64,000 bases of DNA from Komagataeibacter xylinus (GTDB taxonomy: Bacteria > Pseudomonadota > Alphaproteobacteria > Acetobacterales > Acetobacteraceae): positions 124,001 through 188,000 of the forward strand of contig NZ_JARWSK010000003.1 in NCBI RefSeq assembly GCF_031081985.1, read 5' to 3'. This document shows positions 1-64,000 of the stretch, piece after piece. A model generated the notes under the pieces. The model was not told the origin of the DNA. It saw nothing but the letters and a program-made list of their open reading frames with translations, and did no database searches. The translations under genes were made by a program, and so were the position numbers. Positions within the stretch are counted from its first letter, which is position 1. Every line of letters begins with the position of its first letter.

Positions 1-1
1 C

Positions 2-1498
2 ATCCGGCTGGCGCTGCGCGTTGCGCGTGAGATTGGTCAGATCCTGAACCAGCAGGCGGAACTGCCGCCGCTGCTGGCTCAGGCTGCTGGCCACCTTGAC
101 CGCGCCCACGACCTTCAGGCCCTGCTGGAGCGCGCGCTGAGCGAAAACCCGCCCGCGCGCATGGATGAAGGCGGCACGATCGCTGCGGGCTATGATAAGG
201 AACTCGACGCCCAGCGCGAACTGCGCGATGGCAGCAGGCGCATCATCGCGGCGCTCCAGAAGGAATATGCCGAGGAATTCGGCATCGCCAACCTCAAGAT
301 CCGCCACCATGCCCAGCTTGGCTACGTGATCGAGGTGCCTGCCGCAGCAGCCCCCCGCCTGCGCGGGCGTGAAGACCTGATCATGCGGCAGGGCACGGCC
401 AGTTCCAGCCGGTTTGCCACCGAGCGGCTGGCCAGCCTTGACCAGCAGATTGCGCAGGCAGCCGAAAATGCCGCCCTGCGCGAGCGCCACCTGTTTACGC
501 AGGTGGTGGGCCACATCCTTGATGAAGCCGCCCTGCCGGACATGGCAGCCGCCCTTGCGGTGATCGACATCGTGCAGTCCTGCGCCGTGCTGGCGGGCGG
601 CGGCGCGTGGTGCTGCCCGGTAGTGGGCGATGATACGTCCTTCATCATCCGCGCGGGCCGCCACCCGGTGGTCGAGGCGGCGCTCCCGCGCAACACCCGC
701 TTCACCCCCAATGACTGCGACCTCGAGCCCGACCACCGCATCATGCTGCTGACGGGGCCGAACATGGCGGGCAAGTCCACCTTCCTGCGGCAGGCGGCAC
801 TTGCCGTCATCCTCGCGCAGGCGGGGCTGCCGGTAGCGGCGGCGAGCATGCACCTTGGCGTGGTGGACCGGCTGTTCTCGCGCGTGGGTGCTGCCGATGA
901 CCTGGCGCGCGGGCGCTCGACCTTCATGGTGGAAATGACCGAGACGGCGGCCATCCTCAACCAGGCAGGCCCGCGCTCCCTTGTGGTGGTGGACGAGATC
1001 GGGCGCGGCACCTCCACGCTCGACGGGCTGGCCATTGCCTGGGCCGTGCTGGAAACGCTGCATTCCACCCTGCGCTGCCGCGCCATATTCGCCACCCACT
1101 TCCATGAACTCGCCGAACTCGCCAACACCATGCCCCGCCTCACCCCGCACACCATGAGCGTGCGGGAATGGAAGGGGCAGGTCATCTTCCAGCATGAAGT
1201 GGTACCCGGCTCGGCGCGGCGGAGCTGGGGCGTGCATGTGGCACGCCTTGCCGGCGTGCCCGAGCCCGTGGTGCGCCGCGCGGGCCGCCTTTTAGGCATG
1301 CTGGAGAAAGAACGCGGGCGGCAGGCCCCGCCGCTGCCCCTGTTCGAGCAGCAGGCCGAAGTGGTGGAAATCGAGCCCGCGCCACCCGCCGTGCCGCCCG
1401 CAGCCCTTGATATGCTCGAAACCCTCGACCCCGATGCACTCAGCCCGCGCACGGCGCTGGAAATGCTCTATAAACTCAAAAAACTGCTGAAACCCTGA
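2..1498 (+). CDS. mutS: DNA mismatch repair ATPase MutS (3' part, cut by window edge)
   Basis: This is the C-terminal part of MutS, which binds mismatched bases and recruits MutL in an ATP-dependent way. The reading frame is open from base 2, so the N-terminal mismatch-binding domain lies outside the window. What is visible is the end of the lever and clamp region, then the ABC-type ATPase domain. The Walker A motif GPNMAGKST is at about 755-781 and the Walker B/signature VVVDEIGRGTS at about 980-1015, followed by the ATHFHEL switch. The C-terminus carries a short helical tail ending in LYKLKKLL, as in typical MutS. glnD follows 85 bases downstream on the same strand. The identification is secure; only completeness is limited. 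Confidence 0.97.
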   Translation: MRLALRVAREIGQILNQQAELPPLLAQAAGHLDRAHDLQALLERALSENPPARMDEGGTIAAGYDKELDAQRELRDGSRRIIAALQKEYAEEFGIANLKIRHHAQLGYVIEVPAAAAPRLRGREDLIMRQGTASSSRFATERLASLDQQIAQAAENAALRERHLFTQVVGHILDEAALPDMAAALAVIDIVQSCAVLAGGGAWCCPVVGDDTSFIIRAGRHPVVEAALPRNTRFTPNDCDLEPDHRIMLLTGPNMAGKSTFLRQAALAVILAQAGLPVAAASMHLGVVDRLFSRVGAADDLARGRSTFMVEMTETAAILNQAGPRSLVVVDEIGRGTSTLDGLAIAWAVLETLHSTLRCRAIFATHFHELAELANTMPRLTPHTMSVREWKGQVIFQHEVVPGSARRSWGVHVARLAGVPEPVVRRAGRLLGMLEKERGRQAPPLPLFEQQAEVVEIEPAPPAVPPAALDMLETLDPDALSPRTALEMLYKLKKLLKP

Positions 1499-1583
1499 TA
1501 CGGCTCTGGACCTGACCCCACCAAGGGCGGCACACTCCCGGACTGGATCATTCTCGCCACTTACAGGACGCCATCCGCCCACG

Positions 1584-4478
1584 ATGTCGAACGCTGCCCC
1601 CCTTCCCGCCTCCTCCGTCGAGGCGATGACCGACGCCCTCCATGCCGCCCTGTTCCCCACGGGGGAGCAGGACGGCACGCGCGCCCTGCCACCGCGTGAG
1701 GAGGCGATCAGGCTGTTCCGCCGCCACCTGTCGCGCTACCAGGCGCATGTGCGCGAGGAATTCGAGCATCATCGCCTTGGGGGCGCTGAGGCGGGCAAGC
1801 TGCTCGCGGCCTATACCGATGGCATGATTCGTGTGCTCGGCGCCTACGCCATGGCGCAGACCGGCATCGATTCGCACCATGAGGCCCCGTTCGCCATCGC
1901 GGCGACCGGCGGCTACGGGCGCGGACTGCTCGCCCCGTTCAGCGATATCGACCTTTTGTTCCTCACCCCCGATGCGCAGGGCGAGGACATGCGCGCCTGC
2001 GTGGAATACATCCTGTATTTCCTGTGGGATCTGGGGCTGAAGGTGGGGCATGCCACCCGCACCATCAATGAGTGTATTGCCGAGGCGGAAGCCGACACCA
2101 CGGTGCGCACCACCCTGCTTGATGCCCGCATCCTGACCGGCAGCGAATCGCTGTTTTCCATGTTCCAGGCCCGCTACATCGTGGCCTGCGTCAAATCCGG
2201 CGCCGACCGCTTCATTACCGACAAGCGCCGCGAGCGCGCCGCGCGCCACCAGCGCTTTGGTGACAGCCCCTACCTGGTCGAACCCAACGTGAAGGAAGGC
2301 CGCGGCGGCCTGCGCGACCTCCAGACGCTGTACTGGATGTGCCGCTACACCTTTGGTACGCGGCATGTGTCCGATCTGCTGGCACCCGGCTTCAGCGAGC
2401 TTGGCCTGCTGACCGAGCCCGAGGCCAAGCGCGCCCGCCGCGCGTGGGACTTCCTGTGGCGGGTGCGCTTTCACCTGCATTACGTATCAGGCCGCGCGGA
2501 AGAGCGCCTGACATTCGACGTGCAGCCCGTGGTGGGCGGCCGCATGGGCTATACGCGCCACGGACGGCAGGTGGGCGTGGAGCGCTTCATGCGCCACTAC
2601 TTCCTGACCGTGCGCGAGGTCATGCGCCTGACACTGGTGCTCGAGCCCGCCGTGCTGCGCCAGGCCCTCGGCCCCGTGGCCAACGCGCCCGAAGCCGACA
2701 GCCAGATGCGCGATGCGGGCTTTACCGTGATTGATGGCCGCATCCTGCCCCAGCGTGGCACATCGTTCGAGAATGAACCCATCCAGATGATGCGGCTGCT
2801 GGACTGGGCCAACAAGCGCAAGCTGCCGATCCACCCCATGGCCATGCACCAGCTCATCCGCTGGGAGCGCAAGGCCGCCAGCCTGCGCGGCGACCCCGAG
2901 ACCGCGCGCATCTTCCTTGACCTGATGTGTGGCACGCCACCCGAGCGCCCGCAGCGCGCAGCACGTGCGGAAGAGGAAAAGCACGAGGCCATCCCCAGCT
3001 TTCACCTGATGGATGAGGGGCGGCGCAAGGGGAATGCCTACTGGCTGCATATCCTCAACGAGACCGGGCTGATGGGCCGCCTGCTGCCCGACTGGTCGCG
3101 CGTGGTGGGGCAGATGCAGTTCGACACCTACCATGTGTTTACGGTTGACGAGCACATCATCGACGCGCTGCGCATCCTTGGCCGGGTCGAGCATGGCCAC
3201 ATGGCCGATGAAATTCCCATTGCCTACGACCTGGCGCGCAACCTGCATTCACGCCGGGCGCTGTACGTGGCGGTCATGCTGCATGACATCGCCAAGGGGC
3301 GCGGGGGCGACCATTCTGAAATCGGCTCGCAGATCGCGCTGTATGTCTGCCCCGAACTGGGCATGGACAGCGAGGAGACGGAAACCGTGTCGTGGCTGGT
3401 GCTGCACCACCTGCTGCTCAGCCACACCGCCTTCCAGCGCGATATCGACGACCCCAAGACCATCCTTGACCTCGCCGACATCATCCAGTCCCCCGAGCGG
3501 CTGCGGCTGCTGCTTCTGCTCACCATCGTGGACATGCGCGCGGTTGGCCCGCGCGTGTGGAACGCATGGAAGGCGACGCTGCTCAACGAACTTTACATGC
3601 GCGTGGCCGAGGTGCTGGAAGGCAGCCTTGCCACCACCGAGCGCGACGTGCGCGTGGAGCGCGCCAAGGCCGCCACCGCCGCGTGGCTGGTGGAAGACGG
3701 CATGAACGAGACCGACGTGCAGCACTTCATGGGGCTGGGCTACGGCAGTTACTGGCTGTCCTTCGATCATGACACCCATGCCCGCCATGCCCTGCTGATT
3801 GGCGAATCCGAGCGCCTGCACTCCCCCCTTACGGTCGAGACCCAGCCCCTGCCCGCGCGCGGCGTGACCGAGGTGACCATCTACGCCGCCGACCATCCGG
3901 GCCTGTTCTCGCGCATTGCGGGTGCGGTGGCCATTGCCGGCGCCTCGATCGTGGATGCGCGCATTCACACCATGACCAACGGCATGGCGCTCGATACGCT
4001 GTGGATTCAGGATGCAGGCGGCGCGGCCTTTGAGGAACCGCAGCAACTCGCCCGCCTGTCGCTGCTGATCGAGCAGGCGATGACCGGGCAGATCAACATC
4101 AACCGCGAGATTGCGCAGTGCGGGCGCAGGGTATCGGGGCGGCGCATGCGCGCGATCCATGTGCCGCCGCGCGTGGTGATCGACAATCGCGCGTCAAACA
4201 CCTGCACGGTGGTCGAGATCAACGGGCGCGACCGCCCCGGCCTGCTGCATGATGTCACGGCGGCGCTGAGCGAGCAGAAACTCCAGATCGCCTCCGCCCA
4301 CATCACCACCTATGGCGTGCGGGCGGTGGACGTGTTTTACGTCAAGGATCTGTTCGGGCTGAAAATTACCGACAAGAGCCGCCTCGACACCCTGCGCGCC
4401 GCCCTGCTGTCGGGCCTGCAGGAGGCGGAAGCCGCAGCCCAGCGCCGCTCATCCGAGCTCGAATCCATCACCATCTAA
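1584..4478 (+). CDS. glnD: [Protein-PII] uridylyltransferase / uridylyl-removing enzyme GlnD
   Basis: GlnD senses glutamine and adds or removes UMP on PII proteins, controlling nitrogen assimilation. The 964-residue protein has the nucleotidyltransferase motif GGYGRG at about residues 109-114 with the metal-binding pair D121 and D123 (SDIDLL). An HD hydrolase domain has the LHDIAKG motif around residues 566-572. Two C-terminal ACT domains (about 760 and 873 onward, each with a HPGL or RPGL turn) bind glutamine. The length is typical of alphaproteobacterial GlnD. The ATG start lies 85 bases after mutS. Its last 30 bases overlap, tail to tail, the end of the TPR gene on the other strand. No glnB is present in the window; gltB-gltD lie about 22 kb away. 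Confidence 0.97.
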   Translation: MSNAAPLPASSVEAMTDALHAALFPTGEQDGTRALPPREEAIRLFRRHLSRYQAHVREEFEHHRLGGAEAGKLLAAYTDGMIRVLGAYAMAQTGIDSHHEAPFAIAATGGYGRGLLAPFSDIDLLFLTPDAQGEDMRACVEYILYFLWDLGLKVGHATRTINECIAEAEADTTVRTTLLDARILTGSESLFSMFQARYIVACVKSGADRFITDKRRERAARHQRFGDSPYLVEPNVKEGRGGLRDLQTLYWMCRYTFGTRHVSDLLAPGFSELGLLTEPEAKRARRAWDFLWRVRFHLHYVSGRAEERLTFDVQPVVGGRMGYTRHGRQVGVERFMRHYFLTVREVMRLTLVLEPAVLRQALGPVANAPEADSQMRDAGFTVIDGRILPQRGTSFENEPIQMMRLLDWANKRKLPIHPMAMHQLIRWERKAASLRGDPETARIFLDLMCGTPPERPQRAARAEEEKHEAIPSFHLMDEGRRKGNAYWLHILNETGLMGRLLPDWSRVVGQMQFDTYHVFTVDEHIIDALRILGRVEHGHMADEIPIAYDLARNLHSRRALYVAVMLHDIAKGRGGDHSEIGSQIALYVCPELGMDSEETETVSWLVLHHLLLSHTAFQRDIDDPKTILDLADIIQSPERLRLLLLLTIVDMRAVGPRVWNAWKATLLNELYMRVAEVLEGSLATTERDVRVERAKAATAAWLVEDGMNETDVQHFMGLGYGSYWLSFDHDTHARHALLIGESERLHSPLTVETQPLPARGVTEVTIYAADHPGLFSRIAGAVAIAGASIVDARIHTMTNGMALDTLWIQDAGGAAFEEPQQLARLSLLIEQAMTGQININREIAQCGRRVSGRRMRAIHVPPRVVIDNRASNTCTVVEINGRDRPGLLHDVTAALSEQKLQIASAHITTYGVRAVDVFYVKDLFGLKITDKSRLDTLRAALLSGLQEAEAAAQRRSSELESITI

Positions 4479-6434
4479 CCGCCTGCGCTGCCTGACCCAG
4501 CCCTGCAGGGCAGTCACGAGGCCAGCAATCACGGGTTGCCATGCCCGCTCGGGCGGTTGCAGGGCGGGCTGGCGTAGCACGCGCACGCTGTCATACCACC
4601 GGCTGCCCGGAGCCGGGCTGCTCGCACCGGGCCCGCAAACCGGCGGGCAAAGGCCCGCCGCCCGATCCGCATCAAATGCCCCTGCCCACCTCCAGTCCCC
4701 CCCGAAACGGCTGAGCAGCCAGACCGGGCAGCCCATAGCCCCAGCCAGATGGGCGGCCAGCGTATCGACGCTGATCACCAGATCCAGCGTGGCAATCAGG
4801 CGGGATGTTTCAAGCAGGTCCGCGTCCTCTGCCAGTTCGTGCTGCATGAAAGCCGGGTCCAGCGCCGGGTTGCGGCCTGGGCGCAGGGCAATGAACGTGA
4901 CCCCCTCAACCTGCCCCAGCGCGGCCAGTGCCTCAGCCGCGATCGAGCGCCGTGAATCAAAACGATAGGCGGCATTGCCCGCATGGCACAGCCCGACCCG
5001 CAACGGACCAACATGGTTTTTCTGCCGCCACGCCTCCTGCCCCAGATAGGGCCGGAACGGCGCCACCGCATGCACGCCCAAAAGCATGGGCAGGCTGAAC
5101 AGGTCGCACTGGCAGGCCATTCCCTGATAATCATTTTTATCAGGGGTGATAATTTCAATGTGGTGCAATGCCCTGTCACCCGCAGCCTGCCCCAGCGTTG
5201 CCGCCAGCCGGTGCAGGGCGGGCGGCACTTCAAGCACGACCGGCACGCGCCTTGCCGCAGGCAGCACATAGCGCAGGAAATGCACCGCATCACCCAGCCC
5301 CTGCCCCATCGTGACCAGCAGCCTGCGCCCTGAAGGCAGCGCCTGCCCCTGCCAGCGTGGCAGACGCTGCGCGGCGGGGTGCGGCGGCATGAAGCGGTGG
5401 CGGGATTCCCACAGCGCCCAGCCCTGCACCAGATCGCCTTCGGCCAACCGTGTCACGCCAAGGTTGAACCGCGCGCGGGCCAGCGTTGCCGCATCGGGCG
5501 CGGGGCTACGGGCCAGCAGGGCTTCATAGGCCGCGCGGGCCTGAGCGTGCTGCCCGGACTCAAACAAAGCGGTGGCATGGTTGAGGGCAATGCGGGCATC
5601 ATCCGGCTGTGAGCGGCAGGCATTGGCCAGCACGGCCCGCGCCTGCGCCATATCGCCCAGCGCCATCAGGGTCAGGCCCAGATTGTTTGCACTCTCAGGC
5701 GCAGGATCATGGCGCAGGGCCGCGCGCAGCATGGTGGCCGCCGGGCGCAGGCGGCCCGTGGCAAAGAGCAAGGCGCCAAGGGTGGCGCGCGCCTGCCCGT
5801 CACCTCCGTCATGGGCCAACCGCTGGCGCAGCACGGTTTCGGCCTCGTCCCTGTGGCCGTGGGCGAGCAGCATGCCCACCAGTTCATGCACCGCTACGCC
5901 ATCATGAGGGGCATTGCCCGCCACGTGGCGCATCTGCGCCAGCGCGGCCTCCCCCCGCCCGCGCCGCCACCAGAAACGCGCCTGCGCCACCCGCGCTGCC
6001 ACGCTGCTCAACATGACCGCCCGCGCATGGGCCGCTTCCGCTGCCGCCAAATCGCCCGTGCGTTCCATGATCTCGGCCAGCGCCAGCGTGATCGCGCCAT
6101 CATCGGGGCGGCACAGGCAGGCGGCCCGGATCGCGGCCCGCGCGGCCTCACGGTGCCCGCAGGCCAGCAATGCGCGGGCCAGCACCTCATGATAATGGGC
6201 CAGATGGGGATGATCCGGCGGCGCGACCAACCGCGCCCGCCCGGCAAGGCTTATGGCGCGATCCGCCCGGCCAAGCGCCAGCGCAATACAGGCAAGGCCA
6301 TGCAGGGCGTCAGGGTCATCAGGCCAGAACCCCAGCATGGTGGCAAAACAGGCGCGGGCACCCGCCATGTCGCCTGCCCGCAGCGCCACCTGCCCGCGTG
6401 CGAGCAGCCCGGCCCGGCCCGTGATCGCGTTCAT
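4449..6434 (-). CDS. TPR-repeat protein with glycosyltransferase-like C-terminal domain
   Basis: This 661-residue protein has Ala-rich tetratricopeptide-like repeats over roughly the first 350 residues. The C-terminal half resembles the GT-B-type domain found after TPRs in many proteobacterial proteins: a MGQGLGDAVHFLRY segment, then DLVISVDTLAAHLAGAMG, then a WYDSVRVLRQ segment near the end. Such proteins are usually annotated only as TPR/glycosyltransferase-like; the substrate is unknown. I chose the ATG at 6434 because it has an AAGGGA motif about 11 bases upstream and starts directly on the repeat region. An in-frame extension to 6539 would run into the intergenic repeat and looks spurious. 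The 3' end overlaps glnD by 30 bases in convergent orientation. Confidence 0.75.
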   Translation of the reverse strand: MNAITGRAGLLARGQVALRAGDMAGARACFATMLGFWPDDPDALHGLACIALALGRADRAISLAGRARLVAPPDHPHLAHYHEVLARALLACGHREAARAAIRAACLCRPDDGAITLALAEIMERTGDLAAAEAAHARAVMLSSVAARVAQARFWWRRGRGEAALAQMRHVAGNAPHDGVAVHELVGMLLAHGHRDEAETVLRQRLAHDGGDGQARATLGALLFATGRLRPAATMLRAALRHDPAPESANNLGLTLMALGDMAQARAVLANACRSQPDDARIALNHATALFESGQHAQARAAYEALLARSPAPDAATLARARFNLGVTRLAEGDLVQGWALWESRHRFMPPHPAAQRLPRWQGQALPSGRRLLVTMGQGLGDAVHFLRYVLPAARRVPVVLEVPPALHRLAATLGQAAGDRALHHIEIITPDKNDYQGMACQCDLFSLPMLLGVHAVAPFRPYLGQEAWRQKNHVGPLRVGLCHAGNAAYRFDSRRSIAAEALAALGQVEGVTFIALRPGRNPALDPAFMQHELAEDADLLETSRLIATLDLVISVDTLAAHLAGAMGCPVWLLSRFGGDWRWAGAFDADRAAGLCPPVCGPGASSPAPGSRWYDSVRVLRQPALQPPERAWQPVIAGLVTALQGWVRQRRRLDGDGFELG

Positions 6435-6530
6435 GGCATGCGCTTTCCCTTGATTGCTGGCAGGACTGGTTTGCATACAGGGCGGGCAGTTAAGGAATGG
6501 TTTGCAGGCGATAACTGAACGCCGGGCGGC

Positions 6531-6571
6531 ATTTTCCAAAGCTTTTGGAAAAAAGCTTCACCAAAAACTTT
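6531..6571 (+). repeat. Dispersed palindromic repeat, truncated copy A
   Basis: This 41-base segment matches the right-hand half of the repeat at 8151-8230: an inverted repeat around AAAGCTTTT followed by the block GCTTCACCAAAAACTTT. The left-hand GCCGCC hairpin is missing. It sits between the divergent starts of the TPR gene and the M32 peptidase gene. Compared with copy B, one base pair of the hairpin (TTCCAAA with TTTGGAA) is changed on both arms, which suggests that the fold is conserved. Confidence 0.7.
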
Positions 6572-6618
6572 CTTATGTCTTACAGACTGGTGGGCATGAT
6601 TTTTACGCAGGAGTGCGC

Positions 6619-8139
6619 ATGAACATCCCGTCCCGCCCCACCGGGCAGCAGGCCTATGACATCCTGCACCAGCGTTTTGCCCGCATGGGGCAGATCCGCA
6701 ACGCGCTCGGCATACTGGGGTGGGACAAGGACACCATGATGCCCGCAGGCGCCGCCGAAAGCCGCGCCGAGAGCATCGCCACCCTTGCCGTGCTCTCGCA
6801 CGAGCTCATGACCGCACCCGACATGCCCGACCTGCTCGCCCGCGCCGAACCCGGCAAGGACGCCATGGCCACGGCCAACCTCGCCGAGATGCGCCGCCAG
6901 CACGCGCACGCCGCCGCCGTGCCCGGTGACCTGGTGGAGGCCACATCCCGCGCGGCCTCGCGCTGCGAGATGGCCTGGCGCACCGCGCGGCAGGACAGCG
7001 ATTTCGCCGGGCTCCTGCCCCACCTGCAAACCGTGCTGGACTGCACCCGCGCCGTTGCCGCCGCCAAGGCCGAGGCCCTGAACCTTTCCCCCTATGACGC
7101 GCTGCTTGACCAGTATGATGCAGGCACAAGGCAGGCGGATATCGACCCCGTCTTTGCCGAACTGGCCAGCGAACTGCCCCACCTGATCGCCACCGCGCTG
7201 GACCACCAGAAAAGCCTGCCCGCGCCCATTGCCCCCACCGGCCCGTTCGCCGTGCCCGCGCAGGAGAAACTGGGTCGCGAGACCATGGCCGCCCTGGGCT
7301 TTGACATGCAGCGCGGGCGGCTTGATGTCAGCCTGCACCCGTTTTGTGGCGGGGCGGAGGATGACGTGCGCATCACCACCCGTTACGAGACTGATGACTG
7401 CATCAATGCGCTGATGGGCATCGTGCATGAAACCGGCCATGCCCTGTATGAGCAGGGCCTGCCGAAAGACTGGCGCGCCCAGCCCGTGGGCGAGGCGCGC
7501 GGCATGAGCCTGCATGAAAGCCAGTCCCTGCTGATGGAAATGCAGGTGGCCCGCAGCCGCCCCTTCATGGACTGGATGGCCCCGCGCCTGCGTGCCGCCT
7601 TTGGCGGCAGCGGTAATGATGCGACATGGGAGGCGGATAACCTGCACCGCCTTGTCACCCGCGTGCGGCCCGGCTTCATCCGCGTGGATGCCGATGAGGT
7701 CACCTATCCCGCCCATATCCTCGTGCGTTACGAGATGGAAACCGCGCTGATCGCGGGCACGATGAAGCTGGCCGACCTGCCCGAAGCCTTCAATGCCCGC
7801 ATCCATGACCTGCTGGGCCTGAAAGTGCCCAATGACCGTCTGGGCTGCCTGCAGGATATTCACTGGCCGTCTGGCTCGTGGGGGTATTTCCCCACCTATA
7901 CGCTGGGCGCGATCATTGCAGCGCAGTTGCGCGAGGCCGCCATGCGCGACAACCCCGCCATCATGCCTGCCATCGCGAAAGGCGACTTCACGCCCCTGCT
8001 CGACTGGCTGCGCCCGCGCATCCATGCCCGTGGCAGCGGGGCGAGCACAAAGGAGATCGTGCGCGATGCCACCGGGGCGGTGCCCAATACCGGGCCGTAT
8101 CTGCGCCATCTGCGGCAGCGTTACTGCGCGCAGGTTTGA
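6619..8139 (+). CDS. M32 family metallocarboxypeptidase (carboxypeptidase Taq type)
   Basis: A zinc carboxypeptidase of the thermostable carboxypeptidase 1 (Taq) family, which removes C-terminal residues from peptides in the cytoplasm. The 506-residue length fits the family. The zinc motif HETGH is in GIVHETGHALYEQGLP, and the family landmarks HPFCGG, the MSLHESQS segment (distal zinc glutamate), VRPGFIRVDADEVTYPAHI and the SWGYFPTYTLG segment are all present. The start ATG at 6619 has an AGGAG motif about 6 bases upstream, so longer in-frame versions are unlikely. Repeat copies flank it on both sides (A before, B after). It is probably monocistronic. Confidence 0.95.
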   Translation: MNIPSRPTGQQAYDILHQRFARMGQIRNALGILGWDKDTMMPAGAAESRAESIATLAVLSHELMTAPDMPDLLARAEPGKDAMATANLAEMRRQHAHAAAVPGDLVEATSRAASRCEMAWRTARQDSDFAGLLPHLQTVLDCTRAVAAAKAEALNLSPYDALLDQYDAGTRQADIDPVFAELASELPHLIATALDHQKSLPAPIAPTGPFAVPAQEKLGRETMAALGFDMQRGRLDVSLHPFCGGAEDDVRITTRYETDDCINALMGIVHETGHALYEQGLPKDWRAQPVGEARGMSLHESQSLLMEMQVARSRPFMDWMAPRLRAAFGGSGNDATWEADNLHRLVTRVRPGFIRVDADEVTYPAHILVRYEMETALIAGTMKLADLPEAFNARIHDLLGLKVPNDRLGCLQDIHWPSGSWGYFPTYTLGAIIAAQLREAAMRDNPAIMPAIAKGDFTPLLDWLRPRIHARGSGASTKEIVRDATGAVPNTGPYLRHLRQRYCAQV

Positions 8140-8150
8140 CCCCTTGAATG

Positions 8151-8230
8151 CATAAAAGTTTTGGGTGCCGCCTTTTTTAAAAAGGCGGCATCTTTCAAAG
8201 CTTTTTGAAAAAAGCTTCACCAAAAACTTT
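8151..8230 (+). repeat. Dispersed palindromic repeat, full copy B
   Basis: An 80-base intergenic element with two hairpins. The first is a perfect 11-bp inverted repeat (GCCGCCTTTTT around a single T, 8167-8189). The second is formed by CAAAGCTTTTTG and its A-rich flank, followed by the conserved block GCTTCACCAAAAACTTT. Related copies are at 6531-6571 (partial), 38984-39064 and, inverted, 43591-43670. It lies 12 bases after the M32 peptidase stop and could act as a transcription terminator. Confidence 0.85.
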
Positions 8231-8320
8231 ATCTGGCTTTCTCGGCACGCATCAGGTCAGGGCGGGCATGCCGCATCATGCCCTTGCCATTCGCCCCCGT
8301 TCGTGACGAGATAAGGCGCG

Positions 8321-9472
8321 ATGCACGCCATGATCCCTACAGCCTTCCGCCGCCTGCGCCCTGCGGGCCTTCTCCTTGCCTGCGGCGCCAGCCTGCTGGC
8401 CATGCTGCCTGCCGCCCACGCCGCCAAGCCCGCGCCGCCGCTCAACCCGCCCGCGGCACTTGAGGAGGTTGCATCCTCCTCCACCAGCGCATGGGACCGC
8501 GTGGTGGTGCTGCCCGATGGCAGGCTGCTCGTTGAACTGCCACGCTGGGCGGGCAATAGCGGGCCGGGGCTTGCCGTGCTTGATGCCAGTGGCAACCCAC
8601 AGCCCTACCCCGATGCCACATGGAACGACCCCGCCGCCCCGGCCTCCTCGCGCTTTGTGGCCCCGGCCGACATGCAGCTCCAGCCCGATGGCACGCTATG
8701 GGTGCTTGACAGCGGCCAGCCCGACCCGGCTGGCAGGCCGCTCGAAGGCGGCCCCAAGATCGTAAAGCTCGATACAAAGGGCCAGCGCGTGCTCCAGACC
8801 TGGCCGCTCAACCCCGACATGCTGCGCCCAGGCAGCTATGCCGCCACCATGCGGGTGGCGCGTGGCCATGCCTTTGTAGGCGATGGCGGGGTTCCGGCCA
8901 TGATCGTAGTCCAGCTCGACACCAACATCCAGCGTCGCCTGATGGAGCATACGCCTGCGCTGACCGCCCACCAGCCCATTACGGTGGAGGGCAAGGTGGC
9001 GACCAACCCCGCAGGCCACACCGCCATTGTCAATATCAGCCAGATGGATATCAGCGCCGATGGGCAGTGGTTGTATTTCGAGCCGCTCTGTGGCCCGGTC
9101 TACAAGCTCGACACCGACCTGCTCGTCGACCCCGACGTCACCCCCATCGAACTCGAGGAAGGGCCGACGCTGTGGTACAAGACACCCCCGCTCGGTGGCA
9201 TTACCGTGGGGCCGGATGGCACGCTGTATTTCAATGATGTCTCCACCAGCAGCATCTTCCGCCTCATGCCCGACCGGGTGTACCAGAAAATCGTGACCGA
9301 CCCGCGCCTGCACTGGCCCGGGGGTTCCTTTGTCACGAAGGACGGCCAGCTTTACGTGCCCGCCGCCCAGCTTGACCGCACGGCCCCGCTCAATGGCGGC
9401 ACCAATGCCATACAGTGGCCGGTGCATATCTACCGCATCAATGTAGGCCAGCTGCCCCCGCCGAAATTCTGA
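8321..9472 (+). CDS. Secreted major royal jelly/yellow-family protein
   Basis: A 383-residue exported protein resembling the major royal jelly protein (MRJP/yellow) family, a six-bladed beta-propeller related to gluconolactonase-like enzymes. The N-terminus is a clear signal peptide (LLLACGASLLAMLPAAHAA, cleavage probably after AHA near residue 34). Repeated propeller motifs include PDGTLWVLDSG, AFVGDGG, DISADGQWLYFEPL, GITVGPDGTLYFND and GQLYVPAAQLDR. The reaction is unknown; bacterial members are often annotated as gluconolactonase-like. The ATG at 8321 has AAGG 4 bases upstream. It stands alone between repeat B and thrC. Confidence 0.8.
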   Translation: MHAMIPTAFRRLRPAGLLLACGASLLAMLPAAHAAKPAPPLNPPAALEEVASSSTSAWDRVVVLPDGRLLVELPRWAGNSGPGLAVLDASGNPQPYPDATWNDPAAPASSRFVAPADMQLQPDGTLWVLDSGQPDPAGRPLEGGPKIVKLDTKGQRVLQTWPLNPDMLRPGSYAATMRVARGHAFVGDGGVPAMIVVQLDTNIQRRLMEHTPALTAHQPITVEGKVATNPAGHTAIVNISQMDISADGQWLYFEPLCGPVYKLDTDLLVDPDVTPIELEEGPTLWYKTPPLGGITVGPDGTLYFNDVSTSSIFRLMPDRVYQKIVTDPRLHWPGGSFVTKDGQLYVPAAQLDRTAPLNGGTNAIQWPVHIYRINVGQLPPPKF

Positions 9473-9548
9473 CACACCGCCAGCGGAATCGCCCATGCCG
9501 GTCCCGCGCCCCCTTCGCGCGGGGGGCGGTTGGGATTATGATGGCGCC

Positions 9549-10949
9549 ATGCGCTATATTTCTACCCGGGGGCAAGCCCCCGTCCGCGATTTTTCGTCCG
9601 TTCTGCTGGCGGGGCTGGCAGAGGACGGTGGCCTGTACCTGCCGGAAAGCTGGCCCGAGCTTTCGGTCGATGACTGGCGCAGCCTGCGTGGCCTGCCCTA
9701 CCCGGAGCTTGCGGCCCGGATCATCGCCCCCTTCGCCGAAGGCTCGATTACGCACGACGTGCTGCTCAAGCTGTGCCGCGAGGCCTATGCCCGATTCGAT
9801 CACCCCGCCATCGTGCCGCTGACACAGGTGGAAGACGGGCTGTTCGTGCAGGAACTGTTCCACGGCCCCACGCTGGCCTTCAAGGACATGGCCATGCAGC
9901 TGCTTGGCCGCCTGTTCGACCACGTGCTGACCGAACGCGACCAGAAGGTGACCATCGTGGGTGCGACCTCGGGTGATACCGGCTCGGCCGCCATCGAGGC
10001 CTGCCGGGGCCGCGAGCGCCTGCGCGTGGTGATCCTGCACCCCGAGGGCCGTACATCGGAGGTGCAGCGCCGGCAGATGACCACCGTGCTGGAACCCAAC
10101 GTGACCAACCTTGCAGTCAAGGGCACGTTTGATGACTGCCAGGACCTGGTCAAGGCCATGTTCGCCGACCAGCCCTTCCGCACGGACATGAACCTCTCGG
10201 CGGTCAACTCCATCAACTGGGCGCGCATTGCAGCCCAGGTGCCCTATTACGTCTATGCCGCCCTCGCCCTTGGCGCGCCCGACCGCGAGGTGTCGTTCGC
10301 GGTGCCCACCGGCAATTTCGGCAACGTGCTGGCCGCCTGGGTGGCCCGCCGCATGGGCCTGCCCATCCGCGCGCTGTGCGTGGGCTCCAACCGCAACGAT
10401 ATCCTGAGCCGCTTCCTCAACGAGAATGACATGAGCATCCACGGCGTGGTGCCCAGCCTGTCGCCCTCGATGGATATTCAGGTGTCTTCCAACTTCGAGC
10501 GCCTGCTGTTCGAACTGCTCGACCGCGACGCCGCAGCCTGCACGCGCATCATGACCGATTTCCGCAAGACCGGCGTGATGAAGGTTGCAACCCCCGTATG
10601 GGACCGTGCCAATGCCCTGTTCCACGGCATGGCGCTCGATGATGACGCGACGGCGGCCGAAATCCGCACGCTCAATACGCGCAGCCACTACCTGGCCGAC
10701 CCGCACACCGCCATCGGCATTGCGGCTGGCCGCGCCTTCCGTGAGCCGGGCATTCCCATGGTGGCCATGTCCACCGCGCACCCGGCCAAGTTCCCCGATG
10801 CGATGGCGAAGGCCACGGGCATCCGCCCGGCCCTGCCCGACTCGCTTGCCGACCTGTATGACCGGCCCGAGCGCTACACCGTGGTGCCCGCCGATCTGGG
10901 CGTGATCGAGGACAAGGTGCGTGCGGCGGTGCTGACCAACGCGCCCTGA
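9549..10949 (+). CDS. thrC: Threonine synthase
   Basis: ThrC converts O-phosphohomoserine to threonine using pyridoxal phosphate. The 466-residue protein begins MRYISTRG, the usual ThrC N-terminus, so I placed the start at 9549 and not at the in-frame ATG 54 bases upstream. The PLP lysine is K112 in the segment HGPTLAFKDM. GATSGDTGSAAIEA, SVNSINWARI and PTGNFGNVLA are the other family signatures. The M16 peptidase gene follows after 74 bases on the same strand, an order (thrC then M16 peptidase) common in alphaproteobacteria. Confidence 0.97.
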   Translation: MRYISTRGQAPVRDFSSVLLAGLAEDGGLYLPESWPELSVDDWRSLRGLPYPELAARIIAPFAEGSITHDVLLKLCREAYARFDHPAIVPLTQVEDGLFVQELFHGPTLAFKDMAMQLLGRLFDHVLTERDQKVTIVGATSGDTGSAAIEACRGRERLRVVILHPEGRTSEVQRRQMTTVLEPNVTNLAVKGTFDDCQDLVKAMFADQPFRTDMNLSAVNSINWARIAAQVPYYVYAALALGAPDREVSFAVPTGNFGNVLAAWVARRMGLPIRALCVGSNRNDILSRFLNENDMSIHGVVPSLSPSMDIQVSSNFERLLFELLDRDAAACTRIMTDFRKTGVMKVATPVWDRANALFHGMALDDDATAAEIRTLNTRSHYLADPHTAIGIAAGRAFREPGIPMVAMSTAHPAKFPDAMAKATGIRPALPDSLADLYDRPERYTVVPADLGVIEDKVRAAVLTNAP

Positions 10950-11023
10950 GCCTTTCCCCCCATCCATCTTACGTAAACAAGGGGTTGCTGGCGCCAAGGC
11001 GCCACGCCGCCCGCAGGACCAGC

Positions 11024-12289
11024 ATGACCGACCTGATCAATGTGACCCGACTGGACTCCGGCCTGACCATCGTGACCGAACGGATGGACAGGGTGGAAAC
11101 CATCTCGCTCGGGGCGTATGTCGCCGCGGGCACCTGTAACGAGAGCGCGGCGGAAAACGGGGTTTCCCATTTTCTCGAGCATATGGCCTTCAAGGGCACG
11201 GGCACCCGCACCGCCGTGGGCATTGCGGAGGAAATCGAGAATGTGGGCGGCCACATCAACGCCTACACCGCGCGCGAGCACACGGCCTATTACGTCAAGC
11301 TGCTCAAGGAAAACCTTGATCTGGGCGCCGACATCATCGGCGATATCCTGACCCATAGCAGCCTCGCACCCGATGAACTCGAGCGCGAACGCGGCGTGAT
11401 CCTGCAGGAAATCGGCCAGGCCAACGACACGCCGGATGACATCGTGTTCGACCATTTTCAGGAAACCGCTTTCCCCGACCAGCCGATGGGCCGCCCCACG
11501 CTGGGCAGGGAAGCGGGCATCGAGTCCATGGCGCGCGAAACGCTGGTCAACTACATGGGCACCCATTACCGGGCGGGCAACACCATCGTGGCGGCGGCGG
11601 GCAACCTTGAGCATGCCCGCGTGGTCGATCTGGTGCAAAAGCACTTCGCCGACCTGCCCACCGGCACCGTGCCCCCGCAGCCGGGCGTGAACTACGTAGG
11701 CGGGTCGTTCGTGCAGGAGCGTGAACTCGATCAGGCGCATATCGTGCTCGGCTTTCCCTCCATGCCGTATGGCGACCCGGATTATTACCCCGCCCTGCTG
11801 CTCTCCACGCTGCTCGGTGGTGGCATGTCCTCGCGCCTGTTCCAGGAGATCCGTGAAAAGCGCGGGCTGGTCTATTCGGTCTATTCCTTCAACGCGCCAT
11901 TCCGCCAGGGCGGGCTGTTCGGCATCTATGCCGGCACGGGCGAGGCCCAGGTGGCCGATCTGGTTCCGGTCACGCTTGAGGAACTGCGCAAGGTGCGCCA
12001 CACGGTCAATGCCAGCGAGCTTGCGCGGGCACGCGCCCAGCTCAAATCCTCGCTGCTCATGTCGCTCGAAAGCACGGGCAGCCGCTGCGAGCAGCTTGCC
12101 CGCCAGCTTCAGGTGTTTGGCCGCCTGATCCCGACCCGCGAGACCGTGGGAAAGATCGACGCCGTGAGCATTGAAGACGTGCAGCGTGTCGCAACCCGCA
12201 TCTTCAGTGGCAGGCCCACCCTGGCCTCGCTCGGGCCAGTCAGCCACCTGCCCTCGCTCGACAGCATTACGGGAGCGCTCGCAGCATGA
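11024..12289 (+). CDS. M16 family zinc peptidase (processing-peptidase-like)
   Basis: A pitrilysin-family metallopeptidase of the mitochondrial-processing-peptidase beta type. The 421-residue protein has the inverted zinc motif HFLEH at residues 49-53 (VSHFLEHMAFKGT) and the downstream glutamate region NAYTAREHTAYY. The C-terminal half carries the GGGMSSRLFQEIREKRGLVYSV segment typical of this family. The substrate is not known; relatives are thought to degrade or process peptides. I chose the ATG at 11024 since the protein then begins at the conserved strand. It overlaps pmbA by an ATGA junction, so the two are probably translated together. Confidence 0.94.
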   Translation: MTDLINVTRLDSGLTIVTERMDRVETISLGAYVAAGTCNESAAENGVSHFLEHMAFKGTGTRTAVGIAEEIENVGGHINAYTAREHTAYYVKLLKENLDLGADIIGDILTHSSLAPDELERERGVILQEIGQANDTPDDIVFDHFQETAFPDQPMGRPTLGREAGIESMARETLVNYMGTHYRAGNTIVAAAGNLEHARVVDLVQKHFADLPTGTVPPQPGVNYVGGSFVQERELDQAHIVLGFPSMPYGDPDYYPALLLSTLLGGGMSSRLFQEIREKRGLVYSVYSFNAPFRQGGLFGIYAGTGEAQVADLVPVTLEELRKVRHTVNASELARARAQLKSSLLMSLESTGSRCEQLARQLQVFGRLIPTRETVGKIDAVSIEDVQRVATRIFSGRPTLASLGPVSHLPSLDSITGALAA

Positions 12290-13626
12290 GCGCCAATCCC
12301 CTTGACCTGATCGCAGCCCTCATCACCCGCGCCCGCGCGGCGGGGGCCGATGCGGCGGATGCCATATACGTCAACCGCGTGGCCCATGGCGTGCAGGTGC
12401 GCAATGGCTGCACGGAAGACCTCGAACGCTCCGAGACATGCGACCTGGGCCTACGGGTGTTCGTGGGCCAGCGCGCGGCCATCGTCTCGGCCACGGCACT
12501 TGATCCCGAGCGCTTCGACACGCTGGCCGCCCGCGCGGTAGCCATGGCCCGCGTAGTGCCCGAGGACCGTTTTGCCGGGCTGTGCGAACAGGCGCAGCAC
12601 GGTTTTGTCGATGCGGCGGGCCTCGACCTGTTCGACCCCGCCACCCCCACCACCACCGACCTCATGGCCCGCGCCCGCACGGCGGAGGAAGCGGCCCTTG
12701 CTGTGGCTGGCGTGTCGAACAGCAACGGGGCCTCGGCCAGTTTTGGCCTGTCGGACATCATCCTCATGACATCGGCCGGTTTTTCGGGCCGCTATGCCCG
12801 CACCAGCCATTCGGTCTCGGCCAGCGTGGTGGCGGGGTCGGGCACGCACATGCAGCGTGATTACGACTACCATTCAACCGTGCATCTGGCCGACCTCGAG
12901 GATGCCGCCCTGATCGGCCGCCGCGCGGGCGAGCGCACGGTCGCCCGCCTCGACCCGGTGCGCCCGCGCACGGGGCGGCTGCCCATCGTGCTCGACCCGC
13001 GCATTTCCACCTCGCTGCTCGGGCATCTGTCAGGTGCGATCAACGGCATTTCCATCGCGCGTGGCACCTCCTTCCTCAAGGAGAAGATGGGCCAGCAGAT
13101 CATGCCCACGGGCATCACCATCATTGACGACCCGAGGCGGGTGCGTGGCCCCGGCGCGCGCCCGTTTGATGGCGAGGGCATGCTGACCGCTACCCGCACG
13201 CTGGTGGAAAATGGCGTGCTGAAAACCTGGGCGCTCGATTCCCGCTCCGCCCGGCAGCTTGGCCTTACCCCCAATGGCTGCGCCAGCCGGGGCACGTCCG
13301 GGCCGCCCGCGCCCTCGCTGGGCAACATGCACATGCAGCCCGGCACGCTCACGCCCACCGAACTGATGGCCGATATTGGTGAGGGCATCTACGTTACCGA
13401 GATGATGGGCTCGGCCATCAACGGCATTACCGGCGACTACAGCCGCGGCGCCGCAGGCTTCATGATCCGCGGTGGCGTGCTGGCCGAGCCGGTGGCCGAA
13501 CTGACCGTGGCAGGCAACCTCAACGACATGTTCGCCCGCCTTGTGCCCGCGAATGACCTGACCTTCCGCCAGTCCACCAACGCGCCGACCATCCGCATTG
13601 ATGACATGGTGATCGCCGGGGCCTGA
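12286..13626 (+). CDS. pmbA: TldD/PmbA family protein PmbA (TldE)
   Basis: A PmbA (TldE) homologue. In E. coli, TldE partners with the metallopeptidase TldD to open and cleave flexible peptides such as microcin precursors and CcdA. The 446-residue length is typical. Recognisable segments are GVQVRNGCTEDLERSE near the N-terminus, RTSHSVSAS in the middle, and the C-terminal GGNxxx-like region (GSAINGITGDYSRGAAGFMIRGG). As expected for the TldE partner I see no HEXXXH zinc motif. No tldD lies in the window. A long stable hairpin at 13656-13693 follows the stop. Confidence 0.93.
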   Translation: MSANPLDLIAALITRARAAGADAADAIYVNRVAHGVQVRNGCTEDLERSETCDLGLRVFVGQRAAIVSATALDPERFDTLAARAVAMARVVPEDRFAGLCEQAQHGFVDAAGLDLFDPATPTTTDLMARARTAEEAALAVAGVSNSNGASASFGLSDIILMTSAGFSGRYARTSHSVSASVVAGSGTHMQRDYDYHSTVHLADLEDAALIGRRAGERTVARLDPVRPRTGRLPIVLDPRISTSLLGHLSGAINGISIARGTSFLKEKMGQQIMPTGITIIDDPRRVRGPGARPFDGEGMLTATRTLVENGVLKTWALDSRSARQLGLTPNGCASRGTSGPPAPSLGNMHMQPGTLTPTELMADIGEGIYVTEMMGSAINGITGDYSRGAAGFMIRGGVLAEPVAELTVAGNLNDMFARLVPANDLTFRQSTNAPTIRIDDMVIAGA

Positions 13627-13655
13627 TCGTTGCCTTTCCGTGATTTCATGTTTCT

Positions 13656-13693
13656 GTAAGCCCGTTGCCCCTGTTATGGGGGCGCGGGCTTAC
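13656..13693 (+). terminator. Hairpin terminator after pmbA
   Basis: A perfect 9-bp stem (GTAAGCCCG with CGGGCTTAC) encloses a second stem (GCCCC with GGGGC). It starts 30 bases after the pmbA stop and is followed by TTATAT, a weak U tract. It probably ends the thrC-M16-pmbA transcript. Confidence 0.7.
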
Positions 13694-13780
13694 TTATATC
13701 TGGTGAAAGGCGGCCCGATCTCATGCAGGCTGCATGGATAATGATGGTTCCGATACAGGATTGCAGATACCCTGACCCAG

Positions 13781-14752
13781 ATGAAACAGAATTCCTCGCG
13801 CCTGATGCCGCGTAAAAGCATCATCCTCGCCGCTGGCGCGGCCCTGAGCATGCTCTCCCTCGTGGCGCATCCCGACGTGGCGGATGCCCGCGCCGGTGGC
13901 GGCATGTCAATGGGCAGCCGTGGCTCGCGCACTTACAGCGCCCCTGCCCCCTCACAGACCGCCCCGTTTGGCGCAACACCTTTCCAGCGCACCATGACGC
14001 CACGCCAGCAGGAGCCCGCCTATGGCGCGCGGGCACCGTTTGGCGCCGGTGCGGGCATGGCCATGGCGCGGCCCCGCCACCCGTTCATGAGCGGGTTCAT
14101 GGGCGGGCTGATCGGTGCCGGGCTGTTTGGCATGGTGTTCGGGCATGGCATGTTCAGTTCGGGCATGGGCGGCGGCGGGTTCCTTGGCCTGCTGATCCAG
14201 CTTGCGCTGATCTTTTTTGTGGTGCGGTGGGCAATCCGCCGTTTTAGCAATAGGGGTGGTGGTACTGTCGGGTCCGTCGCAAGCCCCTTTGGCGCCACCG
14301 GACCCGCCGCCCCGCAACAGGGCGGCCAGCAGAATGTGGGCGTGGCCATCACGGCAGCCGACTACCAAGCCTTCCAGCAGGCGCTGATCAATATCCAGAC
14401 CGCCTGGAGCCAGCAGAACGTGGACGCCATGCGCCACATGGCCACGCCGGAGATGGTGTCCTACTTCAACAACCAGTTGACCGAACTGGCCAGCCGTGGG
14501 GCGCGCAATGTAGTGTCCGACCTGCGCTTCGAGCGGGGGGATCTGGTGGAAAGCTGGCGTGAAAACGGGGCCGACTACGCCACCGTGGCCATGCAGTATT
14601 CCATGATCGACATCACTACCGACATGACGGGCCGCGTGATCGAGGGCGATCCCTCCAACCGCACCACCGTGACGGAACTGTGGACCTTCGTGCGCGCGGC
14701 AGGTCACGGCACTTGGCTGCTCTCGGCCATTCAGCAGACACCGCGCCGCTGA
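13781..14752 (+). CDS. Tim44-like domain membrane protein
   Basis: A 323-residue membrane-associated protein with a Tim44/TIM44-like C-terminal domain (about residues 190-320), a fold related to the mitochondrial import motor component and to NTF2-like proteins. The N-terminus has a hydrophobic signal-like segment (IILAAGAALSMLSLVAHPDVADA). A Gly/Met-rich region follows, then two hydrophobic stretches (FMSGFMGGLIGAGLFGMVFG and LGLLIQLALIFFVVRWAI). The Tim44-like part begins near VAITAADYQAFQQALINIQ and ends FVRAAGHGTWLLSAIQQ. The bacterial function is poorly defined. It is monocistronic and bounded by terminators on both sides. Confidence 0.82.
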   Translation: MKQNSSRLMPRKSIILAAGAALSMLSLVAHPDVADARAGGGMSMGSRGSRTYSAPAPSQTAPFGATPFQRTMTPRQQEPAYGARAPFGAGAGMAMARPRHPFMSGFMGGLIGAGLFGMVFGHGMFSSGMGGGGFLGLLIQLALIFFVVRWAIRRFSNRGGGTVGSVASPFGATGPAAPQQGGQQNVGVAITAADYQAFQQALINIQTAWSQQNVDAMRHMATPEMVSYFNNQLTELASRGARNVVSDLRFERGDLVESWRENGADYATVAMQYSMIDITTDMTGRVIEGDPSNRTTVTELWTFVRAAGHGTWLLSAIQQTPRR

Positions 14753-14767
14753 CGGCCAGCCCTACTG

Positions 14768-14803
14768 AAAAAAGGCCTGCATCGCATGATGCAGGCCTTT
14801 TTT
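14768..14803. terminator. Bidirectional intrinsic terminator
   Basis: A6 - GGCCTGCATC - GCAT loop - GATGCAGGCC - T6: a textbook symmetric terminator. It serves the Tim44-like gene on the plus strand and the converging ctaB cluster on the minus strand. Confidence 0.95.
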
Positions 14804-14858
14804 ATGTGCTGCGCACGGCAAACCCATCCCCGCATGCCAGCTTTTTTCGAAGCTTTTA

Positions 14859-15005
14859 TCAGAGAGGCGCGAGGCTGAGCGCGTAGAGGATTACCGCCAG
14901 CGCCGAAAGCGTAACGGCCACGGCCTTTATCCGCCCCCTGTGCCGGCGCAGCGCCTCCTGTGCTTCCTGCTGCGGGGTTGCCTGTGCGGTAACTGCTGGC
15001 TCCAT
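14859..15005 (-). CDS. 48-residue single-span membrane protein (CoxF-like position)
   Basis: A short protein, MEPAVTAQATPQQEAQEALR at the N-terminus, then a basic stretch RRHRGRIK and one hydrophobic segment (AVAVTLSALAVILYALSLA). In alphaproteobacterial aa3 cytochrome c oxidase operons a similar small protein with a basic patch and one membrane span sits directly after ctaB, sometimes called CoxF. Here it also follows ctaB, after 34 bases. The start at 15005 is chosen because upstream residues would overlap ctaB and look non-coding. Its function is unknown; assignment rests on position, size and topology. Confidence 0.65.
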   Translation of the reverse strand: MEPAVTAQATPQQEAQEALRRHRGRIKAVAVTLSALAVILYALSLAPL

Positions 15006-15039
15006 GAACCTGATCTCCCGTATGTGAAAACAGCCCGCT

Positions 15040-15993
15040 TCAGTGGGCGATGAAGGCGTGGTCAGCCAGCAGGCCAAGGAACAGGAAAAACAGATAGGCC
15101 AGCGAATAGCGGAAGGAACGGCGTGCCGGTCCATCGCCCGTCAGGCTGACCCCGTTGGCATCCTGCCTGTCGCGCAGCACGCCTATGGCGCACAGGATGA
15201 AGCCCGCGCCAAGCACGCTGGCCACGACCGTGTACAGCCAGCCTGCAAGGTGCATGAAAGATGGCACCAGCGACGTGGCGGTGAGAATGAGGGTGTACCA
15301 CAGGATCTGCCAGCGCGTGTGCCGCGCGCCCTTGACCACGGGCAGCATGGGAATGCCCGCCCGCCCGTAATCCTTGCACGCGTAAAGCGACAGCGACCAG
15401 AAATGCGGCGGGGTCCACAGGAAGATGATGCCGAACATGACCACCGGCATGATGGCCATCGACCCCGTGGCCGCAGCCCACCCGATCATGGGCGGAAAGG
15501 CGCCCGCAGCCCCGCCGATCACGATGTTCTGCGGTGTCGAGCGCTTGAGCCACATCGTGTAGATGACGGCATAGAAAAAGATGGAAAACGCCAGGATGCC
15601 CGCCGCCAGCGCATTGGTGGCAAGCCATAGCAGGATGACCGAGGCCACCGACAGGCCAATGCCGTAGCCAAGTGCTGCATCCGGTGCGATCCGCCCATCA
15701 GGGATGGGGCGGGTGACGGTGCGCTTCATCACCGCATCAATGTCGCGGTCATACCACATGTTGATTGCACCCGCGGCACCCGAGGCCATGCATACGCACA
15801 GGATGCTGACAGCGGCCACCAGCGGATTGATCGGCCCCGGCGCCATGGCCAGGCCGGCCGCACCCGTAAACACCACCAGCGAGATGACCCGTGGCTTGAG
15901 CAGCAGCAGCCAGTCACGCGCCAGCGTGCCGACACGGCTGGAATCATAGGCAAGGGCGGCCTCGCTGGCCGGGTTGGTTACGGTGCCGCTCAT
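15040..15993 (-). CDS. ctaB: Heme O synthase (protoheme IX farnesyltransferase)
   Basis: An integral membrane prenyltransferase that adds farnesyl to heme B to make heme O, the cofactor of bo3 quinol oxidases and precursor of heme A. The 317-residue protein has the UbiA-family signature NMWYDRDIDAVMKRT (first Asp-rich motif) and the second motif around LYACKDYGRAGIPMLPV. It has multiple hydrophobic spans and a PRVISLVVFTG N-terminal segment. I chose the second ATG (15993), which has AGAAGG 7 bases upstream. It starts 2 bases after the stop of the degenerate oxidase subunit I gene, so the two are cotranscribed. It may supply a quinol oxidase encoded elsewhere. Confidence 0.95.
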   Translation of the reverse strand: MSGTVTNPASEAALAYDSSRVGTLARDWLLLLKPRVISLVVFTGAAGLAMAPGPINPLVAAVSILCVCMASGAAGAINMWYDRDIDAVMKRTVTRPIPDGRIAPDAALGYGIGLSVASVILLWLATNALAAGILAFSIFFYAVIYTMWLKRSTPQNIVIGGAAGAFPPMIGWAAATGSMAIMPVVMFGIIFLWTPPHFWSLSLYACKDYGRAGIPMLPVVKGARHTRWQILWYTLILTATSLVPSFMHLAGWLYTVVASVLGAGFILCAIGVLRDRQDANGVSLTGDGPARRSFRYSLAYLFFLFLGLLADHAFIAH

Positions 15994-15995
15994 GG

Positions 15996-17357
15996 TCATG
16001 CCTTCTCGCGCGCGGGGGAGGTTACCTGCCATTCAGCCGTGCGGGCACCCGGCCCCCAGTAATTATCCGGCAGGGTGCTGCCCGGGCGCAGGCCCGCCTG
16101 CACCACAATGCCTGCAAACACCAGCACCGACAGGCCCATCAGCACCGCGCCCAGCACGCCCAGCGCCCCATGGAACGCCATCAGCGACAGCACGGTTCCG
16201 CCCACCGTCAGCCCGAAATGCAGGCGGCTTGCACCCACCGGGGCCACATGGCCCACCATCTTGCCAATCCAGTAATAGAAGCCCGCAAACAGCGCGAAGA
16301 CGGCGGCATACAGCGTTGCGGCATGCACATCGGCCATGCCGCCGGGCTGCAACGACATGACGGAGCCTGCCAGCAGCAGGGCCACGAAGCCAACCGCCCA
16401 TTCCATCGGCACGGAGGCCCGCATGTGGCCCAGCCGCACCGTCTGCGCCCATGCCACCAGCACGACCAGCACCGGCACCACGATCAGCCCGAGCTGCACC
16501 GCAGCCGAAGGCGCCGCCAGATGCGCAAGCCCGCCATGCAGCAGGTCATGCACCCATACGGAACTGCCACCCACCGACATGACCACCAGCGCACCCAGCA
16601 CGAGGCGCGGCATCTGCAGCGGGCGGGCGCAGAAGGTCTCGACAACCTGCGAGACGATGCCGATGGAAGGCAGCAGCAGCAGCGCGATCTCGGGGCCGGA
16701 AAAGGCATGCAGCAGCGCATCGATATGAGCGGAAACATCGCCACCGGCCAGCCAGATACGCGTCAGCCCGCCTGCCATGACCGGCATGACCATGACCGCC
16801 ATCATGCCCGCAAGCCCCTGTGCCCACACGAACAGGGGCAGGTCGCGCAGGCGCTGGCCCATCGGCCCCATGTTCAGCACGGTCGCCACCATGCAGATGC
16901 CCTGCATCAGCATGCCCAGGCACCAGCCCAGCAGCGCCAGCAGCGAAACCTGCGCGGGCAGCGCGGGCGAAAGCCCGGCCAGCACGGCCACGAAACTGGC
17001 CGCAACCAGCCCCCACCCCGCCAGCGCCACGCGCGGCAGCGCCAGCGCGCGGGCACGCAGCAAAAGTGGCACGAACCAGTTGCCAAACCCGCCCGTAAGG
17101 GCAGGCAACGCACAGAAGAAGACCATCATCATGCCATGGCGCTGCGCAATACGCTCCATGGCGCTGGGGGTGTCGCCCCCGGCCCAGGCATCGACCAGGG
17201 CATGGGGCAGCAGGCCCGCCTGCAGCCCCACCGCCAGCAATCCGCCCACAAGGCCCGCCACAATGGCCATGACGAGATACAGCATGCCGATGGTCCTGTA
17301 GCGACAGGTCCCCGCATCCTGCACCGCATCCGCCCCGAACTGTGTGCCTGTGGGCAT
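15996..17357 (-). CDS. Degenerate heme-copper oxidase subunit I homologue lacking the catalytic centre
   Basis: A 453-residue protein with about 12 hydrophobic spans, clearly homologous to cytochrome c oxidase subunit I. RHGMMMVFFCALPALTGGFG, the AVFALFAGFYYWIGKM segment and the C-terminal DNYWGPGARTAEW all align by eye. The low-spin heme ligands remain: H74 (helix II) and H345 (helix X). The catalytic centre does not. The CuB histidine of GHPEVY is G221 and its cross-linked tyrosine is A225. The HH pair of helix VII is H270-D271, the heme a3 histidine is D343, and the K-channel lysine is V299. The D-channel entry residue is A104. Helix X is preceded by a deletion. The ATG has GGGAG 8 bases upstream. 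There is no subunit II or III gene nearby; ctaB follows. It is intact, so it is probably expressed, but not as an oxidase. Confidence 0.82.
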   Translation of the reverse strand: MPTGTQFGADAVQDAGTCRYRTIGMLYLVMAIVAGLVGGLLAVGLQAGLLPHALVDAWAGGDTPSAMERIAQRHGMMMVFFCALPALTGGFGNWFVPLLLRARALALPRVALAGWGLVAASFVAVLAGLSPALPAQVSLLALLGWCLGMLMQGICMVATVLNMGPMGQRLRDLPLFVWAQGLAGMMAVMVMPVMAGGLTRIWLAGGDVSAHIDALLHAFSGPEIALLLLPSIGIVSQVVETFCARPLQMPRLVLGALVVMSVGGSSVWVHDLLHGGLAHLAAPSAAVQLGLIVVPVLVVLVAWAQTVRLGHMRASVPMEWAVGFVALLLAGSVMSLQPGGMADVHAATLYAAVFALFAGFYYWIGKMVGHVAPVGASRLHFGLTVGGTVLSLMAFHGALGVLGAVLMGLSVLVFAGIVVQAGLRPGSTLPDNYWGPGARTAEWQVTSPAREKA

Positions 17358-17486
17358 ACGATGTACTCCCTGCTGCCATGCGCCGCTTATGGCATGGCCA
17401 ATCGTTACCATGATTTCATCATATACCGCGACTTATACACAAAAACGACCCTGTGGGCCGCCTGTGTGGTCGCGCAATTGTCATTT

Positions 17487-17511
17487 CAGCCCTGCCGCTG
17501 GGGCAGGGCTG
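17487..17511 (-). terminator. GC-rich hairpin between pmtA and the oxidase-like gene
   Basis: An inverted repeat of 10 bp (CAGCCCTGCC with GGCAGGGCTG) around a 5-base loop, 13 bases before the pmtA stop on the plus-strand coordinate, so just downstream of pmtA in its own direction. It has no T run, so its role as a terminator is uncertain. The rest of 17358-17523 would hold the promoter of the oxidase-like gene; I see no clear match. Confidence 0.4.
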
Positions 17512-17523
17512 TGCCGGTGTGGC

Positions 17524-18237
17524 TCAGGCCACCATCGGGCTGGCGCAGTCATCCGCCTCACGATCGAGCGTTACGAGGGTGAACAGCCCCGCAGGCGGCA
17601 CCGGCTGCAGCGTTGCGCGGCGCAGGTCGGCGGGCGGCAGCAGGGATTCAATGGCAAAATCAGGATGCCAGCCCAGCGAGTGCGAGGCCCGCGCCATGCC
17701 GCGCTCGACCGCAAGCCTGACCCCGCCTTCGGCAAGGAAGTGGTTGACGAACAGGATATGGCCGCCCGGCCTGACCACGCGCTTGAGTTCGGCCAGCAGC
17801 GCGCGCGGGTGCGGCACCACCGAGGCCACGAACATGGCTACCGCGATATCGAATGCGCCATCCTCGAAGCCGGTGGCCTCGGCATCCATTTCCAGCAGGG
17901 CATCGACATTGGCAAGCCGCATGCGGGCAACGCGCTGGCGGGCGCGCTCGAGCATGTCACCCGACAGGTCGATGCCGGTAATGCGCTTGTCAGCCCGGTA
18001 ATAGGGCAGGGCCAAGCCGGTGCCCACGCCCACTTCCAGCACCCTGCTGCCGGGCAGCGTGTTCACCGCCTCGACCGCGCGCTTGCGGCCAAAGGTGGAA
18101 ATGCTGCCAAACAGCGCGTCATACACACCAGCCCAGCGCCGGTACGCGGCCTTGACCGCATTTGCATCCATCGCAGCGCGGGGGGACGGAATATCCACAA
18201 CCGTCTCGGCGGCTTCATTGGGCAGGACATCGCTCAT
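17524..18237 (-). CDS. pmtA: Phosphatidylethanolamine N-methyltransferase, PmtA type
   Basis: A 237-residue SAM-dependent methyltransferase. The class I motif LEVGVGTGLALPYYRAD and the following GIDLSGDMLERARQRV match the Rhodobacter/Agrobacterium PmtA group, as does the N-terminal AAYRRWAGVYDALFG segment. This enzyme methylates phosphatidylethanolamine to phosphatidylcholine, an abundant lipid in acetic acid bacteria. A UbiE-like quinone methylase is the main alternative, but the N-terminal motif favours PmtA. The ATG at 18237 has AAGGGAG 7 bases upstream. It lies 222 bases downstream of gshB with no clear signal in between, so the two may be separately transcribed. Confidence 0.82.
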   Translation of the reverse strand: MSDVLPNEAAETVVDIPSPRAAMDANAVKAAYRRWAGVYDALFGSISTFGRKRAVEAVNTLPGSRVLEVGVGTGLALPYYRADKRITGIDLSGDMLERARQRVARMRLANVDALLEMDAEATGFEDGAFDIAVAMFVASVVPHPRALLAELKRVVRPGGHILFVNHFLAEGGVRLAVERGMARASHSLGWHPDFAIESLLPPADLRRATLQPVPPAGLFTLVTLDREADDCASPMVA

Positions 18238-18459
18238 CGGGCTGCTCCCTTGTCGTGGCCGTGGAAAAGGGCATGGCCAGCCCCCTTCCGTGCTGCGTCT
18301 GCCATGATCAAATCCGTCCCATCGTGCTGCATTACAATTCCACCTGACCTGCCCACGCGCCACACGGCCCGCGCAACTGCCTGTAATCCCTATCCGGTGT
18401 CACGCCACAGGGCGCCACAGCCACGACCACCGTGCCTGCCATGAACACCGGTTCAATCT

Positions 18460-19467
18460 CTACGCGTTCACGCCGCCCGCGACCAGACGGGATGTGATCG
18501 CATCCCATATCAGGCCAGCGGTATTGATGCCGTCAAAACGGTCAATTTCCTGCAGGCCGGTGGGGGATGTGACATTGATCTCGGTCAACCATTCCCCGAT
18601 CACGTCAATTCCCACAAAGATCAGCCCCTGCTCGCGCAGCATCGGGCCGATGGCGTTGCAGATCTCGCGGTCGCGTGCGGTCAGTTCCGCCCGCACGGGT
18701 TTGCCGCCCACATGCATGTTCGAGCGCGTCTCGCCCTCGGCGGGGATGCGGTCGATCGCACCCACGGGCTTGCCATCAACGAGGATGATGCGCTTGTCAC
18801 CCTTGCGCACGGCGGGTTCGTAGCGCTGGATCATCAGTGGCTCACGCGAGCGGGCGAAGTGCATTTCCAGCAGGGCGTTGAGGTTGGGGTCATCCTCGCG
18901 GATGCGGAATACGCCCGCTCCCCCGTTGCCAAACAGCGGCTTGACAATGATGTCGCGCCATTTCGCGCGGAATTCCAGTATCGCCTTCACATCCCATGTC
19001 ACCAGCGTGGGGGGCATGAGGTCGGGGTAATGCGTGACCAGGATCTTCTCGGGCGCGTTGCGCACGGCGGCGGGGTTGTTCACCACCAGCGCGCGGTCAG
19101 GGCCAATGCCGTGGATATGCTCAAGGATATGGGTGGCGGTAATATAGGCCATATCGAATGGCGGGTCCTGGCGCATCAGGATCACGTCCATGCCCGCAAG
19201 GTCGATCACCTGCTCGGGACCGAAGGTGGCGTGCCCGCCCACCTTGCGCTGCACCGTAACCGGGCGGGCGCGGGCGGTGACGCGATCCGTGCGGTGGCCC
19301 TGCGGGCTGGCCCGCCCCTCGCTCAGGCTCAGCGCCTCGACCTGATAGACAAACAGCTCATAGCCCCTGGCCTGCGCCTCGAGCATCATGGCAAATGTTG
19401 AATCGCCATTGATGTCGATGGCGCCAAGCGGGTCCATCTGGACGGCAACCTTCAGGGGGCGTGACAT
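18460..19467 (-). CDS. gshB: Glutathione synthetase
   Basis: GshB joins gamma-glutamylcysteine and glycine with ATP to make glutathione. The 335-residue protein starts [20 protein letters not shown], typical for GshB. It shows the ATP-grasp signatures [15 protein letters not shown] (glycine loop) and [23 protein letters not shown] (metal- and ATP-binding C-terminal part). The in-frame extension to 19539 has no family similarity, so I used the ATG at 19467. gloA, which uses glutathione, is also in the window at 51192. The 112 bases to greB contain nothing I can name. Confidence 0.96.
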
Positions 19468-19579
19468 GGGATCAGTTTCTCCGCGCGGAACAGGTCCGGT
19501 TCGAGCCGATGGTAACGAAAGGCAACCACCGGCAGCCAAATGTCATAATATGCCTTCTGCCCCACGGCCAGCCCCCCTT

Positions 19580-20103
<524 letters not shown>

Positions 20104-20110
<7 letters not shown>

Positions 20111-20997
20111 CGCGCCACCGTCATGCGGATATGCCCTTCCATTTTCTGGCCGGGCGCCAGCACGCGCACGCCACTATCGGCAATGGCCATGCGGTTGAAG
20201 CCATCATTCATGTTGCTGACCGGCTCCAGCCCGATATAGGGCTTGCCGGGCGGCGTAAACAGCACGAGATGGCGCAGTTCGGGGCTGCCCTCGAGTGTGA
20301 GGGCATAACCCTCGCGCGGCCAGCGCAGGAAGGCGCTGCCCGACCAGCCCGCATAACAGTTGTCAATGGCCACATCCCCCACGTCACGCATCTGGGCGAA
20401 CGACCACTGCCCCTCCGCCGGGATGCGCAGCAGCGGCAGGTGATCGGGCGCGCTGGTCCATACGCTGCTGGCCGCAAACCCCACCCGGAGCCCGGCATGG
20501 CGGGGAAAATAGGGGTGGAACCCCATGCCCACGGGCTGGCTGCGGGTATCGGTGTTCTCGATCAGGATGCCGATCGAAAGCCCGGCCTCGCGCAGGTCAT
20601 AACGCAGCTGGGCGCGGTAGCTGAACGGCCATTCCCCTCCGCGTGGGCCAAGGGGGGCGTAGTCGAGCGAGAGCGTGGCGCTACTGTCCGACAGCATGGC
20701 GATCCGCCAGCGATGCTGCCAGCCATTGCCATGAATGGCGCAGTTCTCGCCGCCAAAATTGGGGGTGAGGTGATAATCCCCCCCCTCAAAACGGAACTGG
20801 TCGCCCGCCACCCGGTTGGAAAACGGCACGAGCGGATACCCCGCAACAGCCCGGCCATGCTGGGCCACAAGGTGGGGGTCAGCCACCGGGCGCAGGAAAT
20901 CCATCGTGCCGCTGCGCCAGAAGGCGATGCTGCCGCCCATGTCGGGCAGCAGGCCAAGGCGGGCGGCGCCGGCCTGGAGTTCCAGGGTTGCGGACAT
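20104..20997 (-). CDS. Aldose 1-epimerase family protein
   Basis: A 297-residue galactose-mutarotase-like protein that interconverts anomers of aldoses or hexose phosphates. Landmarks are the N-terminal LGLLPDMGGSIAFWRSG strand, SNRVAGDQF (substrate arginine), IHGNGWQHRW (catalytic-region histidine), PVGMGFHPYFPR (second histidine) and DNCYAGWSG. The start at 20997 begins directly at the first beta-strand. Upstream in-frame residues overlap the low-complexity gap before uvrB. It overlaps greB by 7 bases. The exact sugar is unknown. Confidence 0.88.
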
Positions 20998-21034
20998 CTC
21001 GCGTTCATGCTGCCCCGCGCATGGGGGCATGGCC

Positions 21035-23278
<2,244 letters not shown>

Positions 23279-23347
23279 GGCTACACCAAGTGGGGCGTCA
23301 CCGGCCCTGCCGCAAGGGCCATGGCCGGTTGCGTCCCGCCGCCCCCC

Positions 23348-24739
23348 TTAATGCTGCGCGCCAAGCGGCGGCGGCACGCGGGCGGCGCGCAGGGCCTCGG
23401 CCTGGCGGGTGGCGAGGGCCGCCTCGCTGAAGTCGCCCGCAAGCTCCTGAAACAGCGCATGCCAGTTCACCTTGGCCTTCAGCCGCAGGAACACGCTGCC
23501 CAGCCCCACGGCAGAGCGGTCAACCAGCACGAATTCACGTGGCGGCTGCACGCCGCCGGTGCGCTTGAGGCCGTTATAGACCTTCTCGGCCACGGCGCGG
23601 CCATATTGCGGGTCGTTATCTTCCTGAATGAAGCGCTCACGGTCATCGAGCAGCGGACCGTAGATGAAGCGCGCCCAGTCATTGAGCACCCGCACCGTAT
23701 CGCGCGACAGGTTGGCAAAGCCCCATGCCTCGTAGGCGTGCATGGCCAGATCCTCGTCATCCGTCTCGATCGCCTTGTGCAGGTCGATGATGCCCTGGAC
23801 GAAACGCGGGCGGAAAATGCGGATGGCGCCAAAGTCGAGCAGGTTGATGCCGTAATCATCGCGTATGGTGAAGTTGCCCATGTGCGGGTCGCCATGGATC
23901 ACGCCATAGCGGTACAGCGGCGCGTACCATGCGCGGAACAGGGCGCGCGCCATGCTGTTGCGCTGCTCCTGCGTGGGGTTGGCGTCGAGCACCTTCTGCA
24001 TGCCCTGGCCATTGACCCATTCCATGGTCAGCAGGCGGCCCGTGCACAGGCTGTCGATCGGTTCGGGAATGGTCACGTCGGGCCAGTCCGCCATCATGAT
24101 GCGGTACAGCCGCATGTTCGCGGCCTCGCGCTGGTAGTCGAGTTCCTCGTACAGGCGGTCCTGCAGTTCCTCGAGCACGTCATCTTGGCAGATGGTGCTG
24201 TCGAGGCGGTAAAACAGGCCCACGGCCATGCGGAACTGGCGCAGGTCGGACTCGACGGTCGATTTCATGTCCGGGTATTGCAGCTTGCAGGCCACCTGCC
24301 GCCCGTCGGGCAGTACTGCGCGATGCACCTGCCCAAGGCTTGCTGCCGCCGCGGCCGTGCGGTCGAACGAGCGGAAGTTGCGCTCCCAGTTCGGGCCGAG
24401 TTCGGCGGCCATGCGGCGGCGCACGAAGGTCCAGCCCATTGGCGGCGCATTGGCCTGGAGCTGGGCCAGTTCCTTGGCATATTCCTCGGGCAGGGCGCCG
24501 GGAATGGTGGAGAGAAGCTGCGCGCCCTTCATCAACGGGCCCTTCAGCCCGCCGAGCACGCTTTTCAGGTCCTCGGCATGTACGTTCTGATTGGAGCGGA
24601 AGCCCATCTTGTGCCCCGCAATGCGCGCGGCAATGCCGCCCACCGTGCCCGAGGTGCGCACCATGCGGCGGAATTCACCAAACAGGCCGGTATTATCGAG
24701 GTTCCGTTCATCCGCCACGTCAGACACGCTCCAGTTCAT
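23348..24739 (-). CDS. ABC1/AarF-family (UbiB-like) atypical kinase
   Basis: A 463-residue member of the ABC1/ADCK/UbiB family, atypical protein kinase-like ATPases linked to ubiquinone biosynthesis. The family's KxGQ region is present as LMKGAQLLSTIPG. The Ala-rich nucleotide loop appears as AAAAASLGQVHRAVL, the lysine as VACKLQYP, and the catalytic/metal part as VIHGDPHMGNFTIRDDYGINLLDFGAI. I see no C-terminal membrane helices like those of E. coli UbiB, so it is closer to the ADCK/AarF type. It overlaps the end of pepF by 20 bases and so is probably coupled to it. Confidence 0.9.
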   Translation of the reverse strand: MNWSVSDVADERNLDNTGLFGEFRRMVRTSGTVGGIAARIAGHKMGFRSNQNVHAEDLKSVLGGLKGPLMKGAQLLSTIPGALPEEYAKELAQLQANAPPMGWTFVRRRMAAELGPNWERNFRSFDRTAAAAASLGQVHRAVLPDGRQVACKLQYPDMKSTVESDLRQFRMAVGLFYRLDSTICQDDVLEELQDRLYEELDYQREAANMRLYRIMMADWPDVTIPEPIDSLCTGRLLTMEWVNGQGMQKVLDANPTQEQRNSMARALFRAWYAPLYRYGVIHGDPHMGNFTIRDDYGINLLDFGAIRIFRPRFVQGIIDLHKAIETDDEDLAMHAYEAWGFANLSRDTVRVLNDWARFIYGPLLDDRERFIQEDNDPQYGRAVAEKVYNGLKRTGGVQPPREFVLVDRSAVGLGSVFLRLKAKVNWHALFQELAGDFSEAALATRQAEALRAARVPPPLGAQH

Positions 24740-26573
24740 CTATAAATCCGGCGATCACATCCAGCCCCTTCTGCCAGAACCCCGGATCGGCCGCATCCAG
24801 CCCGAAGGGGGCCAGGAGTTCGCGATGCCGCAGGGTTCCACCAGCCTTGAGCATGTCGAGATACTTGTCCTGAAAACCAGGGTGCCCGGACCGGAACACC
24901 CCGTATAGCGCGTTTACCAGGCAATCGCCAAAGGCATAGGCGTACACATAGAATGGTGAATGGATGAAATGCGGAACATATGTCCAGTACACATCATAAT
25001 CTGGCGTGAAGTTGAAAGCCGGGCCAAGGCTCTCGGCCTGGGTCTGGCGCCAGATCTCGCCAATGCGCGCGGGCAGCAGTTCGCCACGCCTGCGTTCCTC
25101 ATGCACCAGTGTCTCGAAACGGTAGAACGCGATCTGGCGCACCACGGTGTTGAGCATGTCCTCCACCTTGGCGGCCAGCATCAGCCTGCGCCGGGCGGGG
25201 TCGGTCTGGGCATCGAGCAGGGCGCGGAAGGTCAGCATCTCGCCAAACACGCTGGCGGTCTCGGCCAGGGTGAGCGGCGTGCTGGACATGAGGTAGCCCT
25301 GCCTGCCCGCCAGCACCTGATGCACGCCGTGGCCGAGTTCATGCGCCAGCGTCATCACATCGCGCGTGCGGCCACGATAGTTGAGCAGCAGGTAGGGGTG
25401 AACCGAGGGCACCGTGGGGTGGGCAAACGCGCCTGAGGCCTTGCCGGGCACGGGCGGCGCATCGATCCATGCATGGTCGAAGAACTGTTTGGCCACTTCC
25501 CCCATGCGCGGGTCGAAGCCTTCATAGGCGCCGAGCACCTGCCTTGTTGCATCCGCCCACGGGATCAGCGGTTCATCCTGCGTGGTCAGGGGGGCGTTGC
25601 GGTCCCAGTATTCCAGCTTTCCAAGGCCGAGCCACTTGGCCTTGAGCGCATAGTAGCGGTGCGACAGGCGGGGATAGGCCTCGGTCACGGCCTGCACCAG
25701 CGCGTCCACCACCTCGTCTTCCACCATGTTGGCACAGTTGCGTGCCGAGGTGGGGCGCGGGTAGTGGCGCAGCCCGTCCATGATGGCCTTGTCCTTGGCC
25801 AGCGTGTTGGTAATGAGCGAGAACAGCTTCACGTTGCGGCTCAGCTCATCGCCAATGGCACTTGCCGCTGTAGCCCGCTGCCTGCGGTCGGGGCTGGACA
25901 TTGAATCAAGCGCATTGCCCAGCGTGACCTGCTCGCCACCCAGGCGCACGCGCAGGCCGGCCATCGTCTCGTCAAACAGGCGGTTCCATGCGGCAGCACC
26001 CGTGACCGACTTCTCGTGCAGGACCGCCTCGACCTCATCGGAAAGCTGATAGGGCCGGAACACCCGCAAGTCGCGCAGGAAAGGCGCCCAGTGCGCCAGC
26101 GCCGCATCACTCATCTGGGCGGAAAGCGTCGCATCATCAATGCGGTTGATCTCGAGCGTGAAGAACAGCAGATGCGTGGAGATGGTCGTCAGCCGCTCAT
26201 TGATCGACTGCGCGAACCGCGCCACGCCGGAATCCGACGTATTGGCCGCGAACAGGAGCTGGGCGTATGAGCCTGCGCGGCCCAGCACCTCGTCAATGCG
26301 CTGGTATTCGGCAATGGCCTGCGCCAGTTCCGCCCCCGGCAGGCTGGCAAGCCTGCCCTGCCATGCATTGCTGAAGGCCTGCGCATCGGCCTCGGCCTGA
26401 TCGAGGTCGGTGGCAAGTTCCGGGGCATCCGGCCCGGCATACAGGTCCGACAGGTCCCATCGCGGCAGGCCGGCCAGGCCGGGCGCGGTCGCGGCGGCGG
26501 GCGCATCAGCGCTGCGCGGGGCAGAGGGGAAGGCAGGAAAATTCGCTTTGAACATAGATCGGGCACCAACCAT
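24720..26573 (-). CDS. pepF: Oligoendopeptidase F family (M3) metallopeptidase
   Basis: A 617-residue M3-family zinc endopeptidase that cuts medium-length peptides in the cytoplasm. The zinc motif is HELGH in MTLAHELGHGVHQVLA, and the downstream glutamate lies in TLAETASVFGEML. The C-terminal YVYAYAFGDCLVNALYG segment is typical of PepF. The start is uncertain: ATGs at 26573 and 26555 both lack a clear ribosome binding site; I give the longer one. An Ala/Pro-rich N-terminal stretch (about 35 residues) precedes the conserved LPRWDLSDLY. It is followed by the ABC1 kinase with a 20-base overlap. Confidence 0.95.
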   Translation of the reverse strand: MVGARSMFKANFPAFPSAPRSADAPAAATAPGLAGLPRWDLSDLYAGPDAPELATDLDQAEADAQAFSNAWQGRLASLPGAELAQAIAEYQRIDEVLGRAGSYAQLLFAANTSDSGVARFAQSINERLTTISTHLLFFTLEINRIDDATLSAQMSDAALAHWAPFLRDLRVFRPYQLSDEVEAVLHEKSVTGAAAWNRLFDETMAGLRVRLGGEQVTLGNALDSMSSPDRRQRATAASAIGDELSRNVKLFSLITNTLAKDKAIMDGLRHYPRPTSARNCANMVEDEVVDALVQAVTEAYPRLSHRYYALKAKWLGLGKLEYWDRNAPLTTQDEPLIPWADATRQVLGAYEGFDPRMGEVAKQFFDHAWIDAPPVPGKASGAFAHPTVPSVHPYLLLNYRGRTRDVMTLAHELGHGVHQVLAGRQGYLMSSTPLTLAETASVFGEMLTFRALLDAQTDPARRRLMLAAKVEDMLNTVVRQIAFYRFETLVHEERRRGELLPARIGEIWRQTQAESLGPAFNFTPDYDVYWTYVPHFIHSPFYVYAYAFGDCLVNALYGVFRSGHPGFQDKYLDMLKAGGTLRHRELLAPFGLDAADPGFWQKGLDVIAGFIDELERV

Positions 26574-26684
26574 CAGATCGGGCGAAGCCTGCGCACCAGC
26601 GCAGGCCCCGCGATTCCATGGTGTGAATCTAGTGCGTCACGCCCCGTGAGGCGACCCCACTGCCCGATATTATGCCCCAACGCA

Positions 26685-26716
26685 GGCGGGGCCGGACATT
26701 GCTGCCCGGCCCCGCC
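26685..26716 (-). terminator. GC hairpin downstream of gltB
   Basis: A perfect 11-bp inverted repeat (GGCGGGGCCGG with CCGGCCCCGCC) around a 10-base loop, beginning 22 bases after the gltB stop. The U tract is missing, so it may act as an RNA 3' end stabiliser and not as a strong intrinsic terminator. Confidence 0.5.
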
Positions 26717-26737
26717 ATTATGTGACGTGCGTTGCCT

Positions 26738-29700
26738 TTACGCGCCAACTGCCAGCGCAGGGGCCTCGAAGCCGATCACTTTCGCATATTCCTTGGGCAC
26801 GACATGCCAGAAGCGCGGCAGCGTCTTGTCCCAGTCATGCAGCAGCAGTTCGGCGTAGCGGCTGCCGGTCTCACGCGCATGGGTCTCGACCTGCTCGCGC
26901 AGCACGGCCTCCCACTTGGGGTCATGCACGCGGCACCACATCACGGTATCGGGGTTCACGCGCTCGGCAAACGTGCCGCTCGCGTCATACACGAAGGCCA
27001 TGCCGCCGGTGAAACCCGCGCCGAAATTGTCGCCCGTCTCACCCAGGATCACCACCGTGCCGCCGGTCATGTATTCGCACCCGTTCGACCCGCAGCCCTC
27101 GACCACGCCAATGGCGCCCGAGTTGCGCACCGCAAAGCGCTCGCCCGCCTGCCCTGCGGCATACAGCGCACCCGCCGTTGCGCCATACAGCACCGTGTTG
27201 CCCACGATCGCGTTCTCGTTCGACACAAGGCTGGAGGAAGGCGAAGGCCGCACCACGATGGTCGCCCCGGAGAGCCCCTTGCCCACGTAGTCATTCGCAT
27301 CGCCCAGCACCTCGAGCTTGAGGCCCTGCACCGCGAATGCGCCGAGCGACTGCCCCGCCGAGCCGCGCAGCCGCGCCGTCAGGTGGCCCGGTGCCAGCTT
27401 GGTCATGCCGAACTGGCGCACGATGAGCGAGGAGATGCGCGTGCCGATGGCGCGATGCGTGTTCTGCACGTTGTACTGCAACTGCATCTTCTCGCCATGG
27501 TCGAATAGCGGGCGCGCATCGGCAATCATCTGCGCATCCAGCGTCTCGGGCACCTCGTTGCGCCCCTCACGGGTGCAGTAGCGGCCATAGGGGCCGGGAT
27601 CGGCCTGCGCCAGCAGCGAGTTGAGGTCGAGGTCATCAAGGTAGTCCGCACCGCGCAGCACCTGGTGCAGCAGGTCGGTGCGGCCGATGATCTCGTTAAG
27701 CGTGGAGAAGCCCAGCGATGCGAGGATGTTGCGCACGTCCTCGGCAATGAAGGAGAACAGGTTGATCACCTTCTCCGGCGTGCCTTCGAACTTCTTGCGC
27801 AGTTCCTCATCCTGCACGCACACGCCCACGGGGCAGGTGTTGGAGTGGCACTGCCGCACCATGATGCAGCCCATGGCCACGAGGCTGGCCGTGCCGATGC
27901 CGAACTCTTCCGCACCCAGCATGGCGGCGATCACCACGTCGCGGCCGGTTTTCAGCCCGCCATCGGTGCGCAGCTTCACGCGGTGGCGCAGGCGGTTGAG
28001 CATCAGCACCTGATGCGCCTCCGCCAGCCCCAGCTCCCACGGCATGCCCGCGTATTTGACCGAGGACTGCGGGCTGGCCCCCGTGCCACCGGAATGGCCC
28101 GAGATCAGGATGGCATCCGCCTTGGCCTTGGCCACGCCCGCCGCAATCGTGCCGATGCCTGAACGTGCGACCAGCTTCACGGTCACGGTGGCCTCGGGGT
28201 TGATCTGCTTGAGGTCGTAGATGAGCTGGGCCAGATCCTCGATCGAGTAGATATCGTGATGCGGCGGCGGCGAGATCAGGGTCACGCCCTCGGTTGCATG
28301 GCGCAGCTGCGCGATCAGGCTGGTCACCTTGAAGCCGGGCAACTGCCCGCCCTCGCCGGGCTTCGCACCCTGCGCCATCTTGATCTCGATCTCGCGGCAG
28401 TCATTGAGGTACTGCGCGGTCACGCCAAAGCGGCCCGAGGCGATCTGCTTGATGGCGGAGGATGCGTTATCCCCATTGGGGCGCGGCTTCGCGCGGGCCG
28501 GGTCTTCACCACCCTCGCCCGAATCGGACTTGGCGCCGATGCGGTTCATGGCGATCGACAGCGTCTCGTGCGCTTCGGGGCTGAGTGCGCCAAGCGAAAT
28601 GCCCGGCGCGATCAGGCGCTTGCGCAGTTCGGTGATGCTCTCGACCGATTCCACGGGGATGGGCGTGCGCCCGCCACGGAAGTCGAGCAGGTCGCGCAGC
28701 GCCACCGGCGGCTGGCGGCGCACCGCATCGGCATAACGCTGGTAGATGGAGAAGCTGCCGGTGCCCACCGCCGTTTGCAGCATGTGGATCAGGTTGCCAT
28801 CAAAGGCATGCACTTCCCCGCTGCGGCGCATCTTGTAGCGCCCGCCGACGGAAAGCGTTTCCACCTGTTTGTTCCACGCCTTGTGGTGGAAGCTGAGCAC
28901 ATTGCGCGCGATGCCGGTCAGGCCGATGCCGGAAATGCGCGAGGGCATGCCGGGGAAGAACTCCGCCGTCAGCGCGCGTGAAAGCCCGATGGCCTCGAAA
29001 TTGTAGCCACCCCGATACGACGCCACGATGGAAATCCCCATCTTGGACATGATCTTGAGCAGGCCCTTGTTGACCGCCTTGCGGTAGCGCTCAACCGACT
29101 CGCTGAGCGAAAGCTGGCCGAACAGGCCGCGACGGTGGCGGTCGGCAATGCTTTCCTGGGCCAGGTACGGGTTCACGGTCGTCGCACCCACGCCAATGGT
29201 CACCGCAATGGCATGCACGTCAAGCGCCCCGGCCGAGCGCACGTTGAGCGAGGTGAACGTGCGCAGCGACTGGCGCACCAGATGCGTATGCACCGCCGCC
29301 GTGGCGAGGATCATGGGGATATACGCCCGCTCGCTGGACTGGTGCTCATCGGTCAGGAACACATGGGTGCAGCCCTGCCGCACGCGGTCCTCGGCCTCGG
29401 CTCGGATGCGCGCGATGGCGGCACGCAGCCCGCTCTCGCCCTCGGCGGCGGGGAAGGTGCAGTCGATGATGCAGGCATTCTTGCCACAGAATTCGACCAG
29501 CGCCTGGAACTCACCCGTGGTCAGCACCGGGGAGGGAAGCTGGAGCAGGTCGCACTGGCTCTCGTTTTCCTCCAGGATGTTGCCAAGGTTGCCAAGGCGG
29601 GTCACGAGGCTCATCACCCGCGTCTCGCGCAGGCTGTCGATGGGCGGGTTGGTGACCTGGCTGAAGGCCTGGCGGAAGTAATGCGCAAGCCCCCGGTAGC

Positions 29701-31270
29701 GGGTGGAAAGCACGGCAAGCGGCGTGTCATCGCCCATCGAGCCGATGGCCTCGGCGGCGTTTTCCACCATGGGCTGCAGGATGGTCTCGAGGTCCTCGAG
29801 CGTCAGGCCCACGGCAAGCTGGCGGCGGCGCAGCATCTCGGCCCCGTACAGCACCGGCTCGCTGCCATCGGGGCGGACAATGCTCGAGATTTCCTGCGTG
29901 CGCTTGGCCCACGCCGAGAAGTCCTGCCGCTGCGAAAGCGCATCGAGCAGCTCTTCATTGCTGTAGAGCTTCGCGGTTTTCAGGTCGAGTGCCAGCGACT
30001 GCCCCGGCCCGAGGCGGCCACGGCTGACGATCTCGGCCTCGGGCACCTTCACCATGCCGGTCTCGGAGCCCACGATCAGCAGCCCGCCTGCGGTAATGGT
30101 GTAGCGCAGCGGGCGCAGGCCGCTGCGGTCGAGGCCCGCGACCATCCAGCGGCCGTCAGTTGCGCACAGGGCGGCGGGGCCATCCCACGGTTCCATCACC
30201 GCGTTGCAGTAGGAATACATATCCTTGTGGCGCTGCGGCATGGCGGAATTGCCGCCAACGCTTGCCGGAATCATCAGGCAGCGCGCCATGGGCGCGTCAC
30301 GGCCTGCGAAGGTCAGCAGTTCGAACACGTTGTCAAAGCACGCGGTATCCGACCCCTGCGCCTGCACCACAGGCTTGAGGTCATCCATGTAGGGGTCAAG
30401 GATGGGGTCGGCCAGCCGCGTCTCGTGGCTTTTCATCCAGTTGACGTTGCCCGAGATGGTGTTGATCTCGCCATTATGGGCCAGCCGGCGGAAAGGCTGG
30501 GCCAGCTTCCATGTGGGGAAGGTGTTGGTCGAGTAGCGCTGGTGATAGATGGCGAAACGGCTGACAAAGCGCGGATCGAGCAGGTCGGGGTAGAATTCGG
30601 TCAGGTGCTCGGCAAGGAACATGCCCTTGTAGATGAGCGAGCGGCATGACAGCGAACACACATACAGGTCGACCTGATTGGCGATCGCACTTTTTTCGAT
30701 CTTGCGGCGGATCACGTACAGGTCACGCTCGAACTCCTCCTCCCCGCTGCCGGGCAGGTTGCGGATCAGGATCTGCTCGATCTCGGGGCGGGTGGCGTTG
30801 GCCTTCTCGCCAATGCAGTCGGTGTTGATGGGCACCTGCCGCCAGCCATAGATGCTGTAGCCGAACGCCAGGATCTCGCTCTCGATGATCTGGCGGCACC
30901 GCTCCTGTGCTGCGATATCGGTCTTGGGCAGGAAAATCATGCCCACCGCGATCTGGCTGTCCACGCCACTTTCGGCGCCGCCTGCATGAATGGCGTCGGC
31001 AAAGAAATCCTGCGGGATCTCGACATGGATGCCCGCGCCATCGCCGGTCTTGCCATCGGCATCAACCGCACCACGGTGCCACACGGCCTTGAGCGCTGCG
31101 ATGCCCGCTTCCACCACGTCGCGGCGCGGCTTGCCATCAAGGGCGGCCACCATGCCCACGCCGCAGGCATCATGCTCGTCAGCCGGGGTGTACAGGCCGG
31201 AGATGGCCTGCGCATTGTCGCGCCATTCCTGCACGAAATCGGTGGGCTGGTTTTCGAACTGGTCCATCAT
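26738..31270 (-). CDS. gltB: Glutamate synthase (NADPH) large subunit
   Basis: GltB is the large subunit of GOGAT, which transfers glutamine amide nitrogen to 2-oxoglutarate. From the ATG at 31270 the protein has a short propeptide and the N-terminal nucleophile cysteine C36 in HDACGVG, the class II glutaminase start. The FMN-binding synthase domain is in the middle to C-terminal third (SLIAQLRHA ... ISGHSGGTGASPQSS). The Fe-S cluster cysteines are in CIMVRQCHSNTCPVGVC, and the C-terminal GXGXG beta-helix domain is present (GSNGCEYMTGGTVVILG). A GGAG motif lies 5 bases before the ATG, inside the end of gltD. It starts 2 bases after the gltD stop. Confidence 0.98.
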   Translation of the reverse strand: MMDQFENQPTDFVQEWRDNAQAISGLYTPADEHDACGVGMVAALDGKPRRDVVEAGIAALKAVWHRGAVDADGKTGDGAGIHVEIPQDFFADAIHAGGAESGVDSQIAVGMIFLPKTDIAAQERCRQIIESEILAFGYSIYGWRQVPINTDCIGEKANATRPEIEQILIRNLPGSGEEEFERDLYVIRRKIEKSAIANQVDLYVCSLSCRSLIYKGMFLAEHLTEFYPDLLDPRFVSRFAIYHQRYSTNTFPTWKLAQPFRRLAHNGEINTISGNVNWMKSHETRLADPILDPYMDDLKPVVQAQGSDTACFDNVFELLTFAGRDAPMARCLMIPASVGGNSAMPQRHKDMYSYCNAVMEPWDGPAALCATDGRWMVAGLDRSGLRPLRYTITAGGLLIVGSETGMVKVPEAEIVSRGRLGPGQSLALDLKTAKLYSNEELLDALSQRQDFSAWAKRTQEISSIVRPDGSEPVLYGAEMLRRRQLAVGLTLEDLETILQPMVENAAEAIGSMGDDTPLAVLSTRYRGLAHYFRQAFSQVTNPPIDSLRETRVMSLVTRLGNLGNILEENESQCDLLQLPSPVLTTGEFQALVEFCGKNACIIDCTFPAAEGESGLRAAIARIRAEAEDRVRQGCTHVFLTDEHQSSERAYIPMILATAAVHTHLVRQSLRTFTSLNVRSAGALDVHAIAVTIGVGATTVNPYLAQESIADRHRRGLFGQLSLSESVERYRKAVNKGLLKIMSKMGISIVASYRGGYNFEAIGLSRALTAEFFPGMPSRISGIGLTGIARNVLSFHHKAWNKQVETLSVGGRYKMRRSGEVHAFDGNLIHMLQTAVGTGSFSIYQRYADAVRRQPPVALRDLLDFRGGRTPIPVESVESITELRKRLIAPGISLGALSPEAHETLSIAMNRIGAKSDSGEGGEDPARAKPRPNGDNASSAIKQIASGRFGVTAQYLNDCREIEIKMAQGAKPGEGGQLPGFKVTSLIAQLRHATEGVTLISPPPHHDIYSIEDLAQLIYDLKQINPEATVTVKLVARSGIGTIAAGVAKAKADAILISGHSGGTGASPQSSVKYAGMPWELGLAEAHQVLMLNRLRHRVKLRTDGGLKTGRDVVIAAMLGAEEFGIGTASLVAMGCIMVRQCHSNTCPVGVCVQDEELRKKFEGTPEKVINLFSFIAEDVRNILASLGFSTLNEIIGRTDLLHQVLRGADYLDDLDLNSLLAQADPGPYGRYCTREGRNEVPETLDAQMIADARPLFDHGEKMQLQYNVQNTHRAIGTRISSLIVRQFGMTKLAPGHLTARLRGSAGQSLGAFAVQGLKLEVLGDANDYVGKGLSGATIVVRPSPSSSLVSNENAIVGNTVLYGATAGALYAAGQAGERFAVRNSGAIGVVEGCGSNGCEYMTGGTVVILGETGDNFGAGFTGGMAFVYDASGTFAERVNPDTVMWCRVHDPKWEAVLREQVETHARETGSRYAELLLHDWDKTLPRFWHVVPKEYAKVIGFEAPALAVGA

Positions 31271-31272
31271 GC

Positions 31273-32727
31273 TTACTCCGCCACCTCGGCCTGTGCGGCC
31301 GTCATTTCTTCCAGCCATGCGTGCATCTGCGCTGCCGCATCGCGCCCATCGCGGATGGCCCACACCACAAGGCTGGCCCCGCGCACGATATCGCCTGCGG
31401 CAAACACGCCGGGCAGGCTGGTCATGAAGCTCTTGCGATCCACCATGAGCGTGCCCCAGCGCGAGACCTCAAGTTCCGGCTGGCCCCACAGCGTGGGCAG
31501 CGGCTCGGGGTCAAAGCCGAGCGCCTTGACCACGAGGTCGGCCTCGAGCGTGAACGCGCTGTCCTCCACCGGCTCGACCGACTGGCGGCCCGAGGCATCG
31601 GGCAGGCCCAGCTTCATGCGGCTGGCGCGCACGCCGCTCACATTGCCCTCGCCCTCGAACGCCTGCGGGGCTGCGAGCCAGACGAACTCGACGCCCTCTT
31701 CCTCGGCGTTCTTCACCTCGCGCACGGAACCGGGCATGTTGGCGCGGTCGCGGCGGTAGAGGCACTTCACCGACTTTGCCCCCTGCCGGATGGCGGTGCG
31801 CACGCAGTCCATGGCCGTATCGCCACCGCCAATGACCACGACCGACTTGCCTGCCGCATTCAGCGCGCCATTGTCATATTCGGCCACGCTGTCGCCCAGC
31901 GAGACGCGGTTCGAGGCGGTCAGGTAATCAAGCGCGCGCACGATGCCGCCCAGACCCGCGCCGGGGCCGCCAATGTCACGCGACTTGTACACGCCGGTTG
32001 CGATCAGCACGCCATCATGCCGCGCGCGCAGGGTGGAGAACGCGATGCTGTCCGCGCCGTCCGTATCGCCAATGCCCTTGCCGAGGTGGAACTGGATGCC
32101 CGATTCCACCAGCAGCTTATGCCGGCGCAGCACGATGTCCTTCTCCAGCTTGAAGCCGGGGATGCCATACATCAGCAGACCGCCGATGCGGTCATAGCGG
32201 TCATAGACATGGACCTGATAGCCCTGCTCGCGCAGTTGCACGGCTGCGGCAAGGCCACCGGGACCAGCACCGATGATGGCAACGCTCTCATCGCGCTCGG
32301 CCACCGGCCTGACCGGCTTGACCCAGCCATTATCGAAGGCGGTATCGGTAATGTAGCGCTCGACCGCGCCGATGGTGACGCTCTCGAACCCTTCCTCGAT
32401 CACGCAGTTGCCTTCGCACAGGCGGTCCTGCGGGCAGATGCGGCCACATATTTCGGGGAAGGTGTTGGTGGCGGAGGACAGTTCATATGCCTCCTCCATC
32501 CGCCCTGCCGCGGTCATCATCAGCCAGTCGGGGATGTTGTTGCCCAGCGGGCAGTGCACCGAGCAGAACGGCACGCCACACTGCGAGCAGCGCGAGGCCT
32601 GTGCCTCGGCCTTGGCGGGCACGAACTCATCGTAAATTTCGTTGAAGTCCTGGCGGCGCGCCTCGGCAGGCCGTTTGTCGGGCTGCTCCTGCGCCACGGA
32701 GACGAATTTCAGCATGCGCTCGGCCAT
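31273..32727 (-). CDS. gltD: Glutamate synthase (NADPH) small subunit
   Basis: GltD passes electrons from NADPH through FAD and 4Fe-4S clusters to GltB. The 484-residue protein has the N-terminal cysteine motif RCSQCGVPFCSVHCPLGN and a second set in EICGRICPQDRLCEGNC. The FAD-binding fold is IIGAGPGGLAAA and the NADPH fold VVIGGGDTAMDC. The C-terminal segment is GVFAAGDIVRGASLVVWAIRDG. The ATG at 32727 has AGGGG 8 bases upstream. gltD is first and gltB second in this operon, the reverse of the E. coli order. The 169 bases before it contain the terminator of the next gene and presumably the operon promoter. Confidence 0.97.
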   Translation of the reverse strand: MAERMLKFVSVAQEQPDKRPAEARRQDFNEIYDEFVPAKAEAQASRCSQCGVPFCSVHCPLGNNIPDWLMMTAAGRMEEAYELSSATNTFPEICGRICPQDRLCEGNCVIEEGFESVTIGAVERYITDTAFDNGWVKPVRPVAERDESVAIIGAGPGGLAAAVQLREQGYQVHVYDRYDRIGGLLMYGIPGFKLEKDIVLRRHKLLVESGIQFHLGKGIGDTDGADSIAFSTLRARHDGVLIATGVYKSRDIGGPGAGLGGIVRALDYLTASNRVSLGDSVAEYDNGALNAAGKSVVVIGGGDTAMDCVRTAIRQGAKSVKCLYRRDRANMPGSVREVKNAEEEGVEFVWLAAPQAFEGEGNVSGVRASRMKLGLPDASGRQSVEPVEDSAFTLEADLVVKALGFDPEPLPTLWGQPELEVSRWGTLMVDRKSFMTSLPGVFAAGDIVRGASLVVWAIRDGRDAAAQMHAWLEEMTAAQAEVAE

Positions 32728-32852
32728 CGGTCTGCCCCTGGTCTGCATAATGGAAGGAAGGCGTCAGGCGCGGCGTACGCGCCCGGTGGTTCGCACATGA
32801 CCTACGCAACACCTGGCCCAAAGAAAAGACAGCAGTACTGACCTTAATGTAC

Positions 32853-32890
32853 AAAAAGACTAGAAATACGCGGAATTCCCCGCTTCCGCG
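32853..32890 (-). terminator. Intrinsic terminator after NDUFA9-like gene
   Basis: On the minus strand a 7-bp stem (CGCGGAA with TTCCGCG, 8-base loop) follows 7 bases after the stop codon, and then comes a T-rich stretch ending in TTTTT at 32853-32857. It is placed to end the NDUFA9-like transcript before the gltD-gltB operon. Confidence 0.65.
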
Positions 32891-32896
32891 CCGAAA

Positions 32897-33790
32897 TCAG
32901 TCCAGCACCAGATCCATGGGCGAGGGGGTTATGCCCAGCATCTCGAGCGTGCGGGCGCCGGGCGCCACGACGTTATCGACATAAAGCAGCCTGACCTGAT
33001 CGCGCGTGAGCAGCTTGCCCGGCAGGCGCTCGAACACGCTGGCCTGAAGGGTGGCGAGCCAGCGCGGCACCTCGATGAGCGGGCGCGGATGACCGCCCCA
33101 CCGCGCGGCCCAGGCCACGAGCTGGCGCATGGTCATGACCACGGGGCCGCCGAACTCGAAGATGGCGCCCTCCATACCCTCGCCCGCAGCGATGCGCAGC
33201 ATGCCCTCGGCCACATCGCCCACCCATACGGGCTGGAAGCGGGTGGCCGGGCCAAACACCGGCACCACCGGCATGAAACGCGCCATGCGGGCGAACATGG
33301 CGGGAATGGCCCCTTCCACACCAAAAATGAGCGAGGGCCGGACAATGACCGCCTGTGGCATGTGGCGGCTGACGGCGGCCTCCCCCTCGCCCTTGCTGCG
33401 GGCATAGGCCGATGGGCTGTTCACGTCCGCGCCAATGGCCGAGACATGGATCAGCCGCCCGACACCGGCGGCAGCACTGATCCGCGCCACCCTTGCCGCG
33501 CCCGCCACATGGATCGCCTCGAACGTTGCCGCCCCGTGCGGGGAAAGGATTCCCACAAGGTTGATGACCAGCGTGCTGCCCTCGATGGCGGCGACGCAGG
33601 CCGCCTCATCGGTAACGGAGGCGACAACGGGCACCACCTGCCCCACATCACCGAGCATGCGCAGGGTCGTGGCATGCGCCGCCGTGCGGCCTGCCACGCG
33701 CACCACGTAGCCGGCCCGCGCCAGTCGCCCCACCACGGAGCGGCCCACGAATCCGCTCCCGCCAAACACCGTTGCCACCTTGCGCGCCAT
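32897..33790 (-). CDS. NDUFA9-like SDR-family NAD(P)-binding protein
   Basis: A 297-residue atypical short-chain dehydrogenase similar to the complex I accessory subunit NDUFA9 (39 kDa). The Rossmann motif VFGGSGFVGRSVVGRLARAG is near the N-terminus and the family segments STLVINLVGIL, LIHVSAIGAD and the catalytic-site-like SAYARSKGEGE follow. Bacterial members may bind NADPH and help complex I assembly or quinone biology; the role is not proven. Two starts have good ribosome sites: 33790 (AGGAG 6 bases upstream, used here) and 33814. No nuo genes are in the window. It diverges from tRNA-Leu. Confidence 0.85.
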   Translation of the reverse strand: MARKVATVFGGSGFVGRSVVGRLARAGYVVRVAGRTAAHATTLRMLGDVGQVVPVVASVTDEAACVAAIEGSTLVINLVGILSPHGAATFEAIHVAGAARVARISAAAGVGRLIHVSAIGADVNSPSAYARSKGEGEAAVSRHMPQAVIVRPSLIFGVEGAIPAMFARMARFMPVVPVFGPATRFQPVWVGDVAEGMLRIAAGEGMEGAIFEFGGPVVMTMRQLVAWAARWGGHPRPLIEVPRWLATLQASVFERLPGKLLTRDQVRLLYVDNVVAPGARTLEMLGITPSPMDLVLD

Positions 33791-33955
33791 GTCCTGCTCC
33801 TGCCCGTGATCCATATCGTTCTCCGGCTCCTTGTTCTCGCATCTTTTGCAAACGGCTTCCCAGCCATTTCGTTTGCGCAGCCATGCCGGGCAGCCCGCGC
33901 CGGACCACGGAACGAAAAAAAATGCGCCTGATTTCAAAAAAATGGATTTCCCCTG

Positions 33956-33984
33956 TTGACCGCCCCCGCAGGCCGGACTAAACA
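33956..33984 (+). promoter_or_regulatory. Sigma-70-type promoter of tRNA-Leu
   Basis: A -35 box TTGACC (33956-33961), a 17-base spacer and a -10 box TAAACA (33979-33984). This places transcription start about 35 bases before the tRNA. There is a GC-rich stretch between -10 and the tRNA, as expected for stable RNA promoters. Confidence 0.7.
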
Positions 33985-34026
33985 GCGCTCACACCACCCC
34001 GGCGGCCTCCGCTGGGGAGCCTCTGA

Positions 34027-34113
34027 GCCCAGATGGCGGAATTGGTAGACGCGCAGGTTTCAGGTACCTGTGGCCGCAAGGTCGTGGAAGTTCGAGTCTT
34101 CTTCTGGGCACCA
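34027..34113 (+). tRNA. tRNA-Leu (anticodon CAG)
   Basis: The acceptor stem GCCCAGA (34027-34033) pairs with TCTGGGC (34103-34109), followed by A and an encoded CCA (34111-34113). The anticodon stem CAGGT/ACCTG holds the loop TTCAGGT with anticodon CAG, which reads CUG, the dominant leucine codon in this GC-rich genome. A long variable arm, typical of class II tRNA-Leu, lies between the anticodon stem and the T arm (GTTCGAGTC loop region). It has its own promoter and terminator. Confidence 0.96.
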
Positions 34114-34153
34114 TCTCTCAAAACTGAATAGCATTCCCCTCCGGGGGCGATCA

Positions 34154-34189
34154 GGACAGCCCATTACGGGCCTGTCCCGTTATCTTTTT
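34154..34189 (+). terminator. Intrinsic terminator after tRNA-Leu
   Basis: The inverted repeat GGACAGCCC / GGGCCTGTCC (one unpaired base) with loop ATTAC is followed by CGTTATCTTTTT. It lies 40 bases after the tRNA 3' end. The rest of the gap up to 34352 shows no feature I can name. Confidence 0.75.
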
Positions 34190-34352
34190 GCCTGTTCCGC
34201 AGCCGGAATTGGTGTAAACCGCCCCGAACACACCCTTCACGGCCCTGGCCCCCGGGCACAGGCAGGCGTTACGACACAACGGATTGCCCTGCTTGCGGTT
34301 GCGTTGCAGACCTGCCACCGTGAATTCAATTGCGTGACGGAGCATTTTACAT

Positions 34353-35000
34353 ATGGCCACAAGCCCATCACCCGACGCCATTCACTTCTATCGTGGCGAC
34401 CTGCCCGCGCATGTCACCTTCAGTGGCAGTGTTGCGGTGGATACGGAAACGATGGGCCTCAACCCGCACCGTGACCGGCTGTGCCTCGTGCAGCTTTCGG
34501 GCGGGGATGGCCATGCCCACCTGGTGCAGATGCCAAAAGGCGCCAGGGCCGCCGACTGCCCCAACCTCGTGCGCGTGCTGGCTGACCCTGCTCTGCCCAA
34601 GCTCATGCATTTCGCCCGTTTTGACGTGGCCATCCTGCAGCACACGCTGGGCATTACGGTGGCCCCCGCCATCTGCACCAAGATCGCCTCAAAACTGGTG
34701 CGCACCTATACCGACCGCCACGGCTTGGCCCATCTGTGCCGCGAACTGCTGGGCGTGGAACTGAGCAAGCAGCAGCAGTCATCGGACTGGGGGGCACCAG
34801 AACTCAGGCCCGAGCAACTGGCCTATGCCGCCTCCGACGTGCTGTACCTGCATGCCCTGTGGGCGAAGCTCGAAGCCCTGCTGCACCGCGAGGGGCGGCG
34901 TGAACTGGCGCAGGCCTGCTACGATTTTCTGCCCACGCGCGCGCGGCTTGATATACTGGGCTACGAGGATCCTGATATTTTCGCGCATCGGGCCGCCTGA
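34353..35000 (+). CDS. RNase D-like 3'-5' exonuclease (single catalytic domain)
   Basis: A 215-residue DEDDy exonuclease of the RNase D family. The catalytic residues are visible: D30 and E32 (VAVDTETMGL), D91 (FARFDVA), Y158 and D162 (AYAASDVLYL). It lacks the HRDC domains of E. coli RNase D, like many short alphaproteobacterial versions thought to trim stable RNAs. It starts 239 bases after tRNA-Leu and 52 bases before kdsD on the same strand, so it may be the first gene of the kdsD-lpt operon. Confidence 0.92.
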   Translation: MATSPSPDAIHFYRGDLPAHVTFSGSVAVDTETMGLNPHRDRLCLVQLSGGDGHAHLVQMPKGARAADCPNLVRVLADPALPKLMHFARFDVAILQHTLGITVAPAICTKIASKLVRTYTDRHGLAHLCRELLGVELSKQQQSSDWGAPELRPEQLAYAASDVLYLHALWAKLEALLHREGRRELAQACYDFLPTRARLDILGYEDPDIFAHRAA

Positions 35001-35052
35001 TGCCCCATGCCCGGTTTGACCGGGAACCCATTCAGACCGATACAGATCGTGC

Positions 35053-36099
35053 ATGAATAGCAGCCCCCTTCCCCCACCCTCCGCCACGGGCGATGACGCA
35101 GGCCAGCCCGCGCGCATGCTGCGCGAGGCCCGTGCCGTGCTGCACGCCGAATCCGCCGGGCTGCAGGCCATGATCGCCGCGATGGAAGACGGCAATGCGG
35201 GCGATGGCGGGCTCGGGGCGGCCTTCATCGCGGCGGTCGAGGGCATCTGGTCGGACAACCGGCGCGTGGTGGTGACCGGCATGGGCAAGTCGGGCCATAT
35301 CGGGCGCAAGATCCAGGCCACCCTTGCCTCGACCGGCACGCCCGCCATTTTCGTGCATCCGGCCGAGGCCTCGCACGGGGATCTGGGCATGCTGCAGAAG
35401 GGCGATGCGGTGCTGGCCATATCCAATTCCGGCGAAACGGCGGAAATGGCCGACATCATCTCGCATGCCCGCCGCTTCGGGCTGCTGCTCATCGCCATGA
35501 CCGCGCGCGCGGGCTCCACGCTGGCGCAGGCGGCCGATATCGTGCTGCTGCTGCCCGATGCCCCCGAGGCCTGCCCCATCGGCCTCGCGCCGACCACCAG
35601 CTCCACCATGCAGCTTGCGCTGGGCGATGCGCTGGCCATCGTGCTGCTCCAGCGCCGTGGCTTCAGCGCCAGTGACTTTGGCATCTTTCACCCCGGCGGG
35701 CGGCTGGGCACAAGGCTGCGCCGGGTGCGCGAGCTGATGCATGTGGGCGAGAGCATGCCGCTCGGCCCGCCTGACATGGAACTGCGCCGCGTGATCGTGG
35801 AAATGACCCGCAAGGCCTTTGGCTGCATGGGCGTGGTGGATGCGCAGGGCCGCCTGCTCGGCCTGATTACCGACCACGACCTGCGCCTGGCCCTGGGCCG
35901 CGACCTTGACCACACCCTTGCCGCGGACATCATGAACCCCACGCCCCAGACCATCGGCCCCGACCTGCTGGCCGCCGAGGCGCTGCGGGTCATGAACGAC
36001 CGCCCGCGCCCGATCTCGAGCATTTTCGCCCTTGATGAAGGAGGGCATGCGGTGGGCATCCTTCACCTTCACGACCTGCTGCGCGCGGGCATTGCATGA
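35053..36099 (+). CDS. kdsD: Arabinose-5-phosphate isomerase
   Basis: KdsD converts ribulose 5-phosphate to arabinose 5-phosphate, the first committed step towards KDO in LPS core. The 348-residue protein has an N-terminal SIS domain (VVVTGMGKSGHIGRKIQAT, FVHPAEASHGDLGM, ISNSGETAEM) and two C-terminal CBS domains (starting near LMHVGESMPL and DIMNPTPQTI). The order kdsD-lptC-lptA-lptB is the standard LPS-supply operon. Its stop overlaps the lptC start in an ATGA junction. Confidence 0.97.
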   Translation: MNSSPLPPPSATGDDAGQPARMLREARAVLHAESAGLQAMIAAMEDGNAGDGGLGAAFIAAVEGIWSDNRRVVVTGMGKSGHIGRKIQATLASTGTPAIFVHPAEASHGDLGMLQKGDAVLAISNSGETAEMADIISHARRFGLLLIAMTARAGSTLAQAADIVLLLPDAPEACPIGLAPTTSSTMQLALGDALAIVLLQRRGFSASDFGIFHPGGRLGTRLRRVRELMHVGESMPLGPPDMELRRVIVEMTRKAFGCMGVVDAQGRLLGLITDHDLRLALGRDLDHTLAADIMNPTPQTIGPDLLAAEALRVMNDRPRPISSIFALDEGGHAVGILHLHDLLRAGIA

Positions 36100-36833
36100 C
36101 CGACCGCCCCGAAGACAGGGACGACAACACCGATCCCGACACCATCCAGCGCGAGGATTATGCCCGCAGCGCCGCCGATATCGAGCGCCAGCGCAGCATA
36201 TTCGACCAGGGCGCGCGCATTCGCCTGCTGCCCAACGCCGCCGACCAGGCGCGCAGGCAGGCCATCATGCGCTCGGCCAAGTGGATGCTGCCGCTGTTCG
36301 CCCTCGTGCTGCTCGGCTCGATTGCCGCATGGCCCGCCGTCGAGCGCGCCGTGATCATGCATACCGGCACCATGGCGCAGATGAGCCGCGTGCGCGTGAA
36401 AAGCGGCAGCATGCTCAACCCCACCTATCGTGGCCTCGACGAGCATGGCCGCCCCTACATGATCACCGCCGACGAGGCCCGCCAGGTCGACCCCGAGCGC
36501 ATCGACCTGAGCAATCCCGCAGCCGATACCCTGACCGATAACGGCAACTGGCTGTATGTGACCGCGCGCGACGGCGTGTATATGCAGCATACCCAACTGC
36601 TGGACCTGACGCGTGACGTCACCCTCTATCGCAATGACGGAACCCTCATGCTCAGCCCCACCGCCGATGTCGACATGCGCCACAACATCATCGTAACCGA
36701 TAGCTGGGTCCATGCCGAAGGCCCGGTGGGCGTGCTCGACGCGCGTGGCGGCATGGTGGATACACGCGGCGGCATCATGCTGTTTCGCGGTCCGGGCCGC
36801 ATGATCCTCAATGCAGCGGAAAGATCGAACTGA
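36096..36833 (+). CDS. lptC: LPS export ABC transporter periplasmic protein LptC
   Basis: LptC is the bitopic inner-membrane protein that receives LPS from LptBFG and passes it to LptA. The 245-residue protein has a charged cytoplasmic N-terminus of about 60 residues, one membrane span (WMLPLFALVLLGSIAAWPAV) and a periplasmic OstA-like beta-jellyroll with repeated short strands such as NPTYRGLDEHGRPYMITADEA. The long N-terminal tail is common in alphaproteobacteria. It overlaps kdsD by 4 bases and meets lptA at a shared base (TGATGG). Confidence 0.92.
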   Translation: MTDRPEDRDDNTDPDTIQREDYARSAADIERQRSIFDQGARIRLLPNAADQARRQAIMRSAKWMLPLFALVLLGSIAAWPAVERAVIMHTGTMAQMSRVRVKSGSMLNPTYRGLDEHGRPYMITADEARQVDPERIDLSNPAADTLTDNGNWLYVTARDGVYMQHTQLLDLTRDVTLYRNDGTLMLSPTADVDMRHNIIVTDSWVHAEGPVGVLDARGGMVDTRGGIMLFRGPGRMILNAAERSN

Positions 36834-38185
36834 TGGCGCGCCTCTTCCCTCACCTGCCGCTTGGCGGCGTCCTGCTCGGGCTGGTGGCGGCTGGCCCCGC
36901 CATGGCGCAGGGGCTCGACATGTCGCACGGCCAGCAGATCAATGTCACCGCAGCAGGCGGCTTCGATTGGGACCAGAACGCGCAGACCGTCACCGCCTAT
37001 GACCGCGCCCAGGCCATCCGGGGCGACGTGACCGTGCGTGGCGACAAACTCATCGCCTTCTACCGCAAGAAGGCTGCCACGACACCCGCGCCAGGGCAGG
37101 CCACCCCCGGCGCAACCACGCCCGCCACGCCGGGCACGCAGGCCGCGGGCAAGCCGCCCGGCCCCGACGCGCCGCTTGCCGCCCATCTTGGCGTCGCCCC
37201 CCCGCCCGAGACACGCAGGCCCCATATCGTCGATGACACGCCCGCCGGCGCCACGAGCACGCCGGCACCGGCCGGCACGCCCGACGCCACGGCCTCCGCC
37301 AGCGACCCGGACGTGGATACGAGCCTCGCCACCCCGTCTGACACACTGCCTCAGGACCTGCCCATTCCTGACCGGCCCGACCCCATCGGCGCGCCCGGCA
37401 ATGGCCCCGCCAGCGGGCCTGCGGGCACGGCGCAAGGGACAGCACCGGGGGCGGCACAGGGTGATGCGGCAGGCGGCGGCGCAAGCGATGGCGGCGGGTC
37501 GAGCGAGGTTTACCGCCTTGAAGCCATCGGCCACGTGCATGCCTTCAACCTCAATGACCAGGCCTGGGGCGACCATGCGGTCTATGACGTCGATCAGGCC
37601 ATTCTGGTCATGACCGGCGAACACCTGAAGATGACTGCCCCGCAGGATATCCTGACCGCGCGCGACGTGCTGGAATACCATTCGCACGAGCACATGTCGG
37701 TTGCGCGCGGCAACGCCACCATGACCACAAATGACGGCCGCCAGATCCGCGCCGACGTGCTGGTGGGCTACGACAAGCCCAAGACGCAGCGCAGCAACAA
37801 GCGCAAGGAATGGCGCCAGACCCACCCCAACGGCAAGAACCCCCTGCCTGATGACGCCACCTCGCCGGAGGACGCGGCAGCGGATGACAAGCCCTCCCCC
37901 GGCGCGGGCACGATGGACCATGTCGATGCCTTCGGCCACATCATCATCCGCACGCGCACCGAGACCATAACCGGGGATCGCGGCGTGTACGTGCCCGATA
38001 CGGGCATTGCCCGACTGGTGGGCAACGTGCATATCACCCGTGGGGAAAATCAGGTCAGCGGCACATCGGCCATCGTGAACCTGCATACCGATATCTCGAC
38101 CCTAACCGACAACCCCGGCTCGCGCGTGAGTGGCCTGGTCATTCCCAACCAGGCTGGCAAAGGTGGCAAGGTACAAGACAAATGA
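36833..38185 (+). CDS. lptA: LPS transport periplasmic protein LptA with large low-complexity insertions
   Basis: LptA forms the periplasmic bridge that carries LPS to the outer membrane. This copy has 450 residues, about twice the usual 180-250. A signal peptide occupies about residues 1-25 (ending AMAQG). The first OstA strands (residues 34-80: INVTAAGGFDWDQNAQTVTA) and the main OstA block (225-315 and 361-440, e.g. LIAFYR, NVHITRGENQVSG) are separated by a Pro/Ala/Thr/Gly-rich stretch (about 81-224). A second, charged insertion lies at about 316-360 (KTQRSNKRKEWRQT onward). The frame is open and GC use is like the neighbours, so this is not a frameshift artefact. It overlaps lptB by 4 bases. 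Confidence 0.88.
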   Translation: MARLFPHLPLGGVLLGLVAAGPAMAQGLDMSHGQQINVTAAGGFDWDQNAQTVTAYDRAQAIRGDVTVRGDKLIAFYRKKAATTPAPGQATPGATTPATPGTQAAGKPPGPDAPLAAHLGVAPPPETRRPHIVDDTPAGATSTPAPAGTPDATASASDPDVDTSLATPSDTLPQDLPIPDRPDPIGAPGNGPASGPAGTAQGTAPGAAQGDAAGGGASDGGGSSEVYRLEAIGHVHAFNLNDQAWGDHAVYDVDQAILVMTGEHLKMTAPQDILTARDVLEYHSHEHMSVARGNATMTTNDGRQIRADVLVGYDKPKTQRSNKRKEWRQTHPNGKNPLPDDATSPEDAAADDKPSPGAGTMDHVDAFGHIIIRTRTETITGDRGVYVPDTGIARLVGNVHITRGENQVSGTSAIVNLHTDISTLTDNPGSRVSGLVIPNQAGKGGKVQDK

Positions 38186-38964
38186 ACATGACCCCCCCGA
38201 CCGATGGCCCCGACACCACGGAACTGCCCATTCCCGCGCCCTCGGCCGGGTTGATCGCCAGTGGAATCGGCAAGAGCTACAAGAAGCGGCAGGTGGTGCG
38301 TGACGTATCGCTGCAGGTGCAGCGCGGCGAGGCCGTGGCCCTGCTTGGCCCCAATGGCGCGGGCAAGACCACCAGCTTCTACATGATCGTGGGGCTGGTG
38401 CGCCCCGACATGGGCACCATCACGCTCGATGGCGCGGACATCACCCAACTGCCCATGTATCGCCGCGCGCGCATGGGCATTGGCTACCTGCCGCAGGAGT
38501 CGAGCATCTTTCGCGGGCTCAATGTCGAACAGAACATCATGGCCGCCCTCGAGATCGTGGAACCCGACCCCGACCGCCGCCAGACCATGCTTGACGGGCT
38601 GCTGGGCGAATTCGGCATAACCCGGCTGCGGCATTCCTCCTCGCTCGCCCTTTCGGGTGGTGAGCGGCGACGGCTTGAAATCGCCCGCGCGCTGGCCAGC
38701 CAGCCGCATTACATCCTGCTTGACGAGCCGCTGGCGGGCATCGACCCCATTGCGGTGGGCGAGATCCGCGACCTCGTGGCCCACCTCAAGGACCGGGGCA
38801 TTGGCGTGCTGATTACCGACCATAACGTGCGCGAGACGCTGGAAGTGATCGACCGCGCCTACATCATGCATAGCGGGCAGGTGCTGACCGAGGGGCGGCC
38901 AGAGGAAATCGTGGCCAACGAGGACGTGCGCCGCGTCTATCTGGGTGAAAAATTCACTCTCTGA
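38182..38964 (+). CDS. lptB: LPS export ABC transporter ATPase LptB
   Basis: LptB powers LPS extraction from the inner membrane with LptF and LptG, which are not in this window. The 260-residue ATPase has Walker A GPNGAGKTTSF, the LptB-typical YLPQESSIFRGLNVEQN segment, signature LSGGERRRLEIARAL, Walker B YILLDEPLAGIDP and the switch histidine in LITDHNVRET. The N-terminus has an extra ~25 Pro-rich residues. In many proteobacteria rpoN follows; here a 400-base gap with repeat copy C and then hpf follow. Confidence 0.97.
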   Translation: MNMTPPTDGPDTTELPIPAPSAGLIASGIGKSYKKRQVVRDVSLQVQRGEAVALLGPNGAGKTTSFYMIVGLVRPDMGTITLDGADITQLPMYRRARMGIGYLPQESSIFRGLNVEQNIMAALEIVEPDPDRRQTMLDGLLGEFGITRLRHSSSLALSGGERRRLEIARALASQPHYILLDEPLAGIDPIAVGEIRDLVAHLKDRGIGVLITDHNVRETLEVIDRAYIMHSGQVLTEGRPEEIVANEDVRRVYLGEKFTL

Positions 38965-39364
38965 CCCACTACTTGCATAAAATCATAAAAGTTTCGGGGT
39001 GCCGCCTGTTTTCAAAAAGGCGGTGTTCTCTCGAAGCTTTTTGAAAAAAGCTTCACCAAAAACGTCTTCTGGTCCTGACTTCCCTACCAGAAACCAACCC
39101 CTGTATTCGTTACGATTTGCGCAAGGGGCTGGCGCAAAAAAAAGCACCGTTCCCCCATGCAAGGAAAGCATGGACAGCGAGGGGGCAACCATGCCCAAAT
39201 ACATCCGTTCGCTGTCATGTGCCCCACGGGCACGACGCAACAGCCACTGTCACGCAGGCCTTGCGGGAAGGATCGTTTCTTTTAATCCATAGCCATTTGC
39301 TCAAAGCACGTCTTCCTTCTGCCCGTAAGCCACCGCGTTACGATCATGTAAGGAGTTGCCCCTT
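38965..39364. other. 400-base gene-free region between lptB and hpf
   Basis: No convincing gene. The first part holds repeat copy C (38984-39064). The rest is more AT-rich than neighbouring genes and contains a TTGCGC/GCGCAA inverted repeat (39117-39138) next to an A run. A good Shine-Dalgarno (AAGGAG, 39350-39355) for hpf is at its end. I found no remnant resembling sigma-54 (rpoN), which is often encoded here. A 33-codon ORF at 39191-39292 is too short to call. Confidence 0.7.
38984..39064 (+). repeat. Dispersed palindromic repeat, full copy C
   Basis: Same orientation as copy B. CATAAAAGTTTCGGGGTGCC leads into a GCCGCC...GGCGG hairpin (bulged compared with B), then CGAAGCTTTTTGAAAA and GCTTCACCAAAAACG. 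It starts 20 bases after the lptB stop and may terminate the kdsD-lpt transcript. Confidence 0.85.
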
Positions 39365-39985
39365 ATGCACATCAGTGTCGCCGGAAAGCAGATCGCCCTG
39401 TCCGATGCCCTGAAACACAGGGTAAGCGCCCATCTGGACCGCATATCGGAAAAATATTTCGGACAGGCCATGGAAGCCCGCGTCACCTTCAGCCGCGCGC
39501 GCTCGTTCTTTACATGCGACATCAACCTCCATGCCTCGCGCGGGCTGACCCTGCGCGGCGAAGGCGAGGCCGCCGATGCCCATTCGGCCTTTGATGATGC
39601 CGCCGAGCATATTGCAAGCCGCCTGCGCCGCTACCACCGCAAGGCCACAAAGCATGGCCACCAGAAAGCCCGCCAGCAGGTGCCCGAGGTGGGGCGCGGC
39701 TATGTCCTGCGCCCCGGCATGCCCACCCTTTCCGCCACGGAAGACGATGCCACGCTCGAGGATGAGGACAGCGCGCTGCCCGCAACCGGCCCCTACGCCA
39801 CCATCATTGCCGAGCACCCGACCGAGATCCCGACCCTGAGCGTGAGCGAGGCGGTCATGCGGCTGGACCTGGCCGACTGCCAGATCCAACTCTTCCGCAA
39901 CAGCACGACCGAGGCGATCAACGTGCTCTATCGCCGCCCTGACGGCAATATCGGCTGGCTCGACCCCTCGCTGCGCCCCAACTGA
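39365..39985 (+). CDS. hpf: Ribosome hibernation promoting factor, long form
   Basis: HPF binds the 30S decoding centre in stationary phase and, in its long form, dimerises 70S ribosomes into 100S. The 206-residue protein has an N-terminal S30AE domain (MHISVAGKQIALSDALKHRV ... ASRLRRYHRK) and the C-terminal dimerisation domain (IPTLSVSEAVMRLDL ... YRRPDGNIGWLDP). The ATG at 39365 has AAGGAG 9 bases upstream; an in-frame TTG 9 bases earlier is too close to it. Many proteobacteria have rpoN before and ptsN after hpf; neither is here. Confidence 0.95.
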   Translation: MHISVAGKQIALSDALKHRVSAHLDRISEKYFGQAMEARVTFSRARSFFTCDINLHASRGLTLRGEGEAADAHSAFDDAAEHIASRLRRYHRKATKHGHQKARQQVPEVGRGYVLRPGMPTLSATEDDATLEDEDSALPATGPYATIIAEHPTEIPTLSVSEAVMRLDLADCQIQLFRNSTTEAINVLYRRPDGNIGWLDPSLRPN

Positions 39986-40032
39986 CCCCTGACCGGCAGC
40001 GCCCCTTACGGGGCCTGCCTCCTCCAACGAAA

Positions 40033-40066
40033 ATGGCCCTGCCCCCGGATACGGGAGCAGGGCCAT
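40033..40066. terminator. Terminator between hpf and DUF1150 gene
   Basis: A 10-bp inverted repeat (ATGGCCCTGC with GCAGGGCCAT) around a 14-base loop. On the minus strand it is followed by TTTTCG, on the plus strand by CTGTTTA, so it can serve both converging transcripts. Confidence 0.75.
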
Positions 40067-40091
40067 CTGTTTATGGGGCATGCACCAAGTG

Positions 40092-40355
40092 CTAGTGCAG
40101 CGGCACCAGCATCATGTCGTGCTGGACGATGGCATTGACCGCATCATCGCGGTCCTCGGCAACCGCAAGCGGCGTGCCATCGGCGGCATGGATGGCGAAG
40201 GCGTCCTCGCCCTCGACCTGCACCGCGCGGATATAGGCTACCGCCTCCATGCCCAGCCCGCGCAGTTCGCCCGTGCTGATCATGTGGGGGCTGGTTGTGG
40301 GCTGTGCCGGTTCGCCTTGCAGCAGCACCCGGCCATTGCTTGTCGTGACTCTCAT
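40092..40355 (-). CDS. DUF1150 family small protein
   Basis: An 87-residue soluble protein matching in size and pattern the alphaproteobacterial DUF1150 family (PHMISTGELRGLGMEAVAYIRAV, ending VNAIVQHDMMLVPLH). Members usually lie directly downstream of an Hsp20 gene, as here (77 bases). Function unknown; a role linked to heat shock is inference from position. The ATG at 40355 has AGGAG 8 bases upstream. The pair is probably one transcript ending at the 40033-40066 hairpin. Confidence 0.8.
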   Translation of the reverse strand: MRVTTSNGRVLLQGEPAQPTTSPHMISTGELRGLGMEAVAYIRAVQVEGEDAFAIHAADGTPLAVAEDRDDAVNAIVQHDMMLVPLH

Positions 40356-40432
40356 GGCGTCATCTCCTGCATCATGAAGGGCCTCGTGCCCTTCGTCTCC
40401 GCATCGCAACAGGGCGGACTGACCATACGGGG

Positions 40433-40942
40433 TCAGTCTTCGTCAATTACCCTGACAACACGTTGCTTGCGCCCGGCGGGCACATCAACCACCGGCGCAA
40501 CACGATCACGCGACGACGGCGGACTGGCCTGCGGGGCGCGGGCAATCTCGATCTTGCGCACGCGCACTTCAGGCTGCGGGCGGGCGAGTTCGATATGCAG
40601 CAGCCCGTTATCCATCCATGCGCCGCCGACCTCGATTCCCTCAGCGAGCACGAACGCCTTCTGGAACTGCCGCGCCGCAATGCCACGATGCAGGAAAATA
40701 CGCCCCTGCCCGTCGTCGCTCTGGCGGCCGCGGATGACAAGCTGGTTGTCTTCCTGCGTTATGTGCAGGTCTTCCATCACGAACCCCGCCACCGCGAGCG
40801 TAATGCGCAGCGTGCTGGGGCTGACCTGCTCTATGTTGTAGGGCGGATACCCGTCCGATGCATTCTTTGATGCCCGTTCAAGCATCTGCTCCAGATGGTC
40901 GAACCCAAGGAACATGGGCGACCCGAAAACTCTTCCCGACAA
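40433..40942 (-). CDS. Small heat shock protein, Hsp20/alpha-crystallin family (TTG start)
   Basis: A 169-residue Hsp20 chaperone that holds unfolding proteins. After SPMFLGFDHLEQMLERASK the alpha-crystallin domain runs from about residue 34 (YPPYNIEQVSPSTLRITLAV) to about 130 (LLHIELARPQPEVRVRKIEI). A Ser/Arg-rich tail follows. The start is most probably TTG at 40942: AGGAGG (40948-40953 on the complementary strand) lies exactly 5 bases upstream, and SGRVFGSPMFLGFDH matches relatives that begin MSR-like. A longer ATG version to 41002 lacks a ribosome site. A heat-shock-type promoter lies upstream; DUF1150 follows. Confidence 0.92.
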   Translation of the reverse strand: MSGRVFGSPMFLGFDHLEQMLERASKNASDGYPPYNIEQVSPSTLRITLAVAGFVMEDLHITQEDNQLVIRGRQSDDGQGRIFLHRGIAARQFQKAFVLAEGIEVGGAWMDNGLLHIELARPQPEVRVRKIEIARAPQASPPSSRDRVAPVVDVPAGRKQRVVRVIDED

Positions 40943-41022
40943 ATCGGCCTCCTCTGCTGTGAGCGAGACAGGAAACGGAAAAAAACGGACCCGAAACGGC
41001 ATCCGCCCTCCGTTCCCTTACG

Positions 41023-41053
41023 ATATGGGAGAATAATAGAAATGCACAAGGGA
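41023..41053 (-). promoter_or_regulatory. Heat-shock (sigma-32-type) promoter for hsp20
   Basis: On the minus strand: CCCTTG (41048-41053), a 17-base AT-rich spacer, then CCCATATC (41023-41030). This fits the alphaproteobacterial RpoH pattern CTTG - N17/18 - CYTAT-like. It would give a leader of about 75 bases before the TTG start of hsp20. The match is by eye. Confidence 0.65.
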
Positions 41054-41131
41054 GCAGACCGCACCGCGCGGGTGCATTTTGCGTGCATCCCTACTGGCAT
41101 CACGCGGGCGGAAACGCTAAATGGCGATACT

Positions 41132-41674
41132 ATGATTGATCATGATGTCATCGCTCAGGCGACCCCCATGCCGATCCTGGTCGCGCCCCAGGCGGTCCTG
41201 CGCCAAAAAACCCGTCTTGTCCGCCCCGAGGACATGGGCGACCTGCGCACCACCATCCCTCGCATGTTCGCCGCCATGTACGCAGCCCCCGGCATCGGGC
41301 TGGCCGCACCCCAGGTGGGGCTTGGCATGCGCTTCGCCATTGTGGACGTGTCCGACAAAGGCGAGGCCCGCAACCCGCTCGTGCTGATCAACCCCGAGGT
41401 GATTGCCGAGACCGAGGACATGGCCGTGCGTGAGGAAGGCTGCCTGTCGCTGCCCAACCAGTATGCCGAGGTCGTCCGCCCCGAGGCCGTGCGCGTGCGC
41501 TACCAGGACATGGAGGGCAAGAAGCACGAGCTTGAGGCCAATGGCCTGCTGGCCACCTGCCTGCAGCACGAGATCGACCATCTCGAGGGCATCCTGTTCG
41601 TCGATCATCTCTCCACCCTCAAGCGCAACATGATCATGCGCCGCCTGGCCAAGGAACAGCGCCTCAAGCACTGA
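41132..41674 (+). CDS. def: Peptide deformylase
   Basis: Def removes the formyl group from nascent proteins. The 180-residue enzyme has all three motifs: GIGLAAPQ (54-61), EEGCLS with metal ligand C104, and QHEIDH with H146, E147 and H150. The ATG at 41132 is chosen because MIDHDVIAQATPMPILVAP lines up with known N-termini; an internal ATG at residue 13 is possible. It begins the def-fmt-truA cluster, and divergent hsp20 shares the upstream region. Confidence 0.96.
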   Translation: MIDHDVIAQATPMPILVAPQAVLRQKTRLVRPEDMGDLRTTIPRMFAAMYAAPGIGLAAPQVGLGMRFAIVDVSDKGEARNPLVLINPEVIAETEDMAVREEGCLSLPNQYAEVVRPEAVRVRYQDMEGKKHELEANGLLATCLQHEIDHLEGILFVDHLSTLKRNMIMRRLAKEQRLKH

Positions 41675-41698
41675 GTGCTGAGCGCGGACCCGCCGCCG

Positions 41699-41731
41699 CC
41701 GGAACCCGACCTGTCCCGCCAAGGGTTCCGG
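41699..41731 (+). other. Inverted repeat between def and fmt
   Basis: A 9-bp inverted repeat (CCGGAACCC with GGGTTCCGG) around a 15-base loop, 25 bases after the def stop and 26 before fmt. There is no T run, so it is unlikely to be a full terminator; it could tune expression or RNA stability. Confidence 0.45.
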
Positions 41732-41756
41732 CCCAGACAGAACGGACCCACACGAC

Positions 41757-42680
41757 ATGCGACTGGCCTTCATGGGCACGCCCGATTTTGCAGTGCCCGC
41801 CCTGCGCGCCCTGCATCAGGCCGGGCATGACATCGTTACCGTCTATAGCCAGCCCCCCCGGCCTGCGGGCCGTGGCAAAAAGCTGCGCCCCTCGCCGGTG
41901 CATCTTGCAGCCGAAGACCTCGGCATTCCCGTGCGCACGCCCCTGTCGCTGCGCCGCAATGGGGAAGAACACGCGTTTTTCCGCGCGCTCGAACTCGATG
42001 CGGCCGTCGTGGCCGCCTATGGGCTGATCCTGCCTGTCGAGATGCTCGATGCGCCCGCGCGCGGCTGCCTGAACATCCATGCCAGCCTGCTGCCGCGCTG
42101 GCGCGGGGCGGCACCCATCCAGGCCGCCATCCTGGCCGGTGACAGTGAAAGTGGCGTGACCATCATGCAGATGGATGCAGGCCTGGATACCGGGGCCATG
42201 CTGCTGCGCGACCATGTGGCGCTGACCGACCACACCACGGCCACCACGCTCCATGATGACCTTGCCGCCATGGGCGGTCGCCTGATCGTGGACGTACTGG
42301 CGCAGCCTCCCCACCCCGGCACCCCCCAGCCTGAAAGCGGGGTCACCTACGTGCAGCGCCTGAGCCGCGAGGACGGGCGCATTGACTGGACCCGTCCCGC
42401 CGCTGAAATCGACCGGCAGGTGCGCGCACTAACCCCCTGGCCCGGCACGTTCACCACGCTGGACGGGCAGGTGATCAAGATCGGGGCTGCAAGCGTTGCG
42501 CAGGGTAACGCGCAGGCAACCCCCGGCACGGTGGTGGATGACGGGCTGCGCGTGGCCTGTGGCGGGGGCACGACCCTGCGCATTACGCGCCTGCAACGCC
42601 CCGGCCGGGGCATGATGGAAGCCGCCGACTTCCTGCGCGGGCAGGCCGTGGAAGCTGGCACGCGGCTGGGCGTGGCGTGA
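41757..42680 (+). CDS. fmt: Methionyl-tRNA formyltransferase
   Basis: Fmt formylates initiator Met-tRNA using 10-formyl-tetrahydrofolate. The 307-residue protein starts MRLAFMGTPDFAVPALRAL and carries the catalytic segment GCLNIHASLLPRWRGAAPIQ (Asn, His) and the Asp region IMQMDAGLDTGAML. The C-terminal domain has the typical IDWTRPAAEIDRQVRALTPW. It is downstream of def, the usual functional pairing, and truA starts 8 bases after its stop. Confidence 0.97.
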   Translation: MRLAFMGTPDFAVPALRALHQAGHDIVTVYSQPPRPAGRGKKLRPSPVHLAAEDLGIPVRTPLSLRRNGEEHAFFRALELDAAVVAAYGLILPVEMLDAPARGCLNIHASLLPRWRGAAPIQAAILAGDSESGVTIMQMDAGLDTGAMLLRDHVALTDHTTATTLHDDLAAMGGRLIVDVLAQPPHPGTPQPESGVTYVQRLSREDGRIDWTRPAAEIDRQVRALTPWPGTFTTLDGQVIKIGAASVAQGNAQATPGTVVDDGLRVACGGGTTLRITRLQRPGRGMMEAADFLRGQAVEAGTRLGVA

Positions 42681-42687
42681 CCCACCG

Positions 42688-43530
42688 ATGACCGAGACCA
42701 CGCCCCCGCTCCCCGCCATTCCCACCATCCGCCCTGATGACATTGCCCCGCCTTCCGTCTGCCGCTGGGCCGTGCTGCTCGAATATGACGGGCGGGGCCT
42801 TGTGGGCTGGCAGCGCCAGTCGCCGGAGGATCTCGTCTCCGTACAGGGACTGCTGGAAGGCGCCGCGCGCAACCTGACCGGTGGCCGCACGGTGCGCAGC
42901 ATCACGGCAGGCCGCACCGATGCGGGCGTGCATGCGGCGGGACAGGTCGCGCATCTGGATTTTCCTGCCGATGTCACGCTGTCGAGTGCCACGGTACGCG
43001 ACGGGCTGAATTTCTACATGAAGCCCCACCCGGTGGTCGTGCTCATGGCACGCCCGGTGCTGCCGCACTGGAATGCCCGCTTTTCCGCCTGCGCGCGCGC
43101 CTATCGCTACCGCATTCTCAACCGCGCAGCACGCCCTGCCCTTGATGAAGGACGGGTGTGGCACATCAAGGCCCCGCTGGATGTGGACATCATGCAGCGC
43201 GCCGGACGCTGCCTGCTCGGACGGCATGATTTCACGTCTTTCCGCGCCTCCGCCTGCCAGGCGCGCAGCCCCGTGCGCTCGCTCGAAAAGCTCGATGTGC
43301 GCCGCGAAGGCGAATACGTGGTGATTGAAACCGCGGCCCGTTCCTTCCTGCACCATCAGGTGCGCAACATGGTCGGCACCCTGAAAATGGTGGGAGAAGG
43401 CCGCTGGGAGCCGGAACGGGTGGCCGAGGCCCTTGCCGCCCGCGACCGCCGCGCCGCAGGCCCCACCGCCCCGCCAGACGGGCTGTGCCTGACGGCGGTG
43501 GGGTATGAGGATAATCCCTTCAGCCGGTAA
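42688..43530 (+). CDS. truA: tRNA pseudouridine(38-40) synthase
   Basis: TruA makes pseudouridine at positions 38-40 of the tRNA anticodon arm. The 280-residue protein has the catalytic aspartate D78 in AGRTDAGVHAAGQVAHLD, preceded by LLEYDGRGLVGWQRQ. SFLHHQVRNMVGTL is near the C-terminus. An N-terminal extension of about 20 Pro-rich residues is present. It is the last gene of the def-fmt-truA cluster; repeat copy D follows in inverse orientation. Confidence 0.97.
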   Translation: MTETTPPLPAIPTIRPDDIAPPSVCRWAVLLEYDGRGLVGWQRQSPEDLVSVQGLLEGAARNLTGGRTVRSITAGRTDAGVHAAGQVAHLDFPADVTLSSATVRDGLNFYMKPHPVVVLMARPVLPHWNARFSACARAYRYRILNRAARPALDEGRVWHIKAPLDVDIMQRAGRCLLGRHDFTSFRASACQARSPVRSLEKLDVRREGEYVVIETAARSFLHHQVRNMVGTLKMVGEGRWEPERVAEALAARDRRAAGPTAPPDGLCLTAVGYEDNPFSR

Positions 43531-43590
43531 AGCCCGGTTTCAGGAGACGGCCTGAACAGTCCGCCCAGAAAACATCCGTCAATCATAAGA

Positions 43591-43670
43591 AAGTTTTTGG
43601 TGAAGCTTTTTCAAGAAGCGTCAAAAAAACGCCGCCTTTTTGCAAAAAGGCGGCACTAGGAGTGTTTTCT
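43591..43670 (-). repeat. Dispersed palindromic repeat, full copy D (inverse orientation)
   Basis: The reverse complement of the B/C element: AAGTTTTTGGTGAAGCTTTT ... then GCCGCCTTTTTGCAAAAAGGCGGC (perfect hairpin, 43631-43654). It lies between the convergent ends of truA and the membrane protein gene and is well placed as a shared terminator. Confidence 0.85.
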
Positions 43671-43712
43671 ACTTTCCAGGATAGGACCGGGCCTGAATTT
43701 TCAGACAGTCCC

Positions 43713-44354
43713 TCAATGCGGCTGGGCCTGCTGGACCATGAGCGGGTAGAGAAAATCATGCCATGCCCGCTGGTGGGGAGAAAGCAGCCCCGTCGCCGCC
43801 ACGAGCAGCCCGAGGCTGCCCAGAATGGCCAGCACCAGCAACACCGCCTGCCCGCGCCGCAGCAGCAGCCCCACGCGGGCGACGTACCAGGTCAGCCACA
43901 GGCTGTAGCCAAACTCCACGCCGTTGAGAATGCCCGCCCCCGTTGCCGATTGCAGCAGCTTAGGCGAAGCCAGCGCCATGAGCAGCGCCACCACGAGGCC
44001 GACAAACAGGGTGATCCAGTCGGTCCACCATGTCGCGGTGATGTAGCGCATCCACAGCCCTTCGCGCTTCCAGTGGCGGGCCAGCGCATTGGTCACGACC
44101 GCAGGCAGCAGGATCAGGCACAGCGCAAACAGCACCTTGACGCCACTGATGGCCTGCGGGGCCGCCCCCAGCGTCAGCCCGCCCAGCACCAGCCACATCG
44201 CCAGTCGGGGCGCCAGCGCAGCCAGCACGGAATCGCGCGTGTTGCCAAAGCAGGCGATCCCTTCCGCACGGCCCCGCCCCAGCAGCATCATGCCTTTGAG
44301 GATAACGCCAAACCCCGATGCGTTCGGGGTTGGAGAGGGGCCGCGATCGGACAT
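43713..44354 (-). CDS. Unknown integral membrane protein linked to dapE
   Basis: I do not recognise this 213-residue protein. It has about five hydrophobic spans, for example MWLVLGGLTLGAAPQAISGV, LFALCLILLPAVVTNALA, WITLFVGLVVALLMALAS and AVLLVLAILGSLGLLVAATG. The N-terminal cytoplasmic stretch is short and holds LLGRGRAEGIACFGNTRDSV. The topology suggests a YIP1-like small membrane protein, but no motif proves it. Its ATG overlaps the dapE stop in a TAATG junction, so it is translated with dapE and is the last gene of the minus-strand run. Confidence 0.7.
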   Translation of the reverse strand: MSDRGPSPTPNASGFGVILKGMMLLGRGRAEGIACFGNTRDSVLAALAPRLAMWLVLGGLTLGAAPQAISGVKVLFALCLILLPAVVTNALARHWKREGLWMRYITATWWTDWITLFVGLVVALLMALASPKLLQSATGAGILNGVEFGYSLWLTWYVARVGLLLRRGQAVLLVLAILGSLGLLVAATGLLSPHQRAWHDFLYPLMVQQAQPH

Positions 44355-45523
44355 TAGCCCATTACCTTTTCAAGAAAACCGGAATAGATCGCCGTAAGCT
44401 GCTTCAGGTCGGCCAGCACCACATGCTCATCCGCCTTGTGCATGCTGGCCCCGACAAGGCCGAATTCGGCCACGGGGCAGTAGCGGCTGATGAAGCGGGC
44501 ATCAGACGTGCCGCCCCCCGTATCCAGCTTCGGCACATGGCCCGTCACCGCATGCACGGCCCGGCGCAGGGCCTCGACCGGGGCATCGGGCGTGGTCAGG
44601 AAGGATTCCCCGCTGATGGCAATGCTCACATCCGCCTTGGGCGCGTGGCGGGCCACCACCGTGCGGATCCAGCCCGCAAGGTCCGCGCCGGTATGCAGGT
44701 CATTGAAGCGGATGTTGAGCCGCGCCTGTGCGCGTGCCGGTATGACATTGTTGGCCGTATTGCCCACGTCAAGACTGGTCACCTGCAGGCTTGAAGGCTC
44801 GAACCATTCGCTACCCGCATCCAGCGGGGCCGCCGTCAGTTCACCCAGCAGTGCAAGCAGCCGGTGGATGGGGTTATCCGCCCGGTGCGGATAGGCCACA
44901 TGCCCCTGCATGCCCTGCACGGTAATGCGGGCATTGAGGCTGCCCCGCCGGCCGATCTTGACGACCTCGCCCATCTCGCCCGGATTGGTGGGCTCGCCCA
45001 CCAGGCAGAAATCAGGGATCTGCCCATTGGCCTGCATCCATTCCAGCACGCGCACGGTGCCGTTGGTGGCAGGGCCTTCCTCATCGCCGGTGATCAGCAG
45101 GCTGATCGTGCCCCGGAGCCGGGGCGTCTTTTGCAGGTACAGGCGCACGGCGGCGACAAAGGCGGCAATGCCCCCCTTCATGTCGCACGCGCCACGACCG
45201 AACAGGATGCCGTCGTGTATTTCGCCGCCAAAGGGGTCATGGGTCCAGGCGGCATCACCCACCGGCACCACATCCGTATGGCCCGCAAAGCACAGATGCG
45301 GCTGGCCCGTGCCAAGGCTGGCAAACAGGTTGGGCGTGCGGGCGGCCCCCTCGCCAAAGGGCAGCAGGGTCACGCTGAAGCCGATGCCCTCGAGCACGGC
45401 GGCCAGCGCGTTGATGCCACAACCATCATCAGGCGTGACGGAAGGGCAGCGGATCAGCGCACGCGCCAGTGCGACAACGCCCCCGGGGTCCTGTTCCGGA
45501 CCAGCCATTCCATCATCCGCCAT
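44354..45523 (-). CDS. dapE: Succinyl-diaminopimelate desuccinylase
   Basis: DapE releases succinate from N-succinyl-LL-diaminopimelate in the lysine/peptidoglycan precursor pathway. The 389-residue M20-family protein has the zinc ligands in CFAGHTDVVPVG, GRGACDMKGGIAAF and the catalytic TGDEEGPATNG, with a dimerisation domain (GSLNARITVQGMQGHVAYPH) between. LDTGGGTSDARFI near the C-terminus is typical. The start could be 45523 or the ATG 15 bases inside. dapD, the preceding succinyltransferase step, lies 21 bases upstream. Confidence 0.96.
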   Translation of the reverse strand: MADDGMAGPEQDPGGVVALARALIRCPSVTPDDGCGINALAAVLEGIGFSVTLLPFGEGAARTPNLFASLGTGQPHLCFAGHTDVVPVGDAAWTHDPFGGEIHDGILFGRGACDMKGGIAAFVAAVRLYLQKTPRLRGTISLLITGDEEGPATNGTVRVLEWMQANGQIPDFCLVGEPTNPGEMGEVVKIGRRGSLNARITVQGMQGHVAYPHRADNPIHRLLALLGELTAAPLDAGSEWFEPSSLQVTSLDVGNTANNVIPARAQARLNIRFNDLHTGADLAGWIRTVVARHAPKADVSIAISGESFLTTPDAPVEALRRAVHAVTGHVPKLDTGGGTSDARFISRYCPVAEFGLVGASMHKADEHVVLADLKQLTAIYSGFLEKVMG

Positions 45524-45544
45524 CAGGTGTATCTCCGTTACCGG

Positions 45545-46393
45545 TCAGCCGCGCAGCAGGTCGTTGATCGAGGTCTTGGAGCGGGTGCGCTCGTCCACCC
45601 GCTTGACGATCACGGCACAGTCAAGCGACGGCAGCGGCTTGCCATCGGTGGATGTGGCCTGGCGCGGCGGCAGGGTGCCGGGCACCACCACCGAGTAAGC
45701 CGGGACGCGGCCCATGAAGACCTCGCCCGTGGTGCGGTCAACAATCTTGGTGGACGCACCAAGGAACACGCCCATGGACAGCACGCTGCCACGCTCGACC
45801 ACAACGCCTTCGGCCACTTCCGAACGCGCGCCGATGAAGCAGCCATCCTCGATGATGACGGGGGCGGCCTGCAGCGGCTCGAGCACGCCACCAATGCCCA
45901 CGCCACCGCTGATGTGGCAGTTCTTGCCAATCTGCGCGCAGCTACCGATCGTAACCCAGGTATCGACCATCGTGCCGCTATCGACATACGCACCGGCGTT
46001 GACGAAGCTCGGCATCAGCACCACGCCCGGCGCGATAAAGGCGGAGCGACGCACGATCGAGCCGGGAACCGCACGGAAACCGGCAGCGGCAAAGGCGGCC
46101 TGGTCCCAGCCCGCAAACTTCAGCGGCACCTTGTCATAGCTCGGCGCGCCTGCGCCGCCGCCTTCGACAAGGCGGTTATCGTTGAGGCGGAAGGACAGCA
46201 GCACTGCCTTTTTGAGCCATTCATTCACCACCCAGCCGCCAGCGCCCGGCGTGGCCACGCGCAATTTGCCCGAATCCAGCGCCAGAAGCGCGGCTTCAAC
46301 GGCATCACGATCGGTGCCGGTCGTGGCGGTGGACAACGTCTCGCGACGCTCCCACAGGGCCTCGATCTGGCTCTGGAGGGATGTATCGGTCAT
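45545..46393 (-). CDS. dapD: Tetrahydrodipicolinate N-succinyltransferase
   Basis: DapD adds succinate from succinyl-CoA to tetrahydrodipicolinate. The 282-residue protein has the DapD N-terminal helical domain ([16 protein letters not shown]), then a left-handed beta-helix of hexapeptide repeats ([20 protein letters not shown] ... [17 protein letters not shown]). It starts an apparent dapD-dapE-membrane protein unit. A 139-base gap separates it from argB; the gap includes a TTGACA but no convincing -10 at the right distance. Confidence 0.96.
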
Positions 46394-46532
46394 ATCTGCA
46401 AAATCCTGTCTGGGCTGGTTTTACCGGCCTGTCATGGCCGCAAACCTGTATTAATTTGCCAGCGGACCATGCGGAGGATCAGGGGGAATGTCAACGCATC
46501 CTCCTGCCCGCAGGCCCGCGTGGCACTGCGCA

Positions 46533-47438
46533 TCATGCGCTGCGAATGAGGGTTCCTGGCCCGGCTTCGGTAAAGAGTTCGAGCAGGCAGGCATGCTGCA
46601 CCCGGCCATCAAGGATCACGGCGGCCTTGGCGCCGGCGCGCACGGCCTCGAGGCAGGTTTCCACCTTGGGGATCATCCCGCCCGAGATCATGCCGCTGGC
46701 AATGCCCTTGCGCGCATCCTCGGCCGTGAGTTCGGGGATCAGCTTGCCATTACCATCAAGCACACCGGGCACGTCGGTCAGCATCAGCAGGCGGCTGGCA
46801 TTGACCGCGCCTGCAATGGCACCCGCGGCCGTATCGGCATTGATGTTGTAGGTCTCGCCACTGGCACTGCTGCCAATCGGCGCAATGACCGGAATCAGCC
46901 CCGAGCCGGACAGCGCATAGATCACGCGCGGGTCGATGCGCTCGGGCTCGCCCACGAAGCCAAGGTCGAGCAGGCGATCGGTTTCCACGCCGTTTTCACG
47001 CGCGCGGCGGACGAGCCTGCGCGCGGTGATCAGCCCGCCATCCAGCCCCGAAATGCCCACCGCCAGCGCGCCAGCACGGTTGATGAGACCCGCCACCTGC
47101 TTGTTCACCTTGCCGCCGAGCACCATCTCGATCACATCGATCATGGCGGCATCGGTCACGCGCAGGCCGTCGATGAAGGAGGATTCGATCTGCAGGCGCT
47201 TGAGCATGGCGCTGATCTGCGGGCCACCGCCATGCACCACCACCGGGTTCACACCCACCTGCTTGAGCAGAGCAATATCATGGCCGAATGCGGTGGAGAG
47301 CGTGGTGTCAACCATCGCACTGCCGCCATATTTCACTACAACCGTATCACCCGCATAGCGCCGCAGATAAGGCAGCGCCCTGGCCAGAACCTCGGCGCGA
47401 GCCTGTGCGTCCTGATCAGCCGATCCTGTTCCTGTCAT
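46533..47438 (-). CDS. argB: Acetylglutamate kinase
   Basis: ArgB phosphorylates N-acetylglutamate, the second step of arginine synthesis and a target of PII proteins in several bacteria. The 301-residue protein has VVVKYGGSAM, VVHGGGPQISAML, the LAVGISGLDGGLI segment and NINADTAAGAIAGAV. The ATG at 47438 has AAGGA 9 bases upstream; the upstream extension overlaps engB and is not family-like. In alphaproteobacteria argB often follows engB (yihA), as here. Confidence 0.96.
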   Translation of the reverse strand: MTGTGSADQDAQARAEVLARALPYLRRYAGDTVVVKYGGSAMVDTTLSTAFGHDIALLKQVGVNPVVVHGGGPQISAMLKRLQIESSFIDGLRVTDAAMIDVIEMVLGGKVNKQVAGLINRAGALAVGISGLDGGLITARRLVRRARENGVETDRLLDLGFVGEPERIDPRVIYALSGSGLIPVIAPIGSSASGETYNINADTAAGAIAGAVNASRLLMLTDVPGVLDGNGKLIPELTAEDARKGIASGMISGGMIPKVETCLEAVRAGAKAAVILDGRVQHACLLELFTEAGPGTLIRSA

Positions 47439-47517
47439 CCGAACGGTTCCTTCGCTCCTGACTGCTTCATATCCATTGCCCCCGGCGCACCAGCGCAGGA
47501 GCAGGCCCGCATCCGGC

Positions 47518-48197
<680 letters not shown>

Positions 48198-48201
<4 letters not shown>

Positions 48202-49961
48202 TTCTTCCCGGCCGGCAGCTTGGCCTGGCCGGTCGCGGCGGCGGCCTTCGTGTTCATGCGGTGCTGGATCACGGTCTGCTGCAGCATGGTCAGCAGGTTG
48301 TTCCAGCAATAATAGATCACGAGGCCAGCGGGCTGGCGCGCCATGAAGAAGGTGAAGATGATCGGCATGAACTGGAACATCTTCTGCTGCGCCGGATCAA
48401 CCGAAGGGGCCGGGTTCAGCTTCTGCTGGATGAACATGGTCAGCCCGAACGCCATCGGCCACAGGCCGAGCTGGAGCATGGGCGAGATGACCGCAGGATC
48501 CCACGGGATCAGCCCGAACAGGGTGAACAGGTTTGTGGGGTCAAAGGCCGAAAGGTCATGGATCCAGCCAAAGAACGGCGCATGACGCATCTCGATGGTC
48601 ACGTACAGGTCCTTGTACAGGCACCAGAACACCGGGATCTGCAGCAGCATGGGCAGGCAGCCGCTGGCAGGGTTCACGCCTTCCTGCTTGTACAGCGCGA
48701 TCATCTGCTGGTTGAGCGCCATCTGGTCGTCTTTATAGCGCTCGCGCAGGGCTTTGATCTTGGGCTGGAGCTGGCGCATCTTGCCCATGGAATGGAACTG
48801 CTTGGTGGCCAGCGGGAAGAACAGCGCCTTGACCAGCAGGGTGAACGCCATCAGGGCCAGACCAAAATTGCCCAGCATGGTGTTCAGCCAGTCCAGCACC
48901 GTGAAGATGGGGCGCGTGAGGAACGCAAACCAGCCAAAATCAACCGCTTTCCAGAAATCGGGGATATGCAGGCTGGACTCGTATTTCTCCAGCAGCGGCA
49001 CTTCCTTCGCACCGGCAAAGACATGGCTTTCGGTGCTGGCCTCGCCACCTGCCGCCACGACAAGCGGCGCACGCGCGGTAAAGCCGACATCATAGATGCC
49101 CTTGTCCCCGCCCTGCGATGCAAAGGCGTAGTTGGCCGCCACATCGCTATCCTGCTGCGGAATTACGGCAGAAAGCCAGTATTTGTCGGTAATGCCAGCC
49201 CAGCCACCCTGGCCGGACTTGGACCACGCAATGTTGCCCGGTGGCACGGCGGCCTTGCGCAGCGACTTGTAGGAGCTTTCATCAAGCCGGTGATCAATGA
49301 CCGAGATCGGCCCCTCATGCACCAGGTAGCCACCCGTCTCGACCGGGGTGTAGCCGCGCTCCACGCGTGAGAACGGATAGAGCGACACCCCCTCGCCACC
49401 ATGGTTGACCACCTTCTGCGTGACCGTGAACATGTAGTTGGGGTCGATGGCGATGGCGATCTGGAACACCTGGCCCTGCCCGTTATCCCAGCTCAGAGTC
49501 ACGGGCTGCGTCTCGGTCAGTTTGTCGTGGTCGGCGGTCCATACCGTATTGGCATCGGGCACGCGCACCTGGCCACCGCTGACATTGGTCCAGCCCACCT
49601 CGACAAGGTTGGGCTGCTCCTCGCCGCGCGGCGCGAGCACGCGCACGAGCGGGCTGCCGTCCTTGACGGTTTCATGGTAATTCTTGAGCACGAGGTCATC
49701 GAGCCGCGCACCACGCAGGTCGAGCGAGCCAGCCACCCGGCCGGCATCGATCGTAACCCGCGGGTCGGGCGCATCAGGCTTCGCCGCCTGGTCAGCCGCC
49801 GGGGTGGCTGCAGCATCGCCTGCGGCAGGCGCTGGGGCCGGTGCTGGCGCGGGCGCCTGCTGCTCGACCGTCTTATGGTTCTGCTGTGGCAGGAAATATT
49901 CGAAACCGACCAGCACCACGGCAGACAGTGCTGTTGCCACCATAAAACGCTTGATATCCAT
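48198..49961 (-). CDS. yidC: Membrane protein insertase YidC
   Basis: YidC inserts and folds inner-membrane proteins, alone or with Sec. The 587-residue protein has an N-terminal membrane anchor (FMVATALSAVVLVGFEYFLP), an Ala/Pro-rich linker, a large periplasmic domain and the conserved C-terminal spans (GNFGLALMAFTLLVKALFFP, ASGCLPMLLQIPVFWCLYKD, FMPIIFTFFMARQPAGLVIY). The C-terminal tail is basic. It overlaps yidD at TGATG and engB at ATGA, forming a tight rpmH-rnpA-yidD-yidC-engB unit. Confidence 0.98.
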
Positions 49962-50245
49962 CAGCGACCCGCCAGACTTTTACTGTTTTGCATGCCACAG
50001 CCGCAGGCCGTGCCGGGAACAGGGTCGTGACCGCCCGCGTTCCACGGGTTGCAGCGCAGGATGCGCCACCCGGCCAGCACGCTACCACGCCCTGCCCCAT
50101 GAAGGGCAATCGCGTCGCGCGCATAATGACTGCATGAAGGAGTGAAACGGCAATGCGCCCCCCAGATGGGGCGAATCACCAGTTGATACGCGCGAATCAT
50201 TGCGCGCAGCACATGGGCAGGCAGGCTGATGGAAGACGTGCTCAC
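49961..50245 (-). CDS. yidD: Membrane protein insertion efficiency factor YidD
   Basis: YidD is a small membrane-associated protein that helps YidC-dependent insertion. The 94-residue protein has the family core AYQLVIRPIWGAHCRFTPSCSHYARDAI and GGWRILRCNPW-like ending (AGWRILRCNPWNAGGHDPVP). It starts with GTG at 50245, overlapping the rnpA stop as GTGA, with AAGGA just upstream. It is coupled to both neighbours. Confidence 0.95.
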   Translation of the reverse strand: MSTSSISLPAHVLRAMIRAYQLVIRPIWGAHCRFTPSCSHYARDAIALHGAGRGSVLAGWRILRCNPWNAGGHDPVPGTACGCGMQNSKSLAGR

Positions 50246-50619
50246 GATCCTTCCTTCACCCCGGCCTTGCTCAGGGCCTTGCGGTAATCGGCCAGAAGCG
50301 ACTCGAACCGCCGCCCCCGCGTGCCAGAACGGCCTATGACCACGATATCGACGCCTTCAAGCGCCCGCTCGCGGCCCATAATCCGCACGACCTCACGCAG
50401 GCGCCGCCGCACGCGATTGCGCACGACAGAATTACCTACTTTTTTGGTAACGGTAAAACCAAAACGGGCGGCATCCGCGTCACCGCGTTCAAGCGCCTGC
50501 AGCACCAGCCCCGGCATGGGGGCCTTGCGGCCTTTGGCCGCGACCCGCAGGAACTCGGCGCGTTTTTTAAGACGCGTGGACTGATCGGCCACTTCAAGCC
50601 GCCCCTTTAGTAGAGACAT
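50242..50619 (-). CDS. rnpA: Ribonuclease P protein component
   Basis: RnpA binds the RNase P RNA to mature tRNA 5' ends. The 125-residue basic protein has LKKRAEFLRVAAKG, FGFTVTKKVGNSVVRNRVRR (the RNR signature) and RRRLREVVR. It follows rpmH by 50 bases, as in nearly all bacteria, and overlaps yidD by 4 bases. The RNase P RNA gene itself is not in the window. Confidence 0.96.
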   Translation of the reverse strand: MSLLKGRLEVADQSTRLKKRAEFLRVAAKGRKAPMPGLVLQALERGDADAARFGFTVTKKVGNSVVRNRVRRRLREVVRIMGRERALEGVDIVVIGRSGTRGRRFESLLADYRKALSKAGVKEGS

Positions 50620-50669
50620 TCATCGTTGCGGGCCTCGAAAAGGCCCGTAACGTCAAGACGTCACCTGCC

Positions 50670-50804
50670 TCAGGCAGAAAGACGCTTGCGGCCCTTGCTG
50701 CGACGGTTTGCAACAATCTTGCGGCCACCAACGGTTTCCATACGCGAACGGAAGCCGTGGCGACGCTTGCGGACCAGCTTCGAGGGTTGATACGTGCGCT
50801 TCAC
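50670..50804 (-). CDS. rpmH: 50S ribosomal protein L34
   Basis: A 44-residue, very basic protein reading [20 protein letters not shown] at the N-terminus and ending in SKGRKRLSA, the full length of L34. The start codon is GTG at 50804. It is the first gene of the rpmH-rnpA-yidD-yidC-engB run, with a clear promoter about 90 bases upstream. No dnaA lies on the other side, unlike the arrangement around oriC in many bacteria. Confidence 0.97.
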
Positions 50805-50890
50805 AACGGCACTCCCAGATTGACAATGACAGACAGGTTACGGAATAAATTCCATCAGGCCCTACACCATGCACAGGACCCGAGCGGCGC

Positions 50891-50919
50891 CTTATACTGC
50901 CGCTTTCGGGCAACGTCAA
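50891..50919 (-). promoter_or_regulatory. Sigma-70-type promoter of the rpmH operon
   Basis: On the minus strand a -35 box TTGACG (50914-50919), a 17-base spacer and a -10 box TATAAG (50891-50896). Transcription would start near 50884, about 80 bases before the rpmH GTG. The divergent small gene at 50958 begins only 39 bases away. Confidence 0.75.
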
Positions 50920-50957
50920 TGCTGCCCGCCCCTTGAGCCCGAACCGGATGATTTTCC

Positions 50958-51185
50958 ATGTCCAGCCCCAGCCCCGACTCCATTACTGCCATGACCGAAG
51001 CGCTCAGGCGGCACATCCACGATATTCGCGGCCACCTCTCGCCTGCCATGCTGCGGGCGGATTCGCTGGCCCTGAGCAAAGATGAACGCACGCGAACTGC
51101 CGCGCGCGACATTATTGCAGCCCTCGAGGCCACCACGAAGGAACTCAGCGCCATGCGCCGCCTGCTGCCCGCGCGCCAGCCCTGA
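50958..51185 (+). CDS. 75-residue protein resembling a histidine kinase dimerisation helix pair
   Basis: I do not recognise a named family. The protein is two predicted helices: the first contains LRRHIHDIRGHLSPAMLRAD, similar to the H-box (HDIRxPLS-like) of histidine kinases, the second ARDIIAALEATTKELSAMRR. There is no ATPase domain, receiver or membrane span in it or beside it. It could be a stand-alone DHp/HPt-like phosphotransfer or adaptor protein, or simply a coiled coil. The ATG at 50958 has no strong ribosome site. It is the only plus-strand gene between truA and the window end, flanked by rpmH (divergent) and gloA (convergent). Confidence 0.6.
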   Translation: MSSPSPDSITAMTEALRRHIHDIRGHLSPAMLRADSLALSKDERTRTAARDIIAALEATTKELSAMRRLLPARQP

Positions 51186-51191
51186 CGGCAA

Positions 51192-51590
51192 TCAGGCGTG
51201 GGGGTGCTTTTCGATCAGTTCGATCTTGTAGCCATCCGGGTCTTCCACAAAGGCGATGAAGGTGGTGCCGAATTTGACCGGCCCCGGCTCGCGCGTGACC
51301 TTGCCGCCACCGGTACGCACCTTCTCCACCAACGCTTTCACATCCGGCACGCCCAGCGCGAAGTGACCGAAACCGGTGCCCACGTCATAGCCATCATCAA
51401 CGCCCCAGTTATAGGTCAGCTCGATTTCGGCCTGGCCTGCGGCATTGTCTCCATAGCCAATGAACACAAGGGTGTATTTGCCTTCCGGCACCACCTTGCG
51501 CCGTAGCTCCTGCATGCCCAGCAACTGGTAGAAGGCAAGGCTTGCCTCGAGGTTGCGCACGCGCACCATGGTATGAAGGTAAGTTCCCAC
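51192..51590 (-). CDS. gloA: Lactoylglutathione lyase (glyoxalase I)
   Basis: GloA converts the methylglyoxal-glutathione hemithioacetal to lactoylglutathione. The 132-residue protein has the metal ligands of the family: H6 (YLHTMVRV), the glutamate in AEIELTYNW, the histidine in [11 protein letters not shown] and the glutamate in YKIELIEKH. The start is GTG at 51590 with AGGGA 9 bases upstream. It takes the place after lpxI where lpxB often lies; gshB at 18460 supplies glutathione. Confidence 0.95.
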
Positions 51591-51604
51591 TGGCGTTTGT
51601 CCCT

Positions 51605-52474
51605 TCAGGTTGTTTTTGCGTCCCCGCCCGCAAATCCGGCCAGAAACAGCCCGGCTTCATCCGCCATGGCAATGCAGGCGGCAGGATCGGTCATGAGCGT
51701 GGCCCCCGCCTCGATGGCAATGCCGCGCAGCCCTGCAGCCGCAGCGCCTGCTACCGTGCGCGGCCCGATTGTGGGCAGGTCGGCGCGGCGCTCCTGGCCG
51801 GGCTTGACCATCTTGACCAGAACGCCGCCGGGCCGGTCGGGTTGCCGCAACGCGCCCACGCGCTCGAGCATGCGGTCCGTGCCTTCCAGCGCCTCGACCG
51901 CCAGCACCAGCCCGCCCTGCACCACGCAGCCCTGCCCGATATCAAGCGCACCAAGCTGGCGCACCACCCGGCGACCGAGTTCCATGTCAGCCAGAGCCGC
52001 TTCATCAGGCGCGTGCTGTCCCATCGCGCCCCGACGGGCCACGGAACCGGCAAGATATTCATGTGCGCCGCGAATGGTGAAGCCTTCCTCGCCCAGCACC
52101 CGCACGATGGCGCCAAGCAGGCCGTCATCGCCCGCGAACAGGGCCTTGCCGATGCGCGCCAGAATGCGCGCCCCCGTGGCATCAGGCCGCAGATTGACAA
52201 GGGAGGGCCTCCGCACCGGGCCAATCAGCACTAGGTCGCGGCAGCCATGTTCATGCAGGGCGGACAGGATTTCACCCGCCGCGGCAAGGCGAATCATGCG
52301 GTGGGGCCAGGGGCCGATCACATCCGGCTCGGCAAACCCCTGGAAGCCCACGATAAAGACCTGCCCGCCAGCCTGCGTTACCGCGCGGGCCACCTGGCCG
52401 GGCAACGGGCCGCCCCCGGCAAGGATGCCGACACACTGCCCCGCAAGCCGACCGGCTCCGTGCTCAGGCGCCAT
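51605..52474 (-). CDS. lpxI: UDP-2,3-diacylglucosamine diphosphatase LpxI
   Basis: LpxI hydrolyses UDP-2,3-diacylglucosamine to lipid X in alphaproteobacteria that lack LpxH. The 289-residue protein has the N-terminal [17 protein letters not shown] and the C-terminal catalytic DUF1009 part ([31 protein letters not shown]). It overlaps lpxA by 11 bases, the usual lpxA-lpxI order. The next pathway gene, lpxB, is not adjacent; gloA follows instead. Confidence 0.95.
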
Positions 52475-53357
52475 CGCTCTCGATCATGTCGCCGCTCTGC
52501 ACGCGCACGAGCCCGCGATGGCTGGGAGCTGCGATAAAATCGAGAATTTCAACCACGCGGGCATCATCGGCATAGGTCTTGCGCACATGCTCGAGCCGGG
52601 TCTGGAACACGGTGCCGGTAGCATGCGCCGCCTTGGGATACAGCGCGCGGAACGCCTGGCGCATGCGCCGGATCTCGTCAGGCTGCACGCCGTTGCGCCG
52701 CAGCCAGATCCAGTGCAGCCCCACCAGTCGCGCGCGGTTGCCCAGCACGCTGCCATACGGGATCACGTCAGCTTCCACGCCACACACACCGCCCACAAGG
52801 GCCGCATGGCCAATGCGCACGAACTGGTGCAGCGCCGCCGCCCCCATGATGCGGGCACCATCGCCAATCGTGACATGGCCACCCATGACCACGTTGTTGA
52901 CGATAATCACCCCGCGCCCGAGCGTGCAGTCATGCGCCACATGCGAGTTGGCCATGATCAGGCAGTCCGGCCCGATGCGGGTAATACCCGTGCCCGTGGC
53001 CGTGCCGCGATGAATGGTCACGTTTTCACGGATGATGGTGCGGGCACCCACCACGCACGCGGTCGGCTCGCCCCTGTATTTCAGGTCCTGCGGCGCCATG
53101 CCCACGGTGGTGAACGGGTAGCACACGACCCCTTCACCCAGCGTGGTATGGCCGTCAATCACCACATGCGAGATCAGTTCGACATTATCGCCAATCTCGA
53201 CATCAGGCCCCACCGTGCACCACGGCCCGATCCGGACCCCGCCACCAATGCGCGCCCGGCTGGAAACAATGGATGACGGATGGATTTCAGGCGCTTTGTC
53301 GCGCCGTTCATCGAGTTGGGTACCGTTAGATGAACTTCCTGCCAGAATAGCCTCCAT
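52464..53357 (-). CDS. lpxA: UDP-N-acetylglucosamine acyltransferase
   Basis: LpxA starts lipid A synthesis by transferring a 3-hydroxyacyl chain from ACP to UDP-GlcNAc. The 297-residue protein is a left-handed beta-helix of hexapeptide repeats with the catalytic-histidine segment NSHVAHDCTLG and the FRALYPK C-terminal helices. An extra N-terminal stretch of about 20 residues (MEAILAGSSSNGTQLDERRD) is unusual but in frame; the start is therefore slightly uncertain. fabZ precedes it by 60 bases. Confidence 0.96.
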   Translation of the reverse strand: MEAILAGSSSNGTQLDERRDKAPEIHPSSIVSSRARIGGGVRIGPWCTVGPDVEIGDNVELISHVVIDGHTTLGEGVVCYPFTTVGMAPQDLKYRGEPTACVVGARTIIRENVTIHRGTATGTGITRIGPDCLIMANSHVAHDCTLGRGVIIVNNVVMGGHVTIGDGARIMGAAALHQFVRIGHAALVGGVCGVEADVIPYGSVLGNRARLVGLHWIWLRRNGVQPDEIRRMRQAFRALYPKAAHATGTVFQTRLEHVRKTYADDARVVEILDFIAAPSHRGLVRVQSGDMIESDGA

Positions 53358-53417
53358 CCCCGCAAGTAACTATGGCTTCACGAACCGGCACCGCGCAGCA
53401 GCCGGTTTCCTGCGGGA

Positions 53418-53945
53418 TTACCCCATGATCATGGCGCTGAACGTTGCCTCGGCAACGGACACGCCATCAACGCGCGCAACGCCCTTGAACTTCCAGACAT
53501 TGGCACGGCTGCGTTCCTTCTCCACATGAATGTGCAGCTGGTCGCCCGGGCCGACGGGGCGGCGGAACTTCGCGCCGTCGATGGTCATGAAATAGACCAG
53601 CTTGCCCTCGAAGGCCTGCCCGAGCGTCAGCACCACCAGGGCTGCTGCGGTCTGGGCCATCGCCTCGATGATGAGCACGCCCGGCATGACGGGGCGGGCA
53701 GGAAAATGCCCCTGGAAATGCGGCTCGTTGACCGTGACATTCTTGATGCCAACCGCCGACTGCCCCAGCACGATATCGACCATGCGGTCAATCAGCAGGA
53801 ACGGATAGCGATGAGGAATCGCTTCCATGATCCGCATGATGTCAATCGATTCCAGGGTCGCGGGCTTGGCGTCCGCTGGCAGTGCCTCTACTTCTTTATC
53901 CACGTCGTCCAACCACTTGTTCGGTAAGGAGGGAAAACCTGCCAC
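53418..53945 (-). CDS. fabZ: 3-hydroxyacyl-ACP dehydratase FabZ
   Basis: FabZ dehydrates 3-hydroxyacyl-ACP in fatty acid elongation and competes with LpxA/LpxD for the same substrates. The 175-residue protein has the hotdog-fold active site H80 ([13 protein letters not shown]) and E94 (IIEAMAQ). [20 protein letters not shown] begins the conserved domain. The listed GTG start at 53945 has a Shine-Dalgarno too far away (18 bases), so the true start may be a little further inside the first 35 residues. It lies in the usual lpxD-fabZ-lpxA order. Confidence 0.94.
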
Positions 53946-53996
53946 CAGATGGGCGCGGCGCCTCCTACCGGTTGAATATCTGATGACGTCTGGCGA

Positions 53997-55079
53997 TCAG
54001 GCCCTGTCAGCCTTTTCCCCGCCGCCATCCTGCGTCGTTTTCCTGGCCATTCGACGCAGAAAGGCCACGTTCCGGAAGAATTCCCGGAAAGGCATCGCCG
54101 GACTGCCGATCACGTCGGCTCCGGCATCCACATCGGACATGACACCACACTGCGCCCCGATCCGGGCCTTGGCACCGATCTTGATATGCCCGATCAGCCC
54201 GGCCTGCGCCGCGACGGTCACGAAATCACCGAGTTCGGTAGAACCGGAAATCCCTGCCTGGGACACGACGATACAGCAGCGTCCCAGCCGCGCATTATGG
54301 CCAATCTGCACCAGATTGTCGAGGCGCGAGCCCGCACCGATCACGGTATCACGGATCGAGCCGCGATCCACCGTCGAATTGGCGCCGATCTCCACGCCAT
54401 CTTCCAGGATGACACGGCCAAGCTGCGGCACGTTCTCGAAGCCCTCGGGCGTGACGGCAAAGCCAAACCCGTCCTGCCCGATGCGCGCGCCAGGCAGCAG
54501 GGTCACCCGCTCGCCAAGCAGCGCGTGCGAGATGGCGACATGCGCGCCAATACGGCAGCGCGTACCAATCTCGACACCCGCGCCAATGCTGGCATGGGTG
54601 CCGATATCCACCCCCGCCCCCACGCGCACCCGCTCACCAAGCACGGCAAACGCGCCGATAGCGGCGGTCGGATCAATCTCGCAGCCCGCGCCGATTACGG
54701 CGGTGGGGTGAATGCCCGGCACAACCGGCGGCGCGGGATAGAACAGCGTGGCGATTCGCGCCCATGCCTGGTACGGCGCGCGCGATACCAGCACCGCCGC
54801 ATGCGCGGGCACCTTGTCGGCAAAGGCGGGGGCCACGATCACGGCCCCGGCACCTGTGCCTTCAAGCAGGGGCAGATAGCGGCGGTTATCAAGAAAGCTG
54901 ACCTGCGCGCGCGTGGCGGATTGCAGGGGGGCGATGCCGGTAAAGCGGCGCGCCTCGCCGCCATCCTTCGCCTCGCGCAGTTCGGCGCCGCTGCAGCGGG
55001 CCAGGTCCGCCAGATCAAATGGCCCCTGCGTCACAAAGAAGCGTGGATCGCCTGGTATGTTGTCCGGCGTCACTGTCAT
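53997..55079 (-). CDS. lpxD: UDP-3-O-acylglucosamine N-acyltransferase
   Basis: LpxD adds the second 3-hydroxyacyl chain in lipid A synthesis. The 360-residue protein has an N-terminal uridine-binding domain (LADLARCSGAELRE ... VSFLDNRRYLPLL), a long left-handed beta-helix (AVIGAGCEIDPTAAIGAFAV onward) and the catalytic histidine region QIGHNARLG. The ATG at 55079 begins MTVTPDN; the upstream in-frame extension lies inside the ompH gene and is not family-like. ompH ends 11 bases before it. Confidence 0.96.
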   Translation of the reverse strand: MTVTPDNIPGDPRFFVTQGPFDLADLARCSGAELREAKDGGEARRFTGIAPLQSATRAQVSFLDNRRYLPLLEGTGAGAVIVAPAFADKVPAHAAVLVSRAPYQAWARIATLFYPAPPVVPGIHPTAVIGAGCEIDPTAAIGAFAVLGERVRVGAGVDIGTHASIGAGVEIGTRCRIGAHVAISHALLGERVTLLPGARIGQDGFGFAVTPEGFENVPQLGRVILEDGVEIGANSTVDRGSIRDTVIGAGSRLDNLVQIGHNARLGRCCIVVSQAGISGSTELGDFVTVAAQAGLIGHIKIGAKARIGAQCGVMSDVDAGADVIGSPAMPFREFFRNVAFLRRMARKTTQDGGGEKADRA

Positions 55080-55089
55080 GAAACGGACC

Positions 55090-55944
55090 TTAATGCTTGG
55101 CGGGCGCAGCAGCCGCCGGGGCGGGAGCGGGCTTGTCGGCATCGGCCGTGGTGGGCATGGTGCCCGATTTGGCCAGCACCTCGGGGTCGGCATCCGCCGC
55201 GGGGATGAAGACGGTGGGCAGCACGGCGTTAAGCTGGGTTGCCACCTGCTGCGTAACGTCAAGCGGCTCCTGGCTCAGGGCCACCTGCTCACGGTGCAGC
55301 ACAAGGTTCATGCCGCGGCTGGCGGCCACCTGCCGAATGATCTGCACCAGTTCACGCTCGATCTGGCCCAACGCCACCTGAGCCGCCTCCTGAATGACGC
55401 GGTTGCGGTTGCGAAAATCCTTCTGCGCCGCCATGACCCGCTCCTGCAGCTTGCGCTCCTGGGCCTGGATCTGGTCGGAGGCCATGGTCTTTGCCTGGCC
55501 CTGCAGCTTCTGCTGCTCATCACGCCAGCCAGCCTGCTCCTTCTGCGCCTCCCGCGCGAGGTCATCACGCCGGGCGCCGAGCACGCGCTCGGCCTGCTGG
55601 GCGGCACTCGACAGGCGCATCACTTCGGGCACGCTGATCACACCAATGACGGGTGCCGGCGGTGGCGCGCTCTTGGGCACGTCAGGCGCCTTGGGCACGG
55701 GCGGCAGCGGCAGGATCGGCGGATTCTGGGACTGCGCCTCCTCCATATCGGTCGGGGCGGTGGCGAGCGGCATGGGGGGGGCTGCCTCGCGCTGGGGGGC
55801 ATGGGCCGCAGGCTGCGACGCCTTGGGCACGAACCACCCGGCATTGCCGCCGGATCCCTGCGCATGGGCGCTCGATACGGCCTGATATCCCCACCCGAGC
55901 AGAGCGGTTGCGGCAAGCAGACGGATGCCGGATTTACGCAACAT
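55090..55944 (-). CDS. OmpH/Skp-like periplasmic chaperone
   Basis: A 284-residue exported protein in the position of skp/ompH between bamA and lpxD. The signal peptide (LLAATALLGWGYQAVSSAHA) is clear. A Pro/Ala-rich segment of about 60 residues follows (residues 45-105), then the OmpH-like part: VIGVISVPEVMRL, a long charged coiled coil (RDDLAREAQKEQAGWRDEQQ ... RNRNRVIQEA) and a C-terminal strand (GMNLVLHREQVAL). An Ala/Pro tail ends it. It should bind unfolded outer-membrane proteins for BamA. It is much longer than E. coli Skp. The ATG has GAGGTG 4 bases upstream. Confidence 0.87.
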   Translation of the reverse strand: MLRKSGIRLLAATALLGWGYQAVSSAHAQGSGGNAGWFVPKASQPAAHAPQREAAPPMPLATAPTDMEEAQSQNPPILPLPPVPKAPDVPKSAPPPAPVIGVISVPEVMRLSSAAQQAERVLGARRDDLAREAQKEQAGWRDEQQKLQGQAKTMASDQIQAQERKLQERVMAAQKDFRNRNRVIQEAAQVALGQIERELVQIIRQVAASRGMNLVLHREQVALSQEPLDVTQQVATQLNAVLPTVFIPAADADPEVLAKSGTMPTTADADKPAPAPAAAAPAKH

Positions 55945-55951
55945 TATCACC

Positions 55952-58411
55952 TCAGAATTGTTGGCCGAAGCCGAAGCGGAGCAGCTGGGTCCTGTCATTG
56001 GTTCCCTTGTGCAGAGGAACACCCAGATCGATATTCACGAGACCGAACGGACTCTTCCACGCAATGCCCACGCCTGTCGAGACAACAGGTGTCAGCGTAT
56101 CGTCATAGACCGGGGTATATTTCGGCCAGTCCTTCATGGAGGTGTAGCGACGGCGCACGCGCAGGCCATCGAGGCCACCCATATCCACGAAGTAACGGCC
56201 CTTGATGCCCATGGCCGAGGCGAACGGAATGGGGAAGTCCACCTGCGCCGAAGCCGTATACATGAACCGGCCACCCAGGAAGTCCTGCTGCGAATGCATC
56301 GGGTTGCCGTCACGCGCGGGAATGGCATAGCTTCGCGGCCCGACGCCACCATCCATGAAGCCGCGCAGCGAGTTACCACCAAGATAGAAGTTATCGATGA
56401 TGTCGCTGCGACCGCCACCCCAGTTCATGATGTCGCCCGCGCCACCACGGAAGCTGACGGTCCAGTCATGGTTGCCCATGATGCTGTCGAGCGGAATGTA
56501 GTAGGCGGCATCGACCTTGCCACGCAGGTAGCGCTCGTTGCCGCCGATACCCGCAAAGTCACCGCCCACACGTACCACGAAACCTTTATGCGGTTGCTGC
56601 CGCCGGTCGCGTGTATCGTATGTCAGTGTGGTGCTCAGCTGCGACAGCAGCGACCAGCCGGACTGGTCCTGCACGTAATACGACGAATCCGACCATGTAT
56701 CATCCACCTGCCGGTCGGTCAGCGTATAGCTCCACGACTGCGACAGGTGGTTGTTGTAGGAATAGCCCATCCGCAGCGTGATGCCATACCGGCCTTCAGA
56801 GTAGCTCTGATAGGTCATGTAATGGTTCTGCATGCCGAAGATATCGATACCGGCCACAAGGTTGCGGTTGAGGAAATACGGGTCGGTCAGCGAGATGTCG
56901 GCCTGGTCTTCATAATACGCGGCGGTGCCGGTAAAGCCGGCATCGATGCCGGTGCCGAGCAGGTTATGCTGCTTGAGGCCAAGGTTGCCGAGCACGCCCG
57001 CATCGGTCGAATAACCGCCACCAAGCGAGAACTCGCCGGTGGGCTTTTCCACCACATCGGCCGAGATGTTAACCTTGTCCGGCGCGGAACCCGGGGTCTG
57101 GTCGATCGACACGGTCTTGAAGAAGCCGAGGTCTTCAAGAATCATCTTGGAATATTTGCGGTCGAGCGGGGTGTACGGGTCGCCTTCTGCCATGGGCAAC
57201 TGGCGGCGGATCACCTTGTCTTCCGTAATGGTGTTGCCGTTGATGTCGATGCGCTCGACATACATCCGCGGCCCTTCGCTGATATCGAACAGCAGGTTGA
57301 CGGTGCGCTTTTCGGGGTTGCGGGCAATCTCGGGGTGCACCATGGCGAAGGGATAGCCCTTGCCCTGCAGCATCTCCTGCATGTTGGTGGCGTTATGCTG
57401 GATCGCGCTGCCATCGTACCACTGCCCGTGGAAAAGCGAGATGTACTTCTTCATCGAATCCGCCGAGACATGCCGCAGCGAGGACTGCACGCTCATCTTG
57501 TTCAGGCGGTAGCGCGGGCCTTCTTCCATCGTATAGGTGATGTAGAAGCTCTTGCGGTCGGGCGAGAGCTCGCCCGTGGCGTTCTTGACCTGAAAATCGA
57601 CAAAGCCGTTCTTGAGGTAGAAACGATGCAGCAGTTCAGCGTCGTATTTGATGCGCTCGGGGTTGTACTGGTCGCTTGAGGCAAAGAAGCGGTACCATGC
57701 CGTCTCCTTCGAGGAGACAATGCCCGCGAGTTGCGCGCTGCTGAACGACTTGTTGCCAACGAACGTGACCTTCTTGATCAGGGTCTTCTGCGCTTCGTTG
57801 ATATGGAAGATCACATCCACCCGGTTATGCGCGAGCCGGATGATCTGGGGGGTGACGGTGGCGGCGTAACGCGCCTTTTCGGCATAGACGCCCAGAATCT
57901 TCTGCCGGTCGGCCGCGATGCCCTGCGGCGAGTAGACCGCGCGCGGGCGCAGCGAGATGACCTTGGTCAGGTCCTCATCCTTGGCGGCGTGATTGCCCTC
58001 GAACACGATGCGGTTGACAATCGGATTCTCGACCACATGCACTTCAAGCACGTTACCCACGCGCTTGAGCGTTACATCATGGAACAGGCCGGTGGCGTAG
58101 AGCGTCTTGAGCGAACGGTCGAGCAGATCCTGATTGAACCGGTCACCGGGCTGCACGACCATGTAGGACAGGATGGTGCTGGTCTCGATCCGGCTGTTGC
58201 CCTTGATGTCAACCGCCTCGATCGGGTCCTCCAGCGGGGGGGGCTTGATTGCCTCCACCTGGGGGGCCTGAGCCTCATCCGCGCCGCTGGGCGCCGCCTC
58301 TCCACTGAATGGCGTGTTCTGTGCCGCTTCATCCTGTGCGTAGGCGCCAGCGGTCCAGAACAGCGGCACAACGCAGACAGACGCAAGCAGCGCTGAACGT
58401 TTACTCGACAA
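55952..58411 (-). CDS. bamA: Outer membrane protein assembly factor BamA (TTG start)
   Basis: BamA folds and inserts beta-barrel outer-membrane proteins. The 819-residue protein has a signal peptide (ending GAYAQ), an acidic low-complexity stretch, five POTRA domains (about residues 55-430, e.g. IEAVDIKGNSRIETSTILSY) and a 16-stranded barrel. The barrel carries the conserved loop region ending FRGAxD-like and a C-terminal phenylalanine (LLRFGFGQQF). The start is TTG at 58411: an in-frame stop lies 4 codons upstream and GAGGAA is 8 bases before it. rseP lies 150 bases upstream, so bamA may have its own promoter in that gap. Confidence 0.97.
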   Translation of the reverse strand: MSSKRSALLASVCVVPLFWTAGAYAQDEAAQNTPFSGEAAPSGADEAQAPQVEAIKPPPLEDPIEAVDIKGNSRIETSTILSYMVVQPGDRFNQDLLDRSLKTLYATGLFHDVTLKRVGNVLEVHVVENPIVNRIVFEGNHAAKDEDLTKVISLRPRAVYSPQGIAADRQKILGVYAEKARYAATVTPQIIRLAHNRVDVIFHINEAQKTLIKKVTFVGNKSFSSAQLAGIVSSKETAWYRFFASSDQYNPERIKYDAELLHRFYLKNGFVDFQVKNATGELSPDRKSFYITYTMEEGPRYRLNKMSVQSSLRHVSADSMKKYISLFHGQWYDGSAIQHNATNMQEMLQGKGYPFAMVHPEIARNPEKRTVNLLFDISEGPRMYVERIDINGNTITEDKVIRRQLPMAEGDPYTPLDRKYSKMILEDLGFFKTVSIDQTPGSAPDKVNISADVVEKPTGEFSLGGGYSTDAGVLGNLGLKQHNLLGTGIDAGFTGTAAYYEDQADISLTDPYFLNRNLVAGIDIFGMQNHYMTYQSYSEGRYGITLRMGYSYNNHLSQSWSYTLTDRQVDDTWSDSSYYVQDQSGWSLLSQLSTTLTYDTRDRRQQPHKGFVVRVGGDFAGIGGNERYLRGKVDAAYYIPLDSIMGNHDWTVSFRGGAGDIMNWGGGRSDIIDNFYLGGNSLRGFMDGGVGPRSYAIPARDGNPMHSQQDFLGGRFMYTASAQVDFPIPFASAMGIKGRYFVDMGGLDGLRVRRRYTSMKDWPKYTPVYDDTLTPVVSTGVGIAWKSPFGLVNIDLGVPLHKGTNDRTQLLRFGFGQQF

Positions 58412-58561
58412 TATCGCTATTCCTCACCACTCGGCATGCGGATCAGCCATGCATTAAGACCGGATGGAGGGCCGGCTCCCTTCCTGTCATGTATCAGCCT
58501 TGGTGGCGCACCTATCCGATATACACCACACTGTGCAAGCACTTGTATCACTCAGTGCACC

Positions 58562-59671
58562 TTACCCGTGTCCAGCGCGCGAGGCGAGCCACTGAAACAG
58601 CCCAAAATGTGACAGATCGTTAAATGTCGAAAACAGGAATAGCCCGGCAATGAGGGCGAAGCCAACCTGGAAGCTGACCTCCTGCACCCGGCGCGATACC
58701 GGTCGCCCCAGAATAGCCTCAAAAATATAAAATACCAGTCGCCCGCCATCAAGAATCGGCACCGGGAACAGGTTGATCAGCCCAAGATTGATCGACAGCA
58801 GCGCCATGAAGGAAACCAGGCTCGCCACCCCGTACTGCGCCACCTGCCCCGACATCTGGGCAATGCGCAGCGGGCCGCCAAGATCCTTGGCGGTGTGCTG
58901 GCCGGTGACCATCTGCCACAGCCCCTCAAGCGTCTGGACCGAAACGTTCCACGTCTCCTTCACCGCCGAGACGAAGGCGTGCGGCACGGATTGCGGCTTG
59001 TCCATTGCAACGGCAAAGAGCACGCCAAGCTGCCCCTGCGACTTGCCACCCTTTTCCGTTACACTGCCAATATGGACGGGCAGCGTGCTGTCGCCTCCGG
59101 CGCGGTGAATGCCCAGCGTGGTGTCGAGGCCCGGCCGGGCGGCCACGAAGTCGTGCAGGTCGGTCGCGTCACGCACGGCATGATCGCCCACGCGCGTGAT
59201 CACATCGCCCTTCTCCACCCCGGCCACGGCGGCCGCACTGCCTGACATCACCATGTCAACCTGCGTCAGCAGGTGCGGCTGGCCCGTCGTGGCATACAGG
59301 CCGGTAAACAGCACGATGGCGAGCAGGAAATTGAAAACCGGCCCCGCCAGGATCACGATGGCCCGCGAGCCCACCGGCTTGTCATGGAAGGTGCGACCGG
59401 GCTGCCAGGCGGCCTTCTGTTCCTCGGTCGCGTCCTCCGGCCCTTCGAATCCGTGCGGGCGCACGTAACCGCCAAGCGGAACCGGGCACAGCCGCCATTC
59501 CGTGCCCACGCTGTCATGCCAGCGCAGCAGCGGGCGACCGAAACCGATCGAAAACACCTCGACATGCACGCCACGCCAGCGGGCGGCAAGATAGTGACCA
59601 AGTTCGTGGATGAAGACCAGCACTCCCAACACGAAGGAGAACGCCAGAAGGGTCCGGATCAGATCATGCAT
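58562..59671 (-). CDS. rseP: Site-2 protease RseP family zinc metalloprotease
   Basis: An intramembrane protease that cleaves membrane-bound anti-sigma factors and signal peptides. The 369-residue protein has the zinc motif HELGH (H22, E23, H26) in the first span, one PDZ domain (VAGVEKGDVITRVGDHAVRD) and the third ligand motif NLFPVPILDGG near the C-terminus. The single PDZ and length are typical of alphaproteobacteria. It lies between dxr and bamA as in most proteobacteria. Confidence 0.95.
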   Translation of the reverse strand: MHDLIRTLLAFSFVLGVLVFIHELGHYLAARWRGVHVEVFSIGFGRPLLRWHDSVGTEWRLCPVPLGGYVRPHGFEGPEDATEEQKAAWQPGRTFHDKPVGSRAIVILAGPVFNFLLAIVLFTGLYATTGQPHLLTQVDMVMSGSAAAVAGVEKGDVITRVGDHAVRDATDLHDFVAARPGLDTTLGIHRAGGDSTLPVHIGSVTEKGGKSQGQLGVLFAVAMDKPQSVPHAFVSAVKETWNVSVQTLEGLWQMVTGQHTAKDLGGPLRIAQMSGQVAQYGVASLVSFMALLSINLGLINLFPVPILDGGRLVFYIFEAILGRPVSRRVQEVSFQVGFALIAGLFLFSTFNDLSHFGLFQWLASRAGHG

Positions 59672-59719
59672 GAATGCTACGCTATCCCCCGATGGCCGCC
59701 ATGACCATCCACAATCACA

Positions 59720-60877
59720 TCAAGCTGCGCGGGCAGCGGTGCGCAGGCGGGCGACACGGCGGGCCTCGCCATCCCAGTGCAGGACCTGCTCCAGCGTATC
59801 CGCGCGCTGCGGCCCGATGGACTGCATCACGTCCTCGACGATGCGGGCAATATCAAGGAAGCCGATTTCGCGCTTGAGGAAAGCCTCGACCGCGATCTCA
59901 TTCGCCCCCGACAGGATGGCCGGCATGGCCCCGCCCTCGCGCAGGGATTCGCGCGCAAGGCGTAGCGCGGGGAAGCGGACTTCATCAGGCGCTTCAAAAT
60001 CAAGCCGCGCCAGCGCCGCAAGGTCGAGCCGGGGCGAGTTGGTGGGCATGCGCTTGGGCCAGGCCAGCGTGTGGGCGATGGGGATGCGCATGTCAGCCGA
60101 GCCAAGCTGGGCCACGATGGAGCCATCGGTATACTGCACCATGCCATGCACGACCGATTGCGGGTGCACGACCACGCCAAGCTTGTCCTCGGTCACGTTG
60201 AACAGGCGGGCGGCCTCGATCAGTTCCAGCCCCTTGTTGAACATGGTGGCGGAATCGATGGTGATCTTGGCCCCCATGGTCCAGGTCGGGTGCTTGAGCG
60301 CGGCTTCAAGCGGGGCCTTTTCCATTTCCTCAAGCGTGGCGCGGCGGAACGGCCCGCCCGATGCGGTGAGGATGATCTGCTCGACCTCATCGGCCTGCTT
60401 GTCGGCCATGGACTGGAACACCGCGTTATGCTCGGAATCGACCGGCAGTAGCGTTGCCCCCGCATCGGCCACGGCCTTGAGCATGACATCGCCCGCGCAG
60501 ACCAGCGCCTCCTTGTTGGCAAGGGCCACGGCATTGCCGTTCTTGACCGCCGCCAGCGTGGGTTCCAGCCCGGTCGCCCCCGTAATGGCCGCCATGGTCC
60601 AGTCAACCGGCAGGCTTGCCGCCTCAATCACGGCCTTGCGGCCACCGGCAGCCTCGATGCCCGTGCCCGCCAGCAGGGTTTCCAGTTCCGGCAGCAGGGT
60701 TTCATCAGCAATGACCGCGCGGCGGGCACTCAGGGCACGGGCCTGCTCGGCCAGCTTGGCCACATTGCGCCCGCCCACCAGCGCGCCGGTGCTGAACTGC
60801 CCGGGCGCCTGCAGCAGCAGGTCCACCGTGGAGCAGCCGATGCTGCCCGTACTGCCCAGAACGGAAACTGTCTTCAT
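59720..60877 (-). CDS. dxr: 1-deoxy-D-xylulose-5-phosphate reductoisomerase
   Basis: Dxr makes MEP, the committed step of the non-mevalonate isoprenoid pathway, which also feeds UppS. The 385-residue protein starts MKTVSVLGSTGSIGCSTVDL (NADPH site) and has LPVDSEHNAVFQ, LTASGGPFR and the metal region MGAKITIDSATMFNKGLE. The ATG at 60877 has AAGG 5 bases upstream and fits better than the TTG 18 bases earlier. It sits between cdsA and rseP in the conserved run. Confidence 0.97.
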   Translation of the reverse strand: MKTVSVLGSTGSIGCSTVDLLLQAPGQFSTGALVGGRNVAKLAEQARALSARRAVIADETLLPELETLLAGTGIEAAGGRKAVIEAASLPVDWTMAAITGATGLEPTLAAVKNGNAVALANKEALVCAGDVMLKAVADAGATLLPVDSEHNAVFQSMADKQADEVEQIILTASGGPFRRATLEEMEKAPLEAALKHPTWTMGAKITIDSATMFNKGLELIEAARLFNVTEDKLGVVVHPQSVVHGMVQYTDGSIVAQLGSADMRIPIAHTLAWPKRMPTNSPRLDLAALARLDFEAPDEVRFPALRLARESLREGGAMPAILSGANEIAVEAFLKREIGFLDIARIVEDVMQSIGPQRADTLEQVLHWDGEARRVARLRTAARAA

Positions 60878-60921
60878 TGCAACCTTATTCCCCAAAACGT
60901 CCCATGACCGGGACCATGGCT

Positions 60922-61767
60922 TCAGTGCTGGCCCACATACCAGAAAGCCGCCCGTCCTGCCGCCCCCAAAGACAGCAGGGCCGCCATGGGGGCCGCGACC
61001 AGCAGCCCGTCAAAACGGTCGAGCAGGCCGCCATGGCCGGGCAGGATGGTGCCCGAATCCTTTACGCCACGCGCCCGCTTGAGCGCGCTTTCCGCAAGAT
61101 CCCCCACCTGGGCGGCAAGGGCGATCACCCCGCCAAACACGGCACCCCGCCACAGCGCGCCCGGCTGGGCTGCGGGCATGAGGCCTGCGATCAGCATGCC
61201 GCCGAGCACCGCGCAGGCAAGGCCGCCAATGGAGCCTGACCACGTCTTGGCGGGCGAAATGCGCGGCGCCAGCTTGGGGCCACCAAACAGGCGGCCTGTC
61301 ATGTAGGCCCCGGTATCGCTCAGCGCCACGCAGGCCACGACAAACAGGACCACCCCTGCCCCCGGGTCACTCATGGCGCGCAGCCACAGCAGCGACAATC
61401 CGGCACAGCCAATGGCCACCTGCCCCGCCCCAAGGGCCGGACCAAGCACAAGCCCCGCCACCATGACCAGCAGCGCGCCGCTCCAGTGGCCCGCCACGGC
61501 GGCAAAACCGATGCACGCGGCCCATGCCATGCACAACTGCCCGCGCCTTGTATCAAGCCCGAAGCCGAACATCCGCGCCCACTCGACCGCCATGCCCGCC
61601 ATGGCCAGCACGATCATCGCGCCATAAAGCAGGCCGCCATACCACACGCACAGCCCGGCGCACGGTATCAGCACCGCAGCCGACAGCACGCGCGCGCGCA
61701 GGTCTTTCCAGTTGCCGGATTTTGCAGGCGCGCCAGAAGCCGCCGTCCCTTCACGCCGGTCTTGCAC
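60922..61767 (-). CDS. cdsA: Phosphatidate cytidylyltransferase (GTG start)
   Basis: CdsA makes CDP-diacylglycerol, the precursor of all phospholipids including the phosphatidylethanolamine methylated by PmtA. The 281-residue membrane protein has several spans and the CDP-DAG synthase signature SDTGAYMTGRLFGG followed by ISPAKTWSGSIGG near the C-terminus. The most likely start is GTG at 61767, with AAAGG 7 bases upstream, overlapping the uppS end by 17 bases. No ATG of the right length is available. Confidence 0.93.
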   Translation of the reverse strand: MQDRREGTAASGAPAKSGNWKDLRARVLSAAVLIPCAGLCVWYGGLLYGAMIVLAMAGMAVEWARMFGFGLDTRRGQLCMAWAACIGFAAVAGHWSGALLVMVAGLVLGPALGAGQVAIGCAGLSLLWLRAMSDPGAGVVLFVVACVALSDTGAYMTGRLFGGPKLAPRISPAKTWSGSIGGLACAVLGGMLIAGLMPAAQPGALWRGAVFGGVIALAAQVGDLAESALKRARGVKDSGTILPGHGGLLDRFDGLLVAAPMAALLSLGAAGRAAFWYVGQH

Positions 61768-62512
61768 CGAATCGCCTTTCACGCCGCGAATAGATCTCGA
61801 GCACGGTATCGAAATGCGCTTCGTCAAAATCCGGCCACGGCGTGTCGAGAAAAACCAGCTCGGCATAGGCCGACTGCCACAGCAGGAAGTTCGACAGGCG
61901 GCTCTCGCCGCTGGTGCGCACCACCAGGTCGGGGTCCGGCATGCCTGCGGTCAGCAGGGCGCTGGCAAAGAGGGATTCATCAATCTCGTCAGCCGCGATA
62001 TCGCCCCGCGCCACGGCCTGCGCCATGCGGGCCGCTGCCTGCACGATATCCGCCCGCCCGCCATAGGAAAGCGCAAGAACCAGCACCAGCCGGTCATTGC
62101 CCATGGTCACCTGCTCGGCACGCCGCGCTTCTTCCTGAATATCAGGGGGGAAGCGCGTCAGGTCGCCAATGATGCGCAGCCGCACGCCTTCGCGCGACAG
62201 TTCGGCCACCTTGTGGCGCAGGTAAAAGCGCAGTAGCCCGGTCAGGTCAGCGACCTCGCCGGGCGTGCGCCGCCAGTTTTCCGATGAAAAGGCATAAAGC
62301 GTCAGCCACTTCACGCCACGCTTGATCGCAACCGTAATAGTGCGCTGCACCGCCTCGGCCCCGGCGCGATGGCCCGCCAGCAGCGGCAGCCCCCGCATGT
62401 TGGCCCAGCGCCCGTTGCCATCCATGATGATGGCAACATGCTCGGGCAGGCATGCAGCGCCTGCAACCGGATGATCTGACCCGGACAAGACCTGATCGTC
62501 CTCCTTAGTCAT
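61751..62512 (-). CDS. uppS: Isoprenyl transferase (undecaprenyl diphosphate synthase)
   Basis: UppS makes undecaprenyl diphosphate, the lipid carrier for peptidoglycan and polysaccharides. The 253-residue cis-prenyltransferase has the catalytic D31 in IIMDGNGRWA, then HRAGAEAV, LYAFSSENWRR and the C-terminal PDLVVRTSGESRLSNFLLWQ and ELVFLDTPWPDF. An N-terminal extension of about 20 residues is present. frr lies 45 bases upstream and cdsA overlaps downstream. Confidence 0.97.
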   Translation of the reverse strand: MTKEDDQVLSGSDHPVAGAACLPEHVAIIMDGNGRWANMRGLPLLAGHRAGAEAVQRTITVAIKRGVKWLTLYAFSSENWRRTPGEVADLTGLLRFYLRHKVAELSREGVRLRIIGDLTRFPPDIQEEARRAEQVTMGNDRLVLVLALSYGGRADIVQAAARMAQAVARGDIAADEIDESLFASALLTAGMPDPDLVVRTSGESRLSNFLLWQSAYAELVFLDTPWPDFDEAHFDTVLEIYSRRERRFGARPA

Positions 62513-62557
62513 GCGCGATAGGGGGTGGGGTAAAGCGGGACAGGATGCACGGACGGG

Positions 62558-63124
62558 TCAGACCTGCTTGATCTCGCGTTCTTTCTCGACCAGCAGGTCG
62601 TCCACGCGCTTGACATACTGGTCCGTCAGCTTCTGAATCGCGTCAGACCATGTCTTGACGTCGTCCTCGCTGATGTCGCCCGCCTTCTCCAGCTTCTTGG
62701 TCTGGTCCATGCCATCGCGGCGCACGCCACGCACGGCAATCTTGCCGTTCTCGGCATATTTGCCAGCGGCGCGGGCCAGTTCGTTGCGGCGCTCTTCCGT
62801 CAACTGCGGAATGGGCACGCGCACGGTCTGGCCATCGGCCGCCGGGTTCAGGCCCAGCCCGGCGTCGCGGATCGCGCGCTCGACAGCACCCACCAGCGTG
62901 CGGTCCCATACCTGCACGGTCAGCATGCGCGCCTCGGGCACGGCAATGGAGCCGACCTGCGTGAGCGGCACTTCGCCGCCATAGGCTTCAACCCGCACCG
63001 GCTCAAGCAGGGCCGGGCTGGCGCGGCCTGAACGCAGGCCCGCGAAATCACGACGCAGGCTTTCGATGGCGCCGTCCATGCGGCGGGTCAGATCCGCCAG
63101 CAAACTTTTCTGATCGACAGACAC
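62558..63124 (-). CDS. frr: Ribosome recycling factor (GTG start)
   Basis: Frr splits the post-termination ribosome with EF-G. The 188-residue protein has [20 protein letters not shown], the [20 protein letters not shown] turn and the C-terminal helices ending [10 protein letters not shown]. The start is GTG at 63124, with a strong AGGAGG-type site a few bases upstream. The order pyrH-frr-uppS is conserved. Confidence 0.97.
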
Positions 63125-63191
63125 TGTGGCCCTCCTCCTAATAATCAGTCCATCGCCTGGCGCATTTGCGCCACGGGCAATCCGGCGTGCG

Positions 63192-63932
63192 TCAGTCCGC
63201 CGCCACGATGGTGGTAAAACGCCCCTCGCCCCGCATCACGCGCGAGAAGGGTTCCTGGCCGTGAATGTTGAAGACCACGATGGGCAGGCGGTTCTCGCGC
63301 GCCAGGCTGATGGCGGCGGCATCCATGACATTGAGGTCATTGGCCAGCACATCGCGGTAGGTCAGCGTGTCATACCGCGTGGCATCGGGGTGCTTGCGCG
63401 GGTCGGCGGAATACACGCCATCAACCTGCGTGCCCTTGAACAGGGCGTCGCATTCCATTTCGGCCGCGCGCAGCGCAGCACCCGTATCGGTGGTGAAGAA
63501 CGGGTTGCCGGTACCTGCGGCGAAGATCACCACCCGCCCCTTTTCCATGTGCCGCACGGCGCGACGGCGGATATAGGGCTCGGCGATGGAAGACATGTGG
63601 ATGGCCGTCATGACCCGCGTGGGCACGCCGTGGCGCTCGAGCGAGTTCTGCATGAGCAGCGCGTTGATCACGGTGGCCAGCATGCCGGCGTAATCGCCCT
63701 GTGCGCGGTCCATGCCCCGCGCCGCCGCCGCAACCCCACGGAAGATGTTGCCGCCGCCGATGACAAGGCACACCTCGACCCCGGTCCGCGCCACGGCCGC
63801 CACGTCAACCGCAATGGCGTCAACCGTTGCCGGGTCAACGCCGTAAGACCCGCTCCCCATCAGGGCCTCGCCTGACACCTTGAGCAGAACACGCTTGTAT
63901 GACGGAGCGGGGGTTTTGACGGGCTGGGTCAT
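63192..63932 (-). CDS. pyrH: Uridylate kinase
   Basis: PyrH phosphorylates UMP to UDP and is regulated by GTP and UTP. The 246-residue protein has [32 protein letters not shown]-like [12 protein letters not shown] and the [16 protein letters not shown] segment. The ATG at 63932 has GAGG 4 bases upstream and matches the family N-terminus better than 63956. It is the last gene in the window; tsf and rpsB would be expected just beyond. Confidence 0.96.
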
Positions 63933-64000
63933 TGGGCCTCGGAACAGGTCAGGCAAACAGGGCTAGGGACGGGCAGGCCGCCCGGCCATGCCCTGTCATA

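Follow-up and report, generated by a model that had tools for sequence, protein, structure and literature searches.

The loss of the aa3 oxidase from acetic acid bacteria, and the survival in them of a remnant ctaD gene, are already known, as far as the accessible portions of the published reports go. In those portions, the aa3 oxidase is stated to be absent from this group (PMC4007555), while a table footnote citing Matsutani 2014 credits Acetobacter pasteurianus with a cytochrome c oxidase as a further terminal oxidase (PMC4596401). In three A. pasteurianus strains the genes ctaB and ctaD carry consecutive locus tags and are conserved (PMC5158111), and ctaB of this species is stated to be functional (PMC6915089, citing Matsutani 2014). 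In yeast, according to the part of the source consulted, newly made Cox1 seems to be needed for the heme O synthase Cox10 to form multimers (PMC7140478). Our literature search found, within the same accessible text, no statement that the remnant ctaD keeps the low-spin heme ligands; a search for inactive heme-copper subunit I homologues returned nothing relevant, and a search for Gluconobacter essentiality data returned no relevant title. The gene analysed here, designated COX1L (a degenerate, COX1-like ctaD), is not a new family. What is new is the reading, a testable one, of a gene hitherto dismissed as deranged.

The window, i.e., the entire 64,000-nucleotide stretch of Komagataeibacter xylinus DNA under analysis, derives from a genome of 3.53 Mb in 16 contigs; the nearest named sequences are those of K. 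melomenusus and K. xylinus, with 98% identity in the COX1L protein. COX1L occupies positions 15996..17357 on the minus strand, with its ATG at 17357, its stop at 15996, and 453 uninterrupted codons between these limits, encoding a protein of 453 amino acids with 12 transmembrane helices. Downstream on the same strand lies ctaB, encoding heme O synthase (15040..15999); its longest frame starts at 16032, but the ATGA overlap with the COX1L stop makes 15999 the likely start. The end of ctaB is in turn overlapped by a small open frame of 91 amino acids (14859..15134, minus strand), which has one membrane segment as judged by eye and no match in Pfam or NCBIfam. In each of the 23 named relatives (L005-L027) a matching frame was seen 3' of ctaB, and Lichenicoccus gave a weak match. 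The upstream neighbour of COX1L is a pmtA-like methyltransferase gene (17524..18363, minus strand).

The preliminary description of this DNA had identified the frame as a homologue of heme-copper oxidase subunit I, 453 residues long and with about 12 hydrophobic spans, and both points were borne out. The Pfam COX1 model matched COX1L with 128.4 bits (E 4.5e-37; cut-off 34.8), whereas the NCBIfam CtaD_CoxA model gave 153.3 bits, below its curated cut-off of 670.75. An AlphaFold2 model built from an alignment that included canonical sequences (pLDDT 84.4, pTM 0.88) contained 12 long helices, and its first PDB match by Foldseek was subunit I of the Rhodobacter oxidase (3om3_A, TM-score 0.81). It could be argued that the COX1 fold was forced upon this model by the canonical sequences; this is countered by a second model, computed from 23 short sequences alone (pLDDT 77.9, pTM 0.84), in which the helices were nearly unchanged and the top PDB match was again Rhodobacter subunit I (2gsm_A, TM-score 0.76). 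By AlphaFold2, Foldseek and the Pfam match taken together, COX1L is predicted to adopt the 12-helix COX1 fold.

The surroundings of the gene speak to its origin. In Lichenicoccus the order is pmtA, the COX2 gene (ctaC), ctaD, ctaB, a small frame and the COX3 gene (ctaE), with tim44 farther on; in acetic acid bacteria it is pmtA, COX1L, ctaB and, in many, a small frame, followed by tim44 where the fetched stretch extends that far. The pmtA neighbour thus marks the site of COX1L as the ancestral ctaC-ctaD-ctaB locus, and the shared order indicates that COX1L is the old ctaD in situ, with the flanking ctaC and ctaE deleted. In a maximum-likelihood tree (a quick search that gave long-branch warnings), 49 short sequences formed a single clade with SH-aLRT 99, placed beside the canonical CtaD proteins of Acetobacteraceae and Acidocellaceae. 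An origin as a side paralogue or by foreign acquisition is ruled out by the ancestral position and the single clade. As judged from gene order and phylogeny, then, COX1L is the former CtaD of the Acetobacteraceae aa3 cytochrome c oxidase, orthologous in place; acetic acid bacteria would descend from an ancestor in which ctaC and ctaE were deleted while ctaD stayed put.

Residues were assigned by HMMER alignment to solved oxidases, using Rhodobacter subunit I, and by MAFFT alignment with 11 canonical CtaD sequences of Acetobacteraceae and kin. In both alignments, H74 (codon 17136..17138, minus strand) and H345 (codon 16323..16325, minus strand) fell on the low-spin heme ligand positions of helices II and X, respectively. 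The CuB histidine is replaced by G221, its cross-linked tyrosine by A225, the second histidine of the helix VII pair by D271, the heme a3 histidine by D343, the K-channel lysine by V299, and the aspartate at the D-channel entry by A104. All of these positions, the low-spin pair included, had been proposed earlier by eye, and each of them held in the alignment to the solved Rhodobacter subunit I as well as with the canonical CtaD set, so that the ligands do not fall elsewhere in the protein. Misalignment of the ligands is ruled out by the HMMER alignment to solved structures, the MAFFT alignment with canonical CtaD, and the out-of-sample sequences described below. The window protein also keeps H270, the first histidine of the helix VII pair and a CuB ligand, and E223, the inner glutamate at the end of the D-channel, neither of which is found in all relatives. 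At the six metal-ligand positions it therefore has H74, H345 and H270, and G221, D271 and D343 in place of the remaining histidines.

The window protein has undergone deletion of three surface loops, namely III-IV, IX-X and XI-XII. The histidine of the IX-X loop that is invariant in canonical sequences, which we take to lie next to the Mg site, falls in a gap in 102/116 homologues and is a histidine in none of the 116; the two columns of the XI-XII Arg-Arg pair, presumably the heme propionate contacts, are gapped in 115/116 and contain arginine in 0/116. The canonical arginine that we assume to contact the formyl group of heme A is glutamine in the window protein, and arginine is kept at the candidate position in 10/116, which, if the assumed role is correct, speaks weakly against heme A. 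As read from these alignments, the oxygen site, the proton channels and the surface loops have been lost from COX1L.

The 116 homologues, all from acetic acid bacteria, comprise 115 distinct sequences (L189 being the same as L023) and form 86 clusters at 90% and 43 at 60% identity, with identities to the window protein of 21-98% (median 27%). They were gathered in three sets. First of all, 36 sequences were assembled, consisting of the window, 23 named genomes of Komagataeibacter, Novacetimonas and Gluconacetobacter, and 12 others of the family, and both low-spin histidines were present in all 36. A second set of 13 more divergent genomes, found by profile, retained both in 13/13, bringing the total to 49/49; a sequence from a different oxidase (L148, genome G077) had been dropped before this count. 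The third, out-of-sample set consisted of 67 sequences for which profile match and the length of the frame were the criteria of choice, their histidines not being known beforehand: 39 from among the matches listed in a profile search of 394 genomes, and 28 from 29 additional genomes, the 29th of which (G202) has no COX1L. Left out of this set were further sequences of groups g1, g43 (of which two were kept) and g73, frames of canonical length, and the partial frames of G084, G130 and G414. Each of the 67 was a single open frame of 404-504 codons, and each kept both histidines.

Across all 116 sequences, only four columns are invariant, namely H74, W178 (codon 16824..16826, minus strand, helix V), W268 (codon 16554..16556, minus strand, helix VII) and H345, and these are also the only four to persist among the 253 columns that are invariant in canonical sequences. 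By our own arithmetic, which ignores relatedness, the chance that both named histidine columns would fall among 4 of 253 is about 2e-4. Canonical sequences have 14 invariant histidine columns; the two axial ligands are histidine in 116/116, and the other 12 are not fully kept. Specifically, histidine occurs at the CuB positions 221, 271 and 270 in 0/116, 10/116 and 43/116, respectively, at the heme a3 position 343 in 2/116, and in the H380 column in 97/116, while Tyr at 225 and Lys at 299 are absent in 49/49 and again in 67/67. On the 49-sequence tree, whose branches add up to 35.4 substitutions per column, both histidines belong to the 6 columns out of 365 without any change, whereas between 9 and 15 changes are required at the CuB, a3, Tyr and Lys positions. 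Two members of group g57 (L124 and L146, from G132 and G056) lie on end branches of 0.77 and 2.91 and still keep both histidines. It is to be noted that W178 and W268, as invariant as the two histidines, are a counterpoint to reading the pattern as a heme site; their invariance is probably structural, i.e., due to packing, and Trp in the W268 column is also found in the two other oxidases of the source genome. Helices I, II and X were better kept than VI-VIII among the 49 sequences (p 0.009, a value inflated by relatedness), but the difference was not significant in the 24 most divergent ones (p 0.16), so that preferential conservation of the low-spin heme helices is suggestive only.

Selection on the gene was measured by the Nei-Gojobori method on 21 pairs of seven Komagataeibacter sequences. 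Mean dN/dS was 0.176 for COX1L, well below 1, as compared with 0.093 for ctaB, 0.134 for pmtA, 0.094 for gshB and 0.045 for uvrB. Against Gluconacetobacter entanii (L016) the window gave 0.43 for COX1L and 0.16 for ctaB, and against Novacetimonas cocois (L018) 0.40 and 0.15. COX1L thus evolves at about twice the rate of CtaB; to judge from these ratios, it is constrained, though less tightly than its neighbours. Frame decay and neutral drift are ruled out by the dN/dS values, the column changes on the tree, and the open frames in 67/67. The earlier view that the gene, having neither stops nor frameshifts, is not a decaying pseudogene stands, since the window frame is open, each of the 116 matches lies in one open frame, and no frameshifted orthologue was seen among the sequences examined. 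Its further proposal, that the protein was selected for a new role and not for oxygen reduction, is supported by the kept histidines, the unheld catalytic residues and the dN/dS values.

What the preliminary description did not contain is the constant neighbour, which points to heme O supply: ctaB lies directly downstream of COX1L on the same strand in 116/116 sequences, including 67/67 out of sample. A four-base overlap of the COX1L stop with the ctaB start (ATGA or GTGA) was found in 35 of the 49 sequences checked, the window included; in the remaining 14, the first base of ctaB is 0-14 bases from the last base of the stop, and in L136 the two genes share that base. In the source genome, this ctaB is the only heme O synthase above the model cut-off. 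The two genes also tend to be lost together, and no COX1L without ctaB was seen among the genomes examined. Among 36 genomes selected from 150 (small genomes, those with weak or missing matches, and those with known short sequences), five had no heme O synthase above the cut-off, and all five lacked a COX1 match. Another eight genomes were examined, five picked for an absent COX1L match and three with it; five had no ctaB above the cut-off, and these were the same five that lacked COX1L. In the search of 394 genomes, 11 had no COX1L match, and nine of the 11 had no heme O synthase above the cut-off, although four of the nine are large (4.5-6.1 Mb) and may not be acetic acid bacteria. G202 (1.7 Mb, group g31) has neither gene, whereas the 21 other sampled members of g31 have both. 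Both genes are lost from G029, G066, G070 and G116 (1.9-2.1 Mb), and genomes of 1.9-2.2 Mb in groups g33, g41, g47 and g61 retain COX1L. Such co-loss is weak evidence, since adjacent genes can go together for trivial reasons. The other two of the 11, G031 and G077, do have ctaB: in G031 the contig begins at ctaB, and in G077 the locus is different. Against the tie to ctaB stands G001 (L147), which has the same locus, with pmtA followed by ctaB and COX1L missing between them. The ctaB of G001 scored 303.3 bits, the lowest among the 31 above the cut-off in the 36 genomes; COX1L is not indispensable there.

Elsewhere in the source genome are two other heme-copper oxidases, each with COX1, COX2 and COX3 matches. 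These account for the only COX2 and COX3 matches in the genome, and none was found at the COX1L locus. One of the two lies at C3:54493-57404 (L002, L129, L132), outside the window, and the other at C11:83642-86717. The COX2 frame of the former contains a CuA-type CxxxCxxxHxxM motif, which is absent from the latter; a cytochrome c oxidase thus seems to be present, even though the aa3 type is said to be absent from acetic acid bacteria. A heme A synthase is also encoded elsewhere in the genome. SURF1 was searched for in the source genome and not found, the same search being positive in two of 14 control genomes. The quinol oxidase that uses the heme is encoded away from COX1L, and in this genome no separate gene for a heme O synthase accompanies it.

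At the level of sequence, what is shown for COX1L, beyond the orthology and the losses described above, is that its two axial histidines are strictly conserved, that the gene is under purifying selection, and that ctaB always adjoins it. The two histidines are placed as in a bis-His membrane cytochrome, on helices II and X and, in the structural models, within predicted helices, and we consider it probable that COX1L binds heme. For a partnership with CtaB in the supply of heme O, the chances appear about even. The best explanation of the whole, that COX1L is a bis-His heme protein working with CtaB for the quinol oxidase, we regard as having roughly equal chances of being right or wrong. In this explanation, COX1L would have been kept as a membrane protein holding a single heme, either heme O or heme B, between H74 and H345; it would take newly made heme O from CtaB and pass heme to the oxidase. 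Alternatively, COX1L might be a subunit-I-like partner needed for active CtaB, with the bound heme serving as carrier or signal. The sequence of events may have been that aa3 gave way to a quinol oxidase lacking a synthase to go with it, that CtaB still needed a subunit-I-like partner, and that a stripped ctaD was kept; such retention would follow if the bacterial enzyme shares the need of yeast Cox10 for Cox1. On the other hand, A. pasteurianus ctaB reportedly proved functional when expressed in E. coli, in which case CtaB would be able to act in the absence of COX1L. With the loops over the hemes gone, the site would be more open, as might suit a carrier, although loss of constraint would explain the missing loops as well. 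The specific proposal that an oxidase catalytic subunit was pared down in situ to a dedicated heme carrier, or to a heme-sensing activator of heme O synthase, is a tentative one, with chances somewhat short of even.

Other readings must be weighed against that of a bis-His heme protein working with CtaB. COX1L could be a heme-free structural partner that stabilises CtaB in the membrane, as suits the constant ctaB neighbour, the two invariant tryptophans (probably packing residues), and the published proposal for a 'deranged COX1-like protein', as worded in the available part of that source (PMC10715153). This we consider unlikely, since it leaves unexplained why, among 14 histidine columns, it is only the axial two that never vary. 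It is more doubtful still that COX1L is an independent b- or o-type membrane cytochrome, either an electron carrier or a sensor of redox state, oxygen or NO, with its linkage to ctaB merely inherited. The bis-His low-spin site is indeed the electron-transfer heme of oxidases, and the linkage is ancestral, as the pmtA-ctaC-ctaD-ctaB-ctaE order of Lichenicoccus attests, and needs no functional cause; nonetheless, the electron entry side is gone, with the subunit II gene lost from the locus and the propionate loop deleted, no new partner gene has appeared there, and the linkage to ctaB is unbroken wherever COX1L was found. Lastly, that the gene is a relic, whose frame stays open solely because translating it supplies the overlapping start of ctaB, is largely refuted and very improbable: the frequent four-base overlap, the fast evolution relative to ctaB and the printed verdict of derangement (in the text accessible) favour it, but coupling would preserve an open frame and not particular residues such as the two histidines and two tryptophans, dN/dS is 0.18, the 12-helix fold is predicted even without canonical sequences, and the gene is kept in the 14 of 49 cases that lack the overlap.

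The delivery of heme O to quinol oxidases, and the matching of a heme O synthase to its acceptor, are poorly understood. As a subunit I stripped to its low-spin heme site and situated beside ctaB, COX1L could be a simple test system in harmless, genetically tractable bacteria, and it may show what remains, residue by residue, of the most studied respiratory enzyme in a fold that holds heme but no longer catalyses. If the tentative proposal of a pared-down carrier or activator is true, the acetic acid bacteria would possess a widespread heme-delivery protein derived from the core of a respiratory enzyme, and the former acceptor of heme O synthase would have been retained as its permanent partner after the quinol oxidase took over.

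In comparison with known systems, COX1L shares with canonical CtaD/CoxA (Rhodobacter 3om3/1m56; Lichenicoccus L041) the fold, the 12 helices and the low-spin histidine pair, as well as the position between pmtA and ctaB and a neighbouring branch of the tree. It differs in having no a3 ligand, cross-linking Tyr or K-channel Lys and at most one CuB ligand, in the deletion of the Arg-Arg loop, in the absence of ctaC and ctaE from the locus, and in its length of 453 amino acids as against 552 in Lichenicoccus. Its likeness to SURF1-type oxidase heme chaperones is in the proposed mode, that of a heme-binding helper, since COX1L itself has no SURF1 match in Pfam. To the Cox1-dependent multimerisation of yeast Cox10 it would be analogous in that a subunit I is tied to the heme O/A synthase, although the yeast partner is the real catalytic subunit and COX1L a dedicated non-catalytic one. 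The published remnant ctaD (Matsutani 2014; PMC10715153; PMC5158111), as described in the portions available, lies beside ctaB in Acetobacter and is considered to have lost its oxidase function; it almost certainly belongs to the COX1L family, its description as a COX1-like gene directly before ctaB being matched by every homologue collected here. The same portions state that all metal-binding residues are lost, in contrast to the unvarying low-spin ligands of COX1L. On the evidence of the alignments, that statement fails for these 116 sequences, none of which is named Acetobacter, where it may be right. COX1L thus bears on the printed claim, for in these sequences selection appears to have kept exactly one heme site.
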